53,155 nt of DNA. Source: Lentisphaerota bacterium (GTDB lineage Bacteria > Verrucomicrobiota > Lentisphaeria > Victivallales > Victivallaceae). Numbering within the stretch: the stretch's first letter is position 1; each line of letters begins with the position of its first letter. The stretch covers positions 1 to 53,155 of the forward strand of contig SUVY01000012.1 in assembly GCA_015061775.1 (NCBI GenBank), read 5' to 3'. The notes under the pieces were generated by a model. The model did not search any database. It saw nothing but the letters and a program-made list of their open reading frames with translations, and had not been told where the DNA came from. Of the stretch, positions 1 through 53,155 are shown in pieces. Both the position numbers and the translations under genes were made by a program.

Positions 1-101
1 AGCAAGACAAAAGCACACCTTTTTTTGAATCATCTTTCGCTGATTATTAAATTTTTTACAATTTTTTTGCAAACAACACTTGAAATTTAGTCTCTCATAG
101 G

Positions 102-153
102 AGAAAAGCGAAAAAACTTTTTTATTTGCTTTTACCTACCTTTGTCTGGAACA
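102..153 (-). repeat. Solo left end of dispersed TIR repeat
   Basis: Read on the minus strand this is about 50 bp of the left end of the repeat found whole at 26399-26586 and 50032-50220: a TTCC(A)GACAAAGGTAGG-type start, then the A/T-rich run ending TTTTTTCGCTTTTCT. It carries one mismatch in the terminal TTCCCGA and ends abruptly at CTCCTATGAG. It overlaps the 3' end of the FtsK-like gene and supplies that gene's stop codon. The first 100 bases of the window hold only A/T-rich sequence and no gene I can support. Confidence 0.75.
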
Positions 154-1122
154 GAGCCTTTTATTTATCAAACACGTCAGTATATCATCGCAATACTGCG
201 ATGTCCGATTTGAAAGGGATTTGACCATCTGCTTGATATCTTTATGAACAAATGCACTATGGACGCTTTCGATGTTGATGTGGGAAGGACTCATCAGCAG
301 CATATCGCCCATTCCGGCAAGTTTTTCCGCGCCCCCGGTACCGAGCACTACACGGCTGTCAAGTACGGAATTCACCCTGAAACAGAAAAATGATGTAAAC
401 TGAGCCTGGATTACACCAGTAATGACATCGGGCGATGTAACTCGGGTAGAAACTATCAGCTGAATACCGGCAGTCCGTCCTTTTTGCCCAATGCGAACAA
501 TGAATTTCTCTATCTCCTTTGCATCCCCTGTCGTCATTACATCAGCAAGCTCATCGATGATAACAACCAGATATGGCAGACGGTCAGGTATCGGTGCTCC
601 ACAAAAGCCGCAATTTTTTTGTCCTGCAATCTTGCGGCTGTTATATTCTGCTATATTCTTTACTCCAGCTGCGGCAAGCTGCAGGTAACGCCTTTCCATC
701 TCATTTTCCCCCCAGTCCAAAACTGTGATAACTTTGGAGGTGTCGCTGATCACAGGAGTAAGCAAGTGTGGAATAGTTTTATAATCCTCAAACGCCGCAA
801 CGTCTGATGATGCCATAATAAGTTTCAATCTGTCCGGTGACAATTTCAGAAGGAGACTTGCGATAACAGAGTTGATACCCTCACGCACTTCAGCTTTATC
901 ATTTCCTGCAATAAGAATGTTGTGCGTACGGGCAAGATCAAGTATGACAGGATTGCCGGAAGCATCTTCACCTACGGCAACAGGCATACTCATATCGGCA
1001 TTTTCCCAGGCTTCGCTTCCCCAAATGCGGTGTATGTCAACAAATGAATTGTTCCTGCTCGCCATTGACTCAGGAATAGTTTGAGACGCTGAGTTTTTTG
1101 AAACGTTGTTAATATTTTCCAT
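136..1122 (-). CDS. FtsK/SpoIIIE motor-domain homologue with a destroyed P-loop
   Basis: 328 aa. The sequence aligns along its length with the RecA-like motor domain of FtsK/SpoIIIE: IPHLLTPV around residues 118-125, EMERRY around 142-147, Walker B with DELAD at 191-195, and DVITGVI followed by a GGAEKL...GDML block. It lacks the N-terminal membrane segments and the C-terminal gamma winged helix of FtsK. The P-loop is gone: where FtsK has AGTTGSGKSVGIN this protein has AGNDKAEVREGIN (residues 72-84), so the catalytic Lys is Val79 and the glycines are lost. The usual MIDPK is replaced by IMASSD. Walker B is intact. It is therefore probably not a normal DNA-pumping ATPase; a structural or DNA/partner-binding role is inference. 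It lies 36 bp after the LRR gene, likely in the same operon. Its last residues (about CSRQR) and stop are encoded by a repeat fragment, so the natural C-terminus may have been replaced. Confidence 0.75.
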   Translation of the reverse strand: MENINNVSKNSASQTIPESMASRNNSFVDIHRIWGSEAWENADMSMPVAVGEDASGNPVILDLARTHNILIAGNDKAEVREGINSVIASLLLKLSPDRLKLIMASSDVAAFEDYKTIPHLLTPVISDTSKVITVLDWGENEMERRYLQLAAAGVKNIAEYNSRKIAGQKNCGFCGAPIPDRLPYLVVIIDELADVMTTGDAKEIEKFIVRIGQKGRTAGIQLIVSTRVTSPDVITGVIQAQFTSFFCFRVNSVLDSRVVLGTGGAEKLAGMGDMLLMSPSHINIESVHSAFVHKDIKQMVKSLSNRTSQYCDDILTCLINKRLCSRQR

Positions 1123-1158
1123 AATGTATTTCCTGATTATAAATCCTTGCTTTCTGTA

Positions 1159-2430
1159 TCAGATGGAGAAAAATTCACAGAACGATTGAAAGAAAGTTTT
1201 TTCTGCCGTTTTGTTTTTTGCGTTTTTACAATTTATTTTGCAATTTTCCGGAATATTAACTCCATTAAAAATTTCCGTATTTTCTCCGTGAAATTCAATC
1301 TCGCTTAACTTATCGCAACCATCAAACGCATATTTGCAGATTTGCTCTACCCCGCCCGGCAAAATAACTTTTATCAAATTTTTGCAATCCTTAAAAGCCG
1401 ACGACTCTACTGTTTTAACTTTTGACGGAATTCTTATGAACTGCAAATTCTCACATCCACTAAATGTATAAGCGTTTATATTCTCCAGATTTTCCGGCAA
1501 CGTTACTGCCGTTAAGTTTTTACAATTTGCAAACGCCGACATTTTTATGATTTTAACGCTATCCGGCAACACTACTGTTGTCAGATTTTTACAGTTTTCA
1601 AATGCTCCTGAAGCAATATTTTCAACTCCGTCAGGAACAATATAACCGCCTTTGAACGAGCGCGGAATATGAATGAGAGTATGTGAATCCACATAGAAGA
1701 GCGCACTGTGTTCATCCACTGCAAAATATTTGTTGTCTTTCGATATTTTTACAGATTTGGCATTTGGAAATGCTCGAGTTCCTATTCCGTGTACATTTTT
1801 GGAAATATAAATGCTTTCCAGCGGGCAATTTTCAAAAGCCTCCCAACTGATATATTTTACACTCTCCGGAATTGTAACTTTTTTCAACTTTTCACAAAAT
1901 TTAAAGGTGCTGTCGTCAATTATTTCAACTCCTTCAGGAATATCAATGCCGGTCAGAGAATTGCAATATGCAAATGCGTCGCGTTCTATTTTACGAACAC
2001 TCTCCGGGATGAATACAGTTTCTGCATAAGGGCACATAACTTTTTTTATTTTAGTTACTCCGCGCGGTATTACTACCCTGGCAAGATCAATGGGACAACT
2101 TACAAGCGTTCTGTTATCATCGCTGAAAATCATGCCCTGCTTTTTCGCCCTTTGCAGCTCGTACTCCGCGGAAGCGAATGCCTCCGGAAAAAGCTGCCTG
2201 ATATATTTTGTCTTGTCGGGAATAGTTTCAATATGCTTCTTTGCTTCATTAAGTTTTTTGGTGTACATTTTTACAGAAAGCGAGTCTGCCGGATAAGTTA
2301 ACTTTATCCAATCCTGAACTTTCTGAAAGTCTGCCTTGACGTTTTCTGCGCTTGCAAGAAACCCGGAAAAAATTACCGCTGCAATCATTGTACTTTTGAG
2401 CAAAGTCCTGCTATAAAAATTCTTGTTCAT
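1159..2430 (-). CDS. Secreted BspA-type leucine-rich-repeat protein
   Basis: 423 aa from the ATG at 2430. That start is preferred over the in-frame ATG at 2454 because AGAAGGA lies 8 nt upstream of it and it puts the signal peptide (hydrophobic run MIAAVIFSGFLASA) at the N-terminus. The mature protein has roughly ten LRR_5/BspA-type repeats of about 23 residues, recognisable by repeating 'F.nC.nL..v.lP..v..I...aF..C' units (for example AFANCKNLTAVTLPENL). Such proteins are usually surface or periplasmic ligand-binding proteins; the ligand cannot be read from sequence. It follows the PH-domain gene by 26 bp and precedes the FtsK-like gene by 36 bp on the same strand, suggesting one transcript. 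No sortase or lipoprotein signal is visible. Confidence 0.85.
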   Translation of the reverse strand: MNKNFYSRTLLKSTMIAAVIFSGFLASAENVKADFQKVQDWIKLTYPADSLSVKMYTKKLNEAKKHIETIPDKTKYIRQLFPEAFASAEYELQRAKKQGMIFSDDNRTLVSCPIDLARVVIPRGVTKIKKVMCPYAETVFIPESVRKIERDAFAYCNSLTGIDIPEGVEIIDDSTFKFCEKLKKVTIPESVKYISWEAFENCPLESIYISKNVHGIGTRAFPNAKSVKISKDNKYFAVDEHSALFYVDSHTLIHIPRSFKGGYIVPDGVENIASGAFENCKNLTTVVLPDSVKIIKMSAFANCKNLTAVTLPENLENINAYTFSGCENLQFIRIPSKVKTVESSAFKDCKNLIKVILPGGVEQICKYAFDGCDKLSEIEFHGENTEIFNGVNIPENCKINCKNAKNKTAEKTFFQSFCEFFSI

Positions 2431-2456
2431 AACAATATTCCTTCTTACTATCATAA

Positions 2457-2990
2457 TTAACGCAATGAGTTTATCTGTGTCATGATTTCGTACGGATTGG
2501 AGACTCCGGCAATGCTGATTTCAGCCCCGGCTGTAGCCGCGGTGCCGACGGAGATATTTCCGACTCCGATGATGCGCTGCCAGATTCCCTGAATGAAATT
2601 CATCGCACGTATATCTCTTATCCAAATCTCATTCTGCATTCTTGAAATAAATCCTCGCCGGACGATGATACGGTGCGTCGTCAACTCATAGCGGGTACAG
2701 GTTATTTCAATTACGACCCACAGCAATATGACTATACCGAAAATCATCGGAGTCGTAATGACTCCAAGCAAAATATGCCACAGGTAGTTCATCACGCCCG
2801 GACGGTAGATTTTTACCTTCTGCTCATGGGATATATCATCACACTTGTTTTCAGAAGGATCCGCTTTCAGCGCAGATCCGCACTTCGGACACACCGCCGC
2901 CCGCTTGGATATCAGAGCATCGCAATCCGGACAGGGACAGAGGCTGCTGTTGGTGATTCTAACGTCATTTTGATTTGCAGGGAAATCCAT
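2457..2990 (-). CDS. Zinc-ribbon plus bacterial PH-domain membrane protein
   Basis: 177 aa. Residues about 18-37 form a zinc ribbon (CPCPDC...CPKCG). A hydrophobic segment around residues 67-95 (YLWHILLGVITTPMIFGIVI) is followed by a bPH_2/DUF304-type domain, with the signatures YELTTHRIIVRRG and then IRDIRAMNF. Proteins of this type are membrane-anchored and of uncertain function; some affect membrane or envelope stress traits. Start ATG at 2990 has AAGGA about 8 nt upstream. It lies 58 bp after creD, separated from it by a strong hairpin (3011-3039), and just before the LRR gene. Confidence 0.8.
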   Translation of the reverse strand: MDFPANQNDVRITNSSLCPCPDCDALISKRAAVCPKCGSALKADPSENKCDDISHEQKVKIYRPGVMNYLWHILLGVITTPMIFGIVILLWVVIEITCTRYELTTHRIIVRRGFISRMQNEIWIRDIRAMNFIQGIWQRIIGVGNISVGTAATAGAEISIAGVSNPYEIMTQINSLR

Positions 2991-3010
2991 TTTTGCATTC
3001 CTTGGTTTCA

Positions 3011-3046
3011 GGCTCCGCAGAAGATGTTGCTGCGGAGCCGTTTTTT
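3011..3046 (+). terminator. Perfect 10-bp hairpin with T-run on the plus strand
   Basis: GGCTCCGCAG (3011-3020) pairs perfectly with CTGCGGAGCC (3030-3039) and is followed on the plus strand by GTTTTTTG. No plus-strand gene leads into it. On the minus strand it is an intercistronic hairpin between creD and the PH-domain gene without a U-run, so it may instead act in mRNA processing or stability. Confidence 0.6.
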
Positions 3047-3048
3047 GT

Positions 3049-4188
3049 TCAGTTTCCGTTGGTATTGCGATTGATTTTACCGGTCAGCAGCATCATCACT
3101 CCGAGGATGATCGCAAGAGTAACGGTTCCGAAAAACAAGGCCCAATCCTCCATCCGCAGAAGTATGAAGTTGAAGAAATAACTTGCCGCAAACACGCTGC
3201 CCATCACAATCGCCGGAAGCAGTCTGCCGATGAAGAGACGGGCGTACATTGCAGTCATTCCGACGACCACAGCTGCACTTGATATATATCCGGCAGTGAA
3301 TCCGAATTTTTCAGAAAACGCCAGCATCATCAAATAGAACAACACCGGAGCTCCTGAAGCGACAATGTACTGAAGCGGATGAACGTAAACTTTTGTTACC
3401 AGTTCAGAAGTGACAAGCGTGAAGAAAAAGATGATAAGGAAAAATGTCGCATAGCTGATACATCTTTCGACCTGCTGATAACTTCCGGCGGGAATACAGA
3501 ATTCAACGCCTACGCTGTCTCCGTTGCCTGCGGCTTTGCCAATCCATTGCGCTGAAAAATTTTTGTCGGTGACCGTCCGGGTATCAGGAAGCGTATAGCC
3601 GATAAATCCGGGACTATCCCAATCGCCTTTTATATTGACCTCGTGGGTTGCAGCATTCAATCCGCAACGCAGTTCTCCGCTGCCGCGGAGTGTCAGGGTG
3701 ATATCGCACCTGGATTTTCCGGAAGGCAGTTGAAACGAGAAATAATTGAACTTCTTTTTAATATCGACGGCTTTTCCGTCTATTTTAACCTCACAACCTT
3801 CTACGGCTTTTATATCGTAAACAATTACTCTGTTTTCGACGGCATCCCCGGGAACCAGATATGTTGCTTTGATATTTACTTTTGCAGTATAAACCGGAAC
3901 CTGATAAATTCCGCGATAGAGGACTTTGGGAGAGGCTTCGACAAAAAACTCCTCTTTTTCAGCCGTGTAAAACATTGACACCAGCTGCTTTTTTCCCCAC
4001 GCGGCAGATATTTCTTCATAGACGATATTCTGCCGCTTCATCCGCTCCGATGAGAGCTCATTGACAATAAATATCGGTATCTGGAACAGCATGATTGCGA
4101 TGATCATGAGCAGTATTTTAATGCTCCATGATTTTGCTGCAGCAGGACACTTGAATTGTTTTTCGCTTGTTTGAGTTGTTACATCCAT
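3049..4188 (-). CDS. creD: CreD-family inner-membrane protein
   Basis: 379 aa from the ATG at 4188 (strong AGGAAAGGA upstream); the longer reading frame to 4254 has no ribosome site. One N-terminal membrane helix (ILLMIIAIMLFQIPIFIV), a large extracytoplasmic domain (about 40-230) and a C-terminal block of several helices introduced by HPLQYIVASGAPVLFYLMML, which closely follows the HPVQY...FYLLLLALSEH region of E. coli CreD. E. coli CreD is about 450 aa, so this copy is shorter, mostly in the external domain. CreD is linked to the CreBC two-component response and envelope integrity, with the molecular activity unknown. No creBC genes are in the window. It is first in the operon with the PH, LRR and FtsK-like genes. 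Confidence 0.85.
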   Translation of the reverse strand: MDVTTQTSEKQFKCPAAAKSWSIKILLMIIAIMLFQIPIFIVNELSSERMKRQNIVYEEISAAWGKKQLVSMFYTAEKEEFFVEASPKVLYRGIYQVPVYTAKVNIKATYLVPGDAVENRVIVYDIKAVEGCEVKIDGKAVDIKKKFNYFSFQLPSGKSRCDITLTLRGSGELRCGLNAATHEVNIKGDWDSPGFIGYTLPDTRTVTDKNFSAQWIGKAAGNGDSVGVEFCIPAGSYQQVERCISYATFFLIIFFFTLVTSELVTKVYVHPLQYIVASGAPVLFYLMMLAFSEKFGFTAGYISSAAVVVGMTAMYARLFIGRLLPAIVMGSVFAASYFFNFILLRMEDWALFFGTVTLAIILGVMMLLTGKINRNTNGN

Positions 4189-4265
4189 TTCTTTTTTTCC
4201 TTTCCTGTTTTGGAGATGATCAACCGGAATAACTCCGACACAAAAGCTATCCAATATATAATCTG

Positions 4266-4293
4266 CATATAAAGAATATTATTCTTACACCAA
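4266..4293 (-). promoter_or_regulatory. Candidate sigma70 promoter of the creD operon
   Basis: Read on the minus strand: -35 TTGGTG (4293-4288), 16-bp spacer, -10 TATATG (4271-4266). It lies about 75 bp upstream of the creD start codon. The spacer is filled by a palindrome (separate entry). Confidence 0.45.
4272..4286. promoter_or_regulatory. 7-1-7 palindrome, candidate operator
   Basis: AAGAATA-A-TATTCTT is a perfect 7-1-7 inverted repeat that occupies the -35/-10 spacer of the candidate creD promoter. The 7-1-7 geometry is that of Fur/PerR-family boxes, but the bases are not the Fur consensus, so the regulator is unknown. Confidence 0.45.
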
Positions 4294-4391
4294 AAACAAA
4301 AATATCACTCACTATCGGACATTTTTTGTCCAAGCGGATGAAAAAACGGAAAAAAAGAGGAGTATATCTGAAGGAAGGATACAGAAAAGCA

Positions 4392-4455
4392 AAGAGCTTC
4401 GCCGACGCGCACCTCCGGGGGGAATTAAGGTGTTCAAGCGTCCTGCGAAGCTCTT
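4392..4455 (-). ncRNA. Long nested hairpin with C-rich loop (terminator or small RNA)
   Basis: AAGAGCTTCGC (4392-4402) and GCGAAGCTCTT (4445-4455) are perfect 11-bp complements. Inside them GACGC/GCGTC and ACCT/AGGT pair again. On the minus strand the apical loop reads TAATTCCCCCCGG, and the stem is followed by TTTGCTTTTCT. It lies in the 450-bp gap between the M19 gene and creD. It may simply be the terminator of the seven-gene operon ending at 4641, or a small RNA presenting a C-rich loop. The rest of this gap holds a repeat fragment and the creD promoter, and no gene. Confidence 0.5.
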
Positions 4456-4532
4456 CTACTTATCAATATAAAGCGTTATAAAGAAAATCCAAGTCCCAAA
4501 ACAAAAAAATCGCAACTTTTTAACAAAAAGAT

Positions 4533-4619
4533 TTGTTCCCGATATGGGGAGATGATGCGGGAAAAGCGGAAAAACTTCTTTTCTCGTGAAAAGAAGTTTC
4601 GCCCTTCCCCCGCTTCATC
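4533..4619 (-). repeat. Right-end fragment of dispersed TIR repeat
   Basis: Starts TTTGTTCCCGATATGGGGAGATGATGCGG, matching the complement of the right ends of the full copies, then includes the CTTCTTTTC-tcgt-GAAAAGAAG hairpin and CGCCCTTCCCCC. The left half of the element is absent. It sits just after the stop codon of the M19 gene. Confidence 0.75.
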
Positions 4620-4640
4620 AGCTGCTTATAATGAACAACA

Positions 4641-5882
4641 TCAAAACGGGTCGGGGGCGTTGGCGGCGAAGACCCGAAGGAAGTTTTTTCCGAGGATCTT
4701 TTCGATGGTCTCATCTGAAAAGCCGCGGGTCACCATTCCTACTGTGTAGAGCGGCCAGTTGATCCAGGCAAGAGAACCTGTGACGGTTTCCATCGGGTTT
4801 TTCGCTTTATGCTGATTCCTGTACCAGACTCCCCACCATTGGTTTCCGGTGAATTCTCTCTCGGAGGCTGGATAATACGGAAGATCTGACGTATCCCAGC
4901 TGTGGCGGTACTGCAAATCGGTTCCGATCTGCACGTGGTCGTCTCCGATGAGTTTGACGATGTATTCAAGGTGGTTGAGCAGCATAGGAAGATCGTCTGT
5001 GCCTCCGAGCATACCTGCCCAGGCATAGACTCCGACGAGTCCTCCGTTTTCTGCGATAGCCTTCAGCACACGGTCGCTTTTGCAGCGGATGAAATCATTC
5101 AGCGCCCTCGCTCCGGAGTGGGATGCCATGATGGGTTTGGATGAGGCTTTTGCCGCTTCGTAACTGCTCTGCTCTCCGGTGTGCGGAACATCGACGATTA
5201 TACCGGTCTTGTTGAGTTTTTTAATGAGTTCCAGACCGAGCTCGCTCAATCCTCCGTTTGCGGGTTCGGCGCAGCCGTCGGCAATAAAATTGCGGCGGTT
5301 ATAGGAGAGATGCATCATGCTTACTCCGAGGTGCTTCCAGTCGTCGATCCAGGAGAGCTCCTGCTCAGGAGACTGAAGTTCTCCGACGATCGGAGGTCCG
5401 TTGATGCTCCAGACTACGGCGATACGTCCGGAGTCGTTGATCTCTTTGATCTCCTGGGGACTTCCTGCCTGAGCTATGGTGTCTCTGAAATGGCGCAGCA
5501 GTTGAAAATTGCAACCCATACGCCTGATATCCTCTTCGCGGGATTTGCCTTCCGCAACCGTTTGAACGACGCAGTTCAAGCCGGAGGCGCGCAAGGCGGC
5601 ACGGAAAATCCTGCTGTTCTCTTCATCGCTGCAAATCGCATCGCATCTCGCGTATTCTGTTCGTTTCGCAAGTTCACGGTGTCCCACGTGACGGCCGAAC
5701 CAGTAGTTGTATTTCTCTTTGATTTTGTCGTTCCAGCTGTCCTCTGGAAGGAAGCAGAATCCGTCCATGGCGAACAGGTGTTTATGCAGCTCAAGACCAT
5801 GTTCAAGCTGTGCCTTGGTCGGCTGGATCGCCTGAAGTGCGCTGTTCCAGGCAAGCTCATGATTCTTTGAAATGAAATCCAT
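4641..5882 (-). CDS. M19 (renal dipeptidase) family protein lacking metal ligands
   Basis: 413 aa, a membrane-dipeptidase (peptidase M19) fold. The second half has the family landmarks: IIVDVPH (H234), SHSGARAL (H255), ENGGLVGV and GTDLQYRH. Catalytic M19 enzymes bind two zincs through an N-terminal HxD, a Glu, and two His. Here the N-terminal DGHNDLP equivalent reads DGFCFLP (residues 40-46, so both ligands are Phe), and the Glu of the VEGG motif is Asn161 (INGP). Only the two later His remain. Either the protein uses a different mononuclear centre or it is not a dipeptidase. No signal peptide is visible. Start ATG at 5882 follows GAGGAAC; it is 11 bp downstream of the pseudopilin stop and is the last gene of the seven-gene operon. 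Confidence 0.8.
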   Translation of the reverse strand: MDFISKNHELAWNSALQAIQPTKAQLEHGLELHKHLFAMDGFCFLPEDSWNDKIKEKYNYWFGRHVGHRELAKRTEYARCDAICSDEENSRIFRAALRASGLNCVVQTVAEGKSREEDIRRMGCNFQLLRHFRDTIAQAGSPQEIKEINDSGRIAVVWSINGPPIVGELQSPEQELSWIDDWKHLGVSMMHLSYNRRNFIADGCAEPANGGLSELGLELIKKLNKTGIIVDVPHTGEQSSYEAAKASSKPIMASHSGARALNDFIRCKSDRVLKAIAENGGLVGVYAWAGMLGGTDDLPMLLNHLEYIVKLIGDDHVQIGTDLQYRHSWDTSDLPYYPASEREFTGNQWWGVWYRNQHKAKNPMETVTGSLAWINWPLYTVGMVTRGFSDETIEKILGKNFLRVFAANAPDPF

Positions 5883-5893
5883 TTTGCAGTTCC

Positions 5894-6610
5894 TCAGAAT
5901 GTCATATAGTAGTTCCAGAATTTTCTGAATTCAAGATCATTGGTTATGGTAGTTGCTCCGTAGTGCTGAGGATTTGCCAAACCTTCGACGTGTCCATCAG
6001 CATAGAGGACATTGGGTCTGCCGTTGTGACGGATTTTCTGCTCATTGACAATGTCATCTCCGTAAAGATAGATGCGGCGGCTTGAATCCCAGTTGATACG
6101 GTAGGGCTTGGGGCTGGTGTTGCTCGAAGCAACGGCAAAATCCATGAATACAGCGATTGCGCTGGGATTTTTCTGCTTGGCGACTTGCACAAAGCCGACT
6201 CCGCGCTTGGTGTCCGGACCGTCTGCATTGATACCGTAACTGTATTGGATCTCCATGCCTTCAAGTCCGCCATCTCTCGGATCAGTATGGGCAGGGCAGA
6301 CCAGAGTTTTCTGCAATGTCTGCCATGAGATTTTCAAACCGTTGTAGTAGGGATTGACGTCGTGGCGCACCCAACGCTGCGCTGTGCCTTTCTTGGTCGG
6401 CATCTGGGAGGAGAACATCACTCCGTTATAAGTGTCTGTATAAAGACCGTTCCATGTTCCCATGGTTTTCAGATTGCTGGTGCATCCGTTGGTTTTGCCG
6501 CGCTCGCGTGCGCTTGACAACGCGGGCATCAGGATCGCCGCCAGAATGGCAATGATGGCGATAACGACCAGGAGCTCGATGAGGGTGAAACAGGATTTTT
6601 TGTTTTTCAT
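5894..6610 (-). CDS. Pseudopilin-like secreted protein with H-X9-DG motif
   Basis: 238 aa. The N-terminus is a type IV pilin/type II secretion class III signal: a short basic leader, then [20 protein letters not shown] from residue 8, with the conserved Glu5 of the mature pilin, so processing by a prepilin peptidase and inner-membrane anchoring are expected. The C-terminus carries H-X9-DG (H195 region: [12 protein letters not shown]), the mark of the DUF1559-like pilin family greatly expanded in Planctomycetes and Lentisphaerae. The function is unknown; surface glycan binding is a guess from context. It lies between the second beta-helix gene (29 bp) and the M19 gene (11 bp). Confidence 0.88.
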
Positions 6611-6639
6611 CTTTACTTTTCCTTTTTTTATGTTAAGGG

Positions 6640-8481
6640 TTAAATCTCTTCTTTTATACCTGCGTCTTTGGCGAAATCGTCATCGGCACTCTGGAGAGCC
6701 CCGACGTATTTGAAGCTCTCAGGCATTCCTTTGACCGGAACTGACGGAGTGAACTCGGCGGGAACAAATGAGTTTTGTTTCCAGTCCGGAAGCACCGCTT
6801 TGGCGTTTCTGGTTGTCTGGCCTTTTACTGCGGGAAATACCGGATTATCTTTTCGTATGAGCGCAAATTTGTTGTTGACGTAAGTGTAGCTCTTCACGCC
6901 GCCTTCACCTTTTTTGCGCATGGAGCTGCTCAAGGTGCTGACGACGGCAAGGTTGTTATAGAAGTTTACGTTTCTGATGATCTGCACCGGTGCTCCGAGG
7001 TCTCCGACAAGGCGGAATTTCGGAGATATCACAGTATTATTGAAGATATGCATTCCCGGAATAGTGATATCGTTCCAGTTATAACCTGCCATATCTTTTC
7101 TGTTTACGACATTGGGGCGTTTCGCCTGCCCCGCCGGAACTCCGATTTTGAAGGCACTGAGATATCCGTCCTTGAACGCGTTTTTGGATGTGTAGTAAAA
7201 GATATTCTGATATACATAGACGGGCCCCGGCCAGGGAAGTCCTCCGAGCGGCTGGTAGGATACGCTCTGGAAGACATCCACAAATTTGTTGCGTCTGATG
7301 TGGCAGTTCACCGGATGGTTTTCCGCTGATATGGCGTTGTCGGAACAGCGGGAAAACAGACACTCCTCGATCACGGTATTTTCAGCTTTGTTCATATTGG
7401 CGATACCATCGAAGACGTTGTGGACATAACACTTTCTCATAGTCCAGTTTTTGCCGATATTGCGGATTATTCCTGTCTCATAATATACTTTTGTTCCACG
7501 GCTGGGGTGCTTGTGCACCCACCAGAAATGGCGGCGGTCGGCGGGATTTTTGATCGAGATTTTTCCGGAGGAAACCAACTCTATCAGCTCTGCGGTGTCT
7601 TCATAGAGCGGAAAATTGTGCCATTCGCATTGCTCAACGAGGATATTGTTGCTGGATTTGGCAAAACGCTCCGCGCTCTTGGAGTCTTCTCCGATGAATG
7701 TTCCGCTGACTCCTCCAGCCATGCAGCCGAGGAAGAGACAGTTTCTTACGGTGACATCGTTTCCGCAGACATAGACGGCGGTGCGGGACGGAGTCTCAAA
7801 GGTGATTCCGTCGATGATGACGTTGAGGCTTTTCCCCGGAGTGCCTTTGAGTCCGAAGTTGTAATAGACTGAGTTCGGAAGCTCTCCGTCGGTATGACCT
7901 CCTTTGGTCGGAGCCACTGCCATGATGTGTTTATTGGGGTCGGTCGAACCGTATTTTCCATCCGGACGCAGCCTCACATAGAGTTTTTTGGTTTTGCGGT
8001 CATAGAAAAATCCGTGACGCGGCCCCGGAACTCCCGGTCTTGCCTCAAATGTCATAAGCAGCTTGAGACTCTGGTACGGAAAGAGGTCCACTTCGCTGTA
8101 AAGCACACGCGGAGGATAGGGATGGACTGTCTTTGTGCAGTAAGTTTGGGTCTTTGCATCGTGAAGCTGCCACTTGACCGCTTTGGTGCGGATCGCTTTG
8201 TCGGCTCCCGTGACGATGACCCGGTTCTTTTTGACCTTGTCGGCGCGGAAAGTAACGGGAGCATCTTTGGTTCCGAAACGCTTGATGTGGACGGCTCCGA
8301 AATAGACTCCGGGCTTTATTATCACAGTGTCTCCGGGATTTACCCTGTCAGCTGCTGCCTGAATGGTATTGAACGGCTGTTTTTCGCTGCCGTTTCCGCC
8401 GGAAGGAGCGTTGACGTCAACATACAGCTCCGCTCCGCGGCAGAGACATAGCGGAAGAAGTAAGAGCAGTAGTTTCTTCAT
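6640..8481 (-). CDS. Secreted right-handed parallel beta-helix protein (DUF1565-like)
   Basis: 613 aa from the ATG at 8481, chosen because AAAGGA lies just upstream and it begins a clean signal peptide ([16 protein letters not shown]). The N-terminal '[22 protein letters not shown]' type region followed by [11 protein letters not shown] is the DUF1565 / pectate-lyase-superfamily entry strand. The middle part (about 230-480) has beta-helix coils with repeated 'tvrNClF', '[19 protein letters not shown]' units. Such proteins are typically polysaccharide lyases, hydrolases or carbohydrate-binding proteins; no catalytic family can be assigned from sequence alone. Fifth gene of the operon, 22 bp after the phosphoesterase. 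Confidence 0.85.
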
Positions 8482-8503
8482 AGTTTTTCCTTTCATTTTC
8501 ACA

Positions 8504-10156
8504 TCAGTAGAGTTCAATTCTCACATAATTGAATTTTACTTTCAACTTGCCGCCGTTCTTGATATACAAATTGAGCTTTCCGCCCGGGTTGCGCTTGAGG
8601 CTGTAATCCACAACATAACGTATTCCGCCGGAACTTCCCAGACTTGTGTGGCAGCGGACCGGAATATATATCGGATTGGCAGGATTGTCGTCGCGGACTA
8701 TCAGCAAAGATGAGCGGTCTGCTGCATCGTGGCATATATCCAGCTCGAAAATGAAACGGGCGTTCTCTTTTCCGCTCCAGGGGTAATCGGGGAAATACAA
8801 TCTTGTTCCGATTTTCTCCTCTTTTACATGATAGAAGCCGTCTTCAGCTGCCTTGTGCACTTTGTCGGCGTCTTTGCCGATGTACCCGTAGCGGCAGATG
8901 CACTCCTTCATCGGATCCTTAGACTCAAAAATGACTTTTGCCGCCGGTTTGCTGCTTGTCTGCACGGGAGTGTAAAGCGGAGCACCGGTTTTGCCTGAGA
9001 AGTGGACAGGAGTGATCTTAGTCCGGTAACTCTTTCCGGCATCGAAGTATCCATGGCTGAACGTGCAGGAATATGACGGAGCGATCTCTTTGTTCGCGGT
9101 GAAAAAGTGTCCGGGCTGTTTGTGGCGCGAGAACGTTCTCCATTTTCCGTTTTCCTCTATCTGGAATTCGATATCATACTGGTGGACACTCTCTGCGGGG
9201 GAGGCTTGCGGAAACGTGATGACAACTCCGTTTTCCGCGGATGCCGCCGATGCTTTGGCATTTGCTGAAAACTCCGGGGCGACCGAATTTTTCAGGCGGT
9301 TTTCCGCATTGTACGGAGCATTGTTGCCGTCAAAGGGCAGAGGAATACTCCATGGAGAATCGGCTTTGTACTCTTTTTTGCTGTCGGTGAAAAAGCGTCT
9401 GAAAACGATTTTATTGCTGTAAACTTCCATGATCGCCGCGACATCGCAGCTCTTTTTGACTCTCATGCTTCCGTGCAGAAATCCCGCATTGACCGCGGTG
9501 AATTTTCCCTGCCAGATATTCCGCTCATTGGTGAGCAGCGAGTGGATGTGTCCGGATATGTGTATGGCATCGGGGTGTCTCTCGACCAGAGCTTTTGCGG
9601 CTTTGTTTCCGTTCATACTGTTGACGACTGTGTCGTGAAGCGGAACATGGTCGATGATGAAAAACGGTTTGTTTCCTCTTGCTTTTTCAGCCTTGTCCAG
9701 CAGCTCCCGGTACTTTTGCGGTTCATGGTACTGCGGATAGATGACAAAAGTATAGCCTTTGAAGTTTATGATATCATACGGATCGTGGGAGATCTCAAGA
9801 TATTTCTTCACATCTTTGAACGCACTCCACGGATCATTGGCTGGATGTTTGATGATATCGTGGTAGGCGTAGGCAAAAATTTCCTGCGGTCTTGTTTTTG
9901 CGTCGGGAAAGACAGAGTTGAACGTTTTTCGGTAATTGATGTAGGCTTGCTGATCGTAAATATCGGCGATATCTCCGGCATTTACGATCAAATCGACCTT
10001 ATGCGCCTTGAACAACTCAAGCGAATCTTTCAGGATACTGCAGGAACCGGGATCAGATGTGACGTGCGTATCACTCATGATTCCTGCCCGGAAAACCGGT
10101 TTGGCAAATAGTGTCAGCGCGGAAAATGACAGCAGTGTAAACAGAAACTTTTTCAT
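8504..10156 (-). CDS. Secreted calcineurin-like metallophosphoesterase
   Basis: 550 aa from the ATG at 10156 (signal peptide KKFLFTLLSFSALTLFA). The N-terminal 250 residues form a metallophosphoesterase domain: SDTH (DxH), NAGDIADI (GDxxD), an AYHD where most members have GNHD, DHVPLHD and SGHIHS (GHxH). The remaining 300 residues look like beta-sandwich or accessory domains that would bind substrate or partners. The substrate is unknown; in a glycan operon, removal of phosphate from a sugar or polymer outside the cytoplasm is plausible inference. It lies between the FAD oxidoreductase (22 bp) and the beta-helix gene (22 bp). The GN to AY change in the GNHD motif is unusual but keeps the metal-binding His. 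Confidence 0.85.
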   Translation of the reverse strand: MKKFLFTLLSFSALTLFAKPVFRAGIMSDTHVTSDPGSCSILKDSLELFKAHKVDLIVNAGDIADIYDQQAYINYRKTFNSVFPDAKTRPQEIFAYAYHDIIKHPANDPWSAFKDVKKYLEISHDPYDIINFKGYTFVIYPQYHEPQKYRELLDKAEKARGNKPFFIIDHVPLHDTVVNSMNGNKAAKALVERHPDAIHISGHIHSLLTNERNIWQGKFTAVNAGFLHGSMRVKKSCDVAAIMEVYSNKIVFRRFFTDSKKEYKADSPWSIPLPFDGNNAPYNAENRLKNSVAPEFSANAKASAASAENGVVITFPQASPAESVHQYDIEFQIEENGKWRTFSRHKQPGHFFTANKEIAPSYSCTFSHGYFDAGKSYRTKITPVHFSGKTGAPLYTPVQTSSKPAAKVIFESKDPMKECICRYGYIGKDADKVHKAAEDGFYHVKEEKIGTRLYFPDYPWSGKENARFIFELDICHDAADRSSLLIVRDDNPANPIYIPVRCHTSLGSSGGIRYVVDYSLKRNPGGKLNLYIKNGGKLKVKFNYVRIELY

Positions 10157-10178
10157 AACGGAATTTTCCAGCAAAACT

Positions 10179-11399
10179 TCAAACTGTTTTATTCTTTACA
10201 TCTTTGAGCCACTGCATACAGTTCTGGCGGTCGAGTTCCGCGTAGAGCGTCTGATAATCAGGAACTCCGAGCGCGGCGGCGATACCGGCTGCCTGACCGG
10301 TTCCGATACATTGGGCGGCGAGCCTGATGGCGGTGACTGCACGCGGATCGATATCGATGATGCGTCCCGCAGTAAGCAGGTTGCTGATTCCTCTGGCGCG
10401 GATGGCTCCGTATGGAACGGCAGGGTCTCCGATGACCTTCGCTCCCCAGGGAGACTCATATTTTTTCACATAGTGTCCTCCGATATAATCACTGCAGAAG
10501 GCGACGGGTTCTGATGTCATTTTCTGATTGAAGAGATCATCCATTTCGATCCGGCAAAGTCCGCGTACCGAGCGGGTGTAACGTACTCCGACAACGGGAG
10601 CAACTTTGGTCACGACCGCTTCGGAAAAACAGGGAATGTTGCGGCGCATGAACTCCATGATGGGATCGATCTGGGCAAAGAGTTCTCCATACATTGCGCT
10701 GAACACATCAGGATCGGCGGCATTGCCGGTCACGGCAGTAAGGTTGAGCAGCACATCACCTGTTTCCGGCAGCGGAAGTCCCATAAAAGAGTTCTGGATC
10801 CTGACCGGAAATTCGCTCACGTGCTCTTTGAATAAACTCCTCACTTCATCTCGGTCGAATCCTTTGACGTTGCGCACCTTGAACATCAGAGTTTTGGTCA
10901 TGCTCACTTCATCGTCCGGAACGACTGTTTCGGCTCCTGCAAGCACGCTGAGCGCAGCTGATCCTGTGGCATCGACAAAGGTATTTGCTCCGAGCTCAAG
11001 CAGTCCGCCAGAGGTGGTCACGGTAACGCTTTCGATGCGGTCTTGCGAGCGTTTTACTCCGCAGAGAGGAGCGTTGAAAAGCATCTCAACTCCGTGATCC
11101 TGCAGAACTTCGAGCATTGCCCTCTGCAGCTGATCTTCGTGAGCCAGTATCCTGCAGGTGTTTGACCAGAAGTAGGCATTGTTTTTGCGCAGTTTATCTG
11201 AAAGTATCTGTCCGACTCCGGTACACCACTCGGCTTTGCGCCAGCCGCTGAGCACCGGAGTTATAGTGTAAACTGCAGTTCCTCCGACGCACGGCATACT
11301 GTCGAGAAGCAGAACTTTTGCTCCTGCGGCGGATGCTCCGACGGCGGCAGCAAAACCGGACAGTCCAGCTCCGGCAATGATGCAGTCAAATTTTTTCAT
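10179..11399 (-). CDS. FAD-dependent oxidoreductase
   Basis: 406 aa, cytoplasmic. The N-terminus has the Rossmann dinucleotide fold: IIAGAGLSGFAAAVGASAAGAKVLLLD, then a GGTA motif. VDATGSAALSVLAGAE (about residues 138-153) and the C-terminal RGISNLLTAGRIIDID...RLAAQCIGTGQAAG complete the FAD_oxidored family pattern. These enzymes are common beside glycan-degrading genes in Lentisphaerae and Planctomycetes, with substrates mostly undefined. The ribosome site AAAGGC precedes the ATG. It follows the GntR-SBP gene by 16 bp. A second family member lies at 26631-27803 in the other glycan cluster. Confidence 0.88.
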   Translation of the reverse strand: MKKFDCIIAGAGLSGFAAAVGASAAGAKVLLLDSMPCVGGTAVYTITPVLSGWRKAEWCTGVGQILSDKLRKNNAYFWSNTCRILAHEDQLQRAMLEVLQDHGVEMLFNAPLCGVKRSQDRIESVTVTTSGGLLELGANTFVDATGSAALSVLAGAETVVPDDEVSMTKTLMFKVRNVKGFDRDEVRSLFKEHVSEFPVRIQNSFMGLPLPETGDVLLNLTAVTGNAADPDVFSAMYGELFAQIDPIMEFMRRNIPCFSEAVVTKVAPVVGVRYTRSVRGLCRIEMDDLFNQKMTSEPVAFCSDYIGGHYVKKYESPWGAKVIGDPAVPYGAIRARGISNLLTAGRIIDIDPRAVTAIRLAAQCIGTGQAAGIAAALGVPDYQTLYAELDRQNCMQWLKDVKNKTV

Positions 11400-11415
11400 G
11401 GGATATGCCTTTCGA

Positions 11416-12651
11416 TTACAGTGCTATTTGATTTTCCAAAATTTTTTCGATCGCTTTTCGGCGCCGCTCGGCGTTTATCTTCTCTTCATTGAGCAGAGTG
11501 GTGAACTCTTTTATCGTAAGACGGTGACCGGCAAACTCCTTCAAACCCATAAGTATTACCGCCGTCGAGAGCGGATCGATGATTTCACGCGGATAATGGA
11601 TGTGATCTATCTCATCGAAGAAAATATCATCGCTCAAACTGCCGTTGTACTTGCAGTTTACCGCAACTTCGCGGTTGGCGGGCAGATTGTCGCAGTCCCG
11701 GGCGACCTCATGCTGAAAGGGCTCCGCAAGAGTGTTTACAGCAAGCTGAAAAGCGATTTCCGGATAGCGCGATGTAAGCGGAACGAATACGGCTTCCGAT
11801 ACCGGCTGACAATACCGTTTACCGTTCAGTTCGGGCATAGGAACAAGCCCGCAGGATCTCTGCACATCCGGATCGAAGATATCTGTGCGGGTCACTACCG
11901 AAAATATCCGTTCGTGGCTCGGGATCTCCGACTCAGGAATAAGCTGCATTTTTTCATAACTGTGCAGTGCTTTGTCCAGAGAGCCTGAACTGTAAGCCAT
12001 CGAGAGCAGAAGACGGTTGGTCTTTTTGCTGTCAGGACGCAGCTCCGGAGGAACTTTTTCGAGCAGTTTTATGATGTCATCGCAGGTAAATGAGCCTGAG
12101 GAAAACTCAGGACAGTACTTTTTCATCAGCTTTTTGTTGTAAGCAAGAACGCATGGGCAGAATGAGTACGCTACTGCATAGACCGGAGTTCCGATATGGT
12201 GGAACTCAAAAACCTGATCGAAAAATTTACCGCTCTTTTTGAGTTTGCGGATGATCTCCTGCGGCCACGGCATGAAGTGCGATGAGTAATTCATCGGTAT
12301 GGTGGTCGGAAATATAACGATATCCGCTTCTTCAAAGTTGTTTACAGTTTCGATGGATACATCGGGCACTCCGTTGAGCATGATTTCCGGATACTTGCCG
12401 GCAAAATAGCAGGTTGATCGCTGCCAGAGGCGCAGCACCTTTTTTTCCGGAGGCACAACAAAAGTTCCCCGGCGGTGCACCTGACGGACGAGACCTTTGT
12501 CTTTCAGAACGTTTATCGCCCGGGACATGGTCATGCTGGCAACAGAAAACCGGGAGGCAAGCTCTTTTTCATTGGGAAGCTTGCCGGAGATCTCTCCGCA
12601 CCTTATTTTCTGCTCGAGAGTATCAGCGATTTTTTCAAAACGTATTGTCAT
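11416..12651 (-). CDS. GntR-type winged helix fused to a solute-binding-protein fold
   Basis: 411 aa, cytoplasmic (no signal peptide). Residues about 1-70 are a GntR winged helix: KLPNEKELASRFSVASMTMSRAINVLKDKGLVRQVHRRGTFV. The rest (about 80-400) resembles family 1 extracellular solute-binding proteins: EEADIVIFPT, then GTPVYAVAYSFCPCVLAYNKKLMKK (compare the GLPY...LYYNKDLF pattern) and DDIIKLLEKV. A plausible reading is a one-component regulator that senses an oligosaccharide in the cytoplasm with a domain borrowed from ABC importers, instead of the usual UTRA or LacI-like sensor. Its ATG overlaps the stop of the upstream beta-helix gene (ATGA), so it is translationally coupled and probably autoregulated with the operon. 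Confidence 0.85.
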   Translation of the reverse strand: MTIRFEKIADTLEQKIRCGEISGKLPNEKELASRFSVASMTMSRAINVLKDKGLVRQVHRRGTFVVPPEKKVLRLWQRSTCYFAGKYPEIMLNGVPDVSIETVNNFEEADIVIFPTTIPMNYSSHFMPWPQEIIRKLKKSGKFFDQVFEFHHIGTPVYAVAYSFCPCVLAYNKKLMKKYCPEFSSGSFTCDDIIKLLEKVPPELRPDSKKTNRLLLSMAYSSGSLDKALHSYEKMQLIPESEIPSHERIFSVVTRTDIFDPDVQRSCGLVPMPELNGKRYCQPVSEAVFVPLTSRYPEIAFQLAVNTLAEPFQHEVARDCDNLPANREVAVNCKYNGSLSDDIFFDEIDHIHYPREIIDPLSTAVILMGLKEFAGHRLTIKEFTTLLNEEKINAERRRKAIEKILENQIAL

Positions 12652-14582
12652 TTCAGGGAATCCAGCATTTGTTCTGTTTCCAGCATTTTATTGTAAAGGG
12701 ATGTGAAGTGCTCCATAAGTTTGTCGTCTCCGGCTTGGATCGCTCCTGCAGCTGGAGCTTTGCCGGAGAAATATCCCGGCTTGAACCCCGGAAGTGCCGG
12801 AACGTTCAATCCATTGAACTCAAAGGGTTTTGATACATCTATGGCGCAATCTTTTGCCGGAGAATTTTCCTTCAATCTTATATCAGGAAGTTTTTTGTTG
12901 AAGAGGTCAACGCATATCGTATCGTTTTTATCCAGACTGACTATTTTATTGAACTTGTCAACCCCCTCCGCCGGAGCAGAGTTCTTGTGATTTGCCGCAA
13001 CATACATCAAATTTCCGGCAAGGACGTGGTGGTGTTTCACTTCCCACGAAGAGTTGGATTTTGCGATGTTGTTCATGAAGTAGAACGGAAGTGCCTGTTT
13101 GCGGAAACGCGCGTAGTAGTTCTTTATCGGCCATGCTCCGGCAGAGCCTCCGCAGAAAGTGTTGTTGTAAAGGAATATTTTGCCGGGATCGAACGGGGCA
13201 GGAGGATCAGCTTTATATATTCCTTTTTTGTCAAAATTGACTTTGTCATGGCCTTTTTTGTGTGAAATTCCGTAAATATGCAGTTGTTTTGAGTTGGGGT
13301 TCAGAAAGAGATTGCGGTAGTGGTACTCGGTACGGTAAAATCTCTCATGCCGCCAATCGTGGATGCGCAGATTAAGTCCGCACTCCATAATGAGATTTTC
13401 ATAGAACTCTCCGCTGGAAAAACCGCCGGTGACGATTCCGCAGCTGGACATTTTTCTGATGCTGTTTCCATAGACTTTTGCTCCCGGACCGTGTGCGCGG
13501 ACGGCAACGAGTCCGTTGACAAAAACATTTCCGTAAACGCTGCAGTTGCTGCCGTTAAAGTTAACTCCGCAGTCATCGGATTTGGCGACGCCTATAATGT
13601 ATTTGAAGACAAGGTAGGTCACTCTGCTGCGTTTGTCTCCGGTATGATATTTGTTGCGGATAAAGCCTAGAGTGAGGATGTTGTTGCGCACAGTCACGCT
13701 GGACGCCTCTTTTTCGACCAATACGCGGTTGGCTCCATTCATAAAAAGAGAGTTTTCAATAGTTATATTATTGCTCTTTTCAATGATGTGCACGCAGTTT
13801 TTGCTTCCGCGGATATAGAGATCACTCAAAACGACATGGGAGGCGTTTTTCAGAGTAACTCCATCGCCGTAAGAGGCAGTTATGGTGTGTACTGCGGGTT
13901 TGCTGTCATCGGCAAATCTGATGTAGAGATTGCCTTTTGACCAGCCGCAGATGACATTTCCGATGGTTTCCCAGAAAGGAATTCCGTCTATTTTGAAAAA
14001 ATCGTGGTAAACTTTCAGATCGCGTCCGGCTGCCAGGAGATCGAAGCCAGCCATGCGTTTGCTGGTTTTCGGATTGTGGTTTCCTGTAATGAGAGCAGCG
14101 GTAAGTTTGTCCGGAATCTGCTTTCGGCGGGGTATAAGCATATTGAGTTTGTTGATCTGAGCGATCATTTTGCCGTCGAGCATCACGGTATCAGGACGCT
14201 TAGAGAGTTTGATTTTCCAGACATTTTCTCCGATTTCGGGAGCGGGAGTCCAAGCGGTCAATATTTTGCTTTCAGCTTCGAGAATGGACTGCAGCTTTCC
14301 GTCTGCGGAGCGGGTTCCAATGATCTTCAACGGTTTTTCAGCAGTCGCCCGGGTGGTGATCGTGGTGTTGCTGCGGTAGATTCCCGGAAGTATCCTGACG
14401 GTATCTCCCGCCCGGGCTTGATCGACAGCTTTCTGAAGGGTTTGAAGCGGAGCATTTTCTGTGCCCGGATTTTTGTCATTTCCTGATGTCGAAACAAATA
14501 TTTCCGCAGCAAATACCGCTGCTGGTGCCAGAAAAGCGGATATGAATAAACTTAATTTACCCCCAAATGCGGTCGTTTTCAT
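12648..14582 (-). CDS. Secreted right-handed parallel beta-helix protein
   Basis: 644 aa from the ATG at 14582, selected for the GGAGG 10 nt upstream; longer in-frame starts have none. Signal peptide (LFISAFLAPAAVFA), then a DUF1565-like entry (IFVSTSGNDKNPGTENAPLQTLQKAVD...GDTVRILPGIY) and beta-helix coils with 'NNITIENSLFMNGAN', 'SSVTVRNNIL' and 'NCSVYGNVFVNG' units. It is related in build to 6640-8481 but is clearly a different paralogue. Probable polysaccharide lyase, hydrolase or binding protein, with no catalytic residues assignable. First gene of the seven-gene operon; its last codons overlap the regulator gene by 4 bp. Confidence 0.85.
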   Translation of the reverse strand: MKTTAFGGKLSLFISAFLAPAAVFAAEIFVSTSGNDKNPGTENAPLQTLQKAVDQARAGDTVRILPGIYRSNTTITTRATAEKPLKIIGTRSADGKLQSILEAESKILTAWTPAPEIGENVWKIKLSKRPDTVMLDGKMIAQINKLNMLIPRRKQIPDKLTAALITGNHNPKTSKRMAGFDLLAAGRDLKVYHDFFKIDGIPFWETIGNVICGWSKGNLYIRFADDSKPAVHTITASYGDGVTLKNASHVVLSDLYIRGSKNCVHIIEKSNNITIENSLFMNGANRVLVEKEASSVTVRNNILTLGFIRNKYHTGDKRSRVTYLVFKYIIGVAKSDDCGVNFNGSNCSVYGNVFVNGLVAVRAHGPGAKVYGNSIRKMSSCGIVTGGFSSGEFYENLIMECGLNLRIHDWRHERFYRTEYHYRNLFLNPNSKQLHIYGISHKKGHDKVNFDKKGIYKADPPAPFDPGKIFLYNNTFCGGSAGAWPIKNYYARFRKQALPFYFMNNIAKSNSSWEVKHHHVLAGNLMYVAANHKNSAPAEGVDKFNKIVSLDKNDTICVDLFNKKLPDIRLKENSPAKDCAIDVSKPFEFNGLNVPALPGFKPGYFSGKAPAAGAIQAGDDKLMEHFTSLYNKMLETEQMLDSLK

Positions 14583-14611
14583 CGTAACTTTGCCTCCTTC
14601 CGGAAATGAAA

Positions 14612-14634
14612 AAATCCCCCCGATGCGGAGATTT
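14612..14634 (-). promoter_or_regulatory. Leader hairpin with U-run, candidate attenuator
   Basis: On the minus strand AAATCTCC pairs with GGGGATTT (one G-U) around a small loop, followed by TTTTTTC. This is the shape of an intrinsic terminator. It lies between the candidate promoter (14667-14694) and the ribosome site of the beta-helix gene, so read-through would control the whole operon. No known riboswitch is recognised. Confidence 0.45.
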
Positions 14635-14666
14635 TTGAACAGTTTCTGTAACATAGTCCACAGAAT

Positions 14667-14694
14667 AATATACATGGCAAAATTTCAAATGCAA
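14667..14694 (-). promoter_or_regulatory. Candidate sigma70 promoter of the seven-gene glycan operon
   Basis: Minus strand: -35 TTGCAT (14694-14689), 16-bp spacer, -10 TATATT (14672-14667), about 85 bp upstream of the beta-helix start codon. Confidence 0.55.
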
Positions 14695-14760
14695 GCAATT
14701 TTTTTGATTTTTTGCTAATGTCTCATATCCGGAAACAAAAGAGGGGAGCGGAAGAATTTT

Positions 14761-15825
14761 TTACAGATCAAAATCTGCAAGATCGGTGTAAAGATACTCT
14801 TCTCCGCAGTAATTCCGGAATATTTTTTTATTACCTTGGCTGTTCAACAGATAGTCAGGGGTGATCGGAACTTTTCCGCCGCCTCCGGGAAGGTCAATAA
14901 CGAAATGGGGGTTTGCCATTCCGGAACACCACCCCCGCAGAGATTCCATGATTTTTATTCCCTGCGACAAAGGAGTGCGGAAGTGTTTTGTGCCGTAAAT
15001 CATGTCACATTGAAAAATATAGTAAGGTTTGACGCGGTTTTCCAGTAATTTCCACATCAGCTGCTTCATGGTTTCCGGAGAGTCATTCACTCCTTTGAGC
15101 AGAACGGTTTGACTGCCGAGGACTATTCCGGCATCAGCCAACCGCTTCAAACTTCTGCATACGGGCTCATCCAGTTCGTCGGGATGATTGAAGTGGATAT
15201 TTATATATAGAGGATGGAATTTTTTCAAAATCCTGACCAGTTTAGCCGTGATCCGTTCCGGGAGCACGCAGGGAGTACGGGTGCCGATACGGATGATTTT
15301 GATATGCGGCGCTGAGCGGACGCTCCGCAGGATATATTCGATTTTATCATCATCAAGCAAAAAGGGATCTCCGCCTGAAATCAGAACATCGCGCAGCTCG
15401 GAGTGTTCTCTGATGTAGGCTGTCGCGCGGTCGATATCCTTGTCCGTAATGACAAAAGACTGGCGGAATTTTCTTTTTCTGGTACAGAAACGGCAGTACA
15501 TGGCACACTCTCCGGAAACCAGAAAAAGGCACCGGTCAGGGTATTTCTGTACGATAGCTTCACATTTTTTGAAACGTATTTCGCCAAGCGGATCATCCAT
15601 CAACTCTTTTCTGCTGGTCAATTCCTCCGGATCGGGAATACATTGCCGGAAAAGCGGGTCTCCGGGAAATTTTATTTTTTTCAAAAAAGTATCCGGAATC
15701 CGGCAAGGAAACATATCATTGACCTGTTTCAACGCTTCCGGATCTAAATTGAATCGTTCCGCCAATTTAACGGGGTCCCGTTCTGCATTGCACAAAATTT
15801 TTTTCCACTTTTCCATAATGATCAT
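14761..15825 (-). CDS. KamA-type lysine 2,3-aminomutase, short form
   Basis: 354 aa radical SAM/PLP enzyme. The [4Fe-4S] motif CxxxCxxC is at C107, C111 and C114 (ECAMYCRFCTRK). The PLP lysine is K318 in DLPGGGGK. Both substrate-binding aspartates of clostridial lysine 2,3-aminomutase are present: QCD274 and D311 just before PGGGG. The enzyme family turns L-lysine into L-beta-lysine using S-adenosylmethionine. It ends soon after the RNYCGEEYLY strand, so the C-terminal cysteine cluster that binds zinc in the roughly 416-aa clostridial enzyme is missing. The PGGGGK favours KamA over EpmB. No efp or epmA gene is nearby. Two starts are possible (15825, or 15816 which is further from the GGAG). 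Confidence 0.85.
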   Translation of the reverse strand: MIIMEKWKKILCNAERDPVKLAERFNLDPEALKQVNDMFPCRIPDTFLKKIKFPGDPLFRQCIPDPEELTSRKELMDDPLGEIRFKKCEAIVQKYPDRCLFLVSGECAMYCRFCTRKRKFRQSFVITDKDIDRATAYIREHSELRDVLISGGDPFLLDDDKIEYILRSVRSAPHIKIIRIGTRTPCVLPERITAKLVRILKKFHPLYINIHFNHPDELDEPVCRSLKRLADAGIVLGSQTVLLKGVNDSPETMKQLMWKLLENRVKPYYIFQCDMIYGTKHFRTPLSQGIKIMESLRGWCSGMANPHFVIDLPGGGGKVPITPDYLLNSQGNKKIFRNYCGEEYLYTDLADFDL

Positions 15826-15949
15826 TTACTCCAGCCGGACATTTGAGCAGAGAATATAGCACAGAATAGAGAAAAATCAATCATCGCCGCAAAAAATTCC
15901 ATAGGAAATACCCCAAAATGCAACATTATATAATTAACTTTCTCCAAAA

Positions 15950-15982
15950 TACAAAAGCTGGAGCTGATAATCGCTCTCCAGC
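15950..15982 (-). terminator. Intrinsic terminator after the ankyrin gene
   Basis: GCTGGAG (minus, 15982-15976) pairs with CTCCAGC (15963-15957), followed on the minus strand by TTTTGTATTTT. It lies 50 bp downstream of the ankyrin-repeat gene. Confidence 0.7.
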
Positions 15983-16032
15983 GTTGAGTGAAGACACACA
16001 AAAATTCTGACCGGACGTTTTATGGATGTTTT

Positions 16033-16617
16033 TCATTTTATAATATCCTCATAATATTTGGCATCATGTGCTTTGGCAAGTTCAAACATCCGTTCAACAC
16101 GCTTACGGCGATCCAGTAATTCTTCATGGCTTATGTCCCAGCAGTCTTCTTCATATGCAAGATCTATTTCCACGCCTTGTCTGGTATCATTTACTGTATC
16201 CAGCCAAGTGTATTCATCGTCTATATGATTTACATCAGCTCCATATTTCAGCAGCAGCTTTGCAATACGCACTTCAAGCATTGCACACACTTCCATAAGA
16301 GGCGTTGATTGATGTATATCAGATGGAGCAATCCCGCCATCCGGGTCGGTTCCGCTGGATAACAATACCGACAATATATCCTGCGCTTTACGGCGTTTCT
16401 CCCTGTTTTTTTCTCGTTCTTCTTTGGATTGATAAGTCATAAAATAATCTGTTGCGTGCCAGATGAGATGTATTCCTGTACGGTCAACCACATTAGGGTT
16501 GGCTCCTTCCGCAAGAGCTGCCTGAACTTTTTCAAAATTAATTTCGCAACAGCCATCAATCAATTTTTGATCAATTTCCCTGACGGGGATAACAAATCGT
16601 TTCTTTTTCTTTGCCAT
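16033..16617 (-). CDS. Small ankyrin-repeat protein
   Basis: 194 aa, cytoplasmic, with a very basic start (AKKKKRF). At least two ankyrin repeats are visible: FEKVQAALAEGANPNVVD (about 30-47) and STPLMEVCAMLEVRIAKLLLKYGADVNHID (about 105-133). The tail is charged. It starts inside the end of the upstream zinc-ribbon gene (47-bp overlap in another frame), so the two are co-translated. Ankyrin proteins this small are often partner-binding or immunity-like; here the partner is unknown. The base composition is more A/T-rich than the housekeeping block. Confidence 0.8.
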   Translation of the reverse strand: MAKKKKRFVIPVREIDQKLIDGCCEINFEKVQAALAEGANPNVVDRTGIHLIWHATDYFMTYQSKEEREKNREKRRKAQDILSVLLSSGTDPDGGIAPSDIHQSTPLMEVCAMLEVRIAKLLLKYGADVNHIDDEYTWLDTVNDTRQGVEIDLAYEEDCWDISHEELLDRRKRVERMFELAKAHDAKYYEDIIK

Positions 16618-17068
16618 CTTCAGTTTCCAATGTAATATTAATAGTTTTCAGAGGTTTATCGCACATAGCGCAACGGATAGTTATATTGTTCAACTCTTCG
16701 AAATTTTCTACTTTGTTCAGCCAAGTACCACACTCACATCTATGATCTTGATTCCAACATTCGCCTTCTTTAGTGCCTAAAAACCAGTCTGCTTTAATTT
16801 TTAATTTTTCGCAATCCGGGCAATAATATGCTGATTCCTCAAGCCAATATTCACCGGGAAACCATTCTTCCTCATCGTATTTTTCAGCAAGTTTGTCAAG
16901 CAATTTATTCCAGATATCACGATTTGGAAAATCCTCCCATGAGTCCGGCAAATCTGAAAGAAGATAACGCACCAGCTCCGGTCCCCAACATTCTTCACTC
17001 AATTCAATTTTATTGGTAAAATTGCAATTTGGACAAGGTTCGCATTTAATTGTTTGAATTCTGCTCAT
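16571..17068 (-). CDS. Unrecognised protein with several Cys pairs (zinc-ribbon-like)
   Basis: 165 aa from the ATG at 17068 (GGAG 6 nt upstream); the frame extends to 17191 without a ribosome site. I do not recognise a family. It has four CxxC-type pairs: CEPCPNC near the N-terminus, CPDC in the middle, CECG, and CAMC near the C-terminus, which could make two zinc knuckles. The middle is rich in Trp, Asp and Glu. It overlaps the ankyrin gene and probably acts with it. Confidence 0.7.
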   Translation of the reverse strand: MSRIQTIKCEPCPNCNFTNKIELSEECWGPELVRYLLSDLPDSWEDFPNRDIWNKLLDKLAEKYDEEEWFPGEYWLEESAYYCPDCEKLKIKADWFLGTKEGECWNQDHRCECGTWLNKVENFEELNNITIRCAMCDKPLKTINITLETEDGKEKETICYPRQGN

Positions 17069-17338
17069 AATATCTCCAGCTGCTACTGAATTTTTCTTTA
17101 TTGTAATCATAATATAGCATAAGATAGTGGACTTTTTATGTCCACTCTGTTCGCAAATATAAAAAAATTCAATATTTTTTGATTGCACCAAAAGTGACGA
17201 TGTCCATATTTATATTTCAAATTGGCATGACGATCAAAAATTGTCAGATTACTTCAGTAATATACACTGTCGTTATTGAAATCGAAAATGTATTCTTCAA
17301 ATTGCTGCAGATATATTAGATGTATATGAATTTTTCTA

Positions 17339-18301
17339 TTATTCAACAGGGGGCTTGCGGACACTTTGACGCTCGATCAGCTGGAACGGTACCAGTCCTC
17401 CCTGCGGCTGTATCTGGTTGTGGCAGGCTGATACTATCTGGCTCGCCGCCATTTTGGATATCTGCTCGAAATTTTGACGTACAGCCGTTATCGGTGGAGA
17501 GAAACAGGCATTTGCGTAATTATCCTCCAAACCCATAAGCGATATATCCTCCGGAATTCTTTTTCCTGCCGCTTTGAGCAGGTGTCCGAGATTCACTGCA
17601 AATGTTTCACTGGCACAAAAACAGCTGTCTGCACCCGAGTCCAGAATGACCGGTATGTTTTTTTCGATCTCTGCAGCATGGATCTCCAAGTGCAAAGCAT
17701 CATAATCCTGACCGTTTTCATGGCAGAATTGCCGGAATACCGCCAGCCGCTCCGCCGCATCGGTAACATGGCTTATATCGGATGTTGAGATATAAAAGAT
17801 TTTCCTGCATCCCCGGTCATGCAGGTAGGTCAATGCAAGTCTGATTCCCTGCAAGTTGTCCGACTTGATGTTGGGTATATTTTCCATAGGATTTGCCAGG
17901 GCATTGAGTGTTATGGTCGGTATGGAAAATTTCTGCGGAAGGATTTTTCCAAATCCATCTTTCCATACCAGTGAGATGATTCCGTCAAACATGTGGTCTC
18001 CGAGGATGGCGATATCCGCTTCGGATACTATCATCAAACGAAATCCACGCTGATGAAGTTCTGCTTCAAGGCACGGCAGAAGGCAGTCCAGATATCCCCT
18101 GAATGACAGATAGGGAACTATTATCGCGATACTGCCTTTTTCGTGTACCGGAAGTGTATATCCCTGAGTCTGGGCAACGCGGAGCACTTCGCGTCTGGTA
18201 CTCACGCTGACGTTGGGGTGTCCGGATAACGCACGATGCACCGTTGACGGAGCAAGATTGAGCTCCGCTGCCAGCTTTTTGATAGATATTTTTTTGCTCA
18301 T
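17339..18301 (-). CDS. LacI-family transcriptional regulator
   Basis: 320 aa from the ATG at 18301. The helix-turn-helix is at residues 1-50 (SIKKLAAELNLAPSTVHRALSGHPNVS...TRREVLRVAQTQGY), followed by the periplasmic-binding-like sensor (SIAIIVP..., FDGIISL, RLALTYLHDRGCRKIFYIS, PEDISLMGLEDN). The family responds to sugars. The ATG is 4 bp after the serine hydrolase stop, so the two genes form an operon that diverges from the GH5-like cluster at 19922. The ribosome site is weak, consistent with coupling to the upstream gene. It is the likely regulator of the plus-strand cluster. The 270 bp upstream of window position 17338 (17069-17338) hold nothing I can support. Confidence 0.9.
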   Translation of the reverse strand: MSKKISIKKLAAELNLAPSTVHRALSGHPNVSVSTRREVLRVAQTQGYTLPVHEKGSIAIIVPYLSFRGYLDCLLPCLEAELHQRGFRLMIVSEADIAILGDHMFDGIISLVWKDGFGKILPQKFSIPTITLNALANPMENIPNIKSDNLQGIRLALTYLHDRGCRKIFYISTSDISHVTDAAERLAVFRQFCHENGQDYDALHLEIHAAEIEKNIPVILDSGADSCFCASETFAVNLGHLLKAAGKRIPEDISLMGLEDNYANACFSPPITAVRQNFEQISKMAASQIVSACHNQIQPQGGLVPFQLIERQSVRKPPVE

Positions 18302-18305
18302 TATA

Positions 18306-19718
18306 TCAATATTTTTTTGCAGAAGATAAAACAAATGCCGGCTTGAGCGGTCGGAAACAACTGCAAAGTGACTCATGTTTCACCGGTTTTTCCGGATTTG
18401 AAAAATCGATTGTCCAGACATCACGGTAAATTCCGTCGCGAATAAAACTTGAGATTTTCAGAACATCAGCATCTTCCCATACAGCAAACGCCGCCACGGG
18501 ATGCGGACGCGCATCTGTCAGTTGAATGACGGAAAATTCAAAATGTCCAAATCCCGCTCTCAACTGCTCAATTCCGTTGACGGTGTAAAAAGTAAGGGCG
18601 CACGAATTCTCGTTGCCGATAACTTCGCATTTCTGTATTCCTGCTCTGTTTTCTTCAAATTTAAAGCATACATTTACCGTCTTTTTTGCAACGGAGTTTT
18701 CCGGAGGCTGTATTTTGAACTCATTTGTATATTCCTGCAATTTGCGGTATGCCTGCGGGTTTTCCGGCAAGGGAGATGAATTCAAATACGGTAAGAGTTC
18801 CTGCCAGAATACATCCAGTAATTTCTGCATATCTGAAAGACACGATGTCACGGATATGCACAAATCATACTCTTCCAGAACCAGAGCCAGCTGTCCGGCT
18901 GCGCCGTCTCCGCGATATCCGTGCCGGGAGACCCAGAACTGATATCCATAGCCCTGCTGCCAGTCAGGAAGTGTATTCATGGAGTTATCTGCGTGTTTCG
19001 TGGTCGCCGCCGCAAGGTAGTCCTCAGGAATGATCTGTTTTCCGTTCCATTTTCCGCGCTGCAGCAGAAGATAAGAGAATTTAGCCAGATCATCTGTGGT
19101 GAGAGATAAGCCCCAGCCGCCAAGATTGATGCCTTGCGGACAGCACTCCCATATTCCCGAAACTATCTGCAGCGGCTTGAACAGCCTCGGAATCAAATAC
19201 TCCCGTACATTCTCTTTTGTGACTTTTCTGATCACCGCCGCCAGCATATATGTCGCGCCTGAATTGTAAGTGAAAGTTATTCCGGGTTCTGTATCCAGCG
19301 GCGAAGAGAGAAATGCTTTGATATAATCCTGCTGACCGAACATATATTTTGTGGAACACACCAGATGTCCTGAGCGCATGGTGAGCAAATCTTCGAGCGA
19401 CACCTCAAGCATCCTTTTATCGGTCACGCACTCAGCGTATTCCGGAAAAAAAGTTATCAGTTTGTCGGTGATTTTCAACAATCCTTCCGCCTGAGCGAGA
19501 CCTACGGCGCACGAGGTGAAACTTTTGCTCAATGAAAAAAGCTGATGCGGAGTTTCCCGTTTATAAGGATATTGCCAACTCTCCAAAACAGAATGTCCGC
19601 TGCGCAAGATGATGATGCTGTTGATATACTCCAGTTCTTTGAGTTTTTTCATCACCTTCAGAAGAGTCTCTGAGCTTATACCCTTTGATTCCGGAGACGC
19701 TTTGGGAAAACCGTGCAT
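18306..19718 (-). CDS. Serine hydrolase of the beta-lactamase/class C penicillin-binding family
   Basis: 470 aa from the ATG at 19718 (GAGAGG 9 nt upstream). SxxK is SLSK (about residues 70-73) and the Y-x-N/S motif is YNSGA (about 150), with GGWGLSLTTDDLAKFSYLLL beyond, the usual pattern of secreted esterases and beta-lactamase-like enzymes. No clear signal peptide is visible. The C-terminal 150 residues form an extra beta-rich domain. In a glycan cluster an ester-removing role is plausible, but the substrate is unknown. Cotranscribed with the LacI gene. Confidence 0.85.
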   Translation of the reverse strand: MHGFPKASPESKGISSETLLKVMKKLKELEYINSIIILRSGHSVLESWQYPYKRETPHQLFSLSKSFTSCAVGLAQAEGLLKITDKLITFFPEYAECVTDKRMLEVSLEDLLTMRSGHLVCSTKYMFGQQDYIKAFLSSPLDTEPGITFTYNSGATYMLAAVIRKVTKENVREYLIPRLFKPLQIVSGIWECCPQGINLGGWGLSLTTDDLAKFSYLLLQRGKWNGKQIIPEDYLAAATTKHADNSMNTLPDWQQGYGYQFWVSRHGYRGDGAAGQLALVLEEYDLCISVTSCLSDMQKLLDVFWQELLPYLNSSPLPENPQAYRKLQEYTNEFKIQPPENSVAKKTVNVCFKFEENRAGIQKCEVIGNENSCALTFYTVNGIEQLRAGFGHFEFSVIQLTDARPHPVAAFAVWEDADVLKISSFIRDGIYRDVWTIDFSNPEKPVKHESLCSCFRPLKPAFVLSSAKKY

Positions 19719-19788
19719 ATATATCAACCTCTCTTTTTGAAATCATAAAACCTATCAAATACTCTGATACCGGCAACATATACCGTTT

Positions 19789-19817
19789 AATTTACCTCGC
19801 AAACTGGAATTTTTCAA
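19789..19817 (-). promoter_or_regulatory. Candidate promoter of the serine hydrolase-LacI operon
   Basis: Minus strand: -35 TTGAAA (19817-19812), 17-bp spacer, -10 TAAATT (19794-19789). Confidence 0.5.
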
Positions 19818-19836
19818 ATTTCATTCCAAAAATTCC
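19806..19836. promoter_or_regulatory. 9-bp inverted repeat, candidate operator
   Basis: GGAATTTTT (19806-19814) and AAAAATTCC (19828-19836) are perfect complements 13 bp apart. They overlap the -35 of the LacI/serine hydrolase promoter and lie 23 bp upstream of the divergent GH5 promoter, a suitable place for the LacI-type repressor. Confidence 0.35.
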
Positions 19837-19858
19837 ATAAAGAAAAAGTCAAAAAAGC

Positions 19859-19887
19859 TTGCAGTGTTGCCGTTTATTCAGTAAATT
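19859..19887 (+). promoter_or_regulatory. Candidate promoter of the plus-strand glycan cluster
   Basis: -35 TTGCAG (19859-19864), 17-bp spacer, -10 TAAATT (19882-19887), 35 bp upstream of the GH5-like start codon. Confidence 0.5.
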
Positions 19888-19921
19888 ATTTGATGGAAGA
19901 TATCTTGGAAAGGAGTTTTTT

Positions 19922-21745
19922 ATGCAATATTTGCCGGGCGCAAATGATTTTCTTATGGGATGCAACTACTGGTCAAGCGAAGCCGGGATCAGTATGTGGA
20001 ACAAGTGGTCTCTGGAAGCTGTTGAAAAAGATTTTGCCGCACTCAAAGAATCGGGAATGAATTGCGTGCGTCTGTTTCCGCTCTGGTCAGATTTTCAGCC
20101 GGTGATGTCGGCTTGCGGATGCAATGGAAAACATGTGGAATTCATTATGACTGACGGTTCTCCGCTGCCGGAAAACGGTCTCGCCCACTGGGGTTTGAGC
20201 GAAGTTATGATGGAGCGTTTCCGCAAGACCGCCGATCTTGCCCTGAAATACGATCTCAAACTGATCGTCGCCCTGCTGACCGGATGGATGAGCGGAGCAT
20301 TGTTCACCCCCCCGGCATTGAACGGCAAAAATCTCTTCAGCGACCCCGATGCGCTTTATCTGGAAACTCTTTTCCTTCGCGGTTTCGTTTCTGAAATGAA
20401 AGATCATCCTGCGATCATCGCCTGGGAACCGGGCAATGAATGTAACTGCCTGTCAACCTGTCAGGATCCGGTCGTGAGCTGGAACTGGATGAATCTTATC
20501 GTTTCCACAATAAAACTTGCCGACCCGTCGAGACCGGTGTATTCCGGAATGCACGGCTCCACCATAGATCAGAAAAGCTGCTGGAACCAGAAAATACTCG
20601 GAGAACTCACTGATTCATTGACCACTCACCCCTATCCGACTTTCACAAAGTTCTGCGGAAAGAGTGCCCTCAATACTATTCCTGCAGTCTATCACGCGAC
20701 TGCTGAAACACTCTATTATCAGGGTTCCGGAAAACCCGCTTTCGTTGAAGAAATCGGTTCGCTCGGTCCCGAATTCATCGCCGATGAGCGCACCGAAGAG
20801 TATTTGCGGAAGGTTCTTTACTCGGCATACGCTCACGGCTTGGGAGGCGTTTTGTGGTGGTGCGGTTTTGCGTTTGAAAAATGCTCAGAGCAGCTTCCTT
20901 ACCGCTGGATAGCCCTTGAACGCAATCTCGGAGCTTTGGACGCTGACCGCAAGCCGCTCGGAGCTGCCCGCGCCATGAAACGTTTCAGCGATGAGATAAA
21001 GCAGCTGCCTTTTGATAAATTGCCTGCCCGCAAAGTTGATTGTCAAATCATTTCCACAGTTTACGACAAGGACTCGGCGTGGAAAGCGGCATACGGCAGT
21101 TTCATTTTGAGCACTCAGGCGGGATTTGAAGCTGATTACTGCAATATTGCCTCACGCGATGCTCTTGGGGAGTCAAAATTCTATCTGGTTCCCAGTATCA
21201 GCGGCTTCCATGTGATGCCGCTTGCCAAATATCGTATGCTGCTCGACGCCGCGAAAAACGGAGCGGCAGTCTGCTTCACTTCCGGAAACGGAATGCTCCA
21301 GCCGTTCTGTTCGGAGTTCGGCTGCCGCATAGATTACACAGCTCAGATTCCGTCAAAAACGGTTTTTACGATCGACGGTTATGATGATGAGTTTACCGTT
21401 GAGTCTCCGGTCACCAGACATTTGCTTGAAAACGGCTGTGAAGTCCACGGAAGAGACGTTGAAGGACATCCGGTGCTCATTTCACGCGCTTACGGAAAGG
21501 GCAAACTGATATATCTTGATCTGCCAGTCGAATACGCAGCGATCACTTCGGAGTGCCGACTCTACAAAATTTACCGCAAAATTGCTGAACTCGCCGGAGT
21601 CAACTGTCCGGAAAAGGCTCCTGAAATCGGCATAACACGCCACATCCTGCCCGACGGTGGAGAGATAAAAATATCCATCAATTACGCGGATTACGATGCA
21701 GGCGGATTGAAAGCCGATGAAGTAAAAATAGAAAAAATCTTTTGA
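19922..21745 (+). CDS. GH5/clan A-like glycoside hydrolase
   Basis: 607 aa from the ATG at 19922 (GGAAAGGAG upstream). Residues about 10-330 look like a clan GH-A TIM barrel: GMNCVRLFPLW, HPAIIAWEPGNEC with the probable acid/base E173, and KPAFVEEIGS with the nucleophile E276 or E277. The remaining part includes a beta-galactosidase-like Rossmann segment (YLVPSISGFHVMPLAKYRMLLDAAKNGAAVCF) and a C-terminal beta domain. No signal peptide, so it acts on imported oligosaccharides. The specificity (mannan, cellulose or galactan) cannot be set from sequence alone. First gene of the plus-strand cluster. Confidence 0.85.
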   Translation: MQYLPGANDFLMGCNYWSSEAGISMWNKWSLEAVEKDFAALKESGMNCVRLFPLWSDFQPVMSACGCNGKHVEFIMTDGSPLPENGLAHWGLSEVMMERFRKTADLALKYDLKLIVALLTGWMSGALFTPPALNGKNLFSDPDALYLETLFLRGFVSEMKDHPAIIAWEPGNECNCLSTCQDPVVSWNWMNLIVSTIKLADPSRPVYSGMHGSTIDQKSCWNQKILGELTDSLTTHPYPTFTKFCGKSALNTIPAVYHATAETLYYQGSGKPAFVEEIGSLGPEFIADERTEEYLRKVLYSAYAHGLGGVLWWCGFAFEKCSEQLPYRWIALERNLGALDADRKPLGAARAMKRFSDEIKQLPFDKLPARKVDCQIISTVYDKDSAWKAAYGSFILSTQAGFEADYCNIASRDALGESKFYLVPSISGFHVMPLAKYRMLLDAAKNGAAVCFTSGNGMLQPFCSEFGCRIDYTAQIPSKTVFTIDGYDDEFTVESPVTRHLLENGCEVHGRDVEGHPVLISRAYGKGKLIYLDLPVEYAAITSECRLYKIYRKIAELAGVNCPEKAPEIGITRHILPDGGEIKISINYADYDAGGLKADEVKIEKIF

Positions 21746-21791
21746 ACAATAAAAAAATAGAGAAATCACCCTAAAAAAGGAGATCAGACAA

Positions 21792-22625
21792 ATGAAAAAC
21801 ACTTTACAAAAAAAAGACAAATCTGCCAACCGCCGCCTTGCCTTTACTTTGATAGAACTCCTCGTTGTCATTGCCATCATTGCAATTCTCGCCGCCATAC
21901 TGATGCCTGCACTCCAGCAGTCACGGGCAAGGGCTAAAACGATACAATGTTTGTCCAATCACAAGCAGCAGGGAATATTCATGCACTCATACTCCCAGGA
22001 CAACTCCGGAGCGTTCACCATCTGGGCAGGCGCTGACGGTTTCTGCGGAACAAGTGAAAGAATGTGGCCGGTCATCCTCTACCAGACAAAGTACGCTCCG
22101 GCTGCCCCCTGGTTCATCTGCCCCGGACAGGAAGCCCACAACCTGAAAAAAAATGTAAAACTGTTGTCCGCCGGCGCAGGCAAAAACGGATATGGATACC
22201 GTGTATCATTTATGCTGGCGGACAACTCAACCAGCACAATTTATCCCAACTTCAGAAGTCCCGACGGCTGGGCTATCTACAAAAGAATATACAAACCGGG
22301 AAGCACTTCCACAGTAAACCAGCTTTTACTGCTGCTCAAAAATATCCGCCGCTCTCCATCTCAGATCTATCTTTTTGCCGATACTGTCAATACTGACTCG
22401 GCCAGCCAATATTACAAAAAACAATATAAAGAATTTCAGGAGTATTACTCAAACAACAACCGTATCCACTTCCGTCACAACGGATATGTCAATCTAACCT
22501 TCGCCGACGGTCACGCGGCAAGTCACGATCTTTACGATATGAAACAGCGACATTGCAACGATTACGGCAGCAAAAGCGCAAAATTCTACTACGCCGATGA
22601 GATGGCAAATCCGCTCTCGCTGTAA
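21792..22625 (+). CDS. Pseudopilin-like secreted protein with H-X9-DG motif
   Basis: 277 aa. A 20-residue basic leader is followed by [20 protein letters not shown], a class III signal cleaved by prepilin peptidase. The C-terminal motif [12 protein letters not shown] is H-X9-DG. It is a paralogue of 5894-6610, sharing only the N-terminus and this motif. Ribosome site AAGGAG. It lies 46 bp after the GH5-like gene and 24 bp before the large glycosidase gene. Confidence 0.88.
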
Positions 22626-22649
22626 ACCGCTTCAGGAAAAACAAACCTT

Positions 22650-25574
22650 ATGAAAAAACATTTTATAAAAAGAATCCTCTCGGTGTCTCTCGCTCTGACG
22701 GCGACAGTATCATCAGCAGGAAATCTTCTGCGCAACTCAAGTTTTGAATTGGGTCAGGAGCGTTACGGAAGCGTGCGCTGTAAAGAGATAACCAGTATCG
22801 ATATCCAATATCCGGGTCCGGAAGCTGAAATCGACTCCACGACTGCCGCTCAGGGAAAAAACTCTCTGAAACTTGAGCTCAAAAAAGCCGAAGAGACGGT
22901 CGGCTGGCGTTTCACCACCCATGAGTTTGACTTGAAGCCGGGAAAAACCTATACCTTTTCCTTTGCCGCCAAAAGTTCCACTCCCGGAAGCAAAATAAAT
23001 TTTATCTGCGGCTCCAACCAGTTTTTCTGGCAATGGCACTCCGGAAAGATTTTCAAGCTGACCGACCAATGGCAGCGGTACAGCATGACGGTAAAAATCC
23101 CTCCGCTCAAAAAAGGACAAACCAAAAACAACGAAAAATTCTGGATGGTGCTCAAAACCGTCACCGACTGCACAGTCTGGCTTGATGCGCTCAATCTCGA
23201 AGAGGGCAAATCCGCAGAGTGGAAACCCGCAGCTCCTTGCGAAAGCGTGGTAAGTGTTCCGGATATACTCGTTGATAAAGATAGCGTTACCGCAAAGGTA
23301 AGTGCTGTTTCCTACGATGCAGACTGTTCTTTTACTGCAAATTTGAAACTTGATTTTATTTCTCCTGCAAAAAAAATCTCGGAACGCAAGGTTGATTTCA
23401 AACTGAAAAAAGGCGAAGCACAGTCTGTGAATGTCGTTCTCAGCAAAATTCCGTATGGAGCATACAAAATCAGCACTATTCCGGGAGTTACCGAACACAC
23501 CTTTGTCCGCGTCCACGACAACAAGGCGGTCTTCGGTTCCGGTTTCCAGCTCGGTTTGATATCGGCAGCCCTCGAAAGCACCCAAGAGTACAACGCTCCT
23601 GACGGAGTGCACCTTTTCTGGAATTCCGTCTTCGGAAAACCAGGAGAGCTCGGTAAAAAACTGCGCCTTGCCGGTATCACATGGAACAATCCATGGGGAG
23701 GTATCTCCAGCAGCAGGATAAGCGTTTTGCAGCCTGAAAAAGGCAAATTCGACTGGCTCCGTACCGATTTGCAGATAGCCAATGCAAAAAAGGTAAACCT
23801 CAGACCTGCGTTTGCCATAGCCACCCAAAGTCTTCTCGTCAACCGCGCTGGAAAAGATCAGGGCAAAATGGTTGCACAATGGTTGAGAAATACCGACCGT
23901 TTCGGCAAGCCGGAAGGTCAGCAGCTCGGCAGATGGAACAAATTCAAAATCGTTCTTCCTCCGGCGCAGATCATCGCAGATCACATAAAGGCGATGGTGC
24001 AGAAATATCCCAATGAATTTGAATACTTTATGATATTTGCAGAATACAACGGCTATATGACCGATGAGATGATCATCGAGTATGCCAAAGCTATCGAGCC
24101 AGTCATAAGGAAATATTCTCCGCAAACCAAGTTCATCGCCTACAACCCCACCGGAGACTTCAACGGCAGAGTGGCAAACTCCTATGCCAATCTGATAAAA
24201 GCAGGAGCTGGAAAATACACTCACGCGTATGCGTTCCACCCCTACGATACTCCGATGGATAACAGTCCTGCTCCGGCACATCACGCCATACGTGAAATCA
24301 AGAAAACGTTCCGTGAGGCAGGTGTTGACAAAGAACTCTGGAACACTGAGGTTTACTACCTCCATCCGATAAGAAAAGACAACTACAATTATGAGGCGGC
24401 TGCCATCACAAGACGTCTTGCTATCGATATGGGTGAAGGAGTCCGGGCATCTTCTCCGCTGCCGTACCGTGCTGCGCTTTTCAATAACAATATAACTCCG
24501 TGCTGTACTTACAACAGTGCGGCGAGAGAGCCCAATGAGAAGTTTGCGGCGTACAATGCCGCCGGATATTTCCTGAACGGAGCCGTACCGGTTTCCACGC
24601 TGGAAAACAACTCCATTCTGGGCTACACCTTCAAAAAACACGGCAAGTATTACTCCGTCCTCTGGAGCAAAAGCGGCAAAACATTCGTCACGCTCAAAGG
24701 AAATCCCAAAATTTATGATTTCTACGGCAATCCGCTGAAAGTGAAGCTCAAATGCCATCTGGTCAACCGTGAGCCGCTCTTCATGGACTGGGGAAAAATC
24801 AATCCGGCAAAAATCCTTTCTCAGGGAGTCTTTGCAGGACAGAATGATTTTATTCCCTCCGACCTCAAACGCGTTCCCGGAGGAATCGGTCTGCGTCTGC
24901 GCAATGAGTCCGGAAGGAAGCTCGGCGGCTCTCTGCGTCTTGTCTCCCCGTACATCGCTGGAGCCGCCGTTGCTGAATTTGCTCCGTTTGACAACGAAAC
25001 AACCGTCATTGTTCCGGCAGAGATCAAACCGGATGCTCCGGAAATATTTGAGGTAAAAATCAACCTGAGCGGACATGAAAGGCTATTTTCAACAAAGAGA
25101 ACTTTCAACAATGTCCCGGTGTTGAAACCCGGTCAGGAATACAAGCTGGGCAACAACTCCTTTACCGTCCGCAGCAAAGATGGAGTGCTGACCGTGGATA
25201 TACAAATTCCGGAGTGTTCCAGAAAGTCCGGAGAACACATCTGGGAAGGCGATTGTGTGGAAATCTACATAGATTCTGACCCGCTTGCCGGAAATACCGA
25301 CAACATGAGTTTGTACCACTCCGGAGTATCACAGTCCATCATCAGTCTCGCCCGTGACGGAAAAAATGTGCAAGTCGCAGAAATATACGGTAAACGCGGT
25401 CTCAAAGCCGACGTCATCACCGGAGTCAAAGTCCGTGCAACAGCTCCGGTGCAAGCCCAATACATCCACTTCAATATCGGAATCCGCAACAACAATAAAT
25501 ACAACGTCCTGCGTGGAAAACAGAACTTCAAAAACCGTTCTCAATTCGTTATGATCGACCTTGAGAAAAAGTGA
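22650..25574 (+). CDS. Large secreted glycosidase with carbohydrate-binding domains
   Basis: 974 aa. Signal peptide (RILSVSLALTATVSSA). Residues about 22-190 form a CBM4/9-like jelly roll (NLLRNSSFELG... LKLELKKAE... GKTYTFSFAAKSS). Residues about 300-640 look like a clan GH-A barrel: LRLAGITWNNPWG, FEYFMIFAEYNG (possible acid/base Glu), AYAFHPYDTP, and ELWNTEVYY (possible nucleophile Glu). The C-terminal segment (WEGDCVEIYIDSDPLAGN) resembles CBM9-type carbohydrate or cellobiose-binding domains. A GH39-like assignment is possible but not certain. It probably works outside the cytoplasm on a polymer whose fragments go to the GH5-like enzyme. Confidence 0.82.
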   Translation: MKKHFIKRILSVSLALTATVSSAGNLLRNSSFELGQERYGSVRCKEITSIDIQYPGPEAEIDSTTAAQGKNSLKLELKKAEETVGWRFTTHEFDLKPGKTYTFSFAAKSSTPGSKINFICGSNQFFWQWHSGKIFKLTDQWQRYSMTVKIPPLKKGQTKNNEKFWMVLKTVTDCTVWLDALNLEEGKSAEWKPAAPCESVVSVPDILVDKDSVTAKVSAVSYDADCSFTANLKLDFISPAKKISERKVDFKLKKGEAQSVNVVLSKIPYGAYKISTIPGVTEHTFVRVHDNKAVFGSGFQLGLISAALESTQEYNAPDGVHLFWNSVFGKPGELGKKLRLAGITWNNPWGGISSSRISVLQPEKGKFDWLRTDLQIANAKKVNLRPAFAIATQSLLVNRAGKDQGKMVAQWLRNTDRFGKPEGQQLGRWNKFKIVLPPAQIIADHIKAMVQKYPNEFEYFMIFAEYNGYMTDEMIIEYAKAIEPVIRKYSPQTKFIAYNPTGDFNGRVANSYANLIKAGAGKYTHAYAFHPYDTPMDNSPAPAHHAIREIKKTFREAGVDKELWNTEVYYLHPIRKDNYNYEAAAITRRLAIDMGEGVRASSPLPYRAALFNNNITPCCTYNSAAREPNEKFAAYNAAGYFLNGAVPVSTLENNSILGYTFKKHGKYYSVLWSKSGKTFVTLKGNPKIYDFYGNPLKVKLKCHLVNREPLFMDWGKINPAKILSQGVFAGQNDFIPSDLKRVPGGIGLRLRNESGRKLGGSLRLVSPYIAGAAVAEFAPFDNETTVIVPAEIKPDAPEIFEVKINLSGHERLFSTKRTFNNVPVLKPGQEYKLGNNSFTVRSKDGVLTVDIQIPECSRKSGEHIWEGDCVEIYIDSDPLAGNTDNMSLYHSGVSQSIISLARDGKNVQVAEIYGKRGLKADVITGVKVRATAPVQAQYIHFNIGIRNNNKYNVLRGKQNFKNRSQFVMIDLEKK

Positions 25575-25581
25575 GTAAAAG

Positions 25582-26430
25582 ATGAAAATTTCAGTTATAA
25601 TTCTCTCCTTGCTGTGTTCCGCCGCAGCGTTTGCCGGTAAAAGTATCGCGTTTACCACCGTTCCGGACAAATCGCTTCTGACGCCGCAAAAAGCGTTGAC
25701 CGGATTGCAGATACGTCCTGAAAATACCGATAAGTGCAAGTTTTACCGTATATCCATGCAGATAAAGGCAACACATCCGGGAGAGATAAGCTCCCGCATC
25801 GCCGTCGGCAAAAAGTCTTCGTGGGAAAATATCTGCGTTCCGGACACAGAGTGGAACACCGTTTACCGCTATGTTTCTCCGGGGGAAGCATGGACTTACA
25901 AAGCCAGCGTAAAAAACAAAGCCTTCTCTTTCTGCGTCAGAGATATAAAGGTCGAAGAGCTGGACGACAACGACTTGACAGCCAATTTGCTTCCTCATCT
26001 CGACAACTGCGGATGGCACAGCGTGTGGAGCAAACTGAAGGCAAAAACAGAACTGGTAAAAAGCGATGACTCCCCTTTCGGAAGAAACATTTTTTCCGCC
26101 GAGATCAACGCCAATACCGGATATCCGGCGACCCTTGCGATCCCGGCAGTTCCCGGATGTACTTTGGTGCTCGAGATATGGGTCAAGGGTGAGCCTGATG
26201 ATGTCTGGAACGCTACCGTCTCACGCCGCGGAACCAAGAAGCTTCCCCTGAAAGCAGAGTGGCGCAGATATGAAATCAAATACAAAATCTCTCCGAAAAC
26301 CGCTCCCGGCACGGAGTCTCTTGTCTTCTGGAAACAGAAAAACAAGAAAAAATTGACTTGCACCATCGCGCAAATAAAAGCATATTATGAAAAGGATCTG
26401 TTCCCGACAAAGGTAGGTAAAAGTAAATAA
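25582..26430 (+). CDS. Small secreted protein, carbohydrate-binding-like, C-terminus from repeat
   Basis: 282 aa with a signal peptide (SVIILSLLCSAAAFA). I recognise no catalytic family. The pattern of beta-strand segments (LEIWVKGEPDDVWNATV, EWRRYEIKYKI) resembles a CBM4/9-type jelly roll, as in the neighbouring glycosidase. It follows that gene by 7 bp. The last residues (about LFPTKVGKSK) and the stop codon lie inside the full repeat copy beginning at 26399, so the original C-terminus has been replaced or extended by about ten residues. Confidence 0.75.
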   Translation: MKISVIILSLLCSAAAFAGKSIAFTTVPDKSLLTPQKALTGLQIRPENTDKCKFYRISMQIKATHPGEISSRIAVGKKSSWENICVPDTEWNTVYRYVSPGEAWTYKASVKNKAFSFCVRDIKVEELDDNDLTANLLPHLDNCGWHSVWSKLKAKTELVKSDDSPFGRNIFSAEINANTGYPATLAIPAVPGCTLVLEIWVKGEPDDVWNATVSRRGTKKLPLKAEWRRYEIKYKISPKTAPGTESLVFWKQKNKKKLTCTIAQIKAYYEKDLFPTKVGKSK

Positions 26431-26586
26431 AAAAGTTTTTTCGCTTTTCTTGAAAGGGTGAGATCCGCCGTCGCCAAGGCTATGGCGGGACAAGGGGACA
26501 AGAATAACGAAGCCGACGTTCGGCTTCTTTTCTCGCGAAAAGAAGTTTTCCCGCTTTCCCCGCATCATCTCCCCATATCGGGAACA
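26399..26586 (+). repeat. Full copy A of dispersed TIR repeat
   Basis: 188 bp bounded by TGTTCCCGA and TCGGGAACA, a perfect 9-bp terminal inverted repeat. Inside: an A/T-rich left arm, a hairpin AAGCCGA-cg-TTCGGCTT followed by CTTTTC, and a second hairpin CTTCTTTTC-tcgc-GAAAAGAAG. Nearly identical to copy B (50032-50220). No ORF of its own and no transposase nearby. Confidence 0.9.
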
Positions 26587-26630
26587 AAGCTTATGAAAAA
26601 TAAGATCTATAATTCAGGAATAACCGTAAA

Positions 26631-27803
26631 ATGAAATCTGTGCATTATGATGTCGCTGTTTGCGGTGCAGGAGTCGCCGGAGCCGCAGCCGCCATTTCTG
26701 CCGCAAGGCAGGGAGCAAAGACCGTACTCATCGAAAAACAATGTCTGCTGGGAGGATTGGCGACATCCGGATTGATCTATATTTACCTTCCGCTGTGCGA
26801 CGGCTACGGAAATCAGGTGATTTACGGAGTTTCCGAAGAGATGCTCAAGCGGTGTGTGGAATACGGTCCGTTTGATGTGCCGGAGCAATGGGGCGGTCCT
26901 CAGGGCGGCTATCCCGGTTGTGCTGAGGCTGAAAAAGGCCGTTATGCCTGTTGTTTCTCGCCTGCCGGATTTTCCCTTACTCTGGATAAAATGCTCGAAG
27001 AGTCCGGAGTGGACTTATGGCTTGACACCACCGTGATCGACGTGAGCAAAAACAATAACGCAGTCACAGCTCTTACGGTATTCAACTCCTCCGGAAAAAT
27101 CGAAATCACCAGCGGCTGTTTCGTCGATGCCACGGGCGGAGCTTATGCTGTACAGATGGCTGGAGGAAAAATCCACCGTAGCCCCAATCTGGTGACTCCG
27201 TGGGTGATCGAGATGGCTGATGACCCCTCATTTTTCCATTTTACCGAATCTTTGCATGTCAAGGGCAGATGGGATGGTTTGATGGGAAACAACAGCACTA
27301 TTCCCGTATGTCCTGACTGCAGCAGCGGAAAGGCAGTAACCGATTTTGTCCGTCAGGGATGGCAATTCATACGCAACCGCTATGATAAAAACAAAACCTC
27401 TGAAGAAAAAAAGAAAAATTACCCTGTGCATCTCGCCGCCATGCCTCAGCTGCGTAAAATCGGAAGCATTGACGCATTGAAGATTTTGAAAGACGAAGAC
27501 CGCGGACAATGTTTTGAAGACTCCATAGGCAAGACAGGAGATTGGAGAAACCCTGCTCCCATCTGGGACACTCCTTACCGCGCACTGGTTCCGCGTGATG
27601 TTGACAACATCCTCGCCGCCGGACGCTGTATCGGAACTCTGGATGACGCATGGGAGGTTTACCGTGTCATTCCCACCGCCGCGATGACCGGAGAGGCCGC
27701 CGGAGTTGCCGCCGCAATGTGTGCAGATCAACATATCACTCCGTCAAAACTCGATGTAAAAAGATTGCAGCAGACTTTGGCTGCTGTCAGAAAAAATGCC
27801 TGA
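26631..27803 (+). CDS. FAD-dependent oxidoreductase
   Basis: 390 aa, cytoplasmic. The Rossmann start is VAVCGAGVAGAAAAISAARQGAKTVLIE, followed by CLLGGLATSG. VDATGGAYAVQMAGG and the C-terminal VDNILAAGRCIGTLDDAWEVYRVIPTAAMTGEAAGVAA complete the FAD_oxidored pattern. It is the same family as 10179-11399. The substrate is unknown, perhaps a sugar or sugar derivative from the glycan cluster. AGGAA precedes the ATG. It is separated from the previous gene by repeat copy A, which may place an RNA hairpin between them. Confidence 0.88.
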   Translation: MKSVHYDVAVCGAGVAGAAAAISAARQGAKTVLIEKQCLLGGLATSGLIYIYLPLCDGYGNQVIYGVSEEMLKRCVEYGPFDVPEQWGGPQGGYPGCAEAEKGRYACCFSPAGFSLTLDKMLEESGVDLWLDTTVIDVSKNNNAVTALTVFNSSGKIEITSGCFVDATGGAYAVQMAGGKIHRSPNLVTPWVIEMADDPSFFHFTESLHVKGRWDGLMGNNSTIPVCPDCSSGKAVTDFVRQGWQFIRNRYDKNKTSEEKKKNYPVHLAAMPQLRKIGSIDALKILKDEDRGQCFEDSIGKTGDWRNPAPIWDTPYRALVPRDVDNILAAGRCIGTLDDAWEVYRVIPTAAMTGEAAGVAAAMCADQHITPSKLDVKRLQQTLAAVRKNA

Positions 27804-27855
27804 ACGTAAAAACAGGACAGAAAATCATCCATTATAAATAGAAAAAACTGTTATT

Positions 27856-29046
27856 ATGAAAAAGCATCTCTTCATTTTTACATTGCTTACATCAGCTGCG
27901 GTTGTACTGCTTGGAGGCTGTATCTGTAAAGATAACTCATCGGAAAAATCTGCGGTCATCACCGGCAAAAAACTCAAAACCGGATTCTATGTCGATGATG
28001 GAAGCCGCGGAAATGGAGCTTTCACATGGGCGCAGCTTCTGTTTTACTCCCCGCAGCTTGAAGTTACTCTTCTTGACGGCAAAGATATCCGCGACGGCAA
28101 ACTCGACAACCTTGACTTGCTGGTCGTTCCTGGAGGCTCAGGCGACTTGCAGCTGGCTTCTTTGCAGGATAGCGGAAGAAAAAAAGTCCGGGATTTCGTG
28201 CGCAACGGCGGAGCTTATGTCGGTGTTTGTGCCGGATTTCACAGCGCGCTTGCGAACGAAGGATATCTCCAGATAATGCCCTACAAACACCGCAGGGATA
28301 TCGCAGGTACTGCGGCGGTGCTTCCGGTCGTCATCTCAAAAGAGGGAGCGTCTATGCTCGGAATAAAACCCGGAAGACATTATGTCAGATACAATCTTGG
28401 TCCGATCTCGATTCCCGCCCAATGGAGCAGCGGGAAAGCCAAAACGCTGGGCATTTATCAAAGCAGTATCGGCTATCCGGGCAAACCAGATGTCAACTTT
28501 TACGGAGCTCCGGCATTGATTTACGGAACCTTCGGCAAAGGTAAAGTTATCGCCGCAAGTTTCCATCCTGAGTCAAATGTAACATCTCATCCGCTGGCGT
28601 TGGGGTGCATTTATGCAGTCACCGGAATCAAACCGGCTCCGGTTTTTCCCAAGCGCAATTACCGTCCGGTAAGAGTTGCCTTCTGGACTCCGAACACGGT
28701 AGGAAAAGCTCCGATGTTGAGGATGCTTGAACTTGACCGTCATCCGGATATCGATCTTATGCTGGCAGGAAAAGCTGATCTTAACGCCGGAATACTCGAT
28801 CACGTAGATGTATTGGTAATTCCGGACGCCTTCGACAACAAAAATATCGACTTTGCCAAAAGCAACGCTTCCGCGCTGACCGCTTTTATGGATAAAGGAG
28901 GGAAATTGCTGGTTTCAGGAGTCGAAGCCAAAGCATTTCCCAAACACAAAAATCTGGTAGAAATTCCCGCCGGAAAGAGTTTCGTAAATGAAGCTCTTAA
29001 AAAACCCGGTTACTCTCCACTCTCAACGGTCGCGGACTGCAATTAA
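27856..29046 (+). CDS. Lipoprotein with glutaminase-like (BPL-N/ThuA-like) domain
   Basis: 396 aa. The lipobox LLGGC gives a lipidated Cys near residue 22. The main domain matches the biotin-protein-ligase N-terminal/class I glutamine-amidotransferase-like fold: LDLLVVPGGSGDLQL, FVRNGGAYVGVCAGFHSAL (nucleophile-elbow Cys in VCAG), and GKGKVIAASFHPESN. A second, similar lobe follows (about 275-380: HVDVLVIPDA...FMDKGGKLLVSG). The function is unknown; related domains sit next to glycoside catabolism genes. It follows the FAD oxidoreductase by 52 bp and ends just before a repeat cluster. Confidence 0.8.
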   Translation: MKKHLFIFTLLTSAAVVLLGGCICKDNSSEKSAVITGKKLKTGFYVDDGSRGNGAFTWAQLLFYSPQLEVTLLDGKDIRDGKLDNLDLLVVPGGSGDLQLASLQDSGRKKVRDFVRNGGAYVGVCAGFHSALANEGYLQIMPYKHRRDIAGTAAVLPVVISKEGASMLGIKPGRHYVRYNLGPISIPAQWSSGKAKTLGIYQSSIGYPGKPDVNFYGAPALIYGTFGKGKVIAASFHPESNVTSHPLALGCIYAVTGIKPAPVFPKRNYRPVRVAFWTPNTVGKAPMLRMLELDRHPDIDLMLAGKADLNAGILDHVDVLVIPDAFDNKNIDFAKSNASALTAFMDKGGKLLVSGVEAKAFPKHKNLVEIPAGKSFVNEALKKPGYSPLSTVADCN

Positions 29047-29055
29047 AGAAGAGCT

Positions 29056-29085
29056 CTGCTCCCGGTAAGGGTCGGTAAAAGTAAA
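29056..29085 (+). repeat. Degenerate left end of dispersed TIR repeat
   Basis: CTGCTCCCGGTAAGGGTCGGTAAAAGTAAA-type sequence recalls the left end TGTTCCCGACAAAGGTAGG...AAAAGTAAA with several changes. It lies 10 bp after the lipoprotein stop and directly abuts the inverted copy that follows. Confidence 0.55.
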
Positions 29086-29090
29086 GGCTT

Positions 29091-29238
29091 TGTTCCTGAT
29101 ATGGGTAGATGATGTGGGGGAAGGGCGAAACTTCTTTTCACGAGAAAAGAAGTTTCGCCCTTCCCCCACGCCCCCAACCCACTTCAAGAAAAGCGGAAAA
29201 ACTTTTTTATTTACTTTTACCTACCTTTGTCGGGAACA
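29091..29238 (-). repeat. Inverted copy of dispersed TIR repeat
   Basis: Reads as the element in reverse: TGTTCCTGATATGGG..., the CTTCTTTTC/GAAAAGAAG hairpin flanked by GGGGGAAGGGCG and CGCCCTTCCCCC, then the left arm ending TCGGGAACA. It is 148 bp, shorter than the full copies because the AAGCCGA hairpin is absent. It lies between the lipoprotein gene and the decayed gene at 29269. Confidence 0.85.
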
Positions 29239-29268
29239 GAACCAAAGTAAATAAAAAGATGATTTTAT

Positions 29269-30074
29269 TCAGGATGTTGCGGAGCAAGCTGCTCCTGTCA
29301 ATCCTCCGGATGAACTCAACTTCATGTCTGTTTCGATCAGCAGAGGAATGGTTTCGTTTTTCTGTATGACAAATCCAACATTTCTGCCCGACAAATCTGC
29401 GGAAACACCGTTGAGGATCCTGCCGCTTTCCAAAGGCAGTTCAATGATGACTTTCTGCTCTTTTTCCGCCAGGGAAGTGAATACTGCCAGCATGATCCCT
29501 TCTCCGCGAAGAAGCGAAAATACTATCTCATTTCCCTGTTTGATCCGGATTTCCGGCAACACTCCGTTTGCGGCGGCAAATCCGGGCAGAAATGCGGAGA
29601 GATCCGACTCCGGATTGGCAGAAAGATACGTTCCCCACAACTCGGCAATTCCTTTTCCGTAACGGTTGCGGACAGCCGCGGGATATCCATTGCACCAGGC
29701 AAGAATTTCAGCCGCCGCATCCGCTTTGAGCCGTTGGATTTCCCGATACGGTTTTACGGAGGAACCGTCTTGGCAAATCAACCGGTCATTTTCGCGCGGC
29801 GCAACTTCGTCGATTTCACGGCAGCCGAAAACCCTGTCCAGACCATTGCCCGGAACCGTATTGCGGAGATAGTAATGTTTGTCAAACAATCCGCATCTGC
29901 CGTCCGCCCAGACTGCACCGCCGCTGCGGACAAAGTTTTCGATCGCTTCGGCTGTTTCCGGGGCAATCAATCGAACATGCGGCAGAATCAGCACGCGGTT
30001 TTTCCGGAGCAGCATCCGCTGAGCAATACACAGAAAACCGAGGTAAGCAGCCATAACACAGTTGTTTTATACAT
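29269..30074 (-). pseudogene. Decayed lipoprotein/beta-galactosidase-like gene fragment
   Basis: Two reading frames make up one broken gene. An ATG at 30074 with a strong AAAAGGAAAAC site opens a lipoprotein signal (LWLLTSVFCVLLSGC) that stops at 29988 after 28 codons. In another frame, 29269-30054 reads like the late part of a GH42-type beta-galactosidase: VLILPHVRLIAPETAEAIENFVRSGGAVWADGR..., the A4/trimerisation domain, plus the C-terminal beta domain (about 235 aa). The catalytic barrel is absent. The arrangement fits a deletion joining a signal peptide to the domain end out of frame. A short functional gene with programmed frameshift seems less likely. Confidence 0.65.
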
Positions 30075-30318
30075 TTGATGTTTTCCTTTTCATGTAACTT
30101 TATTTATGATGAAAAATTGAAAAAACTTTACGAGATAATTTCTTCATTTAACTGTTAAAATAACAATACAATATAGGTATTACAAGCAGAGAACTCTCAT
30201 TTTTTTCATTTTCTAATAAAATGGTTTAACACTGTTCATGATAGGACAGAGTCTTATCTGCAAAGCAATACCTTGAACTGCTCAAATTAATATAACTCAA
30301 GTTTCAGGAATTAAAAGC

Positions 30319-30453
30319 ATGCGCGATAAAAAAACCGCAGAATACAAAAGCTTTGCAAGAGTGCTTGCAATAATCGGAATGCAGTATATATTATCGACAA
30401 TATGCCCCGAAAAGCGGTTTCAGGGCAAAAAAAACGCACCAACGTGCGTTTGA
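30319..30453 (+). CDS. Possible 44-aa small ORF
   Basis: An ATG at 30319 with AGGA about 10 nt upstream opens 44 codons (start MRDKKTAEYKSF, stop at 30451). It has one mildly hydrophobic segment (FARVLAIIGMQYIL). No family is recognised, and its end lies on the hairpin of a minus-strand terminator. It is listed because it is the only candidate in the 460-bp gap 30075-30535, which is otherwise A/T-rich and empty. Confidence 0.15.
   Translation: MRDKKTAEYKSFARVLAIIGMQYILSTICPEKRFQGKKNAPTCV
30426..30451 (-). terminator. Intrinsic terminator after the LVIVD gene
   Basis: AAACGCAC-caac-GTGCGTTT, perfect 8-bp stem, with eight T on the minus strand. It lies 85 bp downstream of the LVIVD gene. Confidence 0.85.
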
Positions 30454-30535
30454 CCTTGCGATCAACGATTTGAATAAATTTTTATTTGAACTCGCAGTGC
30501 AGTTTTATAGGGGTCTCAAACTGAAACGGGCAACA

Positions 30536-32479
30536 TCACTTCTCAAAGTAAATGCCGTTTGACCATGCAGGTATGTACGCTTTGCCGCGGTAGAATAATG
30601 CTCTTCCCGTAACAGTAAAACTCAAATCATAATGCCGTTCGGGCAGCTCTTTGAAACATTTTCCGTCAAAGTTGAAGAAACTGATCTCACCGTTCCGCCT
30701 GTCGCTGACAACTGCGGTATTGCCGTCGGAAGTCGGTATTCCGCTTACAAGCGGATACATCGGAATCGGCTTCGGATTTTCAGGCTCAGCAGGATCAAGG
30801 CACAGCACTCCTTTTCGGGTGATAAGATAGAATTTGCCGCCGATTTCAGTAATGCCGTTGTTTTGATGACTGCAGCGGCGGAACTCCTCTGAAAGCGCTG
30901 ACGTCTCTGTGAAATTTTCCGCATCGTACCAGCGCGGAAACACGCTGTGCCAGTTGACAGGAAAAAGTCCGTTCACGCTTCTTTCTGGCAGCATATCGTG
31001 GTAAAGCATTCCGCCGCCGCGGAAACTCGGCGTGATCGGCCGCGGATTTTCAGGGTCGCGGAGATCCCACATTTTGAAATAGACTCCCCTGCCTGCAACG
31101 CAAAGTGTCGTACCGAAAAGACGCAGCTGCAGAAACGGCATATTTTCCACAACATCGGCGGAACTCAAAAGCACTCCCGTCTCGCGGTCATAGATTTTCA
31201 ATTCACTCTCAGCAGCGACAATCAGCAGTTTTTCTGAAACAGCGCAATCCATGGCAAGTCCTGAAAACTGCCGCTGCAGAATCGGAGTACCATCTTCAGA
31301 AAGTCTGAACTCTTTCACTCCGGCAGGACCGCAGGCGGCATACAAAGTTGACTCCAGACGGGCAAGGCTCCAGACAAAGCCCTCCAGCGGCAGATTGCTC
31401 AATCCATTAACTTCTGGAGGAATTGACTCCATGACAACAGCTTGCGGCACTTCGCTTTTTTCAGGTGTGATTATTTGCGCCCTGTTGTTTTTAAAGCAGT
31501 AAAGCCCTGTTTTATCTCCCGAAACATAAACAACTTTATTGCCGACCGCAATCTGAGAAACAGCATCGTCAGGAATTTGCAGGTTTTCAAGAATCACAGG
31601 ATTGCTTTTATCGCTGATATCCGCAACATACACACCGTTGGCACAGTCGGCGGCAAAAGCGGTGTTTCCGGAAACATGCACCGACCACCAGTCGGGATAC
31701 CGTTTGTTGTCGTTTCTGAATTTGACTTTGCCTGTGAGAATCGGTTTTTCGGGATCAGAAATATCAAAGATTTCCAATCCGCGCCCTTCGCCTTTACCGT
31801 ATGAATCAGCTCCGGGAGCATCTATGCCTGTTGAAGAATAAAGATATTTGCCACAAACCGTAACTCCGTCGCCGTAGCCGCCGAGCGAACTCTTGGAAAT
31901 AATGCGCGGATTGCTCAAATCGCTGACATCGCCGATCAGCACCTCGCATGCCGCCCAGTCGCCGATTGCGATTTTGTCCCTGCCGAAAAACGCGGCAGAT
32001 TGCGCTTCGCTTGTACGGAGCAAACTCAAAGAACGTACCGCAAGCGGATCGCTGATATCAAAAAACTCAACTCCGTAAATCCGCAGAGTTACCGCCAGCA
32101 CATTGCCTGACACCGCCAATCCGGTGGCAAGTTCAGCAGGATAAAAGCGGTTGATCTCCCGCGGAGCCGTCGGATTTTCCAGCGAAAACACCTGAACGCC
32201 CAGCGCGCGGCAACTCAAATATAAACACTCTCCGGCCTTTACCATCTGACGGCTGCCCGCGGCATTTGTCTGACTGAGCAATTTGGGTTCATCAGGCGTT
32301 GAAACATCAAAGGTGCAAAGTTTACCCTGTACCACCGCATAAAGACAGTTTCCGGATAAAAGCATAGCTCCCGCCTCACCGCAAGCAAACTTTTTCAAAC
32401 CTTCTCTCGAACGCCAATTAAAAATTTTGTCCAAAAATCTGCGAACAGAATATATCACAGAAAAATGATTGCTTTTCAT
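30536..32479 (-). CDS. LVIVD-repeat beta-propeller protein
   Basis: 647 aa with many LVIVD-type repeats, each with a 'yly...vFDiSdPe.P' core: FDVSTPDEPKLL, FSLENPTAPREI, FDISDPLAVRSL, FDISDPEKPILTG, ADISDKSNPVIL, WDLRDPENPRPI. These fold into beta-propellers and are usually extracytoplasmic binding modules. No clear signal peptide or anchor is visible at the N-terminus. The start has a weak ribosome site. The function is unknown. It stands alone between the tRNA cluster and a terminator. Confidence 0.85.
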   Translation of the reverse strand: MKSNHFSVIYSVRRFLDKIFNWRSREGLKKFACGEAGAMLLSGNCLYAVVQGKLCTFDVSTPDEPKLLSQTNAAGSRQMVKAGECLYLSCRALGVQVFSLENPTAPREINRFYPAELATGLAVSGNVLAVTLRIYGVEFFDISDPLAVRSLSLLRTSEAQSAAFFGRDKIAIGDWAACEVLIGDVSDLSNPRIISKSSLGGYGDGVTVCGKYLYSSTGIDAPGADSYGKGEGRGLEIFDISDPEKPILTGKVKFRNDNKRYPDWWSVHVSGNTAFAADCANGVYVADISDKSNPVILENLQIPDDAVSQIAVGNKVVYVSGDKTGLYCFKNNRAQIITPEKSEVPQAVVMESIPPEVNGLSNLPLEGFVWSLARLESTLYAACGPAGVKEFRLSEDGTPILQRQFSGLAMDCAVSEKLLIVAAESELKIYDRETGVLLSSADVVENMPFLQLRLFGTTLCVAGRGVYFKMWDLRDPENPRPITPSFRGGGMLYHDMLPERSVNGLFPVNWHSVFPRWYDAENFTETSALSEEFRRCSHQNNGITEIGGKFYLITRKGVLCLDPAEPENPKPIPMYPLVSGIPTSDGNTAVVSDRRNGEISFFNFDGKCFKELPERHYDLSFTVTGRALFYRGKAYIPAWSNGIYFEK

Positions 32480-32636
32480 AGCCTAAAAATATTCCCCGCC
32501 ATTGGCGCCGACTGTCACCACATATTTACCATATGGATACGGTATTTAATTCTTCAAATACTCCGGTCTAATATATCGCTGCACCGCCGTTTTGTCAAAT
32601 TCAACACAATAATCCTTGCCAACTGAATTTTTGCGC

Positions 32637-32667
32637 AAAAAAAGACCATTGCGTTTGCAATGGTCTT
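32637..32667 (-). terminator. Perfect 11-bp terminator hairpin
   Basis: AAGACCATTGC-gttt-GCAATGGTCTT, followed on the minus strand by seven T. It is the second terminator after the tRNA array and lies upstream of the LVIVD gene. Confidence 0.85.
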
Positions 32668-32677
32668 GAACTTTAAA

Positions 32678-32802
32678 ATGGTGGGGGGAGATGGATTGCC
32701 CTCGCTTCGCTCACGCACATCGCTCCGCGCTGTCGAACCAGATGTTTCGACTCCACGCTGCTTCGCATCGTTCACGGTTTGCACCGTGATCTCCTCCACC
32801 AT
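32678..32802 (-). other. Structured tRNA-Tyr-end duplication between two terminators
   Basis: 125 bp. Its plus-strand left end, ATGGTGGGGGGAGATGGATT, differs by one base from the tRNA-Tyr 3' end at 32844-32863. Its two ends also form an imperfect inverted repeat (ATGGTGG/CCACCAT, then GGAGAT/ATCTCC). The interior holds hairpins CACGGT/ACCGTG and TCGAA/TTCGA. It does not fold as a normal tRNA by eye. It may be a tRNA remnant, a small mobile-element scar or a structured RNA. It accounts for most of the 365-bp gap between the LVIVD gene and the tRNAs. Confidence 0.5.
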
Positions 32803-32805
32803 TGC

Positions 32806-32832
32806 AAAAAAAAAAGCACCCCGCTGAGGTGC
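32806..32832 (-). terminator. Terminator of the tRNA operon
   Basis: GCACC...GGTGC hairpin followed by ten T on the minus strand, 14 bp after the tRNA-Tyr 3' end. Confidence 0.85.
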
Positions 32833-32845
32833 ATTGTTTTTGAGA

Positions 32846-32930
32846 TGGTGGTGGGAGATGGATTCGAACCATCGAAAGACGTGCTAGCAGATTTACAGTC
32901 TGCCCCCTTTGGCCGCTCGGGAATCCCACC
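32846..32930 (-). tRNA. tRNA-Tyr(GTA)
   Basis: 85 nt with a long variable arm. The acceptor GGTGGGA pairs with TCCCACC, discriminator A, CCA encoded. Anticodon GTA in the loop of GCAGACTGTAAATCTGC. GGTTCGAATCC T-arm. Third in the Leu-Gly-Tyr array. Confidence 0.95.
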
Positions 32931-32939
32931 ATAAAAAAA

Positions 32940-33013
32940 TGGAGCGGGTAAGGGGGGTCGAACCCCTCTAACCAGCTTGGAAGGCTGGTGCACAGCCGAT
33001 ATGCCATACCCGC
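32940..33013 (-). tRNA. tRNA-Gly(TCC)
   Basis: 74 nt. Acceptor GCGGGTA/TACCCGC, discriminator T, encoded CCA. The anticodon stem CCAGC/GCTGG encloses CTTCCAA, giving TCC. Lies 15 nt after tRNA-Leu and 9 nt before tRNA-Tyr. Confidence 0.95.
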
Positions 33014-33028
33014 TTATTTAATATATTT

Positions 33029-33113
33029 TGGTACCGACGGTGGGAGTCGAACCCACAATCCTTGCGGAACACGGACCTGAACCGTGCGCGTCTGCCAATT
33101 CCGCCACGTCGGC
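33029..33113 (-). tRNA. tRNA-Leu(CAG)
   Basis: 85 nt with a long variable arm. Acceptor GCCGACG/CGTCGGT (one G-U), discriminator A, encoded CCA. Anticodon stem CACGG/CCGTG encloses TTCAGGT, giving CAG. Confidence 0.95.
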
Positions 33114-33157
33114 GTCAATCAACCCGCGTAAACCGTACTCCGGTCTGCGCATTTAAT

Positions 33158-33185
33158 AATATAGCGCAACTTTTTCACTTTTCAA
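33158..33185 (-). promoter_or_regulatory. Promoter of the tRNA Leu-Gly-Tyr operon
   Basis: Minus strand: -35 TTGAAA (33185-33180), 16-bp spacer, -10 TATATT (33163-33158). The -35 lies in the box CACTTGAAAAGTG, shared with the tRNA-Asp promoter. Confidence 0.65.
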
Positions 33186-33245
33186 GTGACTTTTACGCCT
33201 TTTTTTGCCATTTTCAGCCAGACGCAACTGAATCTAACAAAAAAA

Positions 33246-33322
33246 TGGCGAGAGAGACGGGACTCGAACCCGCAACATCCACCGTGACAGGGTGGCACTC
33301 TAACCAATTGAGCTACTCCCCC
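33246..33322 (-). tRNA. tRNA-Asp(GTC)
   Basis: 77 nt. Acceptor GGGGGAG/CTCTCTC with two G-U pairs, discriminator G, encoded CCA. Anticodon stem CCACC/GGTGG encloses CTGTCAC, giving GTC. GGTTCGAGTCC T-arm. It has its own promoter (33355-33383), and no terminator separates it from the next tRNA. Confidence 0.95.
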
Positions 33323-33354
33323 GCATCAATCCTCATCGGACTTGCGATGTATAA

Positions 33355-33383
33355 AATATATCCTCTTTCGATACACTTTTCAA
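33355..33383 (-). promoter_or_regulatory. Promoter of tRNA-Asp
   Basis: Minus strand: -35 TTGAAA (33383-33378), 17-bp spacer, -10 TATATT (33360-33355). The -35 is in ACTTGAAAAGTG, as in the tRNA-Leu promoter. Confidence 0.65.
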
Positions 33384-33428
33384 GTCGTTTTCCGGATTTT
33401 TTTGCATTTTTTTCGTTTTTTTGCTGTT

Positions 33429-33713
33429 TTATGCCTCTTTTCCGGCTTTCGCAGCTGATGCAAGACGGTGCTTATAGTAGAGCGTCAGCACCAAATCGGT
33501 TCCGACCATAAGCAAATTCAGCGCATATATGAAGATCACCCAGTCGTAATGCACGGTCAATTTGTGAATAATTCCTGCAACATAGCCTCCAAATATAAGA
33601 AAAAGAAAAACCAGACTCTTGCCCGCAGGATTTTTTGTCCTGACAGTTTTTATGATCTGCATCGGCCAACTGAATCCAAATGCAAACATCATCAATGCTT
33701 CCCAAATGCCCAT
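33429..33713 (-). CDS. Small PQ-loop/SemiSWEET-like membrane protein
   Basis: 94 aa from the ATG at 33713 (AAAGGAG 7 nt upstream); the longer frame to 33752 lacks a ribosome site. Three hydrophobic segments are visible: ALMMFAFGFSWPMQII, LVFLFLIFGGYVAGIIH and WVIFIYALNLLMVGTDLVL. The PQ-like motif PMQ with downstream KTVRTKNPAGKS is as in SemiSWEET/PQ-loop half-transporters, which act as dimers for small sugars. A transport role is inference. It stands alone between tRNA-Asp and the rhamnosidase gene. Confidence 0.75.
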   Translation of the reverse strand: MGIWEALMMFAFGFSWPMQIIKTVRTKNPAGKSLVFLFLIFGGYVAGIIHKLTVHYDWVIFIYALNLLMVGTDLVLTLYYKHRLASAAKAGKEA

Positions 33714-33824
33714 GATTTTCTCCTTTTTGTTGTCTTGTATGGTGCAATTCATATACTATACATAAAAAAAGCTGTTATTACAAATCAACTCTGAATAATT
33801 TCCGCCAAGTCTGCACGCTTCAGA

Positions 33825-33854
33825 TTGACAAAACTCTTTGGAAAGATATATTAT
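33825..33854 (+). promoter_or_regulatory. Promoter of the GH78-like gene
   Basis: Consensus -35 TTGACA (33825-33830), with -10 TATATT (33847-33852, 16-bp spacer) or TATTAT (33849-33854, 18-bp spacer), about 45 bp upstream of the start codon. Confidence 0.65.
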
Positions 33855-33898
33855 GCATAAGATGATGTTTTATATTTTCTATTACCGCGAGGCAGTAT

Positions 33899-36358
33899 AT
33901 GAAGTTATTTTCTCAGGCAGTCCCGATTTGGAGCACTTCACAAAACGAAGCATCTGATCAGTACCGGATATTCCGCAAAAAATTCATCATCGACAGCGAT
34001 ACCCGACAGGTTTTTCTTGATATTGCGGCGAACACGACCTTTTGTGCAACAATAAACGGAATCCGTCTGCCGATACAGCAGCTCGCGGACTTTCCCGGAG
34101 ACATATCCGTTTCAAGGCACGACATAACCAGTTTGCTCACTCCGGGAGAAAACATCTTTTCCTGCGAAGTTCATTTTGTCGGAGCTGACTTTTTCACCTG
34201 TTTTGCCGGAAACGCTTTTCTCTGCGCCGAAATCCACGACAACAAGCAAGTGTTTACTGCGACAGACAACTCCTGGAAATGGTGTGTCTCCCCTGATATG
34301 CAATCAGGATTGAACTGCCGCGTCTCTCCGCAGCTGGGATGGGTTTTCTGCAAAGATGCCCGCAAAAGCATCGCCTGGGAACAAATCAGCTTTGATGACT
34401 CGGCATGGTCACATGCAGTATACGTTGACAACTGGAAAAACTGGAAGATGTCTCTGCGCCGTGTTCCACAGCTTACTGAAACACCGGGCAATGGCTTGCA
34501 ATGCATTCCGCAATTCGGATATCTATTGCGTACAAAAGAGGGTGAAACCTTTGCCGTATCAGCGTTTCAAGACTTTCTTTCTCCCCGCCGTCCTGAGGAG
34601 TTTTTTGTTCTTGACGGCCCCGCCCCCAACCGCGTATGGGCAAAGCGGGGAGTCGATTTGAAGCTCAAACCTGTCCCTTTCGACGTTGACGGCTGCTATT
34701 TATTGATAGATACCGGAAGAGAACAAGTGGGATTCCTCGACATCGACATCACCGCTCCCGATGGTGCCGTCATAGATATCTGTCACGGAGAACACCTTGA
34801 GGACGGCAGAGTACGCTCCCGCATCGGAGTCCGTAACTTCACCGACCGTCTGATTTCCAAAGCAGGAAGAAACCGTCTCTTCTACAACCACCGCAGACTG
34901 GGAATGCGCTATATTGAGCTGCATATCACCAACTGCTCAGGCGGAGACATCATCCTTCACTACGCAGGAATTACCCGACTTGAACTGCCGCTTCCGCAGC
35001 AGAGCACGTTTGAATGCCCAGACCGTTCGATACAAAAACTCAATGAACTCTCTTACGATACGCTTAAACTCTGTATGCATGAACACTACGAAGATTGTCC
35101 GTGGAGAGAACAGGCTCTCTACGCCTACGACTCCCGCAACCAGATGCTATACGGTTACTGCATCTGGGGAAATTACAACTTTGCGGCAGTCTCGCTCGAT
35201 CTTCTGGGCAAAAGTTTTGACGGCAAAGATTATATTGAATTAATCGCTCCCGGAAAGTCCGGATTGACTATTCCCATATTCACTATGGTCTGGATAACTG
35301 CAATCTACGAAAACTCTCTTTACAGCGGAAACTGTGAGCTCGCGGAAAAATACCTCTCTCAGATCGATACCATCATCGACTCTGCGCTTGAGCGCACCAT
35401 AGACGATGTTCCTGATCTTTACCATACCGGCTCAGGAAAACGCATCTGGAACTTCTGTGAATGGAACGGCAAACTCAGCCGCCTTGAGGGACATCCGCAA
35501 TCGGCATACAACATTTACCTCTTTGAAGCTCTCAATTCAGCAGCAAAACTCCACAATCTTTTCGGAAACACCGCGCGGCAAACCCAGCTTCTCGCCAAAG
35601 CACAGAAAATCGGCAAAGCAGTCGAAGAGTACTTCTACAACAGCAGTAAGGGGTTCTATGCGGCAAGCAGACACCTTGAAAAGGGAGAAGACGCTGACTT
35701 TGAGATGAACAATGACATCAACTGTGATACCGAAGACATTTTTGATGAGGGATACGAGCACATCCAGCAGATAATGCTCGCCAACGATCTTGTTCCTGAA
35801 GAAAAGAAAGCTGCTCTCATCGAAAACATCCTGTCGGGAAAACTCCGCAGGATAGATCTCAGCGCATTCTGTTACCTGATATCCGGCATGATGAAGTCCG
35901 GAGCCGAAACACGCAGACGCCTTGCGGAACTCATTCCTGAACCGTTTGAATATATGCTGCACAACGGAGCTACAAGCCTGTGGGAAACTGACAAAGTCTT
36001 CGATACTTTCGGCGGCGGCAGTCTCTGCCACGCGTGGAGCAGCGTAATGCCGTACTTCTGCAAACGTTGTATCCTCGGAGTAACTCCGCTTGAACCCGGA
36101 TTCAAAAAGTTTGAAGTCAAACCATATCCCGCCGTACTGGCACAGGCTTCAGGCACAATCCCCACTCCTTACGGCAACATCAGCGTTTCATGGGAAAAAA
36201 CTCCGGATGGCATGTCGGTAGAAGTCACCCATCCGGAAAATCTTGAATGCGTCACATCAGGATACCCTGAGTGCGGAAAAATGGAATTCAAAGTCAACCT
36301 TTACGCGGTCTCTTGCGGCGCGCAGGAATATCGGTCTCCTGCTGTTCCGCAACGCTAA
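33899..36358 (+). CDS. GH78-like alpha-L-rhamnosidase
   Basis: 819 aa. The N-terminal 350 residues are beta-sandwich domains (ATINGIRLPIQQL..., FDDSAWSHAVYVDNW). The middle is the (alpha/alpha)6 barrel: EHYEDCPWREQALYAYDSRNQMLYGYCIWGNY, with the conserved acidic WREQ region, and later GATSLWETDKVFDTFGGGSLCHAWSSVMPYF. The C-terminal beta domain follows (GVTPLEPGFKKFEVKPYP... GTIPTPYGNISVSWEK). This order is typical of family GH78, which removes terminal alpha-L-rhamnose. No signal peptide is visible. GAGG lies 6 nt before the ATG. The last 65 bp overlap the convergent helicase gene. Confidence 0.88.
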   Translation: MKLFSQAVPIWSTSQNEASDQYRIFRKKFIIDSDTRQVFLDIAANTTFCATINGIRLPIQQLADFPGDISVSRHDITSLLTPGENIFSCEVHFVGADFFTCFAGNAFLCAEIHDNKQVFTATDNSWKWCVSPDMQSGLNCRVSPQLGWVFCKDARKSIAWEQISFDDSAWSHAVYVDNWKNWKMSLRRVPQLTETPGNGLQCIPQFGYLLRTKEGETFAVSAFQDFLSPRRPEEFFVLDGPAPNRVWAKRGVDLKLKPVPFDVDGCYLLIDTGREQVGFLDIDITAPDGAVIDICHGEHLEDGRVRSRIGVRNFTDRLISKAGRNRLFYNHRRLGMRYIELHITNCSGGDIILHYAGITRLELPLPQQSTFECPDRSIQKLNELSYDTLKLCMHEHYEDCPWREQALYAYDSRNQMLYGYCIWGNYNFAAVSLDLLGKSFDGKDYIELIAPGKSGLTIPIFTMVWITAIYENSLYSGNCELAEKYLSQIDTIIDSALERTIDDVPDLYHTGSGKRIWNFCEWNGKLSRLEGHPQSAYNIYLFEALNSAAKLHNLFGNTARQTQLLAKAQKIGKAVEEYFYNSSKGFYAASRHLEKGEDADFEMNNDINCDTEDIFDEGYEHIQQIMLANDLVPEEKKAALIENILSGKLRRIDLSAFCYLISGMMKSGAETRRRLAELIPEPFEYMLHNGATSLWETDKVFDTFGGGSLCHAWSSVMPYFCKRCILGVTPLEPGFKKFEVKPYPAVLAQASGTIPTPYGNISVSWEKTPDGMSVEVTHPENLECVTSGYPECGKMEFKVNLYAVSCGAQEYRSPAVPQR

Positions 36359-38099
36359 CTTCATCCTCCCAGATCGAAAGCATATCCCTCAGCTTGCGGC
36401 GGGGAGCGGCTGCATCGCGCTTGCGGTCTTGCGGCTTGCGGTCGGAATTCCTGCGCTCCGACGGCTTACACTCATAGTCAGGAGCTTCATCGCGTTCGCC
36501 GCGTCTTGACGGTCTGCGCTTGTTTCCTGATGCCGGAGCCTCTTCCGGAGCTCCATCATCCACCCGCATAAGCTCCTCTCTTCCGCTGTTGAACGCCTTC
36601 AATATCTGGCGGAGATTTCCCTCGGGAGCCTCTATGCGCGTACAATGGGCATAACAGGCAATCTTTCCGAACCGGCGCAGCGGAAGTCCGCTCCTGTCGG
36701 ATATCTCGATAAGCAGATCGCGTGCCGTCACTCCGTCTGCCTTGCCTTTGGCATAGACCAGCTTGACAAAGTTTTTGCTCTTCTCTGCCTTCTCGGGCTC
36801 TCCGTAGCTCGCTGGATCAAACTCAGAGCCTCCGATCTCTGCGAGCATTGCGGCGATGATCGGCACAGGGTCTCCTGCTGCAAGCTCCTTGGCGAACTGG
36901 TAGTAGCTCTCAGGAATATCCCTTCTGTTCATCCGGTCGGCGAGACGGTTGACCAGTGCTTCGCGCCTCACATTGGCGAGCACCTCGGCTCCGGGAAGCT
37001 GGGAAAGCTTCACTTCGCATTTGGCTTCGCGTATGAGATTCTCATAGCGTCTGCGCTCCCCCGGAGTGAAAAAGGTTATGGCACACCCCTTCTTTCCGGC
37101 GCGCCCGGTACGTCCGGCGCGGTGGATGAAGCTCTCAGGAGTTCCCGGTATCGAATAGTTGACCACATGGGTCAAGTCGCTTATATCTATTCCGCGCGCG
37201 GCGACATCGGTCGCCACCAGCAGATTGAAGCCGCGCTTTTTGAAGCGTTCGATCACCCGGGTACGCTGTGCCTGACTGACCTCTCCGTGCAGGACTTCGA
37301 CGTTGTAACGGGCTGTATTGAGCTTCCCGGCAAGATCATCGGCATCGGTGCGGGTGCGGCAGAAAACAAGTCCGTAAAACTCGGGATAGAGTGCAAGTAT
37401 CCTCATCAGGGCATCGACTTTGTTCTCGCGCTTCACCATATAAGAGAGATGCTCGACCTGGCTTGCCGGAGAGTTGTCCGCATCGACTTTCACCAGACGG
37501 CACTCCGGCATGAAATCGTCGGCTATCTTGCGTATCTCTTCGGGCATGGTTGCGGAAAACATCAGCATTTTGCGTCCGGCTGGAGCTGCGGCAAGCACTT
37601 CGCGGATATCGTCGATAAATCCCATATCCAGCATCTCGTCAGCTTCATCGAGAATAAGGTACTGCAGATTGTCCAATTTCAAAGTTCCGCGGCGCAGATG
37701 GTCGAGCACTCTGCCCGGAGTTCCGACGACGATATCGCACTTCTTGCGGAGCAGACGCATTTGAAGTTCAATAGCTTGTCCTCCGTAGATCGGAACCACC
37801 GCAAGCTGTTTTCCGGAAGATATCCAGTTGAGCTCTTCTGCGACCTGCATACCGAGCTCACGGGTGGGAGTAAGCACCAGCGCGCCGGGAAGTTTTCCCT
37901 GCGGGGAGAGTTTTTCAGCAAGCGGTATTCCGAATGCGGCGGTTTTTCCCGTTCCGGTACGCGCCTGCCCTATCAGGTCGCTCGCTCCCTCGAGCAGAAG
38001 CGGAATTATCATACTCTGGATAGGAGTTGCTTCTACAAAATTCTTTTTTTCCAGCGCACCGAGCGTAAGCTCAGACAGCTGCATCTCTTTAAATGTCAT
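36294..38099 (-). CDS. deaD: DEAD-box RNA helicase, DeaD/CsdA-like
   Basis: 601 aa. Helicase core motifs: GQARTGTGKT (Walker A, residues 44-53), PTREL, DEAD (151-154), SAT (182-184), ATDVAARGIDI and HRAGRTGRAG. Residues about 440-520 match the DbpA-type RNA-binding domain (VKLVYAKGKADGVTARDLLIEISDRSGL...), as in E. coli DeaD. The tail (about 535-601) is Arg/Lys-rich. It helps ribosome assembly or RNA turnover, often in the cold. It is the last gene of the ten-gene transcription unit; its ATG is 2 bp after the BASS gene. Its 3' end overlaps the end of the GH78 gene on the other strand. Confidence 0.92.
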   Translation of the reverse strand: MTFKEMQLSELTLGALEKKNFVEATPIQSMIIPLLLEGASDLIGQARTGTGKTAAFGIPLAEKLSPQGKLPGALVLTPTRELGMQVAEELNWISSGKQLAVVPIYGGQAIELQMRLLRKKCDIVVGTPGRVLDHLRRGTLKLDNLQYLILDEADEMLDMGFIDDIREVLAAAPAGRKMLMFSATMPEEIRKIADDFMPECRLVKVDADNSPASQVEHLSYMVKRENKVDALMRILALYPEFYGLVFCRTRTDADDLAGKLNTARYNVEVLHGEVSQAQRTRVIERFKKRGFNLLVATDVAARGIDISDLTHVVNYSIPGTPESFIHRAGRTGRAGKKGCAITFFTPGERRRYENLIREAKCEVKLSQLPGAEVLANVRREALVNRLADRMNRRDIPESYYQFAKELAAGDPVPIIAAMLAEIGGSEFDPASYGEPEKAEKSKNFVKLVYAKGKADGVTARDLLIEISDRSGLPLRRFGKIACYAHCTRIEAPEGNLRQILKAFNSGREELMRVDDGAPEEAPASGNKRRPSRRGERDEAPDYECKPSERRNSDRKPQDRKRDAAAPRRKLRDMLSIWEDEVSVAEQQETDIPARRKRPRKG

Positions 38100-38101
38100 C
38101 T

Positions 38102-39061
38102 CTACTCTCTTTCAGGATTATTGGACGTCTTTTGAAGGTCGTGGCGGTACATTTGAAAGGCATTCCACAAATTATGCCACAATACGTAACTTGCCGGTCC
38201 GAGTGCCGCTTCGGGAGTTCCGAAATACAGGGCAAGAAAAATGGTGAGCGTAGTATTCTTCTGTCCGAGGGTCTGGCTGGCTTCGCGTTTGAATTCTTTG
38301 CCTCCGAGATATTTTCCGCAGGTGAAATTCACTGCGCAGATGGCGAAACTCACCAATGACACGGTGAGCGCAGTTTGCCAGGTCAACTCTGTATATTGCT
38401 GAAAAAAGCGGGTGCTCTGGGCGGCGATGACGAAAAGTGTACTGCTCCAGAGCATGAACGTCACCATTCCGGGAACCCTCGGAACTCGCCACTTCAAGGA
38501 CGCGCATACCCCGCGCGTCGCCGCCGCGCAGAGCATCGGAAACGCAACAACCAGCAGTATCTGATACAATACGTCAAGGACAAATGACCCCGTAAAATCA
38601 CCGCAGACCAGCGGAATAAGTCCGATAAGAGCGAGATCTATCGCTACGTTGGTGATAACAAAACCGGTCATGACGTACTCCACTTTTCCTTCGAGAAAAT
38701 CCATCACCACAGCCGCTGCATTCGCTGTCGGAGTTATTCCGACAAAAAACGCCGCCAGAGCAAGGTTGCGGTATCCGAGCGCGTTCAAGATAAAGTACGG
38801 AATCAACCCCATCGCTATATTTGCCGCAAGGATCGCAAAGTGGCTGGGGCGCGGAGCAAGTTTTCTGAAGTCTATCTTGAGCAGCACAAAATAGAACATC
38901 ACCATCAGTGCGCCCCTTATATACCACAAGGAGATGTTGATATCTCCCGGGGTACGCCAGGTGCAATGGGTGAAATGCTGGAAAAGTGCTCCGAAAATAA
39001 ACGGCAGCACGATCAATGCCGGCCGCAGCAGCAGCCGGATGTTGGCTTTTCTTTCACTCAT
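38102..39061 (-). CDS. Bile acid:sodium symporter (BASS) family transporter
   Basis: 319 aa with about nine hydrophobic segments. Family marks: FFVGITPTANAAAVV in the fourth segment and EASQTLGQKNTTLTIFLALYF in the cross-over region, corresponding to the ES/QN-type sodium-site motif of BASS/ACR3-like carriers. It would move an organic anion with sodium across the inner membrane; the substrate is unknown. It lies 5 bp after the TPR gene and 2 bp before the helicase gene. Confidence 0.85.
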   Translation of the reverse strand: MSERKANIRLLLRPALIVLPFIFGALFQHFTHCTWRTPGDINISLWYIRGALMVMFYFVLLKIDFRKLAPRPSHFAILAANIAMGLIPYFILNALGYRNLALAAFFVGITPTANAAAVVMDFLEGKVEYVMTGFVITNVAIDLALIGLIPLVCGDFTGSFVLDVLYQILLVVAFPMLCAAATRGVCASLKWRVPRVPGMVTFMLWSSTLFVIAAQSTRFFQQYTELTWQTALTVSLVSFAICAVNFTCGKYLGGKEFKREASQTLGQKNTTLTIFLALYFGTPEAALGPASYVLWHNLWNAFQMYRHDLQKTSNNPERE

Positions 39062-39066
39062 AAAGT

Positions 39067-40185
39067 TTACTTACCGAGTGAAAGATAGTAGTCAAGACGT
39101 CTCTGCGCAGCCTGCATATTGGCTGTGTTGCCCGCCTTTTTCCAGATATCGACACAATGTGTCTGGAACGTCACTGCCTCTCCGAGACGGCAGAGCCGGT
39201 AGGCTGCAGATGCTTTTGCCGCCCAGTAAAGTGCGGTAGTGGATACTGACGCCTTGGACAAATCGATATCTTTGAGCATACGCACAGCGTAATTGACGGC
39301 AGCAGCGTTGTAATGGTGCATCTCGCAAAGGGTGTATGCCATGTGGGAGCGGTAGGTGGGATCGTTGACATTGGCAATGAAGCTTTCCAGCACCTGAGCG
39401 AGGGCATTTGAGAGCCGGGGATCACGCAGAATAAGATCGACCGAAGTGAAATAGAGCCGCGCAAGTTTGGGAGAGCGTTTCAATTCTCGCTCGAGCAGCT
39501 GCCACGCTTCCAGCTTGCGGTTGCGCTGTTCAAGCGAGAAGAGCCGCAACCGCAATGCCGCCGCATTTCCCGGCTCGAGAGTGAGTATCTCATCGACCAG
39601 ATTATTCATCTTGCGGTCATCGTTGTTGCGCAGACAGAGATGAAGCTCTTCCAGCAGCGGAGATATCTTGCGCGCAGCGCGGGCATCAAACTTGCCGGAA
39701 AAGTATCTCTCAGCCATTTCAGGAGCATCGACCGCCTCTCCGCACCAGATTATCCTGCCGTCGGAGTCGGTTGCAAACGCCATGGGATAGAGCGGAGACC
39801 CCGCCATAAAGTTGGCAGTAAGTTTGCGCTCGCGGTCAAAACCTGCGGCTATGCGCTCAACTTTGACTTTTTTCAGCAGAGCTTCGAGGTCGGAACCGTG
39901 ATCCGGAGTGATGATGGCGATGTTTATCTTCTTTCCGTACTTGGCTGCCATGCTCTCAAACATATTGACAGTGGCGGGAGACTGCGGAGCGCGGCAGAGC
40001 ACGAAAACTCCTATTGAGAGTTTTCCTGAGTTGTCCGGATTGTCTTTGGGGAAGGCAAAACGGAAATCCTTTCCTTTGACCCAGGTCACCCGCAGCGGCT
40101 CTTCAGCGGCATCTCCCGGACGCAGAGCAAAAAGCTGGAATGAAACAGCAAATAAACTGATCAGCAACAATAAATTTTTCAACAT
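39067..40185 (-). CDS. Secreted thioredoxin-fold/TPR protein without CxxC
   Basis: 372 aa with a signal peptide (LLLLISLFAVSFQLFA). Residues about 30-160 resemble a thioredoxin/AhpC-like domain (SIGVFVLCRAPQSPATVNMFESMAAKYGKKINIAIITPD), but the redox CxxC is replaced by CRAPQ. The rest (about 175-372) is an alpha-helical tetratricopeptide-like array (LLEELHLCLRNNDDRKMNNLVDEILTLEPGNAAALRLRLFSLEQRN...). The role is unknown, probably periplasmic binding. It sits between aroC and the BASS gene. Confidence 0.75.
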   Translation of the reverse strand: MLKNLLLLISLFAVSFQLFALRPGDAAEEPLRVTWVKGKDFRFAFPKDNPDNSGKLSIGVFVLCRAPQSPATVNMFESMAAKYGKKINIAIITPDHGSDLEALLKKVKVERIAAGFDRERKLTANFMAGSPLYPMAFATDSDGRIIWCGEAVDAPEMAERYFSGKFDARAARKISPLLEELHLCLRNNDDRKMNNLVDEILTLEPGNAAALRLRLFSLEQRNRKLEAWQLLERELKRSPKLARLYFTSVDLILRDPRLSNALAQVLESFIANVNDPTYRSHMAYTLCEMHHYNAAAVNYAVRMLKDIDLSKASVSTTALYWAAKASAAYRLCRLGEAVTFQTHCVDIWKKAGNTANMQAAQRRLDYYLSLGK

Positions 40186-40199
40186 ATCTCAAATTTCCT

Positions 40200-41261
40200 T
40201 TATTTCATACGGCTGCTGCGGGCACACAACAGCAGATCACACAGCACGATCGCCGTCATAGCCTCAACTACCGGAACTATTCTCGGAACGATACAGGGAT
40301 CATGCCTTCCGTTGATCTTCAACGTGCACTCCTGCAAATTTTTATCTATTGTCTGCTGCTCGATCGACACAGACGGAGTCGGCTTCACAGCAACTTTGAA
40401 CTCTATGCGCGAACCGGTGGAAATACCTCCGAGAACGCCTCCGCAACGGTTGGTCTCAAGCTTTCCATCGGCAATAAAGCGGTCGTTGTTTTCGCTGCCG
40501 CGCAGACGGCTTGCTTCAAAACCGTTTCCGAACTCGATACCTTTGACGCTGCCGAGACTCAGCATGGCGTGCGCCAGAAGTGCGTCGAGCTTGTCGAATA
40601 CGGGCTCTCCGAGACCGGAAGGAACGCCGTCAGCGAAACAGGCGACAACTCCTCCGACGCTGTCTCCGCATGAGGCGGCTGAGGCGACTTCGCGCTCCAT
40701 CTCATCTGCCATATTGGGGTCGAATGCGCGCACTACGTTCTTTTCCGGAGCGGATAAATCGATGATCTCTCCGCAGACATTGCCTATCGAAACGGCTCCG
40801 GCGGTAATGTTTACTCCGTATTGACGCAAAATAAGTTTGGCAACGGCTCCGGCGGCGACCCGGGCGGCGGTCTCTCTGCCGGAAGAGCGTCCGCCTCCGC
40901 GGTAATCCCGGAAACCATACTTCATATCGTAGGTGAAATCGGCATGTCCGCTGCGGTAGGTGGAAGCTATATTTGAATAATCTTTGCTGTGCTGATCCTG
41001 ATTGAAGATCATCATGGCAAGACTGGTTCCGGTCGTTTTGTTCTCAAATACTCCGGACATCACCTCTATTTTGTCTGCCTCGCTGCGGGCTGTCGTCATC
41101 TTTGATTGTCCCGGTTTGCGGCGGTCGAGCTCGCTCTGGATAAAATCGAGGTCGAAATCGAGCTGGGCTGGAACTCCATCGATGATAACGCCGATGGCTC
41201 TGCCATGCGACTCACCGAATGTGGTGATTTTGAATATTTTTCCGAAAGTGTTGCCGCTCAT
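40200..41261 (-). CDS. aroC: Chorismate synthase
   Basis: 353 aa, full length for the family. Signature blocks GESHGRAIGVIIDG (N-terminal), YRSGHADFTYDMKYGFRDYRGGGRSSGRETAARVAAGAVA, and GSRIEFKVAVKPTPSV, then RHDPCIVPRIVPVVEAM. It makes chorismate from 5-enolpyruvylshikimate-3-phosphate with reduced FMN, the last step of the shikimate pathway. Its ATG overlaps the stop of aroK (ATGA), so the two are coupled. Confidence 0.97.
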   Translation of the reverse strand: MSGNTFGKIFKITTFGESHGRAIGVIIDGVPAQLDFDLDFIQSELDRRKPGQSKMTTARSEADKIEVMSGVFENKTTGTSLAMMIFNQDQHSKDYSNIASTYRSGHADFTYDMKYGFRDYRGGGRSSGRETAARVAAGAVAKLILRQYGVNITAGAVSIGNVCGEIIDLSAPEKNVVRAFDPNMADEMEREVASAASCGDSVGGVVACFADGVPSGLGEPVFDKLDALLAHAMLSLGSVKGIEFGNGFEASRLRGSENNDRFIADGKLETNRCGGVLGGISTGSRIEFKVAVKPTPSVSIEQQTIDKNLQECTLKINGRHDPCIVPRIVPVVEAMTAIVLCDLLLCARSSRMK

Positions 41262-41794
41262 AAAATACCCTCTTTTTCCAAAAACTCAATAAAACGTTCT
41301 GCCTGATCTTCCGGAGAAAGCTCAGGCGCGGCATTGTAAATGGCATCGCATTTTTTCTTCATTTGCGCTCTGCGTTCGCTGTTTATATCCCGCAATGCCG
41401 CGACGGGATCGCTGTACTTTTCAAGATATGCCGGTACTCCGTTGGCAAAAACCCGCTCACAGGCGGTCTCCTCGGGAATATCTATCATCACAAGCGGGTG
41501 AAGCGCATTCCATGTCTCAGGTGTCACAAACGCGTTGGTGACTGCGCCTCCTCCGAGCGATATTACTTTGTGCCCTGGGTACCCTGAAATCAGGGAGAGC
41601 ACTTCAGACTCCATACGCCTGAACTGCTCTTCTCCGAGTTCTCTGAAAAGCTCCCGCGTTCCCTTGCCGTGGAGTCTTTCAAGCTCCGCATCGGCATCAA
41701 AAAAGGCAAAACCGCACCTCTCTGCGGCAAGTCTGCCCAGAGTGCTTTTGCCGCAATGCTTGACGCCGGCGAGGGTTATCACGGACTTTTCCAT
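41258..41794 (-). CDS. aroK: Shikimate kinase
   Basis: 178 aa from the ATG at 41794. P-loop GVKHCGKST (residues 8-16), then FFDADAELERLHG (shikimate-binding Asp) and ISLGGGAVT. It phosphorylates shikimate using ATP, two steps before chorismate synthase, which follows with a 4-bp overlap. A GTG start at 41803 inside the argB end is also possible. Confidence 0.93.
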   Translation of the reverse strand: MEKSVITLAGVKHCGKSTLGRLAAERCGFAFFDADAELERLHGKGTRELFRELGEEQFRRMESEVLSLISGYPGHKVISLGGGAVTNAFVTPETWNALHPLVMIDIPEETACERVFANGVPAYLEKYSDPVAALRDINSERRAQMKKKCDAIYNAAPELSPEDQAERFIEFLEKEGIL

Positions 41795-41799
41795 ATATA

Positions 41800-42693
41800 T
41801 CACATCACCGAATCAGGACGGACGATCTGAGTTCCGACGCCGGAGGCGGTGAATATCTCAAGCAGCAGAGAGTGGGTAAGTCTGCCGTCGATCATGTGGA
41901 CTTTGTTGATTCCCGAGTCGAGAGCTGAGACGCATCCGGCGATCTTGGGAAGCATACCTCCGGAAAGGATTCCTTTCTGGATAAGTCCCTCGATCTCATC
42001 GGTACGGATGGTTCCGATAAGACTGCTTTCGTCGTTGCAGTCAGCGAGGATTCCGGGAACGTCGCTCATGAATACCAGCTTGCGGGCGTGGAGCGCAGAG
42101 GCGATCTTGCACGCTGCGGTATCGGCGTTGATATTGTAAACATTTCCATCCAATCCGGAGCCGAGCGGAGTCACAACCGGAATAAGATTGCGCTCGATGG
42201 CTTCAAGGATCGGAGTCGGATTCACTCCGACGACCTCACCGACAAAACCGACATCTTCGCCGACACCGGTAACGGGATCGACAGAGAGAGTCTTCTGGGC
42301 TTTGAGGACGGATTTTCCGGAAATTCCGGTGACTTTTCCTCCGGCATCGGTTCCCATCTCGACCAGACTGCGGTTGACAGTATTGTGAAGGACATCATCG
42401 ACGATCTTTATGGTGCGCTCACAGGTGAAACGCAGGCCGTTCACGAATTTGACCGGAATATCCTGACGCTTGAGCTCAGCGGAAATGGCTTTGCCTCCAC
42501 CGTGGACAACGACCGGTTTGATTCCGATAGCTTCGAGCAGGACGATATCGCACATCGTGCGGCGGACGATCTCGGGATCCTCCATCGCGCTGCCTCCGAA
42601 CTTGACCACCATGACGGAGTTGCGGAATTTCTGGATAAAGGGAAGTGCTTCGACCAGAATTTCGGCTTTGCCAATAACATTTTGCATATTCAT
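41800..42693 (-). CDS. argB: Acetylglutamate kinase
   Basis: 297 aa from the ATG at 42693 (AAAGGAG 9 nt upstream). Family marks: VVKFGGSAM, VVVHGGGKAIS, GLRFTCERT, GISGKS, NINADTAACKIASALHARKLVFMSDVPG and GGMLPKIAGCVSAL. It phosphorylates N-acetylglutamate in arginine synthesis; the KxxGG start and the arginine-sensitive N-terminal helix are both present. No other arg gene is in the window. It follows ahcY by 19 bp. Confidence 0.96.
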   Translation of the reverse strand: MNMQNVIGKAEILVEALPFIQKFRNSVMVVKFGGSAMEDPEIVRRTMCDIVLLEAIGIKPVVVHGGGKAISAELKRQDIPVKFVNGLRFTCERTIKIVDDVLHNTVNRSLVEMGTDAGGKVTGISGKSVLKAQKTLSVDPVTGVGEDVGFVGEVVGVNPTPILEAIERNLIPVVTPLGSGLDGNVYNINADTAACKIASALHARKLVFMSDVPGILADCNDESSLIGTIRTDEIEGLIQKGILSGGMLPKIAGCVSALDSGINKVHMIDGRLTHSLLLEIFTASGVGTQIVRPDSVM

Positions 42694-42712
42694 AATATCT
42701 GACTCCTTTATT

Positions 42713-44119
42713 TCAATAGCGGTAATGTTCGTTTTTGTAAGGTCCATCGACGGATACGCCGATGTAATCCGCCTGCTCAGGCGTGAGGCGGGTCAGCTTT
42801 GCTCCGAGCTTTTCAAGGTGGAGACGTGCCACCTCTTCGTCAAGTTTCTTGTCGATGAGATAGACTCCGACGGAACGCTCGGGGTTGTTCTTTATGTCGA
42901 TCTGCGCCAGCACCTGATTGGTGAAGCTGCTGGACATGACAAATGAGGGGTGTCCGGTGGCACATCCGAGGTTGACCAGACGGCCCTCTGCAAGCAGATA
43001 TATGCTGTGTCCGTCCGGAAAAGTGTAACGCGAAACCGGGCAGCTGCTGTCTTTGATCTCGGTTCGTACCACTCCGGGGCACTTCTGGAGCTCGGCGACC
43101 TCGATCTCATCGTCAAAGTGTCCGATATTGCAGACGATCGCCTGATCTTTCATGTTTTTCATGTGCTCAAGGGTGATGATGCGGCAGTTTCCGGTAGTTG
43201 TAACGTAGATATCTGCCTCTGGAAGTGCATCCTCGACTGTCACTACCTGGAATCCCGCCATGCACGCCTGAAGTGCGCAGATGGGATCGACTTCTGTCAC
43301 CAGGACTCTGCCGCGCTCATTGCGCATGGCTTCGGCACAGCCCTTGCCTACATCTCCGTAACCGCAGATACAGACGGTCTTACCTGAAATCATCACGTCG
43401 AGAGCGCGTTTTATTCCGTCGGTAAGACTGTGGCGGCAGCCGTAGATGTTGTCAAATTTGCTTTTGGTCACTGAGTCGTTGACGTTGATAGCCTGAAAGA
43501 GCAGCTTGCCTTCGGCAGCCATCTTTTCGAGGCGGTGGACTCCTGTTGTGGTCTCTTCAGAAACTCCCTTGACTTTGCTTGCAACTTTGTGCCAGTGGCG
43601 GGGATCTTCTGAAAGCACACGTTTGAGCAGAGCATTGATTATTCTCAACTCCTCAACTCCGTTGTCCTCATCGAGGATCGCCGGATCATCTTCGGCGGCG
43701 CATCCGCGATGGATGAGAAGCGTTGCATCGCCTCCGTCATCGACGATCTGATCCGGACCGCTGCCGTCGGGCCAGGTAAGAGCACGGTAAGTGCACTCCC
43801 AATACTCTTCGAGAGTCTCCCCCTTCCAGGCGAACACCGGAATTCCGGAATCCGCTATCGCCGCTGCCGCATGATCCTGCGTGGAAAAAATATTGCAGCT
43901 CGCCCAGCGGACATCGGCGCCGAGAGCGGCAAGAGTCTCGATGAGAACGGCGGTCTGGATGGTCATGTGCAGACTTCCGGATATTTTAACTCCGGCGAGC
44001 GGCTTTGACGCTCCGTATTTTTTCAGAGTAGCCATAAGACCCGGCATTTCGTGGCGGGCGATCTCAAGCTCCTTGCGTCCGAAATCGGCAAGGCTGATAT
44101 CTTTGACTTTATATTCCAT
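42713..44119 (-). CDS. ahcY: Adenosylhomocysteinase
   Basis: 468 aa, the long bacterial form. [18 protein letters not shown] and [15 protein letters not shown] bind substrate; [20 protein letters not shown] holds the catalytic Lys/Asp; [31 protein letters not shown] is the NAD fold. C-terminal [32 protein letters not shown] is the conserved tail with the NAD-contacting Lys and Tyr. It splits S-adenosylhomocysteine into adenosine and homocysteine. Genes for SAM synthesis and probable adenosine salvage precede it in the same transcription unit. Confidence 0.97.
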
Positions 44120-44139
44120 AACACCGTCTCCTGTCTGTA

Positions 44140-45126
44140 TTAAGATAAACAGCTCATTGCTTTGCTGAGCTGTAAAACGTCATCATCGGTCAATACTGAT
44201 CCCCGGTGGGAGATCACTTTTGAAGAGAACATCGTGCCGCAGACAACTGAAGTCCTGTCATCAAATCCGCGGTCTTTTCCTGCTATATATCCTGCCAGCC
44301 AGAGGTCTCCTGCGGCAGTAGTGTCAACGACAGCTTCAGCCGGGTATGCCGGAGTGAAGAAACGCTCTCCGCTGCCGGAAAACCATACTCCCTGTGCTCC
44401 GCATTTTACGGCACATACTTTGACCATGCCGCTCAAAATATCGAGCGCAGTTTCCGGGTCGGGACTTCCGGTAAAAGCCTCTGCCTCCCGGGAGTTGGCG
44501 ACTATCATCGAAATCTGCGGCATAAGCTCAAGAAACAGCTCGCGGAACTTGCGGCATATCTCAAAACTTGCCAGATCAAGTATGGTGAAGCACTTTTGGC
44601 TGTGGGCTTGTGAGACCATCTCTTTCAGTTTGCCGCTGTACGCCATAAATCCCTCAAACAATGCGGCATCGTAATCGGAGAACGCAGAGTCGGCGATCTC
44701 CTGAGAACTCAATTCAAGCGAAACGCCGAGCGCACTTCTCATTGTGCGTTCGGCGTCCGGAGTAACGAGGGCAAGGCAGCATCCGGTACTTCCTGTATCG
44801 GAAAAAACCAGCTGGGATGTATCGACACCGTGTTCATTGCAGAATTGCAGATAACGCGATGTAAAATTTCCATCTGAAGCAAGTTTGCCGCGCAGCGCGC
44901 TTTTCACCTGAAAGCGACTGAGGGCAAAAACTGTATTTCCGGCGGCTCCTCCGGGAAAGTACTCTGGAGTCTTCCCGGATTTTTGAATGATACCGCTGAT
45001 CTCCTCGGAAGTCAGCGGCTCCATGCCGCCTTTTTTTCCCGGCACCGCCTGTTCGAGAAAACAGTCATCCACCGCAAGCTGGATATCCAGCAGCGGAGAA
45101 CCGGTGCCGAGCAGTGAAAACGACAT
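44140..45126 (-). CDS. PfkB-family kinase, probable adenosine kinase
   Basis: 328 aa ribokinase-fold protein. N-terminal [18 protein letters not shown] and [17 protein letters not shown]-terminal [18 protein letters not shown] containing the anion-hole/catalytic DTxxAGD motif (the usual first G is A). The fold covers adenosine kinase, fructokinase and ribokinase. Lying between metK and ahcY with a 2-bp gap to metK, and because AhcY makes adenosine, adenosine phosphorylation is the most likely role (inference from context). Confidence 0.88.
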
Positions 45127-45128
45127 TT

Positions 45129-46313
<1,185 letters not shown>

Positions 46314-46334
46314 GGTAAAAATACTTTTGGAATA

Positions 46335-46958
46335 TTAGCGTCCGGGAATGATCATCGGGACCGGAACTCCGCGGCGGTTCTGGCGCCATACGGACTCCCC
46401 CTGACCCTCGACAGCGGGTTTATCCTCGCCGAAGCTCTGGGTCTTCATGTTGGCATCATTGACTCCGGCGGAGGCAAGTGCAGCGCGGATGGCGTTGGCA
46501 CGGCGCTCGCCGAGGGCACGGTTGTACTCGTCGGTACCGCGCTGGTCGCAGTGACCCTCGATCAGAAGTCCGAGCTCGGGTTTGTCAGCGAGGAAAGCAG
46601 CGATGCGCTGGACTTTCGCCTGCTCGCTGGGAACGAGAACATCTGAATCGTGTGCGAAGTAGATCACCGGCATTCCGAGACGGTTTCCGGAGGGATCAGC
46701 GACGCGCCAGCCGTCGGCATCAGCTTCACCGATGCGTCCGTCTTTGCCCTGATCGACCCAGTTTCCGCTGTTCTCGCTGCCGGGAAGCAGTCCGGCTCCG
46801 CCCTTACCGTCGAGACCGGTATCATTGTAGCCGTAACCGGGATCAGCTTTGGCTCCCGGAACCTGCGAAAGATCCTCTGCAGGAGTGTCCGGTCCGCAAC
46901 CTGCTGCCAGAACAAGACACGCCGCCGCGGCGGCACAACTGATGATTGATTTGAACAT
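46335..46958 (-). CDS. pal: Pal/OmpA-family peptidoglycan-associated lipoprotein
   Basis: 207 aa. Signal with lipobox LAAGC (Cys21), followed by a Gly/Asp-rich linker (about 22-90). The OmpA-C domain (about 97-200) has the Pal pattern: FAHDSDVLVPSEQAKVQRIAAFL, IEGHCDQRGTDEYNRALGERRANAI. The domain binds peptidoglycan; the lipid anchor is in the outer membrane. The tol genes are not in the window. It is the first gene of the ten-gene minus-strand unit. Confidence 0.92.
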   Translation of the reverse strand: MFKSIISCAAAAACLVLAAGCGPDTPAEDLSQVPGAKADPGYGYNDTGLDGKGGAGLLPGSENSGNWVDQGKDGRIGEADADGWRVADPSGNRLGMPVIYFAHDSDVLVPSEQAKVQRIAAFLADKPELGLLIEGHCDQRGTDEYNRALGERRANAIRAALASAGVNDANMKTQSFGEDKPAVEGQGESVWRQNRRGVPVPMIIPGR

Positions 46959-47025
46959 GTTTTCTTTCTCCTGTATTTTGGGGTTGTATTTATCTGCTTT
47001 TACAGCTATAGTTATCTACGCATAT

Positions 47026-47053
47026 AACATATCCCTCTTTCTCTAAAATTCAA
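47026..47053 (-). promoter_or_regulatory. Candidate promoter of the pal-metK transcription unit
   Basis: Minus strand: -35 TTGAAT (47053-47048), 16-bp spacer, -10 TATGTT (47031-47026), about 70 bp upstream of pal. Confidence 0.5.
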
Positions 47054-47138
47054 AGAGAAAAAAGCAGTTTATCGACAAAAAATCCCGTTTTTTTTCGCCC
47101 TGCGGCATCCCGCGCCGGCAACATTTTGTTTTTGAGGG

Positions 47139-47167
47139 TTGAAAACTGCATACATCAGGGCTATATT
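47139..47167 (+). promoter_or_regulatory. Promoter of the Lrp/AsnC gene
   Basis: -35 TTGAAA (47139-47144), 17-bp spacer, -10 TATATT (47162-47167), 44 bp before the preferred ATG at 47212. It diverges from the pal promoter, so one regulator could act on both. Confidence 0.65.
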
Positions 47168-47211
47168 TTATCAGCGATTTGTTCAAAAAAATATGTAATT
47201 TGTCATTGCAA

Positions 47212-47673
47212 ATGGATGAAACCGACTGCCGCATACTCAACATTTTGAGAAAAAACGCCCGGATATCCAACAAGGAGCTGGCACAGCGGGTAAATCTGTC
47301 CCCGTCAACAGCACTTGAAAGGGTGAGAAAACTCTATCGCGACGGAGTTATTTCCGGATGCGAAACTCGTATAAACTGTGCCAAACTCGGCCTCGGTCTG
47401 ACAGTGCTCATCAGCCTCACGACCGACGAAAAACTCTGCGATCACCATGTGGCAAAAGAGTTGGTGAATTTTCCGGAAATCGTGGAAATCTATGACATCT
47501 CGGGAGAAGCAAACTACCTGCTCAAAGTAGTCACCAGCGACACAAAGACTCTGCATGAACTTATGAACCGGATAGGCAGGATCGACGGCGTAAAATCATC
47601 AAAAACCACTCTGGTTCTGGGTATGTTCAAAGAGGAGATATCTCCGGAGATCACCATTCCGGAAAAACAATAA
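47212..47673 (+). CDS. Lrp/AsnC-family transcriptional regulator
   Basis: 153 aa from the ATG at 47212, a normal length; the open frame to 47179 starts with TTG and lies too near the promoter. HTH: DETDCRILNILRKNARISNKELAQRVNLSPSTALERVRKLYRDGVI. The C-terminal RAM/effector domain follows (TVLISLTTDE, FPEIVEIYDISGEANYLLKVVTSD, LMNRIGRIDGV). Such regulators sense amino acids. It diverges from the pal-metK unit, whose amino-acid genes (argB, aroK, aroC) are possible targets (inference). Confidence 0.92.
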   Translation: MDETDCRILNILRKNARISNKELAQRVNLSPSTALERVRKLYRDGVISGCETRINCAKLGLGLTVLISLTTDEKLCDHHVAKELVNFPEIVEIYDISGEANYLLKVVTSDTKTLHELMNRIGRIDGVKSSKTTLVLGMFKEEISPEITIPEKQ

Positions 47674-47706
47674 GCTTTTAGTCATCTGAAATGGAAGATT
47701 TATCCA

Positions 47707-47735
47707 TGTCAAAAACCGTCTCCGGGCGGTATAAT
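47707..47735 (+). promoter_or_regulatory. Candidate promoter of the epimerase-oxidoreductase operon
   Basis: -10 is the consensus TATAAT (47730-47735). -35 TGTCAA (47707-47712) is weak, 17-bp spacer. It lies 66 bp upstream of the epimerase ATG. Confidence 0.45.
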
Positions 47736-47801
47736 ATATAAAGTGCATGTTCAACTGGAACACCGCTTATACCGGGTTCCGCAATCAAGGAAAGATTTTT
47801 T

Positions 47802-48725
47802 ATGGAAACTGTTCTCGTAACAGGCGGAAGCGGCTTTATCGGAAGCCACATCTGTGAACTCTGCCAAAACAAGTACAAAGTGCGCGTTCTCGACAATCTG
47901 CGTACCGGCAGAAGAAGCAACCTCGACGGACTCGATGTCGAATTTATCGAAGGCAGCGTCGCCAACCGCGATGATGTCAAACGCGCTGTCGAAGGTGTCA
48001 AATATATCTTCCATCTCGCCGCTCTCGTCAGCGTTCCCGAGTCGATGGAAAAAATCGAAGAGTGCAACCTTATCAACTCCGTCGGAACCATCTATCTGCT
48101 CGAAGAGGCAGCCGCAGCCGGAGCGAAAAAGCTCGTTCTCAGCACCTCAGCCGCGAACTACGGCGACAACCCGGTCTCTCCCAAAGTCGAGACTCTCTTC
48201 CCTGAACCCAAGAGCCCCTATGCCATCACCAAGCTCGATGGAGAGTACTACTGCAAAATGTTCCATGAGACCGGAAAACTTGAGACTGCCTGTCTGCGCT
48301 ACTTCAACGTTTTCGGTCCGCGCCAGAACCCCAAAAGCGCATACGCCGCCGCAGTTCCGATCTTCATCACACGCGCTCTCAAAAATGAGCCCATCACCAT
48401 CTACGGAGACGGAGGACAGACCCGCGACTTCATCTATGTCAAAGATATCGCCCGCGCCAACCTCTTTATGGCTGAGACCTCCAACACCGGAGTTTACAAC
48501 GTGGCTTACGGCAAAAAGATCACCATCCTCGACCTTGCCGAAAAGATCGTCAAGCTCACCAACTCAAAGAGTGAGATCGTCTTCCTTCCGGAGCGTCCCG
48601 GAGACATCCGTCACTCCCTCGCCTGCGTGGACAAACTCGCAGCCACCGGTTTCACCGGAGAGTGGGATTTTGAGCGCGGTCTCGCCGCCGCTATCGAAGC
48701 ATACACCAAAGAAATCATAAAATAA
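47802..48725 (+). CDS. NAD-dependent sugar-nucleotide epimerase/dehydratase
   Basis: 307 aa extended short-chain dehydrogenase. NAD motif VLVTGGSGFIGSH (residues 4-16). Active-site Ser in STSAANYGD and YxxxK as YAITK. The substrate-binding C-terminal part has RYFNVFGPRQNP, YGDGGQTRDFIYVKDIARAN and VYNVAYGKKITILDLA, typical of UDP-glucose/UDP-GlcNAc 4-epimerase-like enzymes. The exact sugar is not fixed. It precedes the Gfo/Idh gene by 12 bp; together they suggest sugar-nucleotide or sugar oxidation for envelope glycans. Confidence 0.9.
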   Translation: METVLVTGGSGFIGSHICELCQNKYKVRVLDNLRTGRRSNLDGLDVEFIEGSVANRDDVKRAVEGVKYIFHLAALVSVPESMEKIEECNLINSVGTIYLLEEAAAAGAKKLVLSTSAANYGDNPVSPKVETLFPEPKSPYAITKLDGEYYCKMFHETGKLETACLRYFNVFGPRQNPKSAYAAAVPIFITRALKNEPITIYGDGGQTRDFIYVKDIARANLFMAETSNTGVYNVAYGKKITILDLAEKIVKLTNSKSEIVFLPERPGDIRHSLACVDKLAATGFTGEWDFERGLAAAIEAYTKEIIK

Positions 48726-48737
48726 GGTTTTTTCACC

Positions 48738-49925
48738 ATGAAAAAGAATTGGAAGATCGGAGTCATCGGAGTTTACGGACGCGGACGCCACGCTTATAAG
48801 GCCCATCGTCCTGAGCAGGGTTTTGAAATCGTTATGGGAGCCGACCCCTACGATCCCAGCCCCAAAACTCTCGCAAATCCTGAGTACAAATCATTCACCG
48901 ACACCTTTCCCGGAGCAACTCTGGTCAAAGATTACAAAGAGCTGGTCGCCAACAAAGATATCGACATAGTTTTCGTCATGTCTCCCGACCATTGCCACGA
49001 AGATCAGGTCGTCGCCGCCCTCGAAGCAGGCAAGCACGTCTATGTTGAAAAACCCATGGCCATCACCGTCGAAGGCTGTGACCGCATCCTCAAAACCGCC
49101 TACCGCACCAAAGCCAAACTCTTTGTCGGACACAATATGCGCTATTTCCCGGCGATATTGAAGATGAAAGAGGTCATCGACTCAGGAATGATCGGCAAAA
49201 TCCAGTGCGGATGGTGCCGCCACTTCATCAACTACGGCGGAGACGCATATTTCCGCGACTGGCACTCCGAGCAGAAGAATACCACAGGTCTGCTGCTCCA
49301 GAAGGGAGCTCACGACATCGACGTCATGCACTGGCTCATGGGCGGAAGCACCAAACGCGTCGTCGGAATGGGTATGCTCAGTGTCTATGACAAACTTCCG
49401 CGCCGCAAGCCCGAAGAGTTCGGAGACGCGACTTTCAACAACGCTCATTGGCCTCCCATGGAGCAGAGCGGATTCTCTCCCGTCATCGACGTCGAAGACC
49501 ACAACATGATCATGATGCAGCTCGATAACGGAGCTCAGGCAACCTATATGCAGTGCCATTACGCTCCGGACTCAGAGCGCAACTACACCTTCATCGGTAC
49601 CGCTGGAAGAGTTGAAAACATCGGTGACCACGGCAAATGCGAGATCCATGTCTGGACCAATCGCGGACCGCGCGAAACTCCCGATGTCATCTACAAGCTG
49701 AAACCCGCGGTCGGAGACCACGGCGGCGCTGACGGTCCCATTGTTGACAACTTCCTCGACTTTGTCGCCAACGGAGCAAAAACCAACGCCAACCCGGTCG
49801 GAGCACGCAACAGCGTAGCAGCCGGTGTTCTCGGACACTACTCCATGCGCAACGGAAACGTTCCAATGGACGTTCCGGAGCTCGATAAGGATCTCATCGA
49901 GTACTTCATCAACGGTCAGAAGTAA
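48738..49925 (+). CDS. Gfo/Idh/MocA-family oxidoreductase
   Basis: 395 aa. NAD(P) Rossmann start IGVIGVYGRGRHAYKAH, then HVYVEKPMAITVEGCDRIL with the family EKP motif. The C-terminal domain includes KGAHDIDVMHWLMGG with the substrate-side His/Asp. No signal peptide, so cytoplasmic. These enzymes oxidise or isomerise sugars and cyclitols. It is cotranscribed with the epimerase; a terminator follows. Confidence 0.92.
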   Translation: MKKNWKIGVIGVYGRGRHAYKAHRPEQGFEIVMGADPYDPSPKTLANPEYKSFTDTFPGATLVKDYKELVANKDIDIVFVMSPDHCHEDQVVAALEAGKHVYVEKPMAITVEGCDRILKTAYRTKAKLFVGHNMRYFPAILKMKEVIDSGMIGKIQCGWCRHFINYGGDAYFRDWHSEQKNTTGLLLQKGAHDIDVMHWLMGGSTKRVVGMGMLSVYDKLPRRKPEEFGDATFNNAHWPPMEQSGFSPVIDVEDHNMIMMQLDNGAQATYMQCHYAPDSERNYTFIGTAGRVENIGDHGKCEIHVWTNRGPRETPDVIYKLKPAVGDHGGADGPIVDNFLDFVANGAKTNANPVGARNSVAAGVLGHYSMRNGNVPMDVPELDKDLIEYFINGQK

Positions 49926-49936
49926 CTGCGCGTTTT

Positions 49937-49968
49937 CCAGGGGAGTTCAGTGACTCCCCTGGATTTTT
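49937..49968 (+). terminator. Terminator after the Gfo/Idh gene
   Basis: CCAGGGGAGT-tcagtg-ACTCCCCTGG, perfect 10-bp stem followed by ATTTTTG. It lies 12 bp past the stop codon. The rest of the 320-bp gap holds repeat copy B. Confidence 0.95.
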
Positions 49969-50031
49969 GCATACCGGGCAACAGGATAATGGACGGCACC
50001 GCAACAACGCGGATCACATTGAAATAGGCGC

Positions 50032-50220
50032 TGTTCCCGACAAAGGTAGGTAAAAGTAAATAAAAAAGTTTTTTCGCTTTTCTTGAAAGGGAGAGATCCG
50101 CCGTCGCCAAGGCTATGGCGGGACAAGGGGAAAAGAATAACGAAGCCGACGTTCGGCTTCTTTTCTCGTGAAAAGAAGTTTTCCCGCTTTCTTTCGCATC
50201 ATCTCCCCATATCGGGAACA
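50032..50220 (+). repeat. Full copy B of dispersed TIR repeat
   Basis: 189 bp between TGTTCCCGA and TCGGGAACA, nearly identical to copy A across the whole length (a few substitutions, for example GAAAAGAAT for GACAAGAAT). The same two hairpins are present. AAAGC follows both full copies. It separates the terminator from the next gene by leaving only about 27 bp before its start. Confidence 0.9.
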
Positions 50221-50247
50221 AAGCTTTGAAATAAAGTTTTTTTGAAA

Positions 50248-52263
50248 ATGAAAAAGTATGAAATTACGTGGAGCTTGATGCATCCGACTCCGCTTGACCC
50301 GGATTATGTAAGAAAACTGGTGAAAAAAGCGGCAGAAGCAAATTACAGGGTTGACAGCTTTGAGATTTGCGGTCAATGTCACTCTCCTTACGGCGGTTTG
50401 GACGGGTTGATAAACTACCGGGAGTTTCCGGCGGCATTTGCCAGCTGGGATCAGGATACCGTTTCCAACAACCAGAAAAAACTCAACGAGATCCTTGCAA
50501 TCTCTCATGCGGCAGGCAAAGCCGTCTATCTCTGGCACCGCGAAGTTATGCTGCCTCCGGGATTATTAAAAGACATGCCGGAACTGCTGGACGCAGACGG
50601 GGAATTCGACCTTACCGGCAAAGCTTTTGCTGACCTTATTCGCTACAAACTGGATAAAACCTTTGAAAACGTTCCTGATCTGGACGGTCTGGTGCTGACT
50701 TTGACCGAAGCTGATTATTCAGCCATCCACAACTCAAATACCGACAAATATCCTCCGGTGGAAGTTGTAAAATTCATCATCAGCATTTTTGCCTCAGAAC
50801 TTGAAAAACGGGGCAAACGTTTCATTATGCGGTCATTCGGTTCTATTGCAGAAGATTACGAGTGCATCCTTGCCGGAGCGGAGGCCTTGGAAGGCAGACA
50901 CAAATTCGAGATCGAAACCAAGATAACGCCTTATGACTTTGTGCCGTTCCTGCCGAAAAATCCGTTTTTAAGAAGGAGTTCCGGCTTTACGCTCTCGGCT
51001 GAATGTGAGGCGGTGGGCGAATTCATGGGGCAGGGAAATATGCCCTTTGAACACGTTCACAATCTGGTGCGTTACGTCCGCGAAGGTCAGGAGGCTGAAG
51101 TTGACCGTTTTACCATCCGGGTCGATCGCCGGGGAAACTGCATTTTTGACCTCTATGAGATCAACTATTACGCCTACGCCAGAGCCTTGGAAGATGAAAA
51201 TATCACTGCGCAAGAGATCCGCAATGAGTGGTATGACAAACACTATCCCGCTGATAAACGCGACGGCTTGATCGAACTTGACCGGCTCGGCTGGGAGATG
51301 GTGCAGAAAACCTATTTTATTGACGGTCATGTGCTTTTTCACGGAAATTACTCCATGAAATATATCAAAGCCGGATTCGCTTTCGGACTCTTTGCTGAAG
51401 GCAGAAGAACTCTTGCCAACGGCAGAGGCATCTGGTCGATATTGAGCGATCGCAAAAGTCCGGGGCGGAAGGCAATTTTTGAAGAAAAAAATCAGGCAGT
51501 CGAGCTGGCTGATAAAGGGCTTGCGCTGTTGAAAAGTTTGAACCTTCCCCAGGATGATTTCCGCCACCGCCTCTGGGGAAATGCTCCAATCGTGACCCGC
51601 GCGGCAAGAGAATTGATTTTGTGCTTCATCAGTTACTTTGAAGACATGGAGCAGAAAAAAGAGGATCATCCGCGCCTCAAAGCGCAGATCGCCTCCTCAA
51701 TGCGCGAATTCGACCGCCTTGCCGGACATAAAGTAGAACTGGTCGAGCGTGAAGTCATCAACGGTCTGGAACACCGCACCAAAGAGTTGAACCGCACCAT
51801 CGAAGAGTTGGTCATCGAACCTCTGGCTGCGATCTGTCAGGAACTTTTGCAGGAATTCCCGGCTGAATTTGCGGCAAAGAAAAAACTTCACGGCTGTGAA
51901 GATGCCATTGTCACCGGAGGAATCACCGATGACTGGAGGATTTACCGTTACATGCACGCTTCACACAGCGTTCTTTACAATGGTAAACCATCCCGATGGG
52001 CAGGCAACCGGGTCTTTCCCAACGGATTTATAGAGATGGAACTCAAGCGCGGCAGAGAGCTGGTCATTTACGGAGCGCAGGAGGTAACAGACAAATTCAC
52101 TTTGAGTTGTGACAACCAAAAGCTCACTGCCGTATTTGATGAAAACGGCTGTTTCACCATGCCTTTGCCGGAATCGGATGAACCGGTAAAAATCCGGCTG
52201 GAAAAATCCGGAGAAAAGTACCCTGTATTTTATTCTGTTGCCACCCGCAGCTTGAAAAATTGA
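50248..52263 (+). CDS. Putative glycan enzyme of unrecognised family (TIM-barrel-like)
   Basis: 671 aa from the ATG at 50248. I do not recognise the family. The first half has barrel-like strand features: ITWSLMHPTPLDPDYVRKLVKKAAEANYRVDSFEICG, GKAVYLWHREV, LDGLVLTLTEADYSAIHNS, KRFIMRSFGSI and FEIETKITPYDF. This recalls alpha-glucuronidase/GH67- or GH115-like enzymes but is not a firm match. A long helical region (about 450-560) and a small C-terminal beta domain (about 590-671) follow. No signal peptide, so cytoplasmic. It has no obvious ribosome site and starts about 27 bp after the repeat. Confidence 0.7.
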   Translation: MKKYEITWSLMHPTPLDPDYVRKLVKKAAEANYRVDSFEICGQCHSPYGGLDGLINYREFPAAFASWDQDTVSNNQKKLNEILAISHAAGKAVYLWHREVMLPPGLLKDMPELLDADGEFDLTGKAFADLIRYKLDKTFENVPDLDGLVLTLTEADYSAIHNSNTDKYPPVEVVKFIISIFASELEKRGKRFIMRSFGSIAEDYECILAGAEALEGRHKFEIETKITPYDFVPFLPKNPFLRRSSGFTLSAECEAVGEFMGQGNMPFEHVHNLVRYVREGQEAEVDRFTIRVDRRGNCIFDLYEINYYAYARALEDENITAQEIRNEWYDKHYPADKRDGLIELDRLGWEMVQKTYFIDGHVLFHGNYSMKYIKAGFAFGLFAEGRRTLANGRGIWSILSDRKSPGRKAIFEEKNQAVELADKGLALLKSLNLPQDDFRHRLWGNAPIVTRAARELILCFISYFEDMEQKKEDHPRLKAQIASSMREFDRLAGHKVELVEREVINGLEHRTKELNRTIEELVIEPLAAICQELLQEFPAEFAAKKKLHGCEDAIVTGGITDDWRIYRYMHASHSVLYNGKPSRWAGNRVFPNGFIEMELKRGRELVIYGAQEVTDKFTLSCDNQKLTAVFDENGCFTMPLPESDEPVKIRLEKSGEKYPVFYSVATRSLKN

Positions 52264-52352
52264 AAATTTAAGTTATAGTATTACAACGGTCGGTACTTTC
52301 GTGTTAAATATTAAACCTTGATATATAACAAGTCACGACCAAAAAAATCAGC

Positions 52353-52371
52353 TCCGGTAACTATTACCGGA
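52353..52371. promoter_or_regulatory. 8-bp inverted repeat upstream of the PH-like gene
   Basis: TCCGGTAA-cta-TTACCGGA, a perfect 8-bp palindrome with a 3-bp centre, 26 bp upstream of the start codon at 52397. It may be an operator or, in RNA, a small hairpin near the ribosome site. Confidence 0.4.
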
Positions 52372-52396
52372 CAACAGTAAATGGAGGGGATTTTTT

Positions 52397-52957
52397 ATGG
52401 GCATGCACAATCTTGCAATGCTGATGGGCGGAAACGCACTCGTTCTGAGAGAAAAAGAGATCAATGAATATGGTCCGGTATATGTCCGTCTGGTCGGACG
52501 CAAACCCGGTCTCCTCGACTGGCTGCTGACCATTATCGGAATCAACACCACCGTTATTTTCGAAGTTTACGACAACCGCGTTGAATATTCATACGGTTCG
52601 CTCTCAGGAAGGATGACGGAGACTATTCCGCTGTCCAAGATCAGCAACCTTATGTGCGGATATTTCAAACCGTTCTTCCTGCTGGTGCTCGCGGCGATCC
52701 TCTTTATCGCCGGAATTTGCGTATCGTTCTCTGCCGGAAACGGAATCCCGTTCATATTTGGATTGATTTTCGCAGCAGTTTGCGTCATCTGCTATTTCCT
52801 CAAAAAGACCACCATGGTATCAGTCATTCCCAACAGCGCGTGTCCGACGACCGTGATATTCAAGCGTTCCCTCATCGAAAACAACAACATCTCAGCAGAA
52901 GAGGCTCAGCAGATCATCAGCATTATCAATGCTCTGGTAGCAAAAGCAAACTCCTGA
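52397..52957 (+). CDS. Membrane protein with PH-like domain
   Basis: 186 aa. GGAGGGG 6 nt upstream of the ATG. The first part (VYDNRVEYSYGSLSGRMTETIPLSKISNL, about 58-86) resembles a bacterial PH-like strand pattern. Two hydrophobic segments follow (FFLLVLAAILFIAGICVSF and IPFIFGLIFAAVCVICYFL), then a soluble C-terminal helix. The function is unknown. It stands alone and is followed by a terminator-like hairpin. Confidence 0.75.
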   Translation: MGMHNLAMLMGGNALVLREKEINEYGPVYVRLVGRKPGLLDWLLTIIGINTTVIFEVYDNRVEYSYGSLSGRMTETIPLSKISNLMCGYFKPFFLLVLAAILFIAGICVSFSAGNGIPFIFGLIFAAVCVICYFLKKTTMVSVIPNSACPTTVIFKRSLIENNNISAEEAQQIISIINALVAKANS

Positions 52958-52981
52958 TATAACTTCCGCAAAACACAAAGG

Positions 52982-53024
52982 GGCTGTTGCAAAACCTTGG
53001 AAAGGTGAGCAACAGCCTTTATCT
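52982..53024 (+). terminator. Terminator after the PH-like gene
   Basis: GGCTGTTGC (52982-52990) pairs perfectly with GCAACAGCC (53009-53017), with an inner ACCTT/AAGGT stem, followed by TTTATCT. The GGGCTGTTGCAAAA start also resembles known insertion-sequence ends, but no transposase follows in the window. Confidence 0.7.
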
Positions 53025-53082
53025 ATTGTTTGAAAGAAGCCAAGCCACGCAATCCGGCTTGAGAAAACGGAAGGCTCCCGAA

Positions 53083-53117
53083 CGGAGAGGAACGGAGTTG
53101 AACGGAGTGAACGGAGA
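53083..53117 (+). repeat. Short direct-repeat tract AACGGAG x4
   Basis: AACGGAG occurs four times in 35 bp with 2-3 bp between units, next to the end of the window. No gene is supported in the last 130 bp. Confidence 0.75.
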
Positions 53118-53155
53118 TCATGTATGTGGAGAAGTATTCCGCCCGCCATTGTCTG

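Follow-up and report, generated by a model that had tools for sequence, protein, structure and literature searches.

The gene at 4641-5882 of the window, by which we mean the whole 53,155-nucleotide stretch of Lentisphaerota DNA analysed here, belongs to a branch of M19 dipeptidase homologues that have given up part of the zinc site. It is a member of this branch and not an exception, and the direction taken by the first-pass annotation was right. We lean towards regarding its product as a catalytically competent enzyme other than a dipeptidase, built on the M19 amidohydrolase-type barrel and descended from an old clade without the alpha site. Hence the database name 'zinc dipeptidase' probably hides a different enzyme with the rest of the active site kept; PF01244, the sole family model matching the gene, also names it dipeptidase-type. 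Loss of the metal site within the M19 fold already has precedents in 2I5G and PvdM, and what is new here is a clean class boundary, together with the signature and the sugar context of the proteins carrying Asn at position 161. M19 proteins lacking both H42 and E161 are called altered below, and are divided into N-type (N161) and Q-type (Q161).

The open reading frame begins with ATG and closes with an in-frame stop; its strand was absent from the first-pass annotation. In a Pfam search the protein matched PF01244 (Peptidase_M19) with an E value of 1.3e-56 and 192.5 bits against a curated cut-off of 26, which establishes M19 homology, and the match begins at profile position 31 of 319. The NCBIfam search with this protein returned no family. 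No signal peptide was recognized by eye. The gene and the codons of interest are as follows.

4641..5882, minus strand: 413-aa M19-like (PF01244) protein from the N-type part of the altered clade, closing its array
5751..5759, minus strand: F42-C43-F44 codons, in the register of the canonical strand-1 HxD (numbered from 5882, where the ORF begins)
5400..5402, minus strand: N161 codon, at the place of the canonical bridging Glu (sequence and joint alignment)
5301..5303, minus strand: Y194 codon, at the place of the canonical strand-4 His (alignment)
5181..5183, minus strand: H234 codon, retained beta-site His (alignment)
5118..5120, minus strand: H255 codon, retained beta-site His (alignment)
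5079..5081, minus strand: K268 codon, a gain of the altered clade (alignment)
4917..4919, minus strand: D322 codon, retained strand-8 Asp (alignment)

The residues F42, F44, N161, H234 and H255 were all found as the first-pass annotation had claimed. Compared with the nearest homologue, the protein showed a dN/dS of about 0.06 at a dS of 1.6, which is near saturation. This ratio, the open frame and the invariant residues ruled out a sequencing error or a decaying gene. A plus-strand ORF of 229 aa at 5181-5870 was also rejected as the gene, as it lies antisense to the conserved minus-strand frame.

The register was set by joint alignment with canonical M19 proteins from genomes of the same phylum. 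The canonical 'IDTHxDTP' falls over 'MDGFCFLP' of the window protein in an unambiguous register, 'SIEN' or 'GIEG' over 'SING', and 'LTHMLNN' over 'LSYNRRN'; the strand-5 and strand-6 His correspond to H234 and H255, and the strand-8 Asp coincides as well. The same columns were placed on GliJ when the family profile was compared with PDB sequences. A conserved HxD elsewhere near the N-terminus would undo the claimed loss, and no such displaced HxD emerged. The sole His-x-His nearby, H33/H35, was discarded as a candidate, because H33 sits in a helix (23-35) before strand 1 and is found in 45/71 canonical proteins too; H35 shows no conservation across the family.

An AlphaFold2 model of the protein, computed with 70 relatives, was confident, with a pLDDT of 93.7 and a pTM of 0.93. 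Amidohydrolase-type barrels bear their active sites at the C-terminal strand ends, and in the model these ends, or the positions directly after them, are occupied by residues 42-44, 161, 194, 234, 255 and 322. Foldseek placed 2I5G on top (E 1.6e-24), and all further hits through rank 20 were M19 relatives. VIA-align superposed the model on the GliJ mutant with Z 40.3 (313 residues, 2.0 A), on 2I5G with Z 40.1 (316 residues, 2.4 A) and on human DPEP1 with Z 38.5 (318 residues, 2.2 A), and the next family after M19 followed at Z 16.6.

The canonical enzymes human DPEP1 (1ITQ), SCO3058 (3ID7) and GliJ (5LWZ) have PF01244 in common with the window protein, as well as the barrel (VIA Z 38.5-40.2, 314-320 residues aligned), the two beta-site His, the Asp of strand 8 and a conserved Arg at 266. 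They differ from it in carrying the HxD, the bridging Glu and the strand-4 His, which is H152 in human DPEP1. None of the three is present in the window protein: the alpha-site HxD reads F42-C-F44, the bridging Glu is N161 and the strand-4 His is Y194, while the beta-site pair and the strand-8 Asp of a functional dipeptidase persist as H234, H255 and D322.

Searches with PF01244 covered 194 genomes from the phylum, with matches in 36, and 28 genomes carrying a member of the window-gene family, and further copies were added. The resulting alignment of 122 M19 proteins comprised 71 canonical, 48 altered and three unclassed ones. All 71 canonical proteins had H42, D or H at 44, and E161; among the 48 altered ones neither H42 nor E161 occurred, and H234, R266, H255 and D322 were each kept in 48/48. 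Thirty-five altered proteins, including that of the window, were N-type, with N at 161 in 35/35, and the other 13 were Q-type. As L stands at position 44 in 2/35 N-type proteins, F44 is not absolute.

The columns separating the two classes are few and clean. The altered clade lost H42, E161, H194 and D324. Tyr at 194 was present in 48/48 altered and 0/71 canonical proteins, the latter having H (67/71) or W (4/71) there; K268 was counted in 46/48 against 0/71 and G236 in 48/48 against 2/71. In the maximum-likelihood tree all altered proteins formed one clade (SH-aLRT 98) and the N-type proteins another within it (99), and a second tree leaving out 12 long-branched or unclassed rows supported the altered clade at 99. 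As the altered proteins form a single clade, the losses are best read as one event, and the residue counts are thus not independent events. By this reading of the sequences, the alpha site and the bridging carboxylate were probably lost once, in an old clade.

Residues conserved in the loop after strand 4 raise the question whether a binuclear site might have been rebuilt with its chemistry unchanged, using C204, E206, H191 or H33. C204 (46/48) and E206 (47/48) are indeed conserved in the altered clade. However, C already occupies position 204 in 14/71 canonical proteins, H191 is confined to the N-type (Q in 13/13 Q-type), and H33, as noted above, belongs to a helix before strand 1 and is common in canonical proteins. 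We therefore consider a rebuilt site very improbable; E206, with 8/71 in the canonical class, is one of the marks of the clade.

The window protein has the full set of features that define the clade of 2I5G, namely loss of H42 and E161, Y194, E206, G236, K268 and its place in the tree. The first-pass annotation had described it as a homologue missing three of five zinc ligands. Three of the five positions are changed in the gene and throughout its clade, so that the losses were correctly described; its description omitted the coupled change of His to Tyr at 194 and the gained E206, G236 and K268. The idea of a lone odd homologue is not supported, the change being common to a large old clade with a crystal structure (2I5G) and a proteobacterial dgc context.

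The family of the window gene is widespread. Homologues (E up to 1e-3) were carried by 29/60 of the nearest genomes, and a scan of a genome-contig collection yielded 384 relatives, the best 80 of which were kept. These 80 come mostly from MAGs and belong to Lentisphaerota, Acidobacteria (Bryobacterales), Bacteroidota (Daejeonella, Sphingobacteriaceae), Poribacteria, Armatimonadota, Latescibacterota, Planctomycetes and others. When they were aligned with the window protein (81 rows), the substitutions proved to be kept, so they are not due to chance: position 42 was F in 39 rows and Y in 42, F44 and N161 each occurred in 80 rows with one gap, H234 in 80/81, and H255 and D322 in all 80 rows with a letter there. 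One row deviates, being gapped at 161 and carrying a different residue at 234; it is probably that of L064, in which the frame breaks off after 145 residues. The family copy at locus L064 (7361-8599), from a goat-rumen Lentisphaeria MAG, contains three TGA codons in frame and has decayed in this one genome. In our search of open-licence papers, none was found on the N-type clade.

Given a fold and best matches that are those of M19 dipeptidases, the protein could still be a dipeptidase or aminoacylase that cleaves amide bonds, for example in amino sugars or peptide-linked glycans, at a mononuclear beta site. In the sister branch, relatives adjoin peptide ABC transporters and, in an archaeon, a D-aminoacylase gene, and alkaline-ceramidase-like amidase genes lie near 4/80 loci of the window-gene family. 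Against this, the strand-4 His of 67/71 canonical enzymes has become Tyr in every altered protein, and the bridging Glu is gone. Moreover, canonical M19 proteins are also present in 23/28 genomes with a member of the family, so in these 23 the altered copy is not the sole M19 dipeptidase candidate. The window genome (98.4% complete) has the altered copy alone, with no canonical M19 found, and its copy is therefore not a second paralogue. On this evidence amide-bond cleavage by a mononuclear site appears unlikely.

The fold might also be kept in a non-catalytic binding or maturation partner. PvdM (3B40), a solved M19 relative, offers a parallel: like the window protein it has the M19 fold with metal ligands lost, and it has a reported non-dipeptidase role. 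It reads DSRITVP for DxHxDTP, a stretch too weak to count alone, and has Q for the strand-5 His. Passages in pyoverdine reviews describe PvdM as indispensable to the formation of pyoverdine, or as aiding the binding of ferribactin to the tyrosinase PvdP (PMC6206403; PMC13119372). Unlike the window protein, PvdM is periplasmic, and the window protein keeps H234, which sets it apart from the PvdM type. The window clade retains both His and the strand-8 Asp in 48/48 proteins, beyond what a scaffold needs, whereas PvdM has lost one such His, and the genomic partners of family members change between phyla. A non-catalytic role is thus quite improbable.

The enzyme reading, which we prefer, draws on the same residues. 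His, Asp and Arg kept absolutely over phyla are otherwise hard to explain, and invariant polar residues together with the low dN/dS of about 0.06 argue for a working protein. The loss of the alpha-site ligands, beside an invariant strand-8 Asp and two invariant beta-site His, fits a new activity or a mononuclear site, as the first-pass annotation had suggested. The beta site would accommodate at most one metal, between H234 and H255, or would stay empty, since two His and an amide do not build a binuclear site; one metal and none deserve about equal weight. D322 would activate water or take a proton from the substrate, and Y194 would occupy the place of the lost strand-4 His. The corresponding Arg of canonical enzymes holds the dipeptide carboxylate. 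R266, and probably K268, would likewise hold a carboxylate of the substrate, as suggested by the kept Arg and the Lys gained two residues on.

The top Foldseek match, PDB 2I5G, is a P. aeruginosa 'amidohydrolase' released in 2006; it is Q-type and lies in the altered clade. No function for it was found in the open-licence literature searched. Like the window protein, 2I5G has the HxD replaced (DGLIIAKW), Tyr at 194, GCxE, K268, and both His and the Asp kept. It differs in having Gln at 161 (GFQN) and not Asn, and in a shorter N-terminus (325 aa). Its orthologues also stand in another context, dimethylglycine demethylation clusters, whereas the window family stands in sugar loci. Homologues with about 70% identity in Paraburkholderia lie between serine hydroxymethyltransferase and dgcA/dgcB-like genes, and a homologue with 64% identity in Methylobacterium adjoins a DUF5943 gene. 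Plasmid records label proteins of this sister branch 'membrane dipeptidase' or 'dipeptidase'. In Vibrio natriegens a 'predicted dipeptidase (pepD)' precedes dgcAB, an arrangement shared with P. aeruginosa, and the passage in PMC12093977 gives it no role; the genes that a root-exudate expression study found differentially expressed include one labelled 'Membrane dipeptidase, dgc operon' (PMC8079746). No dgc genes were found among the scanned neighbours of the window gene, which with N161 is distinct from the dgc-operon type (Gln161 and a dimethylglycine operon).

The surroundings of the window gene are of a different kind. It closes a glycan-type array, as the first-pass annotation had proposed, being the last of seven same-strand genes with gaps of -4, 16, 4, -14, 29 and 11 bp; a CreD-like gene follows 386 bp on. 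Scans for promoters and terminators gave results no better than shuffled sequence. The six genes preceding it are as follows.

12648..14675, minus strand: right-handed beta-helix / DUF1565 protein, one of two beta-helix proteins and at the head of the tight array
11416..12651, minus strand: GntR-type regulator, its C-terminal half matching oligosaccharide-binding proteins (4r9f, E 1.2e-5; 6rjy, E 0.003)
10179..11399, minus strand: FAD-dependent oxidoreductase (PF12831)
8504..10174, minus strand: calcineurin-like metallophosphoesterase
6640..8517, minus strand: right-handed beta-helix protein
5894..6610, minus strand: pseudopilin-like protein with an N-terminal methylation motif, 11 bp upstream of the window gene

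The first 75-100 residues of the two beta-helix proteins weakly match the xylosidase 3vst (E 0.0016 for 6640-8517 and 0.0031 for 12648-14675), and both proteins are possible uncharacterised glycan-active enzymes. The model of the regulator was poor (pLDDT 64) and was not used, so that its sugar-binding half is assigned from the 4r9f and 6rjy matches. This C-terminal half resembles the oligosaccharide-binding proteins of ABC systems, and homologues of the regulator precede family members in several Lentisphaerota loci.

Neighbours of family members were compared over the 80 loci, with genes called by a greedy longest-ORF script and not by a trained gene finder. The nearest relative, L046 (87% identical), retains the regulator, FAD oxidoreductase, phosphoesterase, beta-helix and pseudopilin genes. 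One beta-helix cluster, assigned on L043, occurs in 16/80 loci and lies directly upstream in 15; a pseudopilin-like cluster occurs in 14/80, and one Gfo/Idh/MocA cluster in 11/80. For the neighbour count 31/80 loci were set aside (the 30 nearest and the partial L068); of the 49 that remained, 35 had neighbours on the same strand. Ten of 89 proximal genes were dropped (>900 aa), leaving 79, and 79 of 105 distal genes from the same loci were drawn at random. Outside the nearest Lentisphaerota group, the 79 proximal same-strand genes included 8 Gfo/Idh/MocA, 5 DUF6807, 4 xylose-isomerase-like and 3 acetyl-xylan/glucuronoyl-esterase-like genes. All four families were absent among the 25 families listed for the 79 distal genes, which means at most one gene each. 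With one distal gene assumed, the Gfo/Idh/MocA difference (8/79 vs. at most 1/79) gave a Fisher p of 0.034, a modest enrichment, and the 5/79 of DUF6807, all from one Bacteroidota group, gave p 0.21, non-significant alone. Gfo/Idh/MocA genes are common in such genomes. In L071 the M19-like gene is surrounded by xylose-isomerase-like, two Gfo/Idh/MocA, DUF6807, esterase and Amidohydro_2 genes. The genomic partners of family members differ from phylum to phylum. A gene directly downstream of the family member in L052 (9262-12846) has an exo-rhamnogalacturonan-lyase-like N-terminal domain (PcRGLX_1st), and its cluster is also represented in L049, L053, L058 and L067.

From these neighbours we infer that the substrate might be a small carboxylate-bearing carbohydrate derivative, such as an aldonic or uronic acid, a lactone or a keto-glycoside, which the cell would form internally from oligosaccharides that the GntR regulator of the operon senses. 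The window protein is most likely an amidohydrolase-fold enzyme of the cytoplasm that binds no more than one metal and acts on a sugar derivative bearing a carboxylate; it is probably not a dipeptidase. The argument for a sugar-derived substrate of the N-type comes solely from genomic context. Sugar chemistry would not be clade-wide, as the sister branch is linked with dimethylglycine operons, with peptide transporters and, in an archaeon, with a neighbouring D-aminoacylase gene. LigI offers a parallel from a different family of the superfamily, being an amidohydrolase-fold lactonase that works without a divalent metal and has sugar-lactone relatives.

A more specific proposal, which we put forward only tentatively as a minority possibility, is that the Asn-type clade constitutes a class of its own, comprising enzymes that use no metal or a single metal assisted by Lys. 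In these, an amide with K268 and Y194 would replace the zinc and the bridging carboxylate, and the enzymes would catalyse hydrolysis or an elimination reaction on keto-glycoside or lactone intermediates produced by neighbouring Gfo/Idh/MocA or FAD oxidoreductases. If so, an unrecognised step of oxidative glycan breakdown would be present in many phyla under the name 'membrane dipeptidase'. For annotation, a test at four columns (42, 161, 194 and 268) separates true dipeptidases from a branch needing its own name; it works because the binuclear site was lost cleanly, probably once, and the changes that went with the loss are fixed. It also joins the glycan-locus gene and the pepD of dimethylglycine operons in one question, namely what the M19 barrel does without its zinc pair.

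A second M19 variant was noticed within the canonical class, where 13/71 proteins have HxH in place of HxD at strand 1. The loci concerned are L168, L187-L193, L195, L198-L200 and L208, in genomes of Acidobacteria, Bacteroidota and Latescibacterota type. The three unclassed proteins are L132 with T161, L203 with N161 in the absence of Y194, and L229 with E161 and D-x-P at strand 1, and they represent possible independent changes of the active site.

What the first reader, a model, noticed from the sequence alone, without database searches (positions are those of the whole stretch)
26399..26586. Dispersed repeat with 9-bp terminal inverted repeats
TGTTCCCGA...TCGGGAACA bound a 188-bp unit with two internal hairpins, repeated at 50032-50220 with near identity. 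An inverted shorter copy lies at 29091-29238, and fragments at 102-153, 4533-4619 and 29056-29085. Six occurrences in 53 kb with no transposase suggest a non-autonomous family (MITE- or REP-like) that is abundant in this genome.
Basis: seen in the sequence. Interest (0 to 1): 0.7.

Follow-up and report, generated by a model that had tools for sequence, protein, structure and literature searches.

The report
Mobile miniature transposon family in Lentisphaeria
The repeat is a tiny transposon with no genes of its own that has spread to roughly a hundred places in this gut bacterium's genome and also occurs in related species, and it in turn serves as the landing site of a second, larger mobile element.

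Summary
Confirmed and sharpened. The unit is 198 bp (26394-26591), five bases longer at each end than reported. It has 14-bp imperfect terminal inverted repeats (about RGCTYTGTTCCCGA) and a perfect 8-bp target duplication (TATGAAAA). The window holds five copies or remnants; a 158-bp copy (29086-29243) sits inside an older one. In the 2.7-Mb genome 171 end motifs occur (reversed-pattern control 5); two sheep-colon relatives have 169 and 205. Of 72 end pairs, 51 have exact 8-bp duplications (12.5% GC). Removing the 26394 copy restores the upstream gene's own stop codon. One copy has an unoccupied orthologous site in a relative. This is a MITE family with length classes of about 161 and 198-199 bp. 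No transposase with these ends was found: IS1595 and IS6 were absent, ISL3 and IS256 occur in the genus but without matching ends. New observation: an IS1111-type (IS110-family, DEDD) element has inserted repeatedly at one exact position in the MITE (CTTTCA^AGAAAAGCG). Its end forms window bases 1-101, which explains the truncated copy at 102-158. The longer class also carries a hairpin repeat that is widespread in the genus. Verdict: a new family of a known kind; the recurrent nested targeting is the most interesting part.

The parts
26394..26591 (+). Intact 198-bp MITE copy (the reported unit, ends corrected). A end GGATCTGTTCCCGACAAAGG at left; B end, reverse complement AGCTTTGTTCCCGATATGGG, at right.
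26386..26393 (.). Target-site duplication, left copy, TATGAAAA
26592..26599 (.). Target-site duplication, right copy, TATGAAAA
26462..26495 (+). Core hairpin GATCCGCCGTCGCCAAGGCTATGGCGGGACAAGG: also a separate dispersed repeat in other genomes of the genus and order, outside any MITE
26509..26527 (+). Perfect 8-bp-stem hairpin GAAGCCGACGTTCGGCTTC followed by TTTT; intrinsic-terminator-like on both strands; only in the 198-bp class
26446..26460 (+). Sequence CGCTTTTCTTGAAAG (reverse complement CTTTCAAGAAAAGCG): the exact target site of an IS1111-type element, uninterrupted in this copy
50027..50225 (+). Second intact MITE copy, 199 bp, flanked by 8-bp duplication TTGAAATA (50019-50026, 50226-50233)
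29086..29243 (-). Intact 158-bp copy of the short class, inverted, with long central hairpin; duplication AAAGTAAA (29078-29085, 29244-29251). Inserted into an older copy.
29052..29085 (+). A end of the older, decayed MITE copy that received the 29086-29243 insertion
4529..4619 (-). Decayed copy: B end plus central hairpin only
102..158 (-). Left part of a MITE copy, cut at the IS1111-type target site. The ORF on the minus strand at 136-1122 (FtsK/SpoIIIE family) ends inside it.
1..101 (+). Right end of an IS1111-type (IS110-family) insertion sequence, cut off by the contig edge; subterminal repeat GTCTCTCAT then AGG at the junction

Best explanation
The unit is a MITE: a non-autonomous DNA transposon of about 158-199 bp whose two ends (about RGCTYTGTTCCCGAYA) are presumably recognised by a transposase supplied in trans. 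That transposase cuts out or copies the element and inserts it at AT-rich sites with an 8-bp stagger, which gap repair turns into an 8-bp duplication. Shown: the ends, the duplications, high copy number, identical copies at different sites with different duplications, nested insertion, an orthologous unoccupied site in a relative, and restoration of a gene's stop codon when the element is removed in silico. Inferred: the trans-acting DDE transposase (not found). In a second layer, an IS1111-type DEDD insertion sequence of the same genome inserts at one fixed position in the MITE (CTTTCA^AGAAAAGCG) and in related repeats with the same 15-mer; the junctions are shown, guidance by its non-coding RNA is inferred from work on IS1111/IS110 elements. 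The 198-bp class differs from the 161-bp class by replacement of the left arm of the central hairpin by a 65-nt stretch containing two other hairpins, one of which is a separate dispersed repeat.
For: 52 blastn matches in the own genome, one of them 100% identical over 188 bp at another locus (C39) with a different flank. End motif 85 forward + 86 reverse in the own genome, 87+82 and 107+98 in two relatives, reversed controls 2-5 per genome. Exact 8-bp duplications in 51 of 72 end pairs; at least 7/8 in 57 of 72 against 2.1% for shuffled pairings; duplication GC 12.5% in a 49% GC window. In 22 of 22 pairs retained from public contigs of relatives at least 7 of 8 bases match, but that list was filtered on this. 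Empty-site join: ORF 25582 ends ...AYYEK* without the element...AYYEKDLFPTKVGKSK* with it. Copy at G000:C104:17625 has an unoccupied orthologous intergenic site in RGIG5525, flanking genes about 77% identical. Nested MITE-in-MITE at 29052-29251. IS1111 junctions: 13 of 13 own-genome left ends follow TTCA (of ...TTCAAGA), 8 of 8 own-genome right ends and 3 of 3 in RGIG5525 precede AGAAAAGCG; complete relative in G017 encodes a 358-aa DEDD/Transposase_20 protein.
Against: No autonomous element with these ends was found. The genome is a draft MAG, so high-copy elements may be missing from the assembly, but that is not proof that one exists. The unoccupied site is between species with diverged spacers, so the exact empty junction cannot be read there. 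No movement was observed. 21 of 53 insertions lie in stop-to-stop frames of 150 codons or more (random 86%), so some may be inside genes.
Confidence: 0.95

Rival explanations
1. REP/REPIN-type repeat: a palindromic repeat moved by a RAYT (Y1 HUH) transposase without target duplication, not a DDE-type MITE.
For: Intergenic, dispersed, hairpin-rich; an internal hairpin is a stand-alone dispersed repeat across the genus.
Against: Clear inverted-repeat ends and exact 8-bp target duplications, which single-strand HUH transposition does not make (established knowledge of the IS200/IS605 and RAYT families). RAYT genes were not searched.
Confidence: 0.03
2. Functional intergenic element (mobile terminator or RNA regulator) kept by selection; the transposon anatomy is secondary.
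For: 198-bp class has a terminator-like hairpin on both strands; insertions avoid divergent gene pairs (3 of 28; convergent 10, tandem 15); the strand folds better than shuffles (z -2.8).
Against: No Rfam family matched. Positions are not conserved between relatives. Insertions are explained by an AT-rich target preference. Hairpins next to insertion sites are not clearly enriched (45% vs 30% at MFE <= -10).
Confidence: 0.04
3. The parent is an IS1595-family (IS1016-like) element. This concerns the source of the transposase, not whether the unit is a MITE.
For: IS1016-group ISApl4 has 14-bp ends GGGGCTGTACTAGA and AT-rich 8-bp duplications (PMC12561309), the closest published match found in length, GG..CTGT start and target type.
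Against: PF12762 absent in all 24 genus genomes searched, own genome included.
Confidence: 0.3
4. The parent is another family with 8-bp duplications (ISL3, IS6, IS256).
For: GGCTCT-type start (known for ISL3 and IS6 from general knowledge); ISL3 transposase matches in 10 of 34 genus genomes; in G049 a broken ISL3 gene is joined to a MITE-like end.
Against: ISL3 elements of the genus end in GGTTCTTCGACGGTTTGTGAC / GCCTCTTCGACGGTTTATGAC, not the MITE end. IS6 absent in 24 genomes. IS256 transposases occur in 5 of 24; at the one full-length gene (G016) no MITE-like end within 3 mismatches flanks it.
Confidence: 0.3

Closest known systems
Bacterial MITEs in general (Chunjie of Geobacter, QMITE1/2 of Coxiella; review PMC10969869)
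   Same: Under 500 bp, inverted-repeat ends, direct-repeat duplications, many mostly intergenic copies, size variants, truncated derivatives.
   Different: Different sequence and host phylum; no parental transposase identified; recurrently used as landing site by an IS1111-type element.
IS1595 family, IS1016 group (ISApl4, PMC12561309)
   Same: 14-bp ends beginning GG..CTGT, AT-rich 8-bp duplications.
   Different: Only the outer bases agree (GGGGCTGTACTAGA vs GGCTCTGTTCCCGA); no such transposase in the genus genomes searched.
IS1111-type elements that target REP or attC sites (ISPa11; PMC11187229, PMC1525189)
   Same: DEDD + Transposase_20 protein, subterminal inverted repeats 7 bp and 3 bp from the ends, longer non-coding region downstream of tnp, insertion at one site in a dispersed repeat without duplication.
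   Different: The target here is a MITE interior rather than a REP or attC site, in Lentisphaeria; the RNA guide could not be read because the own-genome copies are broken at contig ends.

Membership tests
MITE | Short (<500 bp) with terminal inverted repeats | tested here: met
   Main classes 158-162 and 198-200 bp, extremes 70-260; 14-bp imperfect ends
MITE | Target-site duplication of fixed length | tested here: met
   Exact 8 bp in 51 of 72 end pairs
MITE | No transposase gene inside | tested here: met
   Too short; the one longer unit (926 bp, C9) holds a nested repeat, not a transposase
MITE | High copy number and evidence of movement | tested here: met
   171 end motifs in own genome; unoccupied orthologous site in a relative; nested insertion
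MITE | Ends shared with an autonomous element | tested here: not met
   None found among the families searched and about 250 end sequences examined. This is common for MITEs and the MAGs are fragmented, so absence is weak evidence.
IS1595 derivative | IS1595 transposase in the genome or genus | tested here: not met
   PF12762: 0 of 24 genomes
IS1595 derivative | GG-start 14-bp ends and AT-rich 8-bp duplication | tested here: met
   searches compared with PMC12561309
ISL3 derivative | Ends match ISL3 elements of the genus | tested here: not met
IS6 derivative | IS6/IS240 transposase in the genus | tested here: not met
   PF13610: 0 of 24
IS256 derivative | Ends match IS256 elements of the genus | tested here: inconclusive
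   PF00872 in 5 of 24; only one full-length gene (G016), no matching ends there
REP/REPIN | No inverted-repeat ends and no target duplication; RAYT gene in genome | tested here: not met
   Unit has ends and duplications; RAYT gene not searched
IS1111 type (the element at window 1-101) | DEDD_Tnp_IS110 and Transposase_20 domains | tested here: met
   Complete relative in G017, PF01548 3.1e-15 and PF02371 6.2e-18. The window itself has only the end; the own-genome assembly has no PF02371 match.
IS1111 type (the element at window 1-101) | Subterminal inverted repeats, 7 bp from left end and 3 bp from right end, no target duplication | tested here: met
   AGATATT-ATGAGAGAC ... GTCTCTCAT-AGG; flanks join to CTTTCAAGAAAAGCG (definition from PMC11187229)
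IS1111 type (the element at window 1-101) | Longer non-coding region downstream of tnp | tested here: met
   312 bp downstream vs 143 bp upstream in the G017 relative
IS1111 type (the element at window 1-101) | seekRNA matches the target | not testable with these tools
   Own-genome copies broken at contig ends; only about 101 bp of the right end available

The most novel reading that the evidence does not exclude
Two-layer mobile system: an IS1111-type, presumably RNA-guided element has specialised on a fixed site in the interior of a MITE family, so the MITE spreads safe landing pads for it through the genome, and related species keep the element but with other targets. In addition the 198-bp MITE class arose by capturing two hairpins, one from another dispersed repeat and one terminator-like.
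Probability: 0.6. Interest if true: 0.5.

Novelty: new member of a known kind. Interest (0 to 1): 0.4.

Why it matters
No paper linking MITEs to Lentisphaerae was recognisable among the ten listed of 23 holding both words, so this may be the first well-delimited family in that group. The family helps explain why assemblies of these ruminant-gut bacteria break: many contig ends lie in its copies. Its 198-bp copies are up to 94% identical between two species whose genes in the regions compared are only about 77-83% identical, which suggests recent activity or transfer. The exact, repeated use of its interior by an IS1111-type element is a natural test case for RNA-guided target choice: related elements in sister species sit in other targets, so guide and target can be compared directly once closed genomes exist.

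Tried and rejected
Rfam: only tRNAs. ISL3 (own genome and 34 genus genomes), IS1595, IS6 and IS256 as parents: absent or with other ends. IS110 C-terminal domain in the own assembly: none; the elements are cut at contig ends. Long units as possible autonomous copies: C9 926 bp is a MITE with a nested 800-bp repeat; G011:C59 767 bp has no duplication and encloses an unrelated ORF. Exact-pattern scan of 84,980 public genomes: 47 stretches, all Lentisphaeria/Lentisphaerae MAGs, no transposase between ends in any pair. Terminator targeting: hairpins next to insertion sites not clearly enriched. A CAAGACAAAAGC stretch in the IS1111-type non-coding region resembles the MITE target but is also present in relatives with other targets, so it is not evidence of a guide. 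The G049 join of an ISL3 fragment to a MITE-like end was considered as a parent and rejected because real ISL3 ends differ. Orthologues of the 50027 locus in relatives have no copy, but the two flanking genes are not adjacent there, so these are not clean empty sites.

Full report
OBSERVATION. Flanks of 30 loci from the own genome show that the shared unit is five bases longer on each side: (A/G)G(C/A)(T/C/G)(C/T) + TGTTCCCGA at both ends, in opposite orientation. With these ends the window copies are 26394-26591 (198 bp), 50027-50225 (199 bp) and 29086-29243 (158 bp, inverted), each flanked by a perfect 8-bp direct repeat, TATGAAAA, TTGAAATA and AAAGTAAA. The two ends are not the same: the A end continues ...CAAAGGTAGGTAAAAG, the B end ...TATGGGGAGATGATG.

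NOT CHANCE. A blastn search of the own assembly (2.7 Mb, 107 contigs, 98% complete) gives 52 matches at E<=0.01, sixteen of them 188-189 bp long at 93-100% identity; some of the weaker rows are hairpin self-matches. The 16-bp end motif, two mismatches allowed, occurs 85 times forward and 86 times reverse; the pattern read backwards occurs 3 and 2 times. Over all loci held, 72 non-redundant end pairs of 55-300 bp were collected; 51 have an exact 8-bp duplication and 6 more have 7 of 8, against 2.1% for left and right flanks of different copies paired at random. Identity stops sharply after 8 bases (51 pairs identical over 8, one over 9). The duplicated 8-mers are 12.5% GC in a window of 49% GC. 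The collection includes loci chosen because they match, and pairing allowed up to three mismatches per end, so some of the 72 are not true pairs.

MOBILITY. (a) The copy at G000:C39:8606 is 100% identical to the window copy over 188 bp, in an unrelated flank with its own duplication. (b) At 29052-29251 a 158-bp copy sits inside an older copy; the duplication AAAGTAAA is part of the older copy's A end. (c) Removing 26394-26591 and one duplication copy makes ORF 25582 end ...IAQIKAYYEK*; with the element it reads on into the A end and ends ...YYEKDLFPTKVGKSK*. (d) The 161-bp copy at G000:C104:17625 lies between two genes whose orthologues in RGIG5525 (L185) are next to each other with a short spacer and no element, 77% identity over the joined flanks. 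(e) Two other intergenic sites carry copies in both species but with different duplications, and one of them in opposite orientation and of different length class, so they look like independent insertions. Orthologues of the genes beside the 50027 copy also lack it, but those genes are not adjacent in the relatives, so nothing is claimed from them.

DISTRIBUTION. Of 40 relatives searched, strong full-length matches are in G002; others (G001, G019 and more) have partial or diverged matches. End-motif counts are 171 (own), 169 (G002), 205 (G019), 89 (G011) and 18 (G001). A more restrictive end pattern, scanned over 84,980 public species genomes, hit only Lentisphaeria/Lentisphaerae MAGs: RGIG5525 and RGIG5513 from sheep colon, SIG95 and SIG97. 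Contig lengths and places identify G002 with RGIG5525, G019 with RGIG5513 and G001 with SIG97. Interiors differ by species: G011, G013, G014 and G019 have their own interiors between the same kind of ends, with 8-bp duplications for several of them. The 198-bp copies are up to 94% identical between own genome and G002, while genes are about 77-83% identical in the regions compared. This suggests recent activity or transfer; it was not tested with a tree.

INTERNAL STRUCTURE. The 161-bp class has one long central hairpin (GGGGAGAGAGGGAAAACTTCTTTTCTCGCGAAAAGAAGTTTTCCCGCTTTCCCC). In the 198-bp class the left arm is replaced by a 65-nt stretch with two other hairpins. The first, GATCCGCCGTCGCCAAGGCTATGGCGGGACAAGG (26462-26495), occurs on its own in many genomes of the genus and in some of the order, without the MITE ends. 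The second, GAAGCCGACGTTCGGCTTC + TTTT, scores as terminator-like on both strands. Which class came first is not settled. The element folds better than shuffles as DNA (z -2.8); the A end has stops in all three frames within 40 bases. Insertions are fewer in long frames than random sites (21 of 53 vs 86%; stop-to-stop frames of at least 150 codons, a crude measure) and rare between divergent genes (3 of 28). Hairpins next to the insertion sites were not clearly enriched (45% vs 30%), so terminator targeting is not claimed.

THE MISSING TRANSPOSASE. IS1595 (PF12762) and IS6 (PF13610) are absent in 24 genus genomes, own genome included. ISL3 (PF01610) is absent in the own genome but present in 10 of 34 genus genomes; its elements end in GGTTCTTCGACGGTTTGTGAC / GCCTCTTCGACGGTTTATGAC, not in the MITE end. 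IS256 (PF00872) occurs in 5 of 24, only one gene full length, without MITE-like ends. Of 247 end sequences clustered, 224 form one MITE cluster and none of the others is an evident transposon end with a transposase. By end length, GG..CTGT start and AT-rich 8-bp duplication the nearest published comparison found is the IS1016 group of IS1595 (ISApl4, PMC12561309); this is a resemblance, not membership. Other families with 8-bp duplications were not searched.

SECOND LAYER: AN IS1111-TYPE ELEMENT IN THE MITE. Several own-genome copies stop at the same base and continue into the same foreign sequence, and the contig then ends about 110 bp further. A probe joined from three such ends found the ends in 15 of 24 genus genomes. 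In G017 both ends lie 1,532 bp apart around a 358-aa gene with PF01548 (3.1e-15) and PF02371 (6.2e-18), 9-bp subterminal repeats 7 and 3 bp from the ends, and 312 bp of non-coding sequence downstream: the features of the IS1111 type (PMC11187229). In the own genome 13 of 13 left junctions follow ...TTCA and 8 of 8 right junctions (window 1-101 included; three more in RGIG5525) precede AGAAAAGCG; joined they give the intact MITE sequence CTTTCAAGAAAAGCG with no duplication. Most of these junctions are in recognisable MITE copies; by eye, two left flanks (L243, L244) and two right flanks (L247, L249) are in other repeats that share the motif. G019's own MITE is cut at the equivalent place. In G003, G011, G017 and G021 the related elements have other flanks. 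Recurrent insertion in a dispersed repeat is known for IS110/IS1111 elements and REPs (PMC1525189). A second, different end (L007, L008, C72) enters MITE copies within the A end; its reading frame recalls IS110 C-termini by eye only.

LIMITS. The assembly is a draft MAG that breaks in these repeats; copy numbers are from end counts, not full copies. The whole genome was not available as a file. Nothing here shows movement directly.

Noticed in passing
window 1-101: Contig edge is the right end of an IS1111-type insertion sequence; the same ends sit at many contig edges of the own genome and its relatives.
   Followed up: yes
window 52981-53155 (contig end): 98% match to an 800-bp repeat that is nested in a MITE at G000:C9 and bounded by GGGCTGTTGCAAAACC / GGTTTTGCAACAGCCC; no transposase seen; partial copies in other held loci.
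   Followed up: partly
L239, L240 (own genome), L241 (G014), L242 (G012): Stand-alone palindrome AGATATTATGAGAGACCTCTTGTGTCTCTCATAATATCT, the same as the hairpin at the IS1111-type left end, found without the element; terminator-like or a solo remnant.
   Followed up: partly
window 26462-26495 and L052-L064: The hairpin GATCCGCCGTCGCCAAGGCTATGGCGGGACAAGG is a separate dispersed repeat in many genus genomes and some of the order; its own mover was not sought.
   Followed up: partly
L007, L008, L045 (C24, C97, C72 ends): A second mobile-element end enters the MITE within the A end; a frame reading ...MRKMLLILRGMVIADKEFDKNYKN... recalls IS110-family C-termini by eye.
   Followed up: partly
window 136-1122, minus strand: FtsK/SpoIIIE-family ORF (PF01580, 3.2e-37) whose last codons and stop lie in the MITE fragment; a second case of a MITE rewriting a gene's 3' end.
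   Followed up: no
L265 (G014), L269 (G001): ISL3-family elements with ends GGTTCTTCGACGGTTTGTGAC / GCCTCTTCGACGGTTTATGAC; L269 is an internally deleted 642-bp form.
   Followed up: partly
L272 (G049:C402): Broken ISL3 transposase gene joined directly to a MITE-like end; chimera or rearrangement.
   Followed up: partly
L072 (G001:C15): Tiny palindrome of about 60 bp between two MITE-like ends GGCTCTGTTCCCGA...CGGGAACAGAGC.
   Followed up: no
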